From Candidatus Magasanikbacteria bacterium RIFOXYC2_FULL_42_28 (lineage in GTDB: Bacteria > Patescibacteriota > Patescibacteriia > Magasanikbacterales > GWA2-37-8): DNA of 35,848 bases. Of this stretch, positions 1 to 35,848 are shown in pieces. A program made the translations under genes and the position numbers. The notes beneath the pieces are model-generated. The model was not told the origin of the DNA. It made no database searches and was given only the letters and a program-made list of their open reading frames with translations. How positions within the stretch are numbered: the first letter of the stretch is position 1; the number at the start of each line of letters is the position of its first letter. The stretch is from the NCBI GenBank assembly GCA_001784435.1, contig MFQZ01000002.1, positions 76,502 to 112,349 on the forward strand, read 5' to 3'.

Positions 1-715
1 TAATGTAACAAAGCGAGGTGCGGAATGACTCATCACCATAAACCACTAAATTTTTACCGGAAATGGCATCTAAAATAAAATCCGGTATCATCAGTCCCTG
101 GCGCAACATCATTTTGGGGCCATAAGTGGTAAACACGCGCGCGATTTTCGCGTCAATCCCCTGGGTTTGCCGATAGGTGGCCACGCAGGTTTCGCCAAAT
201 CGCTTGCCCTCGTCATAACAGGCGCGCGGTGATAATTGATTAACCTGGCCCAAATGAGATTCGTTAAATAGTTGACTTTCACTAGTCGTATCACCATATA
301 CTACCGCAGACGAAGCATAAACATATTTGGCATGATGGCGTTCGGCCAAATCTAAAGTATTTAACATCGCCAAAGAATTGGCGTGCAATGATTTCATTTT
401 TAAATTTTCAAAATCCTTGGGACTGGTGGGACAAGCCAGATGATAAATTTCCTGCACGCCCTGAAATTTTACTTGAAATTTATCCAATTCCGGCAATTTT
501 TCCAAATCCAACGGTGTGTTGATATCGTGGCGAACAAATTCAAAATCCGGATATTGCAGAAGGTGTTTAATATTGTCGGGATGTGAATTAGAAAAATCAT
601 CCACGCAAATCACATTGGCTTCTTTTAAAAGCCGTTCACACAGATGCGAGCCGATAAAACCGGCGCCACCGGTAACCAGTACGTTTTTTTTGCTAAAAAT
701 TTGTTTAGTGGACAT
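1..715 (-). CDS. UDP-glucuronate decarboxylase-like NAD-dependent epimerase, C-terminal part outside window
   Basis: This is an extended short-chain dehydrogenase of the UDP-sugar epimerase/decarboxylase family. The frame is open from an ATG to the window edge, giving 238 residues. The NAD-binding glycine motif GGAGFIGSH is at residues 16-24. The stretch YHLACPTSP (91-99) and the catalytic YxxxK within CYDEGKR (Tyr167, Lys171) match UDP-glucuronate decarboxylases, which make UDP-xylose from UDP-glucuronate. A 4-epimerase or dTDP-glucose dehydratase normally lacks the YDEGKR form. It lies downstream of the subtilase gene on the same strand and close to a sugar transferase, which suggests a role in surface polysaccharide synthesis. 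It has its own promoter and no clear SD. The family is secure; the exact substrate is inferred. Confidence 0.85.
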   Translation of the reverse strand, partial: MSTKQIFSKKNVLVTGGAGFIGSHLCERLLKEANVICVDDFSNSHPDNIKHLLQYPDFEFVRHDINTPLDLEKLPELDKFQVKFQGVQEIYHLACPTSPKDFENLKMKSLHANSLAMLNTLDLAERHHAKYVYASSAVVYGDTTSESQLFNESHLGQVNQLSPRACYDEGKRFGETCVATYRQTQGIDAKIARVFTTYGPKMMLRQGLMIPDFILDAISGKNLVVYGDESFRTSLCYI

Positions 716-744
716 AAAATTATATCAATAGTCACAATACTATT

Positions 745-772
745 ATTATACACCAAAAACGATATCAATCAA
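745..772 (-). promoter_or_regulatory. Promoter of the epimerase/decarboxylase gene
   Basis: Read on the minus strand, TTGATT (767-772) and TATAAT (745-750) are separated by 16 bases. This places transcription start about 20 bases before the ATG at 715. The -35 overlaps the stop codon of the upstream subtilase gene. Confidence 0.6.
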
Positions 773-2679
773 AACTTCCCTTCGAACAATAGCCCGGCGT
801 GACCGTCATAAAAACGATAAGTGCCGGCTCCGGTAGCATAAACAAAAAATGCCGGTCGGTCGCGATATAATCCGGGGACAGTGATATAGGCAGACGAATC
901 AGTCGGCAAAATTTGTATATCGGACCGGATAGAAGCCGTATCAATGATTTTCCACTCATTTACCTTGCCTTTTTTTAACACTGCCGATATTTGTGGATCA
1001 ACTTCTCCCCAAAAATACCCCAGACGCAAATCGACTAAACTATCATAGCCGTTCCAAACACCGGTTTTTATTTTTTGATTGGCGTTATCGTACAACTGCC
1101 ATTCTAATTTTGATTTTCCGATTGAAATCGCGGTCGCTAAATATCCATCTTTGGTTTCAGCGTCAAAATTCACTAAATTTTTGATTTCCAATTCACGAAT
1201 TTTTTCTCCGGATAAATTATAATCAACCAAATATGATGTTTTTGTTTTAGAATTTAAATATTCCACGGTCAAATTGGACGCGCGCCAAACGATTTTTTTG
1301 GCAACGGCTACGGGATCGGAAATTGATGATAGCGCTATTTCTTTTAATTTTCGGCCTTCGCCGTCAAAAAATCGGACATAATTATATTTGTCGCGCCCGA
1401 GTAGCAAAGCCAGATACTCACGCCCGCCCGGACGATTTCCCAGTCGAGCCATATCTAATATCCGCGCGTCCCAAATATTCCCCAAAATCCGGCTTTTACC
1501 GTCGCTTAGATCAAATCGTCCTAATTCATTTTTATCTTCGCCAAAAATAAAAAACAGACGCGACAAATCAACACCGCGATAAGAAACTTCTTTGACGGCA
1601 CGCGCCATTGCCGCCCCAATATTAACGCGTCCGGCGCCAAGCATGCCGCCATAAGTCGGATTATTACTGTCAACATTATCAGCCGTGGATTTTAAAATAG
1701 AAATAATTTTATCCGGCCTCCACTCGGGGTGCGCAGATTTTAACAAAGCGGCCGCGCCGGCCACAATCGGCGCCGCAAAAGAAGTGCCATCCCACGGCCC
1801 GCCAAAACTATTGGCATAACCATAAGAAGGGGCATAACGCTCGGTGCTGTAAACTCCACTCCCCGGAGCAAGCAAATCAACACAGGCCCCGTAATCACTA
1901 AAACTCGCCAATTTATCGGGGGTACTGCTTGATAATCCACCCACGCCCAAAATCCAACTTTTGGCATCATTTAAATCATAACAAACCGGATAGTTGGGAT
2001 TTTTTCCTAAATCAATATGCCGATTACCGGCCGAAGCCACTATCACCACTCCTTGCTCATAAGCCAAACGCAAGGCCCGCTGTAATCCAACATCCGAATA
2101 CGCGCTCACCATACTCATACTAATAACATCCGCGCCGTTGTTGACAGCGTATAAAATCGCTTCGGCCACATCAGACATTAAACCATACCCGTCGCTACGC
2201 ACGGCGCGCAGTGGCATAATTGACACTTGCCAATTAACACCCGCGCCATCGCGATTATTATTCCCCACCGCCCCGATTAAACCGGCGGCCACAGTGCCAT
2301 GACGCACCGCCTCCGGTTCGTCGTCGGCATTAAACACCGAAGTGCGCGCGTCATTGTTATTTTCAATAAAATTCCAGCCATTGATATCATCAACATAACC
2401 ATTGCGATCATCATCAGCGTTATTGCCGGGGACTTCAAATTGATTTATCCAAATATTACCGGCTAAATCCGGATGCCAGCTGTCCACACCGGTATCAATT
2501 ATCGCCACTACCGCCGTTTTACTACCGGTAGTAATATCCCAAGCCATCGGCGCGTTAACGCTCGCCCACATATTTTCTTGTTGGCTATACTGACTATCGT
2601 TAGGGATTATGGCCGAAACCGGAAAAACCGAACCAAACAAAAAAATAGCCACGGTTACCGTCAATATTGATTTTTTCAT
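769..2679 (-). CDS. Secreted S8 family serine protease (subtilase)
   Basis: The protein has 636 residues with an N-terminal signal peptide (about 1-23, hydrophobic core ILTVTVAIFLFG). The peptidase S8 domain spans about residues 40-360. All catalytic residues are visible: Asp62 in IDTGVD, His127 in RHGT, oxyanion Asn219 in ASAGN, and Ser300 in GTSFAAPIVAG. An acidic Asn/Asp-rich loop (86-99, NNADDDRNGYVDD) is typical of calcium-binding subtilases. The remaining 270 residues resemble no family I can name and look beta-rich, perhaps a propeller. It probably degrades proteins outside the cell or at the surface. It diverges from the sugar transferase gene with very little space, and a strong promoter sits just upstream. 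Confidence 0.93.
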   Translation of the reverse strand: MKKSILTVTVAIFLFGSVFPVSAIIPNDSQYSQQENMWASVNAPMAWDITTGSKTAVVAIIDTGVDSWHPDLAGNIWINQFEVPGNNADDDRNGYVDDINGWNFIENNNDARTSVFNADDEPEAVRHGTVAAGLIGAVGNNNRDGAGVNWQVSIMPLRAVRSDGYGLMSDVAEAILYAVNNGADVISMSMVSAYSDVGLQRALRLAYEQGVVIVASAGNRHIDLGKNPNYPVCYDLNDAKSWILGVGGLSSSTPDKLASFSDYGACVDLLAPGSGVYSTERYAPSYGYANSFGGPWDGTSFAAPIVAGAAALLKSAHPEWRPDKIISILKSTADNVDSNNPTYGGMLGAGRVNIGAAMARAVKEVSYRGVDLSRLFFIFGEDKNELGRFDLSDGKSRILGNIWDARILDMARLGNRPGGREYLALLLGRDKYNYVRFFDGEGRKLKEIALSSISDPVAVAKKIVWRASNLTVEYLNSKTKTSYLVDYNLSGEKIRELEIKNLVNFDAETKDGYLATAISIGKSKLEWQLYDNANQKIKTGVWNGYDSLVDLRLGYFWGEVDPQISAVLKKGKVNEWKIIDTASIRSDIQILPTDSSAYITVPGLYRDRPAFFVYATGAGTYRFYDGHAGLLFEGKF

Positions 2680-2709
2680 GACAAAGTGATAGGATTAAAG
2701 TATAGAATC

Positions 2710-2738
2710 ATTATAGCAAAATTAATGTATAGATTCAA
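2710..2738 (-). promoter_or_regulatory. Promoter of the subtilase gene
   Basis: On the minus strand TTGAAT (2733-2738) is followed after 17 bases by a perfect TATAAT (2710-2715). This predicts a start near 2703 and a leader of about 25 bases. The promoter overlaps the first codons of the divergent sugar transferase gene. Confidence 0.65.
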
Positions 2739-4092
2739 GCAGTTAACTTTAATCGGTGGTGATTTGGTCTGTTTATATACCGGCCTGCTTTTGGCGCTCA
2801 TAATCAGAGGCGGTTCAAATTTCGTTAGCAACCAAGCGGCCGGTTTAATTAGCCCCATGACCGCGCTATTTTTAGTAGCGCTTGTGATAATGTTTATTAC
2901 CGGTCTTTATGATCTCACCCGTTTAAAACCAAGAAAAACACTTTATCAAAAAATGATAATTGCGGGAGGGGTGTGGGCAATAATAGCGGTTTTAACATTT
3001 TATTTATTTGCCGATAAGGTAGCCGGCACGCCTAAAACAATTTTGGCTTTAACTACCATAATCAGTTTTGGTTTGGCAACCGCTTGGCGCGTTTTATACG
3101 ATACCCTGCTGTCAGCCACGCTTTGGCAATCTACCATTATTTTCGCCGGCATCACCGCGGAAACATTGGAATTATGCCGACTATTAAATAGCCGTCCGGA
3201 AATCGGCTATCGCGTTAGCGGTATTATTGATAAAAATATTTTACCCTCGGAGTTAGCGCAGATAAAACAATACCCCAACAGCGCGGATTTGCCGGATAAA
3301 TTAGCCAACACCGTGGTAGTGTCGCCCCAATTTGAAAATGACACGGAATTAACAAAAAAATTATACCATAATTTATCTTCGCATTTACAAGTGGAACGAT
3401 TGGATAATTTTTATGAAAAAACCATGAAACGGGTGCCACCGTTTGCTTTATCAGAAACCTGGTTTTTAACAAATTTAACTGAACAGAATAAAAAGGTCTA
3501 TGATCGCGGACGATTGCTGTTTGATTATCTGGGGGCAATTTTAATGGCCTTAATTTTTATAGCCACCTTTCCCGTGGTGGCCATTATGACAAAATTAACC
3601 TCAACCGGACCGATATTTTTTAAACAAATTAGAACCGGACGAAACGGACATGAATTTGAAGTAATAAAATACCGCACGATGAAAGTGTTGGGGGCAAACG
3701 GTAGCGCCGAAGTGGGCGGACCGCAATTTGCGAGCGTTAAAGACGAACGCATTACCGGTTTTGGTAAATTTTTGCGTCGCACGCGTTTGGACGAACTGCC
3801 CCAATTTTGGAATATTTTAAAAAACGAAATGGCTTTTATCGGGCCTCGCCCCGAACGGCCGGAATTTGTTAAACAATTAACGGAAAAAATGCCCTACTAC
3901 GCCGTCCGGCATTTAATCAAACCCGGGCTGACCGGCTGGGCGCAATTACAACACAATTACTACGGCACTTTGGACGAAAACTTGCGCAAATTAGAATACG
4001 ATTTATATTATATAAAAAATCGCGGGGCGTTACTTGACCTCGCGATTGTGTTGCGAACGGTGAATGTTATTTTGGGGATGCGGGGGCGATAA
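2725..4092 (+). CDS. Polyprenyl-phosphate sugar phosphotransferase (bacterial sugar transferase family)
   Basis: This is a membrane enzyme that transfers a sugar-1-phosphate from a UDP-sugar to undecaprenyl phosphate, the first step of an exopolysaccharide or glycan unit (WbaP/WcaJ type). The N-terminal half has four hydrophobic segments followed by a soluble nucleotide-binding-like part. The C-terminal catalytic domain starts at RLLFDYLGA and holds the hallmark blocks KYRTM, RRTRLDELPQ, GPRPERPEF and KPGLTGWAQ. I chose the ATG at 2725 because MYRFKQLTLIGGDL is a typical start for the family. A GTG in frame at 2686 would add 13 residues but begins only six bases from the start codon of the divergent subtilase gene. 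The 3' end overlaps convergent pyrG by 26 bases. Confidence 0.9.
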   Translation: MYRFKQLTLIGGDLVCLYTGLLLALIIRGGSNFVSNQAAGLISPMTALFLVALVIMFITGLYDLTRLKPRKTLYQKMIIAGGVWAIIAVLTFYLFADKVAGTPKTILALTTIISFGLATAWRVLYDTLLSATLWQSTIIFAGITAETLELCRLLNSRPEIGYRVSGIIDKNILPSELAQIKQYPNSADLPDKLANTVVVSPQFENDTELTKKLYHNLSSHLQVERLDNFYEKTMKRVPPFALSETWFLTNLTEQNKKVYDRGRLLFDYLGAILMALIFIATFPVVAIMTKLTSTGPIFFKQIRTGRNGHEFEVIKYRTMKVLGANGSAEVGGPQFASVKDERITGFGKFLRRTRLDELPQFWNILKNEMAFIGPRPERPEFVKQLTEKMPYYAVRHLIKPGLTGWAQLQHNYYGTLDENLRKLEYDLYYIKNRGALLDLAIVLRTVNVILGMRGR

Positions 4093-5707
4093 GGCCGGCT
4101 TTCACCAACCCCAAAAACAACGGGTGCGGACGCGTCGGACGCGACTTAAATTCCGGGTGAAATTGGACGCCGACAAAAAACGGATGGTCTTGTAATTCCA
4201 CAATTTCCACCAAATTGGTCTCTTTGTTTATACCCACACATTCGAGCCCGGCCAGTTCAATTTGGGAACGATAGTCATTGTTAAATTCATAACGATGGCG
4301 ATGGCGTTCGCTAATTTTTTTCGCGCCATATAATTTGGCCATCTTACTCCCCTCTTTTAAATTGCAATCATACGCCCCCAAACGCATTGTGCCACCATAA
4401 CGATTTTTACTGACATTTTTGGCTTGCGTTGGGTTGATGTGGATAATGGGATCGGTGGTTTTGGCATTACATTCAACCGTATGCGCGTCAGCCAAATTCA
4501 AAACATTTCTGGCAAATTCCACGGTGGCGAGTTGCATGCCGTAACATAACCCCAAATACGGCAGGTTATTTTCCCGCGCGTATTTAATCGCCAGAATTAT
4601 CCCCTCAATGCCCCGCGTGCCAAATCCGCCCGGGACGATTAAAGCGTCATAATTTTTTAATTTTTTAATTTGGTTGGTATCTTTTTCAAAATCTTCCGAA
4701 TCAAGCCAAGTCATCTCGGCTTCGGCCCCCTGCCACCAAGCGGCGTGTTTAACCGCCTGAATAACGGAGATATAGGAATCGGATAAAGTGTAAGCGCCGG
4801 TCGCGAAATATTTACCAACGACCGCGATTTTAACCGGTTTTTTATTTGCCTTGGCTTTATTTAAAAATTTATCCCACTCATTGTTTTTTTTGACCGCGCC
4901 TAATTTAAATTTCAACTTCTGCGCGAGCAACTGGCCAAAATTTTGTTTTTCCAAAACTACCGGAATGGTATAGATACTTTCCACGTCCGGCGCGGAAATG
5001 ATATCTTCGGGCTTCATCCAACAAAATAACGCTAATTTTTCTTTACGCGGTTTGTCCAATTCATATTTACCGCGCGCCACGATAAAATCGGCCTGCAAAC
5101 CGGAATTATTAAGCGTGCGCGCCGCGTGTTGAGTGGGCTTGGTTTTCATTTCCCCCAAATGCGACGGCACCGGCATATAACCGACGAGTACGATAGCAAC
5201 ATCATCGGGGTTATCTAATTTCATCATCCGTGCCGCTTCCAAATATAAAATATTTTCGTATTCACCAACTGTGCCACCTACTTCCACCACCATAATTTCG
5301 GCCTTGGTATTTTCGGCCGCCTTTTTAATCCGGTCAATTACTTCAAACGGAATGTGTGGCACCACTTGCACGCATTTACCTTTGTAGCCCATAGAGCGTT
5401 CTCTTTCAATCACACTCAAATACACTCGGCCGGTAGTCATGTAATTGCTGGAATATAAATCCGTATCTAAAAATCTTTCATAGTTGCCCATATCCTGATC
5501 GGTCTCGTCGCCGTCTTCGGTAACAAATACTTCACCGTGCTCTAATGGGTTCATCGTGCCAGCGTCCACATTGATGTATGGGTCAATTTTTATGGCCGAA
5601 ACCTTATAGCCATAGTTTTTAAAAATTCGGCCGATGCTAGCTGTCGTAACGCCTTTACCAACGCCAGACAGTACACCGCCGATTACGAAAATATATTTTG
5701 TATTCAT
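4067..5707 (-). CDS. pyrG: CTP synthase
   Basis: This enzyme makes CTP from UTP, ATP and glutamine. At 546 residues it is full length for the family. The N-terminal amidoligase domain opens with GGVLSGVGKGVTTASIG (10-26), the P-loop region, and contains the UTP/CTP site stretch MNPLEHGEVFV. The C-terminal class I glutamine amidotransferase domain has the nucleophile Cys388 in GLCYGMQ and the partners His517 and Glu519 in QFHPEF. The common form of the nucleophile motif is GLCLGMQ, so Tyr389 is a mild variant. The last eight codons run antisense into the sugar transferase gene. I see no SD before the ATG. The upstream 130 bases hold palindromic repeats and the rplI terminator, so pyrG is likely a separate transcript. 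Confidence 0.97.
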   Translation of the reverse strand: MNTKYIFVIGGVLSGVGKGVTTASIGRIFKNYGYKVSAIKIDPYINVDAGTMNPLEHGEVFVTEDGDETDQDMGNYERFLDTDLYSSNYMTTGRVYLSVIERERSMGYKGKCVQVVPHIPFEVIDRIKKAAENTKAEIMVVEVGGTVGEYENILYLEAARMMKLDNPDDVAIVLVGYMPVPSHLGEMKTKPTQHAARTLNNSGLQADFIVARGKYELDKPRKEKLALFCWMKPEDIISAPDVESIYTIPVVLEKQNFGQLLAQKLKFKLGAVKKNNEWDKFLNKAKANKKPVKIAVVGKYFATGAYTLSDSYISVIQAVKHAAWWQGAEAEMTWLDSEDFEKDTNQIKKLKNYDALIVPGGFGTRGIEGIILAIKYARENNLPYLGLCYGMQLATVEFARNVLNLADAHTVECNAKTTDPIIHINPTQAKNVSKNRYGGTMRLGAYDCNLKEGSKMAKLYGAKKISERHRHRYEFNNDYRSQIELAGLECVGINKETNLVEIVELQDHPFFVGVQFHPEFKSRPTRPHPLFLGLVKAGLIAPASPK

Positions 5708-5725
5708 AGAACCACGAATTTTATT

Positions 5726-5756
5726 TCACCCTGCGGGTGACCACCCGAAGGGGCGG
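5726..5756. repeat. Short palindromic intergenic repeat upstream of pyrG
   Basis: TCACCC-TGC-GGGTGA (5726-5740) is a perfect hairpin with six pairs. It is followed at once by CCACCCGAAGGGGCGG (5741-5756), a second imperfect palindrome. Together they form a GC-rich double hairpin in the pyrG leader. It resembles dispersed REP-like intergenic repeats more than a protein binding site. Confidence 0.5.
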
Positions 5757-5803
5757 CGCAAATCCACACGAATGTGAGTGTTGATTAATTAAAAATAAAA
5801 AAT

Positions 5804-5826
5804 CCGTCCCGACTCAATCGGGACGG
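5804..5826 (-). terminator. Rho-independent terminator after rplI
   Basis: The stem CCGTCCCGA/TCGGGACGG has nine perfect pairs and a 5-base loop. On the minus strand it is followed by a run of U with few interruptions. It lies just past the rplI stop codon. Confidence 0.85.
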
Positions 5827-5835
5827 GCTTGATTT

Positions 5836-6273
5836 TTAGGTAGAGACGATTACAGTAACCGTTGCTTCCAGCCCATGGCTCAACTTAATTTTGACGACAT
5901 ACTCCCCCGCTTCTTTAATTGGTGGGACTTTAATTTGTTCACGCAGAATCGTATAGCCCAATCTTTTCAGCTCACTGATAATTTTGGTGGCGCTAACCGC
6001 GGCATACAACTGCCCTTTCTCGCTCGCTTTTTCTTTTAATTCTAAAACCAAACCATCTAACCTTTCCGCTAAATTTTGAGCGGTCTGTAATTCGCGCTCG
6101 GCGTCTTTGGTCTGTTTTTTCTTATGCGCGGTCAAATCAGCCAAACTGGCCTGGGTCGCTTGTACGGCCAAATGACGGGGAAACAAAAAATTGCGAGCAT
6201 AACCATCGGCCACGTCTTTAACTTGGTCAATATCACCCACTCCCGGAATTTTTTGTAATAAAATGACTTTCAT
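5836..6273 (-). CDS. rplI: 50S ribosomal protein bL9
   Basis: This 145-residue protein of the large ribosomal subunit stands alone, away from the usual rpsF-ssb-rpsR neighbours. The N-terminal domain carries the bL9 signature: MKVILLQKIPGVGDIDQVKDV, then DGYARNFLFPRHLA (about 23-36). A charged helix follows (about 45-80). The C-terminal domain has EKGQLYAAVSA, GYTILREQIKVPPIKEAGEY and a final beta segment. AAGGG lies just before the ATG and may serve as a weak SD. It has a promoter overlapping the divergent era promoter and a strong terminator, so it is monocistronic. Its presence argues against CPR lineages reported to lack bL9. Confidence 0.96.
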   Translation of the reverse strand: MKVILLQKIPGVGDIDQVKDVADGYARNFLFPRHLAVQATQASLADLTAHKKKQTKDAERELQTAQNLAERLDGLVLELKEKASEKGQLYAAVSATKIISELKRLGYTILREQIKVPPIKEAGEYVVKIKLSHGLEATVTVIVST

Positions 6274-6280
6274 AACACCC

Positions 6281-6309
6281 TTGATTTATACTGAATTCTA
6301 TGCTATAAT
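6281..6309 (+). promoter_or_regulatory. Promoter of era
   Basis: TTGATT (6281-6286), a 17-base spacer and TATAAT (6304-6309). The -10 lies in the perfect palindrome TATAATTATA, which also supplies the rplI -10 on the other strand. Confidence 0.7.
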
Positions 6310-6337
6310 TATACCATAATTTACTGAAAAGTGGCAA
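6308..6337 (-). promoter_or_regulatory. Promoter of rplI, overlapping the era promoter
   Basis: On the minus strand TTGCCA (6332-6337), an 18-base spacer and TATAAT (6308-6313). Only one polymerase could occupy the two overlapping promoters at a time. Confidence 0.6.
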
Positions 6338-6346
6338 GTCCATATT

Positions 6347-7225
6347 ATGACCGAAGAAAAAACAACAACTAAAGAATTTAAAAGCGGATTTGTCACCCTT
6401 GTCGGCCGTTCCAACACCGGCAAATCCACTTTATTAAATTCTTTAATTGGGACCAAAGTCGCAGCGGTATCACACCGCCCCCAAACCACCCGCCATATTA
6501 TTCATGGCGTGCTTAATTATCCCGAAGCCCAGGCCGTGTTTGTGGATACCCCGGGAGTTTTACGCGACCACCACAACAACCTGTCCGGTAAATTAGAAGA
6601 AAAAGTAAAAGAAGCGATTGCCGACATTGACATCATTGTCTATGTGGTTGACCCGGTTAAAGCCATCGGCGCCGAAGAAAGATACATTCAATCAATTTTG
6701 CGCAAGTTGGATATTCCTAAAATTTTAGTAATTAACAAAAGCGATTTACCGACAGAGGAAAAAGAATTTTTGGATGATTATAAAAATTTAGGTGAGGAAT
6801 TTACGGCAGTGTTTGAATTGTCCGCTATCTTTAATCGTCATGTGGAACCGTTACGTCAAAAGGTCTTGGAATTATTACCCGCCGGCGAGGCAATTTATCC
6901 ACCTGACCAAATCACGAATATCAACCGCGAATTTTGGATAGCCGAAGTGGTACGTGAAAAAATATTTTTGGCTCTACGCCAAGAAGTGCCATATTCCACC
7001 CATGTGGAAACAACGGAAATTGAAGAAAAGCCGGAGATGTGGGTGATAAAATCCACAGTGTTTACCTCGGACTCACGTTACAAAAAAATGATTATCGGCG
7101 CTGGTGGCCGAGCGATCAAAGAAATCGGCATTGCCGCGCGCAAAGAACTAGAAGGCGCGTTAAATAAAAAAGTGTTTTTGGAATTGGAAGTGGAGACGGA
7201 TAGAAGGTGGGAGGAGAGGATTTGA
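6347..7225 (+). CDS. era: GTPase Era
   Basis: Era is an essential GTPase that binds the 3' end of 16S rRNA during assembly of the 30S subunit. The 292-residue protein has a GTPase domain followed by a KH domain. G1 is GRSNTGKST (20-28), where most Era proteins read GRPNVGKS, so Pro and Val are replaced. G2 is in QTTRH (46-50), G3 is DTPG (67-70), G4 NKSD (130-133) and the G5 region SA (159-160). The C-terminal KH domain is marked by KKMIIGAGGRAIKEIG. There is no SD before the ATG; a good promoter starts the transcript about 30 bases upstream. The gene ends at a bidirectional terminator facing the S41 protease gene. Confidence 0.95.
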   Translation: MTEEKTTTKEFKSGFVTLVGRSNTGKSTLLNSLIGTKVAAVSHRPQTTRHIIHGVLNYPEAQAVFVDTPGVLRDHHNNLSGKLEEKVKEAIADIDIIVYVVDPVKAIGAEERYIQSILRKLDIPKILVINKSDLPTEEKEFLDDYKNLGEEFTAVFELSAIFNRHVEPLRQKVLELLPAGEAIYPPDQITNINREFWIAEVVREKIFLALRQEVPYSTHVETTEIEEKPEMWVIKSTVFTSDSRYKKMIIGAGGRAIKEIGIAARKELEGALNKKVFLELEVETDRRWEERI

Positions 7226-7231
7226 GCGAAA

Positions 7232-7310
7232 TGTCAAATTTCCAATTTCCAATTTCAAATTTTAATATTTGAATTTTGGATTTGATTTGACATTGGAAAT
7301 TTGAATTTTG
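7232..7310. repeat. AATTTCCAATTT-type intergenic inverted repeat
   Basis: The segment after era is built from near-copies of AATTTCCAATTTC on one side and GGAAATTTGAATTTTG on the other. TGTCAAAT (7232-7239) pairs with ATTTGACA (7285-7292). It is low-complexity AT sequence that could fold into a long hairpin, and looks like a dispersed non-coding repeat. Confidence 0.55.
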
Positions 7311-7322
7311 TAATTAAATATA

Positions 7323-7348
7323 AAAACATCCGCGACAACGGATGTTTT
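7323..7348. terminator. Bidirectional terminator between era and the S41 protease gene
   Basis: AAAACATCCG (7323-7332) and CGGATGTTTT (7339-7348) pair perfectly around a 6-base loop, with A/T runs on both sides. It serves convergent genes on both strands. Confidence 0.8.
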
Positions 7349-7361
7349 AAAATATTTAAAA

Positions 7362-8597
7362 TTACTTCAGCAGCTCCATCGCCTTATTTAACATCACATC
7401 CTCGCCAATCTTTTCCTTATCATATTCTTCTATTACTTCCACTTCCGGCAATATCCCCTGTTCGTTAATATTTTTGCCTTTGGGCGTGTACCACTCAGCC
7501 ACGGTTAATTTCAGGGCGGAATTGTCCGAAAACACTTCAAAATCCTGCACCGAACCTTTACCATAAGTTTTCTCGCCCATAATAGTCGCCAAGCCATAAT
7601 CTTGTAACGCGCCGGCGACAATTTCGGAAGCTGAAGCCGATCCGCCGTTCACGAGTACCACGGTTTTTAATCCGTTCAAACGATGCGCCCCTTCGGAATA
7701 ATGAATATTTTCTCGGCCATCACTGAATTTTTCACTAACTACCGCGCCGTCCGCCACCCATTCGCTCGCCATTTCAATGGCCGCGTCCAAATACCCGCCC
7801 GGATTATTGCGCAAGTCCAAAATAACTTTTTTTAAGCCGTCTTTTTGAATTTTTTTAATTGATTGATTAAGTTGCGAGGTGGTATCTTCGTCAAATTGCA
7901 TCACGCGCAAATACGCGACATCATTCTTTTTCTCATAAAGTATCGCCGGAACATTTATAGTCGCACGGATAATTTTTATTTCCTCGGCTTTTTTAAAGCC
8001 ATTGTGCGCAATCAAGAGCATCACCTCGGTACCGGCTTCACCACGAATTTTCATCACGGCCGTAAATGTATCCATCCCATAGGTATCAACATTATCAATG
8101 CCTAAAATTTTATCACCGGCGCGCAGTCCCGCTAATTCAGCCGGCGAACCGGGCAAAGGTGCCACTACCACGAGCTGCTCTTCTTTAACCCCGATTTCCG
8201 CCCCAATACCAGAAAATTCGCCGGTCAAACTTTTGGCAAATTCACCGGCCATTTGTGGAGGCATATATATTGAATAGGGATCGCCCAAGGATGCTACCAT
8301 ACCGGTGATGGCGCCATAAAACATATTGGTTTCATCAGCCGGCTGTTTGACATATTTTTGTTTTACTTTGTCCCAAACATTCCAAAATTCATTAAAATCA
8401 ACACTATCGGACTTGTTTAAAGCGCGATTTAAATTTATAACTTTGGCAATATCAATATTGCCGTCAGCGCTCACGGTCTGTTTTTTAATTAAGGCATTTT
8501 GACCAACTACATAACCAACACCAAAAATAATCAAGCCGATAATAATAGAAGCGAAAAATCCCACCCGATGTTTTTTTTGAGGTTCATCAATGCTCAT
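7362..8597 (-). CDS. Carboxy-terminal processing protease, S41 family
   Basis: This is a membrane-anchored serine protease of the CtpA/Prc type that trims envelope proteins. Its 411 residues start with a single signal-anchor helix (about 13-34). A PDZ domain follows (about 120-205, with the loop GEFSGIGAEIG and LAGLRAGDKIL). The S41 catalytic core has Ser322 in GGSASASEIVAGAL and Lys347 and Gln351 in TYGKGSVQ, the Ser-Lys dyad arrangement of the family. The C-terminus GKNINEQGILPEVEV is also typical. It lies five bases after murA, so the two are probably co-transcribed from the murA promoter, a combination fitting cell-wall remodelling. No SD is evident. Confidence 0.94.
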   Translation of the reverse strand: MSIDEPQKKHRVGFFASIIIGLIIFGVGYVVGQNALIKKQTVSADGNIDIAKVINLNRALNKSDSVDFNEFWNVWDKVKQKYVKQPADETNMFYGAITGMVASLGDPYSIYMPPQMAGEFAKSLTGEFSGIGAEIGVKEEQLVVVAPLPGSPAELAGLRAGDKILGIDNVDTYGMDTFTAVMKIRGEAGTEVMLLIAHNGFKKAEEIKIIRATINVPAILYEKKNDVAYLRVMQFDEDTTSQLNQSIKKIQKDGLKKVILDLRNNPGGYLDAAIEMASEWVADGAVVSEKFSDGRENIHYSEGAHRLNGLKTVVLVNGGSASASEIVAGALQDYGLATIMGEKTYGKGSVQDFEVFSDNSALKLTVAEWYTPKGKNINEQGILPEVEVIEEYDKEKIGEDVMLNKAMELLK

Positions 8598-8602
8598 AAA
8601 AA

Positions 8603-9901
8603 TTATTTTGCTATTTTTATGTCAGCGCCGACCGAATTCAACACCGCGTACAAATTTTCATAACCGCGGTCAATTTCATAAATATTGCGCAAAATTGATT
8701 GGCCCTTGGCGCCGAGCATACAAATCAAAACATTCACGGCCGGTCGGAGCGCCGGTGGAGCGATAATTTCATTCGGTCGGAATTCACTTGGCCCTTCCAC
8801 CCAAATGCGATGCGGATCAAGCAAAGTAACATTAACGCCTAATTTTTGTAGTTCCAACACATACACCGCCCGATTTTCATAGGCCCAATCATGCACGAGC
8901 GTTCGCCCTTCGGCTCGCGCCAAAATCGGCACAAACAACGGCAAATTGTCAATATTTAATCCCGGAAACGGTCGGCCTTCAATTTTATCAGGCAACGCTA
9001 TTAATTTGCTCGGAAAAATTTCAATATCTCCTAATTTAAAAAATCCATTAGCGCTGGTCCGCTCATTTTTTATTTTAAATTTTTGCCCCATTACTTCTAG
9101 TTTACACAATTCCAGTTCCAGATATTCTAACGGACAATTTTTGATAGTTAAACGCGAGCCGGTAACAATCGCCGCTGACATTAAAGTCATGGACGCGATC
9201 GGGTCTGGCATAATGGCATATTCCACCGTGCTTTTAAGGGGCTTACTACCATTAATATATAATGTAGTTGTGCCGACGCCGATAATATCTGCGCCCGCTG
9301 ATTTTAAAAAACCACACAAATCCGCGACCATATAATTGGCCGAAGCCATTTTGATAACTGTTTTGCCTTTGGCCGCTACCGCCGCCATAATGGCATTTTC
9401 GGTGGGTGTGTCACCAGATTCGTACATTATCACCTTACCGCCAACGAGCTTAGACGCGTCCACCTCGTAATATTCTGGTCGCGATTCAATTTTCAATCCT
9501 AATTTTTCCAGAGCAAAAATATGGGGCCGCACCGTGCGATTGCCTAATTTACAACCGCCGGATTTTGGCAAATGGTATTTTTTCAATCGTCCGGCCAAAG
9601 CACCGAGCAAAAGCAAGGATGAACGCGTTTTGTTAACGGCATTTTTATCTATTTTAGATAATTGAATTGGTCCGGACGCGTCCACAATTAATTGCCTACC
9701 ACTACCGGAAAATTTCACGCCAATGCTTTTTAATAATTCTACGATCCGATTTACTTCTTCAATTTGGGGCACATCGTTCAAAACAACTTTCCCTTTAACC
9801 AAAAGCGTGGCGCATAAAATCGCCACTGCTGAATTCTTAGCGGTTTGAGTTACCACTTCGCCTGATAATTTTTTCCCGCCATTAATAATCAAATAAGACA
9901 T
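8603..9901 (-). CDS. murA: UDP-N-acetylglucosamine 1-carboxyvinyltransferase
   Basis: MurA transfers enolpyruvate from PEP to UDP-GlcNAc, the first committed step of peptidoglycan synthesis in the cytosol. With the start at 9901 the protein has 432 residues and begins MSYLIINGGKKLSGEV, which matches the usual MurA opening. An in-frame ATG at 9919 would add six residues but lies almost at the predicted transcription start. The substrate-binding Lys-Asn pair is in TAKNSAV. The catalytic cysteine is in SGGCKLGNRTVRPH (equivalent to Cys115 of E. coli), so the enzyme should be fosfomycin-sensitive rather than the Asp-type. The two-domain EPSP-synthase fold repeats are recognisable throughout. It is the first gene of a likely two-gene unit with the S41 protease. 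Confidence 0.95.
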   Translation of the reverse strand: MSYLIINGGKKLSGEVVTQTAKNSAVAILCATLLVKGKVVLNDVPQIEEVNRIVELLKSIGVKFSGSGRQLIVDASGPIQLSKIDKNAVNKTRSSLLLLGALAGRLKKYHLPKSGGCKLGNRTVRPHIFALEKLGLKIESRPEYYEVDASKLVGGKVIMYESGDTPTENAIMAAVAAKGKTVIKMASANYMVADLCGFLKSAGADIIGVGTTTLYINGSKPLKSTVEYAIMPDPIASMTLMSAAIVTGSRLTIKNCPLEYLELELCKLEVMGQKFKIKNERTSANGFFKLGDIEIFPSKLIALPDKIEGRPFPGLNIDNLPLFVPILARAEGRTLVHDWAYENRAVYVLELQKLGVNVTLLDPHRIWVEGPSEFRPNEIIAPPALRPAVNVLICMLGAKGQSILRNIYEIDRGYENLYAVLNSVGADIKIAK

Positions 9902-9928
9902 ATCTTTACTAATAATCAAATTTAGTAT

Positions 9929-9957
9929 AATATATCACTAAATTGCCAATAAGTCAA
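9929..9957 (-). promoter_or_regulatory. Promoter of murA
   Basis: On the minus strand TTGACT (9952-9957), a 17-base spacer and TATATT (9929-9934). A start near 9922 supports translation from the ATG at 9901 rather than 9919. A plus-strand TATAAT (9926-9931) overlaps it and may serve the divergent PEGA gene. Confidence 0.65.
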
Positions 9958-9961
9958 AAAC

Positions 9962-11305
9962 ATGGAATACCCCGGCAGTTGGTTTACAAAAATTTATCGA
10001 CGGACATTTTTTGCCTTATTTTTGGTGTTATTTTTTGTGCTATCCCCGCTTATTATAATGTATGCCTTGGGTTATCGCTATGACGTCCAAAATGGACTCT
10101 TGCGCGAAACCTCGGCAATTAGCGTGGACATTGAGCCGGAAAACACCACGACTTACTTGAACGAACTGGAAGTAGACAATGTGATGCCGGTACGTTTAAA
10201 AAATATCACTCCGGGCAAATACCATTTACGTTTGTCAGCATCCGGATATTATAATTTTGACAAAGAAATTAACGCGCGCAGTAAACAAACGGTTTATATC
10301 AAAGAAATTTCTTTGCTCCAAAAAAATGAACCGACCAAAATTTCCTCCGAACAAGTGCTGGTAATGTCAATCTCTCCCAACGGCGCCTATTTGGTTTACG
10401 CTCGACCCGAAAACGATTCTTACCAAATATCTCTTTTAACAATAGCCGACAATACCGTCCAAAAATTATCCGTGCCAATTTCGGGAACACCACAAATTTC
10501 CTGGTCGGAAAATAGCGCTTATTTTTTAATAAACGCCAAAGAAGCACCGTTTGAATCCCTTTGGGTATTGGCTACAAGCGACCCGCAAGCTCCTTGGCTC
10601 GTCCAACCAAAAAATGGCCCAATTGCCAAAGCCATCTGGCAGAACGGATCAGAACCGGAAATTATTTTAGGAACGGAGACAGAAATTTTGAACGCCAGAC
10701 CAATACAAAAAACTATCACCGTAATCGCGCGGAATAATTTTATTGATTGGTACGCGGAAAATCAAAAAATTTGGACAATTGAAAAACAGACAACGGATAA
10801 TAAAATTTATTTAATTAAAGACGCGCTCGGTTTTTCGGAAAAATTTGCGGAAATTAAAATTGAATCCGGACAAAAAAGCGAAGAACTGAAAATTTTACAA
10901 ACTAAAAATGACGTCGCGCTCCTCCAAAATAAACCCGGGCAAATATTAATTGTTGCTAACGCCAAGCAATCAACTGTTAACGCTGATAATTTTATGGTAT
11001 CGCCCTTTAATAATTGGTGGCTGTTTTGGACGCCATGGGAATTAACCACTTACAGCGCCGGCGAAGAGCCATACTTGCAAACCCGTTCGGGCGAAGGCCT
11101 GCGCGCTGTCTGGCCGTTGGATAATTTCAATACTTTAGGTTTGGTTTGGGGCGGGCGGGTAGAAGCGCTTTTCCCCTACTATTCCGTCGGCCATAATTTA
11201 CTAAATTCCGCTACTGACATAACCGCGGTTGACAGTCAAAATAAAATTTTATATTTTAGCGGAAAAATCAATGACGCCAGTGGCATTTGGAAATTAAAAT
11301 ATTAA
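9962..11305 (+). CDS. Membrane-anchored PEGA-domain protein
   Basis: This 447-residue protein starts with one transmembrane helix (about 14-37, TFFALFLVLFFVLSPLIIMY). A PEGA domain follows (about 50-115, with VDIEPENTTTYLNELEV and PVRLKNITPGKYHLRLSASGY). The rest is beta-rich with regularly spaced Trp and Gly and could be a WD40- or TolB-like propeller facing outward. PEGA domains are found in surface and cell-wall proteins, so a structural or binding role outside the membrane is likely. No catalytic motif is seen. It diverges from murA with a plus-strand TATAAT about 30 bases upstream but a weak -35. No SD precedes the ATG. Confidence 0.8.
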   Translation: MEYPGSWFTKIYRRTFFALFLVLFFVLSPLIIMYALGYRYDVQNGLLRETSAISVDIEPENTTTYLNELEVDNVMPVRLKNITPGKYHLRLSASGYYNFDKEINARSKQTVYIKEISLLQKNEPTKISSEQVLVMSISPNGAYLVYARPENDSYQISLLTIADNTVQKLSVPISGTPQISWSENSAYFLINAKEAPFESLWVLATSDPQAPWLVQPKNGPIAKAIWQNGSEPEIILGTETEILNARPIQKTITVIARNNFIDWYAENQKIWTIEKQTTDNKIYLIKDALGFSEKFAEIKIESGQKSEELKILQTKNDVALLQNKPGQILIVANAKQSTVNADNFMVSPFNNWWLFWTPWELTTYSAGEEPYLQTRSGEGLRAVWPLDNFNTLGLVWGGRVEALFPYYSVGHNLLNSATDITAVDSQNKILYFSGKINDASGIWKLKY

Positions 11306-11316
11306 AATACTGCTCA

Positions 11317-11391
11317 CCACATAATCATCATTAAAAAACACGCTCTTGGCCGCTCGGCCATGCTTACGGTTTTTTAGTGATGATTATGTGG
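11317..11391. repeat. 75-base near-perfect inverted repeat
   Basis: Arms of 23 bases (11317-11339 and 11369-11391) match at 22 positions. They enclose a 29-base loop that itself contains TGGCC-GCTC-GGCCA. The right arm begins GTTTTTTAG, so the inner stem could end transcription of the PEGA gene. The outer arms are far longer than a terminator needs and suggest a small palindromic element. Confidence 0.75.
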
Positions 11392-11413
11392 CTCGCTTAA
11401 ATAATTATCTATT

Positions 11414-11815
11414 ATGAAATTAATAATTTATACCGACGGTGGCGCGCGCGGTAATCCGGGGCCAGCGGCGGCTGGTGTCGTAATCAAAGATACGACTGGA
11501 AAAATTTTAGCCGCTTATGGCGAATACTTGGGCAAACAAACCAACAATTTCGCCGAGTACTCGGCTTTAATTTCCGGATTAAAAAAAGCCGCCACGCTTG
11601 GCGCGATGGAAGTTGACTGTATTTTAGACAGCGAATTAATTGTTAAACAAATGAAACGCGAATACAAAGTGAAAGAGCCAACTTTGCAAAAATTATTTAT
11701 TCAAGCGTATAACGCGACCACGCTTTTTAAAAAAGTAACTTTCCGTCATGTGCCACGCGCGCAAAATAAGGAGGCGGACAAAATGGTGAACGAGGCGTTG
11801 GATGGAAATATATAA
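11414..11815 (+). CDS. rnhA: Ribonuclease HI
   Basis: This enzyme cuts the RNA strand of RNA-DNA hybrids during replication and R-loop removal. Its 133 residues form a single compact domain. The four acidic metal-binding residues are Asp8 in YTDGGARGNPGPA, Glu48 in NFAEYSAL, Asp72 in LDSELIVKQM and Asp122 in NKEADKMVNEAL. The short form without an extended basic loop and the GGARGNPGPAA motif are like the RNase HI proteins often annotated as ribonuclease H-like or reverse-transcriptase-like. It is followed by a bidirectional terminator shared with the convergent acetyltransferase gene. Confidence 0.92.
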   Translation: MKLIIYTDGGARGNPGPAAAGVVIKDTTGKILAAYGEYLGKQTNNFAEYSALISGLKKAATLGAMEVDCILDSELIVKQMKREYKVKEPTLQKLFIQAYNATTLFKKVTFRHVPRAQNKEADKMVNEALDGNI

Positions 11816-11820
11816 ACTAA

Positions 11821-11844
11821 AAAACCGGCTCAATCGCCGGTTTT
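11821..11844. terminator. Bidirectional terminator between rnhA and the GNAT gene
   Basis: AAAACCGGC (11821-11829) and GCCGGTTTT (11836-11844) pair perfectly around a 6-base loop, with A and T runs on both sides. The last codons of the acetyltransferase gene lie inside the stem. Confidence 0.85.
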
Positions 11845-12609
11845 TTGTTGCTTCACGTCTTCTTTATTTTCCATAATCAACACCCAATTTTTGGGATCAT
11901 TATCATCCGCCGCTCCCAAATTCTTAATATCTACCCCAACCCACTTTGGCTTCTGACTTAACCAAAATTTAATTGCTTCAATATTGTCCAACTCAATTTC
12001 ATGCCACTGCGGTTTAGGGCTATCTGTTTTTATTTTTTTACGATCATTGTCGGCATCACTATGATCATCAATATTTCTAGACAATTCAAATAAATTATTT
12101 TTTTGCTCGTCCTGCGCCACCCCATTTAAAATAAAACCGCCATTAAATTTACTAACTAATCCAATTGGATTTTTTGCTTCATTATCAACTGTAATAACCT
12201 GACAACCAAACTGCCGCGCCTTTTCCACACGCGCGTCAATTAAAATTTGTGCCAACCCTTTACCACGCCATTCCGGAGCGACATTAGTGGAATATAAGTG
12301 CGCCTCCGGCGCGTGGCCATCATACCAGGCCGCGACCGCCAAAACGCCACCGGCAACTATCTTCCCACCGCGCCTAATCCCAAAAAAACTAGTACGACCT
12401 TCAGTCATTTTAATCTCGCGTAATGCCTTACGAGCCGAATCTTCAGCAATAATATCGTTCAAGAGCGCGTTGCGGTCATTAAGTTTAAAATTTTTATATT
12501 CTAACAATTTTAACTCCTTTAACTCTTCTAAGCCACTCAATTCTACAGCTATGAATTTTTCTTCTTCTGCTCCACCCTCACGGCTACTAAAAATATCTTG
12601 CTTGGTCAT
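11830..12609 (-). CDS. GNAT-family N-acetyltransferase
   Basis: This 259-residue protein has a GNAT domain over about residues 55-180. The acetyl-CoA binding motif A is clear in VAPEWRGKGLAQILID (110-125), preceded by the beta strand GGKIVAGGVLAV and followed by CQVITVDNEAKN. The substrate is unknown. The C-terminal 60 residues (WHEIELDNIEAIKFWLSQKP) form an extra segment I do not recognise. Its ATG overlaps the TGA of ddl by four bases (ATGA), so it is translationally coupled to ddl. The coupling hints at a cell-wall link but does not prove it. Confidence 0.85.
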   Translation of the reverse strand: MTKQDIFSSREGGAEEEKFIAVELSGLEELKELKLLEYKNFKLNDRNALLNDIIAEDSARKALREIKMTEGRTSFFGIRRGGKIVAGGVLAVAAWYDGHAPEAHLYSTNVAPEWRGKGLAQILIDARVEKARQFGCQVITVDNEAKNPIGLVSKFNGGFILNGVAQDEQKNNLFELSRNIDDHSDADNDRKKIKTDSPKPQWHEIELDNIEAIKFWLSQKPKWVGVDIKNLGAADDNDPKNWVLIMENKEDVKQQKTGD

Positions 12610-13640
12610 ATCGCCGCTTTAATTATTACATCTAACATTTTCATAAAATTAATCCCCGCCTTTCCGGCCGCTTCTGGAAATAACGAAGTTGGGGTCATGC
12701 CGGGAATGGTATTTGTTTCCAAAACATACAACTTACCATCATCCCCTACCATAATATCGGTGCGCGACATGCCGGCACAGCCAAGCGCGATGTGGGCTTG
12801 CACTGCTAAGGTTTGAATTTGCTCATTAATATGTTCTTCAAAATTGGCTGGGCAAATATGCGTGGAACCACCTTTGGAATATTTGGATTTATAATCATAA
12901 AATTCTCCGGCATTGGCAATAATTTCGGTCGGTGGCAACGGAAATGGCGAACCGGATTGTTCCAACACCCCGCAAGTGGCTTCCCGGCCTTTGATAAATT
13001 TCTGGACCATAAGCCAAGGAAATTTTTTAATTGTTTTTAAAATTGCTTTGGCTAATTCCGGCTCGGTTTTTACAATACTCACCCCGACCGCCGAACCCTG
13101 ATCAACCGGTTTTAACACGCACGGATAACCAATTTTATTTTTCACTTCCGCCAAAATTTTCGCTTTATCATTTTTCCAACCGGACTTTTTGAAATTAATA
13201 AATTCCGGAAAAGGCAGGCCATTGGCAAAATATATTTGGCTAGAAAATACTTTGTTCATCGCGAGTGCGCTCGCCAAAACACCCGAACCGGTATATTTTA
13301 CTCCTAAACTTTCTAAAATTGATTGGATTTTGCCGTCTTCGCCATAGGTACCGTGCAATGCCAAAAACACAACATCAATTTTATCTTTGCCTAAATCATT
13401 GCTTTTTACCGGTACAAGCGCGGCTATTTTTTTGCCGGTAGATTTATGGCCGGGCGCGTTTAACTGTTTATAATAATTATTATCTAAAAAAAACTTTTTA
13501 TCCTTGGACATTTCCAATGGTATTACATCGTACTTTTTTTTATCCAAATTTTCGCAAATTGCTTTGCCGGTGATAAGAGAAATTGCCCGCTCGGCCGATG
13601 GCCCGCCATAGATTACTCCCACACGAATTTTTTTGCTCAT
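12606..13640 (-). CDS. ddl: D-alanine--D-alanine ligase
   Basis: This enzyme joins two D-alanines with ATP for the peptidoglycan stem peptide. The 344-residue protein is an ATP-grasp enzyme of normal length. Its N-terminus is GVIYGGPSAERAISL, where Glu and Ser of the usual GGxSxEHxVSL region are kept and His is replaced by Arg. HGTYGEDGKIQSILE and YTGSGVLASALAMNK are classic. The ATP-grasp part shows PCVLKPVDQGSAVGVS and the metal/D-Ala site ETNTIPGMTPTS. The final ETNTIPGMT differs from the common EVNTxPGMT by one residue. It sits downstream of the M23 peptidase gene, separated by AT-rich palindromes. Confidence 0.93.
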   Translation of the reverse strand: MSKKIRVGVIYGGPSAERAISLITGKAICENLDKKKYDVIPLEMSKDKKFFLDNNYYKQLNAPGHKSTGKKIAALVPVKSNDLGKDKIDVVFLALHGTYGEDGKIQSILESLGVKYTGSGVLASALAMNKVFSSQIYFANGLPFPEFINFKKSGWKNDKAKILAEVKNKIGYPCVLKPVDQGSAVGVSIVKTEPELAKAILKTIKKFPWLMVQKFIKGREATCGVLEQSGSPFPLPPTEIIANAGEFYDYKSKYSKGGSTHICPANFEEHINEQIQTLAVQAHIALGCAGMSRTDIMVGDDGKLYVLETNTIPGMTPTSLFPEAAGKAGINFMKMLDVIIKAAI

Positions 13641-13684
13641 ATTTCTGAAATCTAAAATATAAATCTAATTGACATTTGAAACGA

Positions 13685-13730
13685 AATATATATTTAAATA
13701 TATATTCCCGTATATACTTGAATATATACG
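13685..13730. repeat. Two adjacent AT-rich palindromes between the M23 and ddl genes
   Basis: 13685-13706 is a perfect 22-base palindrome centred on TTTAAA and built of TA steps. 13709-13730 is CGTATATA-cttgaa-TATATACG with eight perfect pairs. They occupy the M23-ddl gap and could be operators, extrusion-prone DNA or a weak terminator. Confidence 0.6.
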
Positions 13731-13750
13731 CGCGTGTAATACGCAAAATA

Positions 13751-14980
13751 TTACTGTATCAAATACCCGAGCGGATCCACCGGAATCCCATTTTTACGTA
13801 CTTCAAAATGCAAATGCGGGCCGGTAACAAACGGCCCGGCACCGGCTGTGCCCGGGGTGCCTCCGGAATAACCAATAATATCGCCCCGCTCCACAAATTG
13901 ATCAGCGCTAACGGCGATACTGCTCATATGTCCGTAAACCGTGGAAATATCCGTGGTGTGGATAAGTAAAACATAACTATAACACGACGCAAGCGTGCAC
14001 CGTCTGGCCATACCGACATAGCCCGGGGCCGTTGCTTTAATCGGTGTGCCTTGGCTGGCGCGAATATCAACGGCGTTATGTTCGAACACGCGTCGATACG
14101 GATATTCCGGGTCGTGAAAATAGGCGGTGATATAACGGCTGGGCACCGGCCAAGATAATAATAATTCTCCGCCCGAACTTTGAATTTTGTCCTGCGCTTC
14201 TAATTTTTTTCGCACTTTGTCCTCAAAGGTTCGCACTTCGCTTTCTACCAATTGATACTGTTGGCGTAAACTAACAAGCAAAGTTTGATATCTGGCCTCG
14301 GACGCTTTGGTCTGACCAAGTAAAGTAATTTTTAAACCCACGCGCTCGTTCAAATCTTTACGCTGATCTTCCAAATCAATTTTTAAATTTTCATAATTTT
14401 GACGTTTCGCGTCCACCTGAACTTTTTGATTTGTTAAATCCTCTTTGGCTAAACGCACATTTTTCACCGACCGTCCCAAATCAACATAAACATTTTCCAA
14501 ATATTTGGCCTGATTATAAAAATCCGCGAAGCTGTCGTTCGTCAGCATTATTTCCAAAAAATTCTTCTGATCGTTAGCGAGTAGCCCTTGAATAATTTGA
14601 GTAATAACCACCTTCTGTCGTTTTATCACCGCTTCTTTATCGGCAATAGACAAATCCAACGCCGTGATGGACAATTCCGCTTCTTTAATTTTTTCTTTGG
14701 TCAAATCAATGCTCGTTTCCACCTGAGCGACCTGCGCCTCAATGATACTGACTTGATTTTTTAAAGACACCGCCTCCAACTGTTTTTGATTGATATTGCT
14801 TTTATATTTCGCGATGGTTTCTTCCAATTGTTTAATGGTGTCTTTGCGTTTGGTAATTTCCGTATTTAAAGCATTGATTTCATCTTGATTGCCACCGGCT
14901 TCTTGCGCCCGCGCCAAAATAGGCGTAAGCAAAATTAAACCGGTAAAAAAAATAATTAAAAGTGAAAAATATTTTTTCAT
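13751..14980 (-). CDS. Secreted M23 peptidase with long coiled coil (EnvC/NlpD-like)
   Basis: This is a peptidoglycan endopeptidase or amidase activator. Of its 409 residues, 1-25 are a signal peptide ending LARA. Residues from about 30 to 265 form a heptad-rich coiled coil of the FtsE-FtsX-regulated type (QLEETIAKYKSNINQKQLEAVSLK and onwards). The C-terminal LytM domain (about 285-400) keeps the zinc ligands: His and Asp in EHNAVDIRA, and His in PHLHFEVR. It also has YGHMSSIAV. A catalytically active enzyme is therefore likely. The gene starts 12 bases after gltX on the same strand, so it is probably the fourth gene of the wecG-like operon, and precedes ddl. Confidence 0.92.
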   Translation of the reverse strand: MKKYFSLLIIFFTGLILLTPILARAQEAGGNQDEINALNTEITKRKDTIKQLEETIAKYKSNINQKQLEAVSLKNQVSIIEAQVAQVETSIDLTKEKIKEAELSITALDLSIADKEAVIKRQKVVITQIIQGLLANDQKNFLEIMLTNDSFADFYNQAKYLENVYVDLGRSVKNVRLAKEDLTNQKVQVDAKRQNYENLKIDLEDQRKDLNERVGLKITLLGQTKASEARYQTLLVSLRQQYQLVESEVRTFEDKVRKKLEAQDKIQSSGGELLLSWPVPSRYITAYFHDPEYPYRRVFEHNAVDIRASQGTPIKATAPGYVGMARRCTLASCYSYVLLIHTTDISTVYGHMSSIAVSADQFVERGDIIGYSGGTPGTAGAGPFVTGPHLHFEVRKNGIPVDPLGYLIQ

Positions 14981-14992
14981 TTCTCTATTATA

Positions 14993-16456
14993 TCACACTT
15001 TCGCTAATGCCACCTGTATTCGCCTCAAAACTTCATCTTTATCAAGCACCACCGCGATTTCAAACGGCCCGGGCGATTTGTCTTGGCCAGACAAAGCCAC
15101 ACGCAAAGGCCACAAGACCGCGCCATTGGTGTAACCATTATCTTTTATCCACTGTATTACCTGCTTTTCTAAATCATTTTTATCTTTCAAATCAATTTTC
15201 TCTAACCAAACTAACAATTCTCCTAAAACTTTTTTTGCTTCCTCGGTCGTGCTTTTTTTAAATACCAACATCTCCGCCGGATAATCTGGCAATTCAAAAA
15301 TAAAATTAACCGCCCCCGGCAATTCCGCTAAAGTCGTCACTCGCTCTTTCTCCAATCCAATCACATTCGCGAAATCTTCAATCTTCAATCTTAAATCTTT
15401 AATCTTGTTGCCAAAAAACGGCAAAGCCAATTCAGCAACCTGCTCATTAGAAAGTTGCCGTAAATAATACTTATTATACCAATCCAATTTTTCCAAATTA
15501 AATACCGCGCCGGATTTATTAACTTTTTCTAAAGAAAATTCTTTGGCTAATTCCGCCAGTGAAAAAATCTCACGGTCATCGCCCGGATTCCATCCTAAAA
15601 ATGCCACGAAATTTATTAACGCTTCCGGTAGATATCCTTTTTTAACATAATCCCCGACCGCCACATCGCCCTGACGCTTACTTAATTTGGATTTATTGGC
15701 ATTAAGTAATAACGGCAAATGCGCGAACATCGGTTTTTCCCAACCAAAGCATTCATACAAATAAATATGTTTAGGCGTGCTGGGAAGCCATTCATCGCCA
15801 CGAATAACATGCGTTATGGCCATCAGATGGTCGTCAACCACTACCGCCAAGTGATAAGTGGGAAAGCCGTCGGTTTTAAGCAAAACTTGGTCATCCACCA
15901 ATTCGTTTTTAAAACTAACCTTGCCTTTGATTAAATCATTAAACTCCGTCATGCCGGTTTTGGGCATTTTTAAACGCACGGTGTACGGCGCGCCCGCGGT
16001 CAAATTCTTTTTTATTTCGGCCACATCCATTTCTCGACAATGACCATCATACCCCATCGGCCTATTAGCCGCGCTTTGTTTGGCCCGACATTCTTCCAAG
16101 CGCTCGGCCGTACAAAAACAATAATAAGCAAAACCCTTTTCCAACAAAATATTCGCGTGCTGTTCGTAAATTTTTAATCGTTTGGATTGTAAATATGGTC
16201 CATACTCGCCTTTTTCTATCACATCATTATTTTCAAATTCAACCACACCCTCGTCCGGTGCTATGTCCGCCCAATTTAAAGATTCTAAAATTGCCGGAAT
16301 TGCGCCTTCCACCGAACGCTTTTGGTCGGTGTCTTCCACGCGTAAAATAAACTTGCCGTTATTTTGTTTGGCGACTAAATAAGCATACAATGCCGTGCGC
16401 AAACCGCCGACATGTAAAAATCCGGTTGGTGAGGGGGCGAAGCGAGTACGAATCAT
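14993..16456 (-). CDS. gltX: Glutamyl-tRNA synthetase
   Basis: This class I aminoacyl-tRNA synthetase charges tRNA-Glu, and often tRNA-Gln where GatCAB is used. It has 487 residues, normal for the family. The HIGH-type motif is in FAPSPTGFLHVGGLRTAL (6-23) and the KMSKS-type motif is KLSKRQGDV. A zinc-finger-like insertion is suggested by YCFCTAERLEEC and GYDGHCR. The C-terminal anticodon-binding helical domain follows. Around residues 350-361 the sequence KIKDLRLKIEDF is encoded by a dispersed AAGATT-type repeat also found inside wecG. The ATG lies four bases after the methyltransferase stop, so it is in an operon. No SD is seen. Confidence 0.95.
   Translation of the reverse strand: MIRTRFAPSPTGFLHVGGLRTALYAYLVAKQNNGKFILRVEDTDQKRSVEGAIPAILESLNWADIAPDEGVVEFENNDVIEKGEYGPYLQSKRLKIYEQHANILLEKGFAYYCFCTAERLEECRAKQSAANRPMGYDGHCREMDVAEIKKNLTAGAPYTVRLKMPKTGMTEFNDLIKGKVSFKNELVDDQVLLKTDGFPTYHLAVVVDDHLMAITHVIRGDEWLPSTPKHIYLYECFGWEKPMFAHLPLLLNANKSKLSKRQGDVAVGDYVKKGYLPEALINFVAFLGWNPGDDREIFSLAELAKEFSLEKVNKSGAVFNLEKLDWYNKYYLRQLSNEQVAELALPFFGNKIKDLRLKIEDFANVIGLEKERVTTLAELPGAVNFIFELPDYPAEMLVFKKSTTEEAKKVLGELLVWLEKIDLKDKNDLEKQVIQWIKDNGYTNGAVLWPLRVALSGQDKSPGPFEIAVVLDKDEVLRRIQVALAKV
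15372..15407. repeat. AAGATT/AATCTT dispersed repeat inside gltX
   Basis: This tract is made of six AATCTT-type units (such as CTTCAATCTTCAATCTTAAA). It is read in frame on the minus strand as KIKDLRLKIEDF. The same unit occurs in wecG (17327-17400) and next to the EamA start codon (18341-18362). Confidence 0.6.
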
Positions 16457-16460
16457 AAAT

Positions 16461-17027
16461 TTATGGTTTTTTAAATTCTAATTTTATTGGAACATTCCTT
16501 TTTCTGGACTGATACGCCTCGACGACAGTATTTTCACCAACCAATTTTAAACCGCTAAAATGCTCAACTACACGGACAAAATTTTTCGGCAACCAATCGG
16601 GTGTATATGTTTCCGCTATTGTTAATTTACCACCATTTTTTAAAACGCGATAAATTTCTCGCAAAATTTCTTCCATTTGTTCCGTGGCAATAGTGAAAAC
16701 ATTCCTAGCAACAACCTCGTCAATCGAGCTGTCGGCAAATGGCATTTTTTTAGCATCAAACGCGGCTAAATGAATTTTTTCGGCACGCTTATCTTTACGC
16801 GCCAATTTTTCCAAATTTTCAGTGGCAAGCAAAGACAAAGTATCAGCGTGTCTATCACCGGCTATATATAAATCAAACGGCGCTGACGGCCATTCGCCTT
16901 TAACCGGAGCCGGCACGGCGCCAGCACCAATTTCTAACACAATCCTTTTCTGTTTTTCTGATTCCAACTTTTCTGCCGGCTGGCTCGGCTCTCGTGGTGC
17001 TAAATCAATCCGTCTTCTCTCTGGCAT
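16461..17027 (-). CDS. Class I SAM-dependent methyltransferase
   Basis: The 188-residue protein has a Rossmann-type methyltransferase fold. Motif I is IVLEIGAGAVP, followed by an acidic loop (AAFDAKKMPFADSSIDEVVARNVF) that fits motifs II-III, and GKLTIAE near the end. The substrate cannot be told. I chose the ATG at 17027 (MPERRRIDLAP), which overlaps the wecG-like gene by 23 bases. An ATG at 17069 would extend the overlap to 65 bases with a tail unlike the family. Its placement between a glycosyltransferase and gltX does not reveal a function; the operon is compact. Confidence 0.8.
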   Translation of the reverse strand: MPERRRIDLAPREPSQPAEKLESEKQKRIVLEIGAGAVPAPVKGEWPSAPFDLYIAGDRHADTLSLLATENLEKLARKDKRAEKIHLAAFDAKKMPFADSSIDEVVARNVFTIATEQMEEILREIYRVLKNGGKLTIAETYTPDWLPKNFVRVVEHFSGLKLVGENTVVEAYQSRKRNVPIKLEFKKP

Positions 17028-17802
17028 AAAAATACAAAAACTTAACCGTGGCATTAAAAATGCGACCAAAACGCTTGGGTTCGCACGCCAATCGATATAC
17101 CCATTCTAACCCAATTTGACGAAAAAATAAAGGGGCGCGAGAAACATGGCCGGAAATGTAGTCCAAACTCCCGCCGACGCCCATAGCAATTTTTACCGAC
17201 GGTAATTTTGGCAAAAATTCGTTTATCCATTTTTCTTGTTTTACTTGGCCAAAGGCGACGAAGAGAATGTCGGGTTTAGCTACATCAATCTCATCAATTA
17301 CCATCTGATTTTCTAAAATATTCAACGAAGATTGAAGATTGAAGATCGAAGATTGTGAGACGTGATTTAATCTTAAATCTTTATTCTTCATTCTTAAATC
17401 AATTTTCGGCCCAACATTTGATCCAACTATTTTTAAACTCGGAAATTTTGTTTGCAAATTTATTTCTGCCAAATTCAAAACCGCGCGATCGCCCGTCCCC
17501 AACAAAAACACACTCTTCCCCAACACCTCGGCCAACCCACACAACTCCAAAACAAAATCTACGCCGGTCAAACGCTTAATTTTAAAACCACTTACTAATT
17601 GTATGCCAAACCCATCACACAAATTCAAATCCCCACTATTCAAAATATTTTTAAATTCCACGTCTTTTTGCGCGAACACGAGCATTTCGGGATTGGGAGT
17701 AAAAATTTTCTTTGGTAAATTACCAAATAAAAAACTCTCGGCCAGTTGTCTGGCTTCGGTTTTGGTGACGCTGTCAATTTTTACGCCTAAAATTTTTGGC
17801 AT
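17005..17802 (-). CDS. WecG/TagA/CpsF-family glycosyltransferase
   Basis: This family (GT26) transfers N-acetylmannosamine or a related sugar onto a lipid-linked acceptor in teichoic acid, ECA or capsule synthesis. The 265-residue protein starts MPKILGVKIDSVTK. It shows FTPNPEMLVFAQKD (35-48), LCDGFGIQL with the likely catalytic Asp63, and RLTGVDFV. The later blocks are PDILFVAFGQVKQEKW (177-192), IAMGVGGSLDYISG and RAPLFFRQIGLEWVYRLACEPKR. Residues about 134-162 (DLRMKNKDLRLNH and on) do not fit the family and are encoded by a dispersed repeat. The insertion sits in a variable loop, so the enzyme may still work. It is the first gene of the minus-strand operon through gltX. Confidence 0.9.
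   Translation of the reverse strand: MPKILGVKIDSVTKTEARQLAESFLFGNLPKKIFTPNPEMLVFAQKDVEFKNILNSGDLNLCDGFGIQLVSGFKIKRLTGVDFVLELCGLAEVLGKSVFLLGTGDRAVLNLAEINLQTKFPSLKIVGSNVGPKIDLRMKNKDLRLNHVSQSSIFNLQSSLNILENQMVIDEIDVAKPDILFVAFGQVKQEKWINEFLPKLPSVKIAMGVGGSLDYISGHVSRAPLFFRQIGLEWVYRLACEPKRFGRIFNATVKFLYFYAREKTD
17327..17400. repeat. AAGATT/AATCTT inverted repeat inserted in the wecG-like gene
   Basis: The left arm is built of GAAGATTGAAGATT units (17327-17356) and the right arm of TTAATCTTAAATC units (17366-17400). Together they make an imperfect hairpin of about 74 bases. It stays in frame with the gene and adds about 25-30 residues. It shares AAAGATTTAAGATT (read as KDLRL) with the copy in gltX. Confidence 0.7.
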
Positions 17803-17813
17803 AATTTTTCATT

Positions 17814-17913
17814 GTCATCCCGAGCGTAGCCGAGGGATCCCTTAAAGTAATCATTTTACTAATGCCAGCGTTAAGGGATTCCTCCGCTCCTTGCGACAGT
17901 CGGTCGGAATGAC
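17814..17913. repeat. GTCATCCCGA...TCGGAATGAC palindromic repeat
   Basis: The termini GTCATcCCGA and TCGGaATGAC are inverted copies. Inside them GGGATCCCTTAA (near 17834) faces TTAAGGGATTCC (near 17871). This is the widespread REP-like intergenic palindrome of bacterial genomes. It lies between the EamA and wecG-like genes and contains no gene. Confidence 0.75.
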
Positions 17914-17917
17914 AAAG

Positions 17918-18340
17918 TTATTTTAAACTAATAATAATCGCCCCGCCAACCATCAGTAACGCCCCCAACGCCACTCGCCAACTCAACGCCTCACCCAAAA
18001 ACACGGCCGCGAGCAAAACAACAAACACCAAACTTAAGCGATCAATCACAACCACGCGCGTTGCCAAACCAACTTTCAGCGCCATAAAATAAAACAACCA
18101 CGACAGCGCTCCGGAAATACCTGCCAAAAAAATAAACCACCATTCGCGAGCAGACAAAGAATGAAAGTTTGTGCTATTGAATTTTCCCAAAAACAAACTC
18201 GTCAAAACCAAAAATCCGGCCATAATAAGCGAGCGCACAGTCGTGGCAAAAGTGGAATCAATATTTTTCAAACCCATTTTCGCGAAGATCGCGACGCCGG
18301 CGGCGGTGATGGCGGATAAGAAGGCGAGGATTAGCCACAT
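17918..18340 (-). CDS. EamA-family (DMT superfamily) transporter
   Basis: This is a 140-residue integral membrane protein with one EamA repeat of about five helices. MWLILAFLSAITAAGVAIFAKMGLKNID begins the first helix, and LGEALSWRVALGALLMVGGAIIISLK closes the last two. Standard DMT exporters carry two such repeats; single-repeat members of about 140 residues are known and probably work as dimers. The substrate is unknown. The start codon directly abuts a copy of the AAGATT repeat. A promoter overlapping that of clpB, on the opposite strand, lies upstream. Confidence 0.85.
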   Translation of the reverse strand: MWLILAFLSAITAAGVAIFAKMGLKNIDSTFATTVRSLIMAGFLVLTSLFLGKFNSTNFHSLSAREWWFIFLAGISGALSWLFYFMALKVGLATRVVVIDRLSLVFVVLLAAVFLGEALSWRVALGALLMVGGAIIISLK

Positions 18341-18362
18341 ATTGAAGATTAAAGATTGAAGA
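18341..18362. repeat. AAGATT-type repeat at the EamA start codon
   Basis: ATTGAAGATTAAAGATTGAA and the next bases are the same unit as in gltX and wecG. The copy forms the last 22 bases of the EamA leader. Confidence 0.55.
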
Positions 18363-18383
18363 TCCGCAAGTATTTATGGTATA

Positions 18384-18413
18384 ATTATACCATGATTTGA
18401 CAAGAAATTACAA
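18384..18413 (-). promoter_or_regulatory. Promoter of the EamA gene
   Basis: On the minus strand TTGTAA (18408-18413), an 18-base spacer and TATAAT (18384-18389). The -10 lies in the perfect palindrome GGTATAATTATACC (18378-18391). It overlaps the clpB promoter head to head. Confidence 0.5.
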
Positions 18414-18424
18414 TATGTTATACT
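18397..18424 (+). promoter_or_regulatory. Promoter of clpB
   Basis: A perfect TTGACA (18397-18402), a 16-base spacer and TATACT (18419-18424). The start would fall at about 18431, inside the CIRCE operator. It is the only good plus-strand promoter upstream of clpB, which implies a 450-base leader. Confidence 0.7.
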
Positions 18425-18425
18425 A

Positions 18426-18452
18426 TTATCACTCTACTGGTGAGAGTGATAA
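18426..18452. promoter_or_regulatory. CIRCE operator (HrcA binding site) for clpB
   Basis: TTATCACTC, nine bases, then GAGTGATAA: a perfect inverted repeat with the 9-9-9 spacing of CIRCE (consensus TTAGCACTC-N9-GAGTGCTAA). The only differences are a symmetrical pair of changes, G to T and C to A. It covers the expected start of transcription, where HrcA usually binds to block heat-shock genes. HrcA itself is not in the window. Confidence 0.88.
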
Positions 18453-18467
18453 GATTTAAAAATAGAA

Positions 18468-18501
18468 GCCCCCGGACATCGCATATTAGCGAGCCGGGGG
18501 C
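18468..18501 (-). terminator. Terminator at the left edge of the GC-rich block
   Basis: GCCCCCGG (18468-18475) pairs with CCGGGGGC (18494-18501), with CGC/GCG inside. Only the minus strand continues into a T-rich run (TTCTATTTTT), so it ends a minus-strand transcript just short of the CIRCE element. Confidence 0.65.
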
Positions 18502-18616
18502 AGACCTCCTTTTGATGCACCCTGAGGCGCATCGACAGCTTTGGCCACCGTGCGTCCGAGGACGTGGGGTGGCACGTTGAGGAAAACCCGATCTCAGTGA
18601 CCGAACAGCCGAAGGG

Positions 18617-18688
18617 TCACATGAGGAAGGGGAGAATCTTGGCCAAGAAGATCGTGGTCATCTTGAACCCGAAGATCAAGATCTGCAT
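18617..18688 (-). CDS. Small ORF for a 23-residue hydrophobic peptide
   Basis: The ORF runs from ATG to TGA and gives a peptide starting MQILIFGFKM and ending KILPFLM. It has two Lys and otherwise mostly Ile, Leu, Phe and Met, so it could span a membrane once. The support is translational: AAAGGAGG ends exactly five bases before the ATG, and SDs are almost absent elsewhere in this window. 22 of the 24 codons end in G or C, against the AT-ending bias of the surrounding genes. The wobble positions coincide with those of an opposite-strand ORF (18621-18707, 28 residues) that has a poorer SD, so composition alone does not choose the strand. It could be a membrane-active peptide or a leader peptide; no homologue is recognised. 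Confidence 0.5.
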   Translation of the reverse strand: MQILIFGFKMTTIFLAKILPFLM

Positions 18689-18693
18689 TTCGG

Positions 18694-18698
18694 CCTCC
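18694..18698 (-). promoter_or_regulatory. Consensus ribosome binding site of the small ORF
   Basis: GGAGG within AAAGGAGG (18694-18701), five bases before the ATG at 18688. Such a strong SD is exceptional here; era, pyrG, clpB, gltX, ddl and most other genes show none. Confidence 0.6.
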
Positions 18699-18716
18699 TT
18701 TCAATAATAAAATAAC

Positions 18717-18875
<159 letters not shown>

Positions 18876-21518
18876 ATGGCTCCTCAAAACTTCACCAACA
18901 AATCTCAAGAAATGATCCAGCGCGCGGCTGGGATTGCCGGCAAAAATAATTTTCCGCAGGTGGAACCGCCCCATCTTTTTTTCGCTTTTTTGGAAGACGA
19001 AGAAAATATTGTGGTTTCAATTTTGCGCAAACTTAATGTTAATTTAATTGCTTTGCGCGCCGATATCCAGTCCCTCATTGACAAACTCCCCCGCCCGTCC
19101 GGCCAAGTTCAGCAAGGCGGTGTTGGTCAAATTTTACTTGGGCCCGCGATGATGTATATTTTCCAAACGGCCGGCCAAGAAGCGCAAAAAATGAAAGACG
19201 AATATATCAGCGTGGAACATTTATTGCTCGCTTTTTTGGTTAGTAAAAATCCGGTGAGTGAACTGTTGGAAAAAAATGGAATTAGTTATGACAAAACATT
19301 ACAAGCGCTCGTAGCCGTGCGTGGTAATCAACGGGTGGACTCGCCCGAACCGGAAACTAAATACAATGCTTTAGAAAAATACGGAAAAAATTTAACTGAT
19401 CTCGCGCGCAAAGAAAAAATTGATCCGGTAATCGGACGCGATGATGAAATTCGGCGCGTGATGCAAATTTTATCGCGCCGAACAAAAAATAATCCGGTAT
19501 TAATCGGCGAACCGGGCACGGGCAAAACCGCCATTGCCGAAGGACTGGCGCAACGGATTGTTAATAACGATGTCCCCGACTCTCTGCGTGACAAAGAAAT
19601 TTTCGCGTTAGATATTGGCTCGCTTGTGGCCGGCACCAAATTCCGCGGTGAATTTGAAGAACGGTTAAAGGCGGTTTTAAAAGAAATCAACGCCTCGGCC
19701 GGAAAATATATTTTGTTTATTGACGAACTGCACACCATTGTTGGCGCGGGATCAAGTGAGGGTTCGGTGGACGCGGCCAATCTCTTGAAACCAATGCTCG
19801 CGCGCGGAGAATTACATTGTATTGGCGCGACCACTTTAAAAGAATATCAAAAATACGTGGAAAAAGACGCGGCTTTGGAACGCCGTTTCCAACCGGTAAT
19901 GGTAGCCGAGCCATCCGTGGACGATGCCATCGCGATTTTGCGCGGAATTAAAGAAAAATACGAAGTTCATCACGGTGTACGCATCACGGACGCGTCAATT
20001 TTGGCAGCGGTTAATTTATCTTCTCGCTATTTATCGGATCGATTTTTACCGGACAAAGCGATTGATTTAATGGACGAAGCGGCCTCGGCCTTACGACTGG
20101 AAATAAATTCTATGCCCGAGGATTTGGATAAAATGAAACGCGCGATGATAAAATTAGAAATTGAAAAACGCGCTTTGAAAAAAGAAAAAGACGAGGACTC
20201 GCGCGAACGGTTGAATAAATTAGAAAAAGAATTAGCGGAATTAAAAGCCAATAGCGCCGAATTGGAAGCCAAATGGCAAAATGAAAAAACCATCATCAGT
20301 AAAATTCACGAAAACAAACGTCAAATTGACCAATTGAAACAGCAGGCCGATATTGAGGAACGCAAAGGCGATTTACAAAAAGTGGCCGAGGTGCGTTATG
20401 GAAAAATTCCATTGCTGGAAGGTGAAATTCGCCAGGATGAAAAAAAATTAGCGGACTTGCAAAAAAGCCACGGGATTTTAAAAGAAGAAGTTACGGACGA
20501 AGACATCGCCGGCGTCGTCGCGCGCTGGACCGGAATTCCGATTGTGAAAATGTTACAAACCGAATCCGAACGCCTGATTAAAATGGAGGATGAATTAGGC
20601 AAACGCGTCATTGGCCAAAGTGAAGCCGTTAAAGCGGTATCCAACGCCATCCGCCGTTCACGCGCGGGCATTGCCGAACCCAATCGCCCCATTGGCTCCT
20701 TTATCTTTTTGGGCCCGACCGGTGTAGGCAAAACCGAACTCTCCAAAGCGCTCGCCGAATTTATGTTTGACTCCGCCGACGCTCTCGTGCGCGTGGATAT
20801 GAGTGAATATATGGAAAAGCACGCCACCAGCAAACTCGTCGGCTCCCCGCCCGGCTATGTGGGCTATGAAGAAGGCGGACAACTCACCGAAATCGTCCGC
20901 CGCCGACCGTATTGCGTAATATTATTGGACGAAGTGGAAAAAGCGCATCCGGATGTGTTTAATATCTTATTGCAAATTTTAGATGAAGGCCATGTTACCG
21001 ATGCCAAAGGCCGAACGGTAAATTTCAAAAACACGGTGATAATTATGACCTCCAACATCGGAAGCCAAATGATTTTGGACACCAACCGCAAAGGCGAATT
21101 TGGTTTTGAAGATTCTCACGGCAAACGCGGTAAAAAAACCGAAGATTCCGTGCGCGCCAAAATTATGGATTTGCTCAAAGATCATTTCCGCCCAGAATTT
21201 TTGAATCGCATTGATGAGACCATAATTTTTGAAGCATTAGGCGAAGAAGAAATTCAAAAAATTGTGGAATTGCAACTCACGGAATTAGCCAAACGATTAA
21301 CTGATAAAAAAATCACGCTAAAAATTGATCCGGCGGTGAAAAAATATCTGGCCAAGGAAGGATATAATCCGGATTATGGCGCGCGGCCGTTGAAGCGGAT
21401 AATTCAGACGGAGTTGTTGGATAAATTGGCGTTTGCGCTAATTACGGGGGATGTTGCGGAAGGACAGGTGGTGGAGATTGGGGTGGAGAAGGGTAAAATT
21501 ATATTGTCATCCAAATAA
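18876..21518 (+). CDS. clpB: ATP-dependent disaggregase ClpB
   Basis: This Hsp100 chaperone pulls proteins out of aggregates together with DnaK. The 880-residue protein is full length. An N-domain (1-150) is followed by AAA1, with Walker A GEPGTGKT (211-218), Walker B FIDE (281-284) and the pore-loop region [13 protein letters not shown]. The coiled-coil middle domain (about 412-535), which separates ClpB from ClpA/ClpC, is present. AAA2 begins near [10 protein letters not shown] and has Walker A GPTGVGKT (613-620), then [26 protein letters not shown]. The C-terminus ends in the D2 small domain. Expression is probably controlled by HrcA through the CIRCE site. No SD lies before the ATG. The final codons run into the first palindromic repeat. 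Confidence 0.97.
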
Positions 21519-21520
21519 TT

Positions 21521-21639
21521 GTCATTCCCGTGAAAACGGGAATCCAGTCGCCGTTTGTCATTCCGAGCGAGGCCTCGCGGCCGACGAGGAATCTCTGTCT
21601 CACTTTCTGTCATCCCGAACTTGATTCGGGATCTCTGTC
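21521..21639. repeat. Cluster of three REP-like palindromes downstream of clpB
   Basis: Three related elements stand side by side: GTCATTCCCGTGAAAACGGG (from 21521), GTCATTCCGAGCGAGGCC (from 21557, with CCTCGCGGCCGACGAGG inside) and GTCATCCCGAACTTGATTCG (from 21609). Each begins GTCAT(T/C)CC and folds back. They may end clpB transcription. The rest of the gap to 21806 is AT-rich without a clear gene. Confidence 0.8.
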
Positions 21640-21806
21640 CGATTGGATTGGAATTGACTGATGGGTGGATTTGGAGTAAAGTTATTTTAACTACTATCGT
21701 ATTTATGATCACACAGCACGTCGAATTCAATAGATACAAAAACAAGCAAAATCGTGTGAGCGTGATTATAAGCAATAAATTAAAATTTATTATCTAATTT
21801 ATATAT

Positions 21807-22040
21807 ATGCAACCACAAGACAAAAGAAAAACAAGCAACTTAAAAGAGCGTTTAAAAACAACGCTGGTGGTTACAATAATTGTTGTAATTTTATTTTACT
21901 TCGGAATCAAAACTGATTACTTAATTATCGGTTTAATTATTTTTATGTCGGGAGTTTTTACTTATTTTACACTTGACTATGATAACGATATAGATGACAT
22001 TAAAAAAGACATCGAAGAAATAAAAAATAAAATTAAATAA
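21807..22040 (+). CDS. Small membrane protein, two helices
   Basis: This 77-residue protein has a basic N-terminus and two hydrophobic helices (about 18-33 and 38-54). The acidic-basic tail DDIKKDIEEIKNKIK is probably a short amphipathic helix in the cytosol. No family is recognised. It is the first of five tiny genes in a row on this strand, all very AT-rich in codon use. No SD is seen and no clear promoter. Confidence 0.6.
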   Translation: MQPQDKRKTSNLKERLKTTLVVTIIVVILFYFGIKTDYLIIGLIIFMSGVFTYFTLDYDNDIDDIKKDIEEIKNKIK

Positions 22041-22063
22041 TTCACCAAAAAATACTATAAAAT

Positions 22064-22441
22064 ATGAAATCCGAGATATTAATACTCATTGGTTCGTTAG
22101 GAGGTGTATTTATAGGTGCATTTTTTTCAATGATTGCCACAATAATTTCCAAATATTATGATAATAAGATTGATCTAAGAAAATCATACATCAATGCCGC
22201 AATAACTGACTGGAAGCAAGCATACGAAACCGCAAAAGAGCGCAATCTTAAAGTTCTTCCGTTTGCGGCTTATTTGATTAGTCATGTAAAAATATTTGAT
22301 GCTATCACAAACAATAAAATATCCACGGACGAATTGAAAGAAATGCTTGATGAAGGAAGTGCAATGTGGAATATGTGGTTAGAAAGAGACAAAAAAACTA
22401 AGCAAGAAATAAAAAATACTTTAGACAATAACAACGCATGA
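22064..22441 (+). CDS. Unknown protein with N-terminal membrane anchor
   Basis: This 125-residue protein has one helix at the start (about 4-27, glycine-rich: ILIGSLGGVFIGAFFSMIATII). A soluble helical part follows, with TDWKQAYETAKERN and a Trp/Met-rich segment near residues 105-112. Such layouts occur in phage-like or plasmid proteins, but I cannot assign a family. It starts 23 bases after the previous gene. Confidence 0.6.
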   Translation: MKSEILILIGSLGGVFIGAFFSMIATIISKYYDNKIDLRKSYINAAITDWKQAYETAKERNLKVLPFAAYLISHVKIFDAITNNKISTDELKEMLDEGSAMWNMWLERDKKTKQEIKNTLDNNNA

Positions 22442-22484
22442 CACGGAACATCTGACTCACGAACGAAACAGAACTATTTTTTTT

Positions 22485-22745
22485 ATGGTCAATATTAAAA
22501 AATATCTTACAATTGAAAATCTTGGCTTGTTTTTTGGTATGATTGGCTCAGTCACAATTGCGCTTGCTTTGGGCGAATTACCATGTGGGGGAAAAGATGG
22601 CGGTGGTGTAAGTGGCTGTTTTAAGGCGACTGGCACACTAACAGAATATCCAATAGTGTATTTTTTGAGTAAAACAAAGTTCTATACAGGTATTTTTCTT
22701 TTATTTTTAGCTTTTGTATTACAAATCAAACCCATAAAAAAATAA
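22485..22745 (+). CDS. Small membrane protein with two helices and a Cys-Gly loop
   Basis: The 86-residue protein has helices at about 13-30 and 65-82. Between them lies an outward loop LPCGGKDGGGVSGCF with two cysteines 12 residues apart that could form a disulphide. No family is recognised. An ATG directly follows a run of eight T. Confidence 0.6.
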   Translation: MVNIKKYLTIENLGLFFGMIGSVTIALALGELPCGGKDGGGVSGCFKATGTLTEYPIVYFLSKTKFYTGIFLLFLAFVLQIKPIKK

Positions 22746-22768
22746 TTTTAATTAATAATTTATTCACT

Positions 22769-22924
22769 ATGAAAAATACCGTCAAAATAATCTTTTTAAT
22801 AGGGTGGGCTTTATACGGAATATACGAACTTCTGATCAAGAAGGAAAAAGAAATAAAATTAACAAGACTAGAATTTTTTGGTCTATGGTTTATAGCGCTG
22901 ATAGTGTTAATTGGCGAAAATTAA
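22769..22924 (+). CDS. Very small membrane protein (51 residues)
   Basis: A clean ATG-to-TAA frame encodes MKNTVKIIFLIGWALYGIYE, a charged KKEKEIK turn, and a second hydrophobic stretch FFGLWFIALIVLIG. Two short helices and a basic turn fit a real membrane protein, as does its even spacing (23 bases) after the previous gene. No family is recognised. Confidence 0.5.
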   Translation: MKNTVKIIFLIGWALYGIYELLIKKEKEIKLTRLEFFGLWFIALIVLIGEN

Positions 22925-22983
22925 ACACATCACCTAAAACGAGATACCCGACAGCGCTTTTAAAAAATATTAAAAATTAATTT

Positions 22984-23226
22984 ATGAAACAACTTAAAAT
23001 GTATTTAACATGGCCAATTATTTTCATAGCGTGTTGGTATTTTTTTAATTTCACAGTGGCCGCCGTTGTCGGACTTCTTTATTTACATGTCATGATGCTT
23101 TTGTTGGCCAATTTACTTGATAAATATAAAGAGGCACTGGCCAAGATTGCTGAACATATTACTAAAAAAGAAGGTTTTCATAATGAAACTTTAAAAAACT
23201 TATTTACTGGCGAGGATCTTGTTTGA
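22984..23226 (+). CDS. Small membrane protein with helical tail
   Basis: The 80-residue protein has two hydrophobic helices (about 7-26 and 28-46), then a charged helix KYKEALAKIAEHITKKEGFH. It is the last of the five small genes and ends 32 bases before the ATG of the MBL-fold gene, with which it may be transcribed. No family is recognised. Confidence 0.55.
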   Translation: MKQLKMYLTWPIIFIACWYFFNFTVAAVVGLLYLHVMMLLLANLLDKYKEALAKIAEHITKKEGFHNETLKNLFTGEDLV

Positions 23227-23258
23227 TAAAAAAAATTTTACATCGTCTAACAACGAAT

Positions 23259-23846
23259 ATGCCCGCCATAAAAATCCTAATCGAAGGATATGCGAAAAAA
23301 ATTAACAAAGATTGGGTGGCGAGCTCTACCACCTGCTTGATTACTTCGGGCACTAAAAAAATCATCACCGACCCGGGTTGTAATCGCCAAAAACTATTAA
23401 ACGCGCTCGCGCGAGAAAATTTGGCGACCGGCGATATTGACTATGTTTTTTTGTCGCACTGCCATCCTGACCATATTTTGCTGGCCGGAATTTTTGAAAA
23501 CGCCAAATGTATCACCTATGATTCCAACCTAATTTACGACAATGATTCCCTATTTGAATTTAATAAACACAGCTTGGGTGATGATATTGAAATTGTGGAA
23601 ACGCCCGGCCATGTGCTGGAACATTTGTCGCTCGTGGTTGATACGGCCGAAGGCAAAGTGGCCATCGCCGGTGATGCTATTTGGTGGCTTGATGATGAAA
23701 AACAAATTTTTGATGTAAATCAAACCGACCATTCGCAGGCCAAAGGCATGAATATGGCGACGCTAATTGAAAGCAGAAAAAAATTGATAAGTATGGCGGA
23801 TTATATAATTCCCGGGCATGGGAAGATGTTTAAGGTGGAGAAATAA
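23259..23846 (+). CDS. Metallo-beta-lactamase-fold hydrolase
   Basis: This zinc- or iron-dependent hydrolase has 195 residues from the ATG at 23259 (MPAIKILIEGYAKK). A TTG at 23223 would overlap the previous gene and adds a tail unlike the family. The metal motif HxHxDH is present in LSHCHPDHILLAG. Later ligands are His in ETPGHVLEH, Asp in IAGDAIWW and His in IIPGHGKMF. This set matches small MBL proteins annotated as glyoxalase II-like or MBLAC1-like. The substrate is unknown. A bidirectional terminator follows. Confidence 0.9.
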   Translation: MPAIKILIEGYAKKINKDWVASSTTCLITSGTKKIITDPGCNRQKLLNALARENLATGDIDYVFLSHCHPDHILLAGIFENAKCITYDSNLIYDNDSLFEFNKHSLGDDIEIVETPGHVLEHLSLVVDTAEGKVAIAGDAIWWLDDEKQIFDVNQTDHSQAKGMNMATLIESRKKLISMADYIIPGHGKMFKVEK

Positions 23847-23863
23847 AAAAACTTATAACTAAA

Positions 23864-23885
23864 AAACCGCCCTCGTAGGCGGTTT
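23864..23885. terminator. Bidirectional terminator between the MBL and RhuM genes
   Basis: AAACCGCC (23864-23871) and GGCGGTTT (23878-23885) pair perfectly around a 6-base loop, with A and T runs on both sides. Confidence 0.85.
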
Positions 23886-23898
23886 AATTTTTTTAATT

Positions 23899-24912
23899 TT
23901 AATTTTTTTTAGATTTTAGTATTTTTTTCACCGCGCGGTCAAAATCAGAAATATAATTTTTATCTTGTTCTTTGCGATATTTTTCATATTCGCCCAAAGC
24001 CAACGCTTCGGCGACCTCGTGGCTAATTTTTCCCGCGTTCATCAAAATTTCATATTCGCTAAATTTAAGAAAAGCATTAAGTTTTTCCACCCACTCTTTC
24101 ATAGTCATCGCTTTACCTCTCGCCGCTTGCATTTCGGCATAATCTAAATACATATTGCCAATACGGTTCAAATGTTCCAGCTCTTTTCCTTGCAAATAAT
24201 TTTTGGCGATTACAGTGTCGCTCGGCATAATTTTTCCGTGTGGCGAACGCCGCCAAGAAGTCAATCCCATTTTTTCTTTTTTACTGCTCACCCGCTCGGT
24301 AATAATTTCTGCCGCAGTTTTACCTGTTATAGCAAAGTGAAGTTTGTTTTGTACGGTAGCAAAAAATTCTTTGCTCTCATACGCTTTTGGTGAATAATCA
24401 ATTGCGGTGGCGTAAATGTCAGTAATTTTTTGATAAATCCTTCGTTCACTGGTGCGAATATCTTTAATCTCCTCATAAAGATCTTCAAAATATCTCGCGC
24501 TAAAACGAGAGCCATATTTCATTCGATTACTATCCAAAGCGTATCCCTTATGAATATAATTCTTTAAAACTCCGGTAGCCCACTTACGAAATTGAGTGCC
24601 ACGTTCAGAGTTTACGCGGTAACCGATCGCAATAATTGCTTCCAAAGAATACATTTTTGAATTTCTTTCGATGTCTCGCCCACCCTCATTTTGAACTTGT
24701 AAGAAATCCTTACAGGTTGCCTTTTGGTCAGCTTCGCCCTCGGCATAAATGTTTTTGAGATGCTGGGTTATATTTTGAGGCGTTGTATCAAAAAGCTCCG
24801 ACATTTTTTTCTGGGAAAGCCAAATATTTTCCTCCGCGAACAAAACTTCAATATTCACTGAACCATCAAAAGATTGATAAAATGCTATTTGGTTATCTGG
24901 TATTTTTTTCAT
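23899..24912 (-). CDS. RhuM-family protein
   Basis: RhuM was named from a Salmonella pathogenicity island; relatives are scattered through genomic islands and prophages and their biochemical role is not established. From the ATG at 24912 (MKKIPDNQIAFYQSFDG) the protein has 337 residues; an earlier ATG at 24933 adds seven. The N-terminal half has the family blocks VEVLFAEENIWLSQ-like (here NIEVLFAEENIWLSQKKMSE), DTTPQNITQHLKNIY and YSLEAIIAIGYRVNSERGTQFR, which form a winged-helix-like region. The C-terminal half includes SPKAYESKEFFATVQNKLHFAITGKTAAE. A strong promoter precedes it. Its patchy spread suggests horizontal transfer. Confidence 0.9.
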   Translation of the reverse strand: MKKIPDNQIAFYQSFDGSVNIEVLFAEENIWLSQKKMSELFDTTPQNITQHLKNIYAEGEADQKATCKDFLQVQNEGGRDIERNSKMYSLEAIIAIGYRVNSERGTQFRKWATGVLKNYIHKGYALDSNRMKYGSRFSARYFEDLYEEIKDIRTSERRIYQKITDIYATAIDYSPKAYESKEFFATVQNKLHFAITGKTAAEIITERVSSKKEKMGLTSWRRSPHGKIMPSDTVIAKNYLQGKELEHLNRIGNMYLDYAEMQAARGKAMTMKEWVEKLNAFLKFSEYEILMNAGKISHEVAEALALGEYEKYRKEQDKNYISDFDRAVKKILKSKKN

Positions 24913-24952
24913 ATTAATAAAAAGTAACCGCATCTAATTTAACTTTGTTTAA

Positions 24953-24981
24953 ATTATATCATATTTTACGATAGAATACAA
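24953..24981 (-). promoter_or_regulatory. Promoter of the RhuM gene
   Basis: On the minus strand TTGTAT (24976-24981), a 17-base spacer and a perfect TATAAT (24953-24958), giving a leader of about 35 bases. Confidence 0.65.
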
Positions 24982-25011
24982 AAACAACAACATAATTAAA
25001 ACAAAAAAGAA

Positions 25012-25048
25012 CTTTCGACCAATTTGTGGCAATAACCACGGCCGAAAG
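25012..25048. terminator. Terminator-like hairpin between two divergent promoters
   Basis: CTTTCG (25012-25017) pairs with CGAAAG (25043-25048), and GTGG (25026-25029) with CCAC (25036-25039). It is followed by CCTTTTTC on the plus strand and TTCTTTTTTG on the minus strand. No gene ends here; it may insulate the two promoters or mark a lost gene. Confidence 0.5.
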
Positions 25049-25056
25049 CCTTTTTC

Positions 25057-25085
25057 TTGATTATATTGTGCTATAACTGTATAAT
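25057..25085 (+). promoter_or_regulatory. Promoter of the histidine phosphatase gene
   Basis: TTGATT (25057-25062), a 17-base spacer and TATAAT (25080-25085). The start would be near 25092, only about seven bases before the ATG, so the mRNA may be nearly leaderless. Confidence 0.65.
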
Positions 25086-25098
25086 ATTGTCAAGCAAT

Positions 25099-25638
25099 AT
25101 GATCACAATCACCTACTTCGTCCACGGCACCACGACCGACAACGAAAAAAATATTTCTTCCGGTTGGTTTGATGTTGAACTTTCCGAATTGGGCGTGCGA
25201 CAAGCCACTGAATTAAAAACTCTGGTCAAAGATAAACATTTTGATGTTGTTTTTTGTTCGGACTTAAAACGAGCTGTACATTCGGCCAAGCTGGCTTTTA
25301 CTGACACGGAAATTATTCAAGACAAAAGATTGCGCGAATGTAATTATGGCGAATATAATGCCACGCCCACCACAGTGGTGGAACCAATGTTGGAAAAAAA
25401 TATCACTAAAAAATTTCCCGACGGTGAAAGTTGCGAGGATGTCAAAGCGAGAATAAATGATTTTCTTGATTACTTGAAAAAAAATTACGACGGCAAATCG
25501 GTCGCCATTGTCGCTCACAAAGCCACACAGTTGGCGTTAGATGTTTTGCTCAGTGGCAAAACCTGGGAACAGGCCTTTGCCGATGACTGGCGTAAACGCA
25601 AGGCCTGGCAGGCGGGGTGGGAGTATGTGGTGAGGTAA
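25099..25638 (+). CDS. Histidine phosphatase superfamily protein with an altered RHG motif
   Basis: This 179-residue protein belongs to the phosphoglycerate-mutase-like phosphatases. The usual LIRHGET motif reads YFVHGTTTDNE, so the nucleophilic His is kept but the first Arg is Val. Other blocks are intact: FCSDLKRAVHSA, LRECNYGEYN and the second catalytic His in IVAHKATQLALD. The enzyme may be weakened or have changed specificity. I chose the ATG at 25099, since the promoter overlaps any earlier start. A bidirectional terminator follows. Confidence 0.88.
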   Translation: MITITYFVHGTTTDNEKNISSGWFDVELSELGVRQATELKTLVKDKHFDVVFCSDLKRAVHSAKLAFTDTEIIQDKRLRECNYGEYNATPTTVVEPMLEKNITKKFPDGESCEDVKARINDFLDYLKKNYDGKSVAIVAHKATQLALDVLLSGKTWEQAFADDWRKRKAWQAGWEYVVR

Positions 25639-25651
25639 AAAATTATATCAA

Positions 25652-25676
25652 AAAACCGCCTACCACAGGCGGTTTT
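25652..25676. terminator. Bidirectional terminator after the phosphatase gene
   Basis: AAAACCGCC (25652-25660) and GGCGGTTTT (25668-25676) pair perfectly around a 7-base loop. It is very like the terminator at 23864. Confidence 0.85.
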
Positions 25677-25687
25677 GATTTTTTATT

Positions 25688-26107
25688 TTAAGCAATTCCC
25701 AGTAGTGGCTTCATCGCTTTAATATCTTTATCGTGCACCTCTACTTTATCCTCTACATTTCTTAATCCACGTGCCAAAAACGGTAATTCTTGGTCTTTGT
25801 TTTCGTATAATTTAACAATTTTGTCTAAACTATTCATCACTCTGGAAATATCATCCTTGGTGGCGGTCTGCTCTAATTTTTCGTCAATATGATCCAATCG
25901 CCCATCGTGTTCTAACATTTTTCTCGCCAAAAAATCAATCTGACCATCAATTTGATCAAAGCGTTTGTCTACAGCTTCAAAACGTTTATCAACAGCGTCG
26001 AAACGTTTATCAATTTTAACAAATTGCTGATCGTGTTCAGCTAACTTTTTACTGTGCTCGATGAGCGTCTGATCAATTTCTGCTAATTTTTGTAATACTT
26101 GCTGCAT
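25688..26107 (-). CDS. Coiled-coil protein with heptad repeats
   Basis: The 139 residues are almost wholly helical and charged. The centre has near-perfect seven-residue repeats, DKRFDAV, DKRFEAV, DKRFDQI, which will form a parallel or antiparallel coiled coil. There is no signal peptide or membrane helix. Similar short hypothetical proteins are common in CPR genomes, but the function is unknown. It has its own strong promoter and converges on the phosphatase gene. Confidence 0.75.
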   Translation of the reverse strand: MQQVLQKLAEIDQTLIEHSKKLAEHDQQFVKIDKRFDAVDKRFEAVDKRFDQIDGQIDFLARKMLEHDGRLDHIDEKLEQTATKDDISRVMNSLDKIVKLYENKDQELPFLARGLRNVEDKVEVHDKDIKAMKPLLGIA

Positions 26108-26116
26108 AATGGTTTA

Positions 26117-26146
26117 ATTATACCGCACCGAGATATTGTCTGTCAA
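26117..26146 (-). promoter_or_regulatory. Promoter of the coiled-coil gene
   Basis: On the minus strand a perfect TTGACA (26141-26146), an 18-base spacer and a perfect TATAAT (26117-26122), about ten bases before the ATG. Transcripts are thus almost leaderless. Confidence 0.7.
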
Positions 26147-26182
26147 GAACACAAAACATACTACACAACGTGCTGTTTGCTT

Positions 26183-26211
26183 GTGACATAACCCCAAATT
26201 TATGCTATACT
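26183..26211 (+). promoter_or_regulatory. Promoter of the unknown gene at 26254 and probably the kinase operon
   Basis: GTGACA (26183-26188), a 17-base spacer and TATACT (26206-26211), preceded by TGC as an extended -10. It is the only clear promoter before the two small genes and the histidine kinase. Confidence 0.6.
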
Positions 26212-26253
26212 TATATAAAGGTCAAATACAACTTAATTACTAATAATCAAAAT

Positions 26254-26520
26254 ATGCCAAATCAAACAGATTACGTTTCGCTTATCAACGAAATTATTGC
26301 CAAACAGGCGGTAATTTTGGGGCCAGATATCGCATTATTAAAAGCCAAAAATGTTCAAGGCTTAAAACTATCCGACGGCAAGGTAGTCGAAATTGTTGGT
26401 GATGCGGAAAAAGCCATCGAAAGTTTGGTGGACGAATATGTCAATTTATCTGGGCTTATTGTTAAAAACGCTTTGAGTTCAATCTTCGCAAAATATCCAG
26501 AAATAAATAAGTCAAAATAA
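26254..26520 (+). CDS. Unknown small soluble protein
   Basis: The 88-residue protein starts MPNQTDYVSLINEIIAKQA at an ATG; frames further upstream overlap the promoter. It is predicted mainly helical, with a hairpin-like middle GLKLSDGKVVEIVGDAEKAIESLVDEY. No membrane segment or metal motif is seen. It is the first gene of a run leading to a two-component system. No family is recognised. Confidence 0.65.
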   Translation: MPNQTDYVSLINEIIAKQAVILGPDIALLKAKNVQGLKLSDGKVVEIVGDAEKAIESLVDEYVNLSGLIVKNALSSIFAKYPEINKSK

Positions 26521-26533
26521 TTAATTGTATTAT

Positions 26534-26860
26534 ATGGAAATTATGATTAGAAACATTGTTTTAATAATAGGCTGGCCAGTACTAGTTGTGGGAAGTATTT
26601 ATTTAATTGTTAAGGGTGGCGCAGTTTATAAATTAGTAAGAGGATCGCTAGTTGGTAAAGTGACTAAGGTTTTGGTGATTAGTATGCTTGTTGGTATGTA
26701 CAGTCTTGGGATTGTTGCCACGGCTCTCATGTATGCCGATGAAAACACTGGTGTATGGGTGGTCTTACCAATATTTTTTGCGTGGTTTATTACTTTTATT
26801 TGGAGTTTGAAGGTTTTAGTTAAAGCCGGAAACGAAGCAAAAAAACTTTCAGAAAACTAA
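26534..26860 (+). CDS. Small integral membrane protein, three helices
   Basis: The 108-residue protein starts MEIMIRNIVLIIG at the ATG at 26534; a TTG nine bases earlier would also be in frame. It has hydrophobic segments at about 6-25, 41-63 and 72-93, with a basic linker KLVRGSLVGKVTK between the first two. It lies 13 bases after the previous gene and 19 before the kinase gene, so it might assist the sensor, though this is only context. Confidence 0.6.
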   Translation: MEIMIRNIVLIIGWPVLVVGSIYLIVKGGAVYKLVRGSLVGKVTKVLVISMLVGMYSLGIVATALMYADENTGVWVVLPIFFAWFITFIWSLKVLVKAGNEAKKLSEN

Positions 26861-26879
26861 GAATTTAGTTAATAATTAA

Positions 26880-28625
26880 ATGGATATTTTAGTTATTATA
26901 ATTTCGTTAGTAGCGATTCTAGCTTTTGGCGCTGGATTATTTTTGTTTATACAAACAAAACAGCTCAAAAAGACGTTTACTAAAAAAGAGCAAGAAATGG
27001 GGCGAAGAATGTATGAGTTGGCAATTTTGAAAGAATTAGGCGACCGTATTGGGTATTCTTTAAATGTCCAAAACATCGTTGATATTATCACCGGCTCACT
27101 TCACCAATTTATTGAATACGATGTGGTATCGTATATGTTACTGCAACCGGAAAAAATTATTTTTAAAGTTCAATTGGAAGAATCGGTGTCGCGGAAATTT
27201 ATTGATGATGTAAAAAATCGGATGATGAATTCTTTGTCCGCGCTATTAAATCAAGAATTTAAAAATAATCAGATTGACGAAGTGCTGGTTGGGGCGATTG
27301 TAGTGGACGAAGTTGAAGAACCGGTACGTTCTTTTTTTAATATCCCACTCGTTATTGCCGGCAATGTTGTCGGCGTGTTAACTGTCGCGGACACCAAAGT
27401 TGGCTTATATAAGGAAGAAGAAACCACGATTTTGTACAAAATCACTCAACAGGCGTCGCAAGCGGTCACCCGTTTGCAAGAAGTTATCAAAACCGAGCAA
27501 GGCAAATTAAACGCGATGGTAGAAAGCATGACCGAGGGCGTGGTGATGACGGACAAAGATTATCGTGTGGTCGTGGCGAATCCGGCAATACGAAAAACAA
27601 TCGGGATTGATAATAAAAAAGATATTACGATCTTTGATTTTATTGATCACTTAGAGGGTAAATTTGACATCCGCGGTAAATTAGAAGAGAGTGTGAAATT
27701 AGATAAAATGCTCGTCACGGAAGAAGTACAACTGCGTGAACGATATTATCAAATTTTTGTTTCACCAGTCAAAAGCAGTTTGAGAATTAAAGGTGAAGAA
27801 ATTATCGGCGCGGTGGTAATTTTTCACGACATCACGCATGAAAAAGAATTGACCCAGATGAGAGAAAATTTTACCTCAATGATGGTGCATGAATTACGCT
27901 CCCCTCTTGATGGTATTAAAAAAATGGTGACTGTTTTGGAAAAAGGCGATGTTGTAAAAGACAAAAAAACTCAAAAAGAATATTTTGAATTAATCCACCA
28001 AAATTCTTCCAACATGCTGACTCTGGTTAATGATTTACTTGACGTGGCTAAATTAGAAGCGGGAAAATTTGAAGTTCGTGCAATACCAAACGATATTAGA
28101 AAAATAATTGAAGAAACAGAAAAATTTTTTAAATCCAGCGCAAAGTCAGCGAAAATTTCACTTGATTCTGTAGTTGACAAACAAATCCCCGCCGAAGTAA
28201 ATTTTGATTATGGAAGAATTGGGCAGGTTTTAAATAATTTAATTTCCAACGCGCTTAAATTTACTTCTCCGGGCGGCAAAACAACCGTGGGCGCTTTTTT
28301 ACATAAAAAAGGCGGGATTTTCAAAAAAGAAGCCGACGACGCCAACATTATTTGGACAACAGAAAAAATTATTGACTTAGAAAATTTACCTGATTCTATA
28401 ATTATCTCTATTACTGACAGCGGTCGTGGAATTGCAACTGAAAAAATTTCGCAATTATTTAATAAATTTTATCAAATTGATAATTTACCAGAATCAGTGG
28501 AAATTAAAGGCACTGGTTTGGGCCTAGTTATCGCGAAAGGAATTGTTGAGTCGCACCACGGTATAATTGGGGTATTTTCGGAAGAAGGCGTGGGCAGTAC
28601 ATTTTATTTCACCTTACCAATTTAA
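26880..28625 (+). CDS. Membrane-bound hybrid-free sensor histidine kinase (GAF-PAS-HisKA-HATPase)
   Basis: The 581-residue kinase starts with one membrane helix (about 3-25). A GAF-like domain follows (about 45-200), then a PAS domain (about 208-318, VESMTEGVVMTDKDYRVVVANPA). The dimerisation/phosphoacceptor domain has the H-box MMVHELRSPLDGIKK with His337. The ATPase domain has the N-box NLISNALKF (453-461), G1 DSGRG (513-517) and G2 GTGLGL (544-549). With one helix and no extracytoplasmic domain it probably senses a cytosolic signal through GAF or PAS. The partner is the response regulator 26 bases downstream. The architecture is like NtrB/PhoR-type HPK1 kinases. Confidence 0.94.
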   Translation: MDILVIIISLVAILAFGAGLFLFIQTKQLKKTFTKKEQEMGRRMYELAILKELGDRIGYSLNVQNIVDIITGSLHQFIEYDVVSYMLLQPEKIIFKVQLEESVSRKFIDDVKNRMMNSLSALLNQEFKNNQIDEVLVGAIVVDEVEEPVRSFFNIPLVIAGNVVGVLTVADTKVGLYKEEETTILYKITQQASQAVTRLQEVIKTEQGKLNAMVESMTEGVVMTDKDYRVVVANPAIRKTIGIDNKKDITIFDFIDHLEGKFDIRGKLEESVKLDKMLVTEEVQLRERYYQIFVSPVKSSLRIKGEEIIGAVVIFHDITHEKELTQMRENFTSMMVHELRSPLDGIKKMVTVLEKGDVVKDKKTQKEYFELIHQNSSNMLTLVNDLLDVAKLEAGKFEVRAIPNDIRKIIEETEKFFKSSAKSAKISLDSVVDKQIPAEVNFDYGRIGQVLNNLISNALKFTSPGGKTTVGAFLHKKGGIFKKEADDANIIWTTEKIIDLENLPDSIIISITDSGRGIATEKISQLFNKFYQIDNLPESVEIKGTGLGLVIAKGIVESHHGIIGVFSEEGVGSTFYFTLPI

Positions 28626-28651
28626 CAAAATTTATTAATTAACCGAACAAT

Positions 28652-29035
28652 ATGGAAAAAACAAAAAAGAAAATTTTAATTGCCGAAGACGAACCTGCAA
28701 CAATGCGAGCCATGGCCGACTCAATTAAGTCTGCCGGATTTGAAGTAATTAAAGCCACGGACGGCGAACAAGCGGTGGAATTTGCCTTGCGTGATCATCC
28801 TGATTGTATTTTAATGGATATCCGCATGCCAAAAATGGATGGACTAACCGCGCTAAAAAGAATTCGAAAAAATGAATGGGGTAAAGATGTTTGCATCACA
28901 ATTCTTACTAATATTAGTGACTCCGCTAAGGTAGACGAGGCACTAAAAGACGGCGCGTTTGAATATTTGATAAAAGCTGATTGGGATATTGATAAAATTG
29001 TAAAAAAATTGAAGACGCGGTTAGGAGTTGAATAA
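28652..29035 (+). CDS. Receiver-only response regulator
   Basis: The 127-residue protein is one receiver domain and ends where an output domain would begin. The acidic pair is Glu12-Asp13 (IAEDEPATM) and the phosphorylated residue is Asp56 in ILMDIRMPKMDG. The Thr switch is in TILTNIS and the conserved Lys in YLIKAD. Like CheY or Spo0F it must act by binding another protein. It is encoded next to its likely kinase. No DNA-binding domain follows; the next gene, 123 bases on, has its own promoter. Confidence 0.93.
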   Translation: MEKTKKKILIAEDEPATMRAMADSIKSAGFEVIKATDGEQAVEFALRDHPDCILMDIRMPKMDGLTALKRIRKNEWGKDVCITILTNISDSAKVDEALKDGAFEYLIKADWDIDKIVKKLKTRLGVE

Positions 29036-29090
29036 TAATTTTTTTGTCAAATTTTACACATACCGTCTTAAAATTGGGCAGCATTTTAAT

Positions 29091-29119
29091 TTGACTAGTG
29101 CTGTTTTGTAGGATAAAAT
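29091..29119 (+). promoter_or_regulatory. Promoter of the unknown gene at 29159
   Basis: TTGACT (29091-29096), a 17-base spacer and TAAAAT (29114-29119), about 40 bases before the ATG. Confidence 0.5.
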
Positions 29120-29158
29120 ATAGGTGTTAGTAATAATTATTTATTATAAATTAATTTT

Positions 29159-29509
29159 ATGGATGAATTACCTTCACAAAAACAAGATACGATAGGTCTC
29201 ATGTCTATACTTTATAGAATTGGCGAAGTCACAACGGAAGACATTGAATCATTACAAAGAATAATTATGCCGAGGGGCCTTAAAATTTTTGAAGGCCTGC
29301 CAGAAAATAAAAAAATGGTTTGGACTCTTTTATACAAGATTTCAGAAGATGAGTTGTTGAGGCTAGCAAAACTATCCACAGGAACAAAACATATAGGGGG
29401 CATGCATGATTTAGGGGGAGACCTGACGTCGCTTTATTGGTGCACAAATGAAGAAAAATTCAAAAAGGCACTCGATATTTTGAGCCCAGATAAATCCGAC
29501 ACAGCTTGA
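29159..29509 (+). CDS. Unknown protein, 116 residues
   Basis: The protein begins MDELPSQKQDTIGLMSILYR and is predicted alpha-helical and soluble, with a Gly-rich stretch TGTKHIGGMHDLGGDLTSLYW in the C-terminal third. I see no known motif. It lies 12 bases before the next unknown gene, so the two probably share a transcript. Confidence 0.55.
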   Translation: MDELPSQKQDTIGLMSILYRIGEVTTEDIESLQRIIMPRGLKIFEGLPENKKMVWTLLYKISEDELLRLAKLSTGTKHIGGMHDLGGDLTSLYWCTNEEKFKKALDILSPDKSDTA

Positions 29510-29521
29510 CACCAACCTTAT

Positions 29522-29866
29522 ATGCATGAAATAAAAATACAAGAATTAGAACCAGAAAGAGACACGGCTTACGACCTGCTTCTTCAAAAATATGAGCGAT
29601 ACGGATTAAAACTCGAACCGATAGATTCTGCTAGATTAAGAAGAATTCTAAAAGAATGCAGAAATGACAAAAAAATAATCATAAACTTAGATGAAAATGA
29701 ATTTGAGATCATATCAGAAGCAGAATCTCGTTTTTTCCAAGAAGCATTCGGAATAGATATTAAAAGTTATGTAGCCGGTGTCAGTGGACAAGAATACAAA
29801 AAACGTATGCGGGAGCTTTTAGAGCATGTCAGAATAAAAATTAGAAAAGATTTAACAATGTTATAA
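29522..29866 (+). CDS. Unknown protein, 114 residues
   Basis: The protein starts MHEIKIQELEPERDTAYDLL and is charged and mostly helical, with the basic C-terminus EHVRIKIRKDL. The middle part KIIINLDENEFEII looks like a beta hairpin. There is no membrane segment and no recognisable family. It follows the previous gene closely, which suggests a pair; a toxin-antitoxin role is possible but unsupported by any motif. Confidence 0.55.
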   Translation: MHEIKIQELEPERDTAYDLLLQKYERYGLKLEPIDSARLRRILKECRNDKKIIINLDENEFEIISEAESRFFQEAFGIDIKSYVAGVSGQEYKKRMRELLEHVRIKIRKDLTML

Positions 29867-29892
29867 TAAATTTTAAATACAGACCTTTCACC

Positions 29893-30177
29893 ATGCTCCA
29901 ATACTACCACAACTTATCAAAGAAAAATAAAACAATTTTTTTAATTGTGACGATTCTTTTGTCTATCCCCGCTGGCGCGATTATTGGGTTAATAGTTGGA
30001 CTGATATCAACAACCTTTATTCCGATGTGCTGTAATGATAATGGCTGTCATAATTGTTTTGTGCTTGGTGAAAAGGTGGGTTACGAAGCTACCGGCTTTA
30101 TTGGTTTTTGGATTGGGTTGTTTTTGGTGCCCATTACATATATATCATTAATTATATATTTAGAATTAAAAAAATAA
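29893..30177 (+). CDS. Small membrane protein with a Cys cluster
   Basis: The 94-residue protein has two membrane regions (about 14-38 and 68-90). Between them lies a loop with the cysteines in MCCNDNGCHNC (45-55), which could bind metal or form disulphides. No family is recognised. A terminator overlaps the stop codon. Confidence 0.55.
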   Translation: MLQYYHNLSKKNKTIFLIVTILLSIPAGAIIGLIVGLISTTFIPMCCNDNGCHNCFVLGEKVGYEATGFIGFWIGLFLVPITYISLIIYLELKK

Positions 30178-30196
30178 CGGCTCAACCGTTGTTTTT
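30176..30196 (+). terminator. Terminator after the Cys-cluster membrane protein gene
   Basis: AACGG (30176-30180) pairs with CCGTT (30186-30190) over a 5-base loop, followed by GTTTTTTATTTT. The first stem bases are part of the stop codon. Confidence 0.65.
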
Positions 30197-30230
30197 TATT
30201 TTGTGTTTAATTGTTGTAGTGTTTGCTTGT

Positions 30231-31430
30231 TTATTGCTTTGAATACCCCAATTCCTCCGCCAAATTCACGCGCGCTTTTTCCTTCCAAACCAGCTCTCCC
30301 CTATTTTCCATTTCCAAAATATAATCAGCTATCACGGCCTCGCGTTCTTTTTTGTCAGACAATGATTGTAAATGAGAATTTAACAAATCATACTGCACCG
30401 ACAAACGCATTTCATCATTTTCTATTTGCAACCACAAATTATTTTGCCAAGCCCACGCTGTAAATTCAGCGTTATTTTTATTTTTTTCAATTACCGCCAA
30501 TAAATTGGCTTGCACAGATTCACCCGACAGGCCGGTGAAACTATTTTTGGAAAGTAAATGTCTTATCGGGCCAAGCGTAGCATCCAAATATTCGGTGATA
30601 TGCTCGGGATCATAAACAATATCTGCCACATAAAAAAACGGCTTCATCGTGAGTTTAATTTTTTCCGGATGATTACTAATATCCATTGCTGCCACCGCGT
30701 CTAAAAGTTTTTGGGCTTGCGCGAAAGACAGGTCGGTTTTAATTACTTTAAAAACAATATATTGCAAGGCGGCATCTATTTTAGACATTTTGGCTGACAC
30801 AAATTTGACCAACATTTGTTTAATAAAAGTGGAGTGATTACGCGCCCGTTGCGGTTCACCGATAGTATAACCATGACGATTGCGGAGCCATTGCAAGGTC
30901 TCGGTCGTGGGCAAACGCAAAAGTCGTAAAATCCCGAGCGTCTCCGAAAAATTCACGGTTACCAAATAATCGGCCTTCACTCCCAAAATTTTTTCAATCT
31001 GTTTAATACCATATTCCAATCCACCCAAGCCACAGGAATTAGAGACGTAATAATCAGACGAAGTGACGCCCATACCGGGCGGTAAAGATGAGTAAGTCCC
31101 CCGCGGCACGGCGGTGATGGTAATGGTGTCAGTATTTTTGTCCAGAGTAATAAGCTGAATAGCATCACAATGACCATTTTTCTGGCCGATGCGGTTGTCC
31201 AAACCAATTAATAACACCCGCGCAATTTTGTCTTCGCCAAACAGATCATCTGTCTCCTCTTTTGGGGCTTCAACCCGACGAGAATTAATGATATTGGCGA
31301 TTGTCTCATTTTGCGTTTTAATTATTTTACGTTCAGCCGCTTGCGCTTTGTACCAAAAAATACCTTTGACGGAAAACCAACCAAAAATTCCCACGAGGAT
31401 TATCACTAAAATAATTATTTTATTTTTCAC
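30231..31430 (-). CDS. LytR-CpsA-Psr (LCP) family protein, divergent
   Basis: LCP enzymes attach glycopolymers to peptidoglycan outside the cell. The 399-residue protein has an N-terminal signal-anchor helix (about 4-23). The LCP domain shows VLLIGLDNR, CDAIQLITLDKNTD, GGLEYGIKQIEKILGVKADYL, and a late Arg-rich block in LRNRHGYTIGEPQRARN that carries the usual R-x-R and G-x-x-x-R residues. The block normally read SIPRDTY is TAVPRGTY here: the Arg is kept but the Asp is Gly. The C-terminal third is specific to this protein. It lies seven bases after the GerMN gene. The window's sugar transferase and wecG-like enzymes could supply its substrate. Confidence 0.8.
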   Translation of the reverse strand: MKNKIIILVIILVGIFGWFSVKGIFWYKAQAAERKIIKTQNETIANIINSRRVEAPKEETDDLFGEDKIARVLLIGLDNRIGQKNGHCDAIQLITLDKNTDTITITAVPRGTYSSLPPGMGVTSSDYYVSNSCGLGGLEYGIKQIEKILGVKADYLVTVNFSETLGILRLLRLPTTETLQWLRNRHGYTIGEPQRARNHSTFIKQMLVKFVSAKMSKIDAALQYIVFKVIKTDLSFAQAQKLLDAVAAMDISNHPEKIKLTMKPFFYVADIVYDPEHITEYLDATLGPIRHLLSKNSFTGLSGESVQANLLAVIEKNKNNAEFTAWAWQNNLWLQIENDEMRLSVQYDLLNSHLQSLSDKKEREAVIADYILEMENRGELVWKEKARVNLAEELGYSKQ

Positions 31431-31437
31431 AAGATTA

Positions 31438-32694
31438 TTATTTACCGACGATTGTTTTTACATCAACTGTGCGTTTATCCGGCTGGTCCCCTATATATCT
31501 TACCGCCCAAATCCGATATTTACCAGACTCCAATCTAGATTTGAATCGGCTTTCACCGGCCGTCAGGTCACATTCGCCGCTACCAGCGCTTCCACCCGGA
31601 GTTGTGCCGAGCAAAACTGTGGGTGAATTGGTTTCGTCTTTAACAATAAAAAAATCAATTTTAGAATATTTTAGAGTGGCGCCACTTTTATCACCATAAG
31701 TATCACAGCCGAATGCATAAATTGGGAAAACCGACATAACGACGTCTCCCAAATTTGTGCCATTACCAATATTATTAATTTTAAAATTTTTATCAATTGG
31801 CACTAGGGCGGCCGTAACGCTCGGCGCATAACCAAACTCCACGCGATTTATTTCCGGAAATTGTAGGAGTGTTTTTTCCACGAGCGGATGAATAATGGCG
31901 ATGCTAACCGACACGCCGGCCCAGCCGTCTAAATCAATATCAAGTAATACATAGGCCGTGGTGTCTTGAATTTTTAAATATGCAATTTGAGTTTTGTCCG
32001 GACCGCCACCACCACCATGTGGAATTTCCTCTGCGGCCGCTTGTACGCTCGCGTTGATAATATCGGTTGAATATGGAACAGTCATTTCTTTTTTGATAAA
32101 TACTGTCGTCTCAAGCGGATCTGGTCCCCCGACTTGCGCAAATTCAGTCATTTGTTTCTGATACAGCTTTTCATTTTCCGGAACCATAATTGTCACCGCC
32201 ATTGTTTTTTCAAACATCACCGGAATCCGAATTTCATCATCATTTTCCGGCAGTCCGGATGGATTGTCGTTGTGTAAAATTAATGTGCCACGCTCGGTCG
32301 TGGGAGTAGAAAAAGTCAAAGTCGCGTGAAATGGTACGAATTCTCTAGTCATCCATTCACCCTCCGCTTCGCCATAATGGGTTCCTAAAAATTTGCCGTT
32401 AGCGTCAATGATACTAATCGGAAATGACGCTTCAAAAAACCAAGTGCCGCGCGCTCTGCCTTCAATTAAAAGTGAGCTGGTAACAACGGTATTAGGCATT
32501 GGAGTGGTGACGACAATAATATCGGCGTGCGTGGTGTCAACCGCTGTCTCCGTGCCGGCTTGGGCGGTATTTTGCGCCAAAGCAGTGCGACCGGCCTGAA
32601 TTTTCATATACCAATAAACCGCGCCGGTAATTAAAATCGCGCTAACGCCGGCGGCCACGATAATCGGCCATACTTTTGGTTTGATGTTTTCCAT
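31438..32694 (-). CDS. Membrane-anchored Gmad2/GerMN domain protein
   Basis: The 418-residue protein begins with one membrane helix (about 10-30). An immunoglobulin-like Gmad2 domain follows (about 57-162, with PMPNTVVTSSLLIEGRARGT and SFPISIIDANG). A GerMN-like domain comes next (about 166-290, MAVTIMVPENEK and VEKTLLQFPEINRVEFGY). The last 120 residues are an extra domain with GCDTYGDKSGATLKYSKID that I do not recognise. Such proteins occur on the outer face of the membrane in spore formers and CPR bacteria and probably bind other envelope parts. Its leader is nearly identical to that of the YtxH-like gene at 34377. Confidence 0.8.
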   Translation of the reverse strand: MENIKPKVWPIIVAAGVSAILITGAVYWYMKIQAGRTALAQNTAQAGTETAVDTTHADIIVVTTPMPNTVVTSSLLIEGRARGTWFFEASFPISIIDANGKFLGTHYGEAEGEWMTREFVPFHATLTFSTPTTERGTLILHNDNPSGLPENDDEIRIPVMFEKTMAVTIMVPENEKLYQKQMTEFAQVGGPDPLETTVFIKKEMTVPYSTDIINASVQAAAEEIPHGGGGGPDKTQIAYLKIQDTTAYVLLDIDLDGWAGVSVSIAIIHPLVEKTLLQFPEINRVEFGYAPSVTAALVPIDKNFKINNIGNGTNLGDVVMSVFPIYAFGCDTYGDKSGATLKYSKIDFFIVKDETNSPTVLLGTTPGGSAGSGECDLTAGESRFKSRLESGKYRIWAVRYIGDQPDKRTVDVKTIVGK

Positions 32695-32713
32695 ATAGTT
32701 TTATTGATTAGTT

Positions 32714-32749
32714 TCCACCAAAGGCGGACCCGCCTGTGGCGGGATTAAA
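32714..32749. repeat. Palindromic leader repeat, copy A (GerMN gene)
   Basis: ACCAAAGGCGGACCCGCCTG and the bases after it form the palindrome GGCGGGTCCGCC within a longer near-palindrome. From here to the start codon the sequence is nearly the same as copy B at 34395. Confidence 0.75.
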
Positions 32750-32765
32750 TAAAATATTTTCACTG

Positions 32766-32800
32766 ATTTGAAAACATAATTAAAAATTCTGTTTTCAAAT
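32766..32800. terminator. AT-rich hairpin after the MopE-like gene
   Basis: ATTTGAAAACA (32766-32776) and TGTTTTCAAAT (32790-32800) pair perfectly around a 13-base loop. It could end transcription of the MopE-like gene, though the stem has few GC pairs; it also marks the left edge of the GC-rich block. Confidence 0.4.
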
Positions 32801-32893
32801 GGGTGGGCGTTGGTAGAGAGATTCCTAGTCTTTCTGCTAACGCACCCCGTTTGCAATCGTCTTGACGCGGAATGCGTCGCGACGAATCAGCTT

Positions 32894-33541
32894 CTACTCC
32901 TCCACCTCGCAGTAGCACCGTCCGAGCAAACAGACGGAGACGGGGTACTCTTCGTCTGCACAAACGCCAGCGCACTGCTCGACCGCAGTGCAAACCACGC
33001 AGTCACTCGCCTGCACATGATTGCACAGACCACCGCCACACCGGTCGATGGAACAGGCGTTGTCGTCTTCACAGAGCCAATACCCGTCCTCGTCGATCAC
33101 GCCGTCGCAGTTGTTGTCCACGCCGTCGCAGACTTCTTCCGCGTAGGGGTAGATGGTGGCATCGGCATCGTTGCAATCCACAGCATAAGGTTGATCACAT
33201 GCCCCACAGTCCTCGCCGAAGACACCGTCGTTGTCGTTGTCAACATAATAGTCGGGCGCGTCGCACATTGCGGGGTCTTCGTCTACGATGTTGTCACAGT
33301 TGTTATCCACCCCGTCGCAGACCTCGGTGGCACCGGGGTAGATTGTGAGGTCGGAGTCGTTGCAGTCCTCGCCCTTGATGCGAGGCCATTCACACCCCAC
33401 ACCGTCGGAGCAGAAGAATCCGTCGCCATCACTGTCCACACCGTTGTCGGTCGGGACCGTCACATCACCCGAAATGACGAACGGACACCCCGTAACACAT
33501 ACCGCGAGCACAGCCAAAGCCATCAAAAAGATTGGTCGCAT
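32894..33541 (-). CDS. MopE-like lipoprotein with Cys/Asp repeats, probably transferred
   Basis: The 215-residue protein starts at 33541, where GGAGG lies five bases before the ATG. The signal peptide RPIFLMALAVLAVCVTGC ends in a lipobox with the lipidated Cys. Two copies of the MopE repeat (about 50 residues apart) each contain DCNDxDxTIYPxAxEVCDGV and NNCDxxxDED, which bind calcium or copper in related proteins. A Cys-rich segment (ACSIDRCGGGLCNHVQ) ends it. Such repeats are typical of Myxococcota and related bacteria. The gene is far richer in GC than its neighbours, with codons ending mostly in G or C, and it has a real SD. It was probably acquired. Long frames on the other strand are by-products of the composition. 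Confidence 0.9.
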   Translation of the reverse strand: MRPIFLMALAVLAVCVTGCPFVISGDVTVPTDNGVDSDGDGFFCSDGVGCEWPRIKGEDCNDSDLTIYPGATEVCDGVDNNCDNIVDEDPAMCDAPDYYVDNDNDGVFGEDCGACDQPYAVDCNDADATIYPYAEEVCDGVDNNCDGVIDEDGYWLCEDDNACSIDRCGGGLCNHVQASDCVVCTAVEQCAGVCADEEYPVSVCLLGRCYCEVEE

Positions 33542-33546
33542 GATAA

Positions 33547-33551
33547 CCTCC
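33547..33551 (-). promoter_or_regulatory. Consensus ribosome binding site of the MopE-like gene
   Basis: GGAGG, five bases before the ATG at 33541. It fixes the start at 33541, rather than an in-frame start at 33580, and is one of only two clear SDs in the window. Confidence 0.7.
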
Positions 33552-33620
33552 GTATCATTGCGCTTGCCTACGCTGACCACTATTCGGGAGAACCCCCAAA
33601 CATGGCCAAACTCGACGCAG

Positions 33621-33650
33621 AAAGGAAAAATATTTAAATACTTTCCCTTT
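33621..33650. repeat. AT-rich imperfect palindrome upstream of the MopE-like gene
   Basis: AAAGGAAAAATATTT and AAATACTTTCCCTTT are inverted copies with 13 of 15 matches, centred on TTTAAA. It lies at the right edge of the GC-rich block and could be an operator or a trace of insertion. Confidence 0.45.
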
Positions 33651-33731
33651 CCGCGCCAAGTTTAAGTTTAGATTGTAAAGAACGAACCATTTTATTAACC
33701 TTAAAATATGCAATGTTTGACAGCGGTATAA

Positions 33732-34016
33732 TTATTTACCCCAGAACGGGATGTATTCTGTGACGTAATCACAATATCCTGCTCTTGCGCCAAATGGTGC
33801 CCAGTGTGCGCTAACACCATCGCAACAACCATCACCCACGATTCCATTTCCGCAAGCATACAGTTTGGTGGCTGCATCCGCTTCTGTTCTTTGTTCAGCA
33901 GTCATGTTACGAGAAAATATTTCGGCGGCATTTTCTCCGCCTTTTAAATTCAGCCATGGCGACCAAAATAGCAGAGCTACGATAGCGATAATTGCGATAA
34001 TGATTCCTATTTTCAT
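33732..34016 (-). CDS. Small secreted or anchored Cys-containing protein
   Basis: The 94-residue protein has a membrane helix or signal peptide at the start (MKIGIIIAIIAIVALLFWSPWL). A soluble outer part holds four cysteines (YACGNGIVGDGCCDGV and GYCDYV), likely in disulphides. No family is recognised. It lies 19 bases after the YtxH-like gene. Confidence 0.6.
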   Translation of the reverse strand: MKIGIIIAIIAIVALLFWSPWLNLKGGENAAEIFSRNMTAEQRTEADAATKLYACGNGIVGDGCCDGVSAHWAPFGARAGYCDYVTEYIPFWGK

Positions 34017-34035
34017 ATATATATATTAAGGTTAA

Positions 34036-34377
34036 TTATTTCCCCTTTTCAATTTTTTTCTCTTCCTCTAAATACGCTTCTTCCATTTCTTGCCACTTAT
34101 CTTGGAGCGCGGTCACTAATTTATCTTTGGCATCGCCAATTAATTCTTTATTTTTCGCGTACTCTTCCACGACGCCGGCCACTAATTCGTCGTAGCGTTC
34201 TTTGGTAACATCTTCTAACTCGTGTAGATTACTTTTAAGATGTTTGGCGAGCGTTTTTAGATCTTTTTGCAAATCTTCCGTCAAATCTTGACCTTCTTTG
34301 CTCATCACGAATTTAGCCGCTGCCCCGACTGCTAATAATCCGCCCAAGATAAGTCCTTTTTTGAATTTGTTTTTCAT
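34036..34377 (-). CDS. YtxH-like membrane-anchored helical protein
   Basis: From the ATG at 34377 (MKNKFKKGLILGGLLAVGAAAK) the protein has 113 residues. It has a short glycine-rich membrane helix (about 8-22) followed by a long charged helical domain (EDLQKDLKTLAKHLKSN to the end), the layout of YtxH general-stress proteins. An upstream ATG at 34404 lies inside the palindromic leader repeat and is unlikely. The role is probably structural or stress-related. Confidence 0.6.
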   Translation of the reverse strand: MKNKFKKGLILGGLLAVGAAAKFVMSKEGQDLTEDLQKDLKTLAKHLKSNLHELEDVTKERYDELVAGVVEEYAKNKELIGDAKDKLVTALQDKWQEMEEAYLEEEKKIEKGK

Positions 34378-34394
34378 ATATTTATATTGATTAA

Positions 34395-34431
34395 TTTCCG
34401 CCAAAGGCGGACCCGCCTATGGCGAGAGTTA
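34395..34431. repeat. Palindromic leader repeat, copy B (YtxH-like gene)
   Basis: CGCCAAAGGCGGACCCGCCT and the bases after it match copy A at 32714, in the same orientation. The similarity continues through TTAATCAATA to the start codon of the gene. Confidence 0.75.
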
Positions 34432-34433
34432 AT

Positions 34434-35306
34434 TTAAATTTTTTCCGCTTTAACACCGCAATTGGCCGGAAGATCGGTTAAAGGTGGCATTTCTGTCGAC
34501 TGTATAATCCCGGTCATAAACAACACCATATTGTTGTCTAAATTCAGAATTATGCGCGGAGAACCTGGCAGTTCTTTGGATGATTCCACAATCTTATCGA
34601 ACTCAACTTGAGACGCCAATTGGTAATTTAACCAAACGCCACCCTTCTGCTTAGCCAATGGTAAAGTTACTTCAACAGACCGCACCACATCACCGCCCGT
34701 CATAGTACCACCCACGTAAGAATTTGTCGCTTTTAAATATTTTTCGCAACCTTTGTTCGTTACAATATTAAATCCATAATCTTTGTTGGAATATAGAACG
34801 GTTTTAATATTTTCTTTAAGTTTAAATGTTTTAAGAATGTCCTTAATTTCATTCACTTGCGTTTTAATTGTGTCACTGGGGGCATCTTGAGCGAGCGCAT
34901 ATCCAAATATATACTGACTATTCTCCCCCAAGTAATTCGGCACTTCTCCAAGATTTAATTGAACCTCTTGCCATTGATCTTTGGTGAACATGCTAATATT
35001 AAACAAAGAATCTTGAACTACGAAACCAAAATCAACAGAATCAGTAGTACCAAATTTTCGCCAATCCAAAGTTCTTTCTTTGGTGGTATATCCTTCCCAA
35101 GTTTTCGGAAAATCTAAACTAAAACCATATTTGGAATTTTCATATTTACCATTGAATCCCGCGACAACTGGGTCTGATGGCCCCGGAGCGCCATTATATG
35201 GCAGGATAAAAGTGTCTCCAGATGTTGTCGGCTTATTCGCGCAACCGGCCCCCATTGTTAAAATGGTAGTGGCGATGGCGAGTAGGAGTAAGGTTTTTTT
35301 GTTCAT
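34434..35306 (-). CDS. Lipoprotein of unknown function
   Basis: The 290-residue protein has a lipoprotein signal: a Lys-rich start, a hydrophobic core and the lipobox MGAGC with Cys22. A PsbP/DUF-like beta fold may start at KYENSKYGFSLDFPKTWEGY, a motif common in small secreted proteins of CPR and Gram-positive bacteria. A second unit YSNKDYGFNIVTNKGCEKYL repeats the pattern. No catalytic site is seen. It starts the run ahead of the YtxH-like gene. Confidence 0.75.
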   Translation of the reverse strand: MNKKTLLLLAIATTILTMGAGCANKPTTSGDTFILPYNGAPGPSDPVVAGFNGKYENSKYGFSLDFPKTWEGYTTKERTLDWRKFGTTDSVDFGFVVQDSLFNISMFTKDQWQEVQLNLGEVPNYLGENSQYIFGYALAQDAPSDTIKTQVNEIKDILKTFKLKENIKTVLYSNKDYGFNIVTNKGCEKYLKATNSYVGGTMTGGDVVRSVEVTLPLAKQKGGVWLNYQLASQVEFDKIVESSKELPGSPRIILNLDNNMVLFMTGIIQSTEMPPLTDLPANCGVKAEKI

Positions 35307-35336
35307 ATAATTTAATATATTTTAACTTTAAATAAT

Positions 35337-35726
35337 TTACTGTTGAAGATCATTAAAATTAATCACCAGCTGACTAGCATTACCTTGTAAATCAACCAAA
35401 GTGGCCGAAATAGTATTGTTATCAATCCAATTAACATTAGCCCAATAAGGAAGCGGGCTACCAGATACATCAGTTGGATTACTTGTTTCGGCTGATGCTT
35501 TTTCGGTTGTTAATGATCTGACAGCATCGGTGCCTGGACCGTTCCCTACAGCGTAGCCATGAATTACATCATTGGTAGCGCCTGCCCCCGCTGAATTATT
35601 TGGCATGATAAATGCCTTCGTGCCAGCATTATTCCAAACGCCACCAGTCGGAAAATTATTTAAGGTGTAAAAATAACTGGTTTTTAAATCATAAGCAATC
35701 GCCGATACTGTTCTGCCTTGACCCAC
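35337..35726 (-). CDS. C-terminal fragment of a secreted-type protein
   Basis: From a GTG at 35726 this frame gives 129 residues rich in Asn, Gly, Thr and Ser (AIAYDLKTSYFYTLNNFPTGG, NNTISATLVDLQGNASQLVI), like a beta-propeller or adhesin end. The frame is open without a start to 35783, where a TAG stops it, and that extra part (HECACATTNNCG) reads like protein. The gene is therefore probably broken or the sequence is disturbed near 35760-35790. It lies 30 bases before the lipoprotein gene. Confidence 0.5.
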   Translation of the reverse strand: MGQGRTVSAIAYDLKTSYFYTLNNFPTGGVWNNAGTKAFIMPNNSAGAGATNDVIHGYAVGNGPGTDAVRSLTTEKASAETSNPTDVSGSPLPYWANVNWIDNNTISATLVDLQGNASQLVINFNDLQQ

Positions 35727-35767
35727 ACCACAATTATTCGTCGTAGCACAAGCGCACTCGTGTTGCG

Positions 35768-35848
35768 TTAAAACTCCGCTAATCTAAGCTGTTTTTGTTC
35801 GCCGATTTCTGAACTTTGCAATTTGGTGTTGGAAATTAGGCTATGTAG
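35768..35848 (-). CDS. Possible C-terminus of an upstream gene
   Basis: The last 81 bases read in one frame as 26 residues ending in TAA (SSEIGEQKQLRLAEF at the end). The composition looks coding, but the piece is too short to identify. It overlaps the open extension of the neighbouring fragment by 16 bases. Confidence 0.3.
   Translation of the reverse strand, partial: LHSLISNTKLQSSEIGEQKQLRLAEF

Follow-up and report, generated by a model that had tools for sequence, protein, structure and literature searches.

A GC-rich candidate micropeptide unit opposite the clpB leader in Magasanikbacteria

Between a heat-shock operator and the chaperone gene clpB, one Magasanikbacteria genome carries a GC-rich, strongly folding block of DNA (18465-18705), which raises the question of what this block is, which of its strands is used, and how it came to lie there. 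The window, the whole stretch of DNA analysed here, comprises 35,848 nt of contig MFQZ01000002.1 from Candidatus Magasanikbacteria bacterium RIFOXYC2_FULL_42_28, a member of a small genus of ultra-small bacteria. The genome is a 1.15-Mb draft assembly, of which 252 kb in total (the window and 217 kb elsewhere) was analysed. An earlier note on this DNA had described strong hairpins in the block, a 23-residue hydrophobic ORF behind a Shine-Dalgarno (SD) sequence at ideal spacing, and a terminator, the last two on the minus strand. It had read them as a self-contained transcript opposite the clpB leader, crossed by transcription from the HrcA-controlled promoter and laid out like a type I toxin-antitoxin system or a leader-peptide RNA, and had proposed a search of relatives and a covariation analysis of the hairpins on both strands.

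The gap between CIRCE and clpB

The clpB promoter, a near-consensus sigma-70 site (TTGACA-16-TATACT with an extended -10; 18397..18424, plus strand), adjoins a CIRCE operator, the HrcA site (TTATCACTC-N9-GAGTGATAA; 18426..18452, plus strand), an inverted repeat with a 9-nt spacer at the promoter. The same kind of site stands upstream of clpB in 26 relatives. In the closest relative examined, a sister species of the same genus (Candidatus Magasanikbacteria RIFOXYD2_FULL_41_14, contig MFRE01000001, G001), 73 of 75 positions around the promoter and CIRCE are identical. The clpB gene itself (18876..21518, plus strand) has no SD. CIRCE lies 17-67 nt from clpB in 20 of the 26 relatives with CIRCE and at most 210 nt away in the other six, as compared to 433 nt in the window and 648 nt in the sister species. 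Since most relatives have the short distance, the GC-rich block is best seen as an insertion.

An alignment of the gap between the two species reveals several inserted pieces, with the GC-rich unit present in both. A MITE-like CATTCCGAGCG repeat is found only in the sister species, and the clpB leader of the window holds a CTCCCTC...GAGGGAG repeat element (18774..18820), with more copies in the same genome (L067, L070). In another genus, g13 (G013; L029, L072-L079), an unrelated GC-rich repeat of 184 bp is located between CIRCE and clpB; this repeat has inverted ends GACTGTAGAAGAAT and at least 40 copies in its genome. The presence of these repeats and of the g13 repeat at the same place indicates that the gap tolerates insertions. 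The HrcA/CIRCE promoter does point through the block into clpB, as the earlier note had said, while the arrangement itself is limited to one genus and owes its origin to an insertion at a place where repeats also gather.

The block has a GC content of 0.568 against 0.410 for the whole window, a value reached by 586 of the 35,608 sliding 241-nt windows, and it is the only GC-rich non-coding stretch of the window. Either strand folds more strongly than all of its dinucleotide shuffles, with z = -3.8 (minus) and z = -5.3 (plus), and the minus strand carries three hairpins and a terminator.

The micro-ORF and its 3' region on the minus strand

The ORF was found on the minus strand at 18617..18688 as a micro-ORF of 23 codons (MQILIFGFKMTTIFLAKILPFLM; GC3 0.95) predicted to encode a short, hydrophobic and basic peptide. 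Its SD, AAAGGAGG (18694..18701, minus strand), lies 5 nt ahead of the start codon (AAAGGAGG-CCGAA-ATG). In the 252 kb analysed, it is the sole intergenic ORF of 15-45 codons behind AAGGAG, AGGAGG or GGAGGT. SD-like motifs precede merely 4 of 121 long ORFs of this genome, although the 3' end of its 16S rRNA retains the anti-SD TGGATCACCTCCTTT, which makes an SD-led micro-ORF exceptional here.

Behind the ORF, the minus strand encodes hairpin 1 (GTGACC...GGTCAC; 18597..18620), which overlaps the stop codon, hairpin 2 (GCCACC...GGTGGC; 18544..18573) and hairpin 3 (GATGCGCC-TCAG-GGTGCATC; 18514..18533), which in the window is fully paired on the minus strand only. These are followed by AAAGGAGGU (18504..18512), an SD-like sequence with no ORF behind it that is invariant in both species, and by an intrinsic terminator (18458..18501), in which a 34-nt hairpin, GCCCCCGGCTCGC-TAATAT-GCGATGTCCGGGGGC, precedes TTCTATTTTT. 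A simple scan did not list this site, but the hairpin with UUCUAUUUUU behind it, at -25 kcal/mol, substantiates the terminator that the earlier note had placed on this strand.

Among the genomes searched, just one further genome, that of the sister species, contains the whole block. Its minus strand encodes two SD-led hydrophobic ORFs, MSVLIFGFKMFLLVRELLM and MKRILRIIVTVSVVAFIHAPVAIIHPLFM (19 and 29 aa), each behind AAAGGAG, with a hairpin between ORF1 and ORF2. The first 10 codons of the window's micro-ORF match ORF1 and its last codons match ORF2, so that MQILIFGFKMTTIFLAKILPFLM looks like the start of ORF1 and the end of ORF2 joined in frame by a deletion. Both species share what lies 3' to the ORFs: hairpins 1, 2 and 3, AAAGGAGGU and the terminator, whose hairpin is identical in the two. 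What has persisted in the second species is, first and foremost, the terminator, together with the SD and both ends of the ORF.

Conservation is uneven along the unit. The terminator together with AAAGGAGGU is identical at 49 of 50 positions (98%), against a divergence of 28% at the four-fold sites of clpB, whereas the ORF region, the least conserved part of the unit, has 61% identity, large indels separate the two species in the coding part, and the substitutions near the ORF end are all amino-acid-changing and so give no sign of selection on the peptide sequence. The low identity of the ORF region places the constraint mainly on the 3' end, and what speaks for the peptide itself is the persistence of SD, start, stop and hydrophobic character.

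A rival reading is a decaying remnant, foreign GC-rich DNA in the gap whose terminator is kept merely to shield the clpB promoter and whose peptides no longer matter. The coding-part indels, the single fused ORF where the sister species has two, and the repeats that sit in the same gap in both species and in g13 are in line with decay. However, both species can still be read as SD plus ORF in spite of the indels, the frame is intact in the fused ORF and the hairpin pairs have been maintained, and we consider a remnant rather unlikely. The comparison supports a minus-strand micropeptide unit under selection.

Which strand works as RNA can be asked of the same hairpins. In hairpin 3, the second species has G-C in place of A-U and G-C in place of G.U, the latter site being A.C on the plus strand of the window; in hairpin 2, C-G has become U.G in the second species, a pair kept on the minus strand and broken (C.A) on the plus strand. 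At the changed sites of hairpins 2 and 3, the minus strand pairs in both species, while one species has a mismatch on the plus strand. The informative changes, few in number, preserve the minus-strand pairs; a single pair is altered on both sides, and the covariation is thin because the whole unit is known from two sequences only among those searched. Elsewhere in the order, a genome from a different family (L003, JACTTX010000043) has the terminator hairpin in sense orientation, following a gene that is GC-rich and cysteine-rich; there its outer G-C is replaced by a compensated A-U and its loop is shorter.

The opposite reading holds that the functional RNA is the plus strand, an extended and structured leader of clpB that might act as a thermosensor, and that the minus-strand ORF is incidental. 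The whole block folds slightly better as plus strand, which counts against a minus-strand explanation; the plus strand of the window also folds better at hairpin 2, and the clpB-proximal leader is 92.5% conserved between the two species. Set against this are the mismatches of the plus strand at the changed sites, the clpB leaders of 17-67 nt in most relatives, and the U-run of the terminator, which sits on the minus side; moreover, the block has no match above gathering score in Rfam 15, where no thermometer family reaches threshold. We regard a functional plus-strand RNA as highly improbable, and the minus strand appears the better supported of the two, on few events.

A promoter for the minus strand is less evident. 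A simple consensus scan found no good sigma-70 promoter for the minus strand of the block, and TATGTTATTTT (18709..18719, minus strand), common to both species and absent from the scan output, is a weak candidate for an extended -10. An (AAT)n tract (18718..18755), expanded in the window and short in the second species, occupies the place of the would-be minus-strand promoter, where spacing could vary with repeat number. Conservation, the pairs kept on the minus strand and the in-sense terminator elsewhere argue for a separate unit opposite the clpB leader; given the outcome of the scan, that its transcript is self-contained, as the earlier note had it, is something we can only infer.

Origin of the block and a proposed reading

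The ORFs of the unit have a GC3 of 0.72-0.96, compared with 0.47 for clpB and EF-Tu, and the EF-Tu value rules out codon optimisation as the reason for the high GC3. Other GC-rich, SD-led single genes of the same genome encode a lipoprotein with MopE repeats (32894-33541, described below), a zinc-ribbon-like protein (L071) and a SAM_HAT_C-like protein (L070), with further units at L067 and L069. As SDs are rare in this genome and yet lead several GC-rich small genes, the block looks like one of an acquired GC-rich set, and it is probably foreign in origin, judging from composition and translation signals.

Homologues of the block DNA in phages and plasmids amount to chance-level pieces only, and no donor was found in the phages, plasmids or viral contigs searched. 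A terminator pattern run over 84,980 genomes, and over viral contigs as well, returned nothing beyond the sister species and a single other genome of the Magasanikbacteria, both already known to carry the hairpin. Patterns for the ORF start and for hairpins 1 and 2 gave one match in viral contigs, inside an apparently ordinary CDS, and a covariance model of the 3' part of the block, run over the order's 86 genomes, gave one extra weak match on the strand opposite a gene for a ribosomal protein; both were taken as chance.

Several other GC-rich elements were noted. At 32894-33541 (minus strand) the window holds the lipoprotein gene with MopE metal-binding repeats; it is GC-rich (GC3 0.71), is led by an SD and looks acquired. 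L067:10060-10590 (minus strand) is a passenger-like GC-rich unit with inverted ends of about 28 bp (86%) that contains a broken ORF resembling a lipoprotein gene and a short ORF behind an SD. The sequence AGTTCCTTCNGTTCNTTCT occurs at L003:911-929 and L069:10840-10858, directly behind the stop codons of two unrelated GC-rich genes in different families.

A further 3' element, first met via the L070 unit, consists of GTGCGCC-NN-ACAC(T/G)TTC...-NN-GGC, a second hairpin and a terminator. It is found in six Magasanikbacteria genomes (G000, G001, G006, G010, G012, G013) behind different, mostly GC-rich single genes, with copies at L070:12677-12762 (plus strand), L093:1530-1616 and L098:356-454 (minus strand) and in L094, L095, L096/L088, L097, L099, L100, L101 and L102. 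In an alignment of ten copies, paired cells make up 92.7% and 7 of 11 pairs vary at both positions; covariation scores 0.451, compared with 0.152 for shuffles and no more than 0.129 for slid versions, the latter a control that favours the structure since it was drawn from those same sequences. The element has no Rfam match, is absent from viral contigs by two exact patterns, and may represent a novel RNA motif of 3' UTRs or a cassette-end site. The clpB block falls outside this group, scoring about 5 bits with model R2 as compared to 59-100 bits for complete members.

On balance, we think it more likely than not that a GC-rich micro-operon, probably foreign, entered the short CIRCE-clpB gap in reverse orientation in an ancestor of the genus. 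The comparison supports its reading from the minus strand, with a single small hydrophobic ORF behind an SD (a pair of such ORFs in the sister species), a 3' UTR of three hairpins and, at its end, the strongly conserved terminator just before the clpB promoter. Transcription would start from a weak promoter within the AT tract, around 18709-18750. The products might be small membrane peptides, with the hairpins shielding the 3' end and the terminator insulating the clpB promoter. Upon heat shock, release of HrcA would send the clpB transcript across the unit and silence the micro-operon by collision and antisense pairing, so that the peptide would mostly be made while clpB is repressed. The heat-shock antisense is predicted from the layout, and this coupling could be an incidental consequence of where the unit landed rather than a selected function.

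If expressed, the unit would be a rare SD-led micropeptide gene in an SD-poor genome and would illustrate how a stress promoter of the host can come to control, and silence, an acquired GC-rich unit. Beyond the block itself, Magasanikbacteria appear to hold a set of single-gene GC-rich units that were acquired, several with a common covarying 3' RNA element, and these could be studied as a group.

Comparison with known systems

Like the type I toxin-antitoxin loci Ibs/Sib, ZorO/OrzO and Fst/RNAII, the block has a small hydrophobic ORF with a strong SD, a structured mRNA and possible transcription of both strands. In such a module the hydrophobic peptide would be the toxin, and the heat-shock-driven clpB leader, which overlaps the opposite transcript fully, the antisense antitoxin. 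In those loci the antisense or divergent small RNA has its own promoter; here the opposite RNA would be a long, HrcA-controlled clpB leader, the arrangement is confined to one genus, and the simple consensus scan found no plus promoter except those of clpB upstream and no good plus terminator. The antisense would also rise in heat, the opposite of most stress-freed toxins. The peptide, poorly conserved in sequence, has no match above cut-off in Pfam, NCBIfam or PADLOC, toxin families included. The type I reading proposed earlier is thus not upheld, and we find such a module highly improbable. Equally doubtful is its more specific form, in which the micropeptide operon would be on under HrcA repression and shut off by the clpB heat-shock transcript, so that the leader of a chaperone mRNA would serve as RNA antitoxin to a toxin-like peptide. 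In the open papers found on clpB, heat shock and antisense RNA together with type I toxin-antitoxin systems, no such arrangement appears in titles or abstracts.

Leader-peptide attenuators of the trp and ermC types share with the block an SD-led short ORF, hairpins and a terminator, here in the order expected ahead of a minus-strand gene, an EamA transporter in the window. In contrast to such attenuators, the block has no conserved regulated gene behind its terminator: in the sister species a different gene comes next (dehydrogenase-like, and only then EamA), the next gene lies beyond the terminator, and a MITE and the divergent clpB promoter intervene. In single-sequence folds only the terminator form was seen, and no alternative antiterminator. 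We regard the leader-peptide reading as extremely unlikely.

With respect to HrcA/CIRCE control of clpB, the operator and promoter of the window are ordinary and found across the order, while 430-650 nt of DNA are inserted between operator and gene here as compared to the usual arrangement. Acquired single-gene GC-rich cassettes, such as integron-like or transposon passengers, differ in that the single-copy block has neither an attC nor an integrase shown for it and no terminal inverted repeats were found, and they resemble it in having a GC3-rich ORF with its own SD, its own 3' hairpins and terminator, and in being scattered singly.
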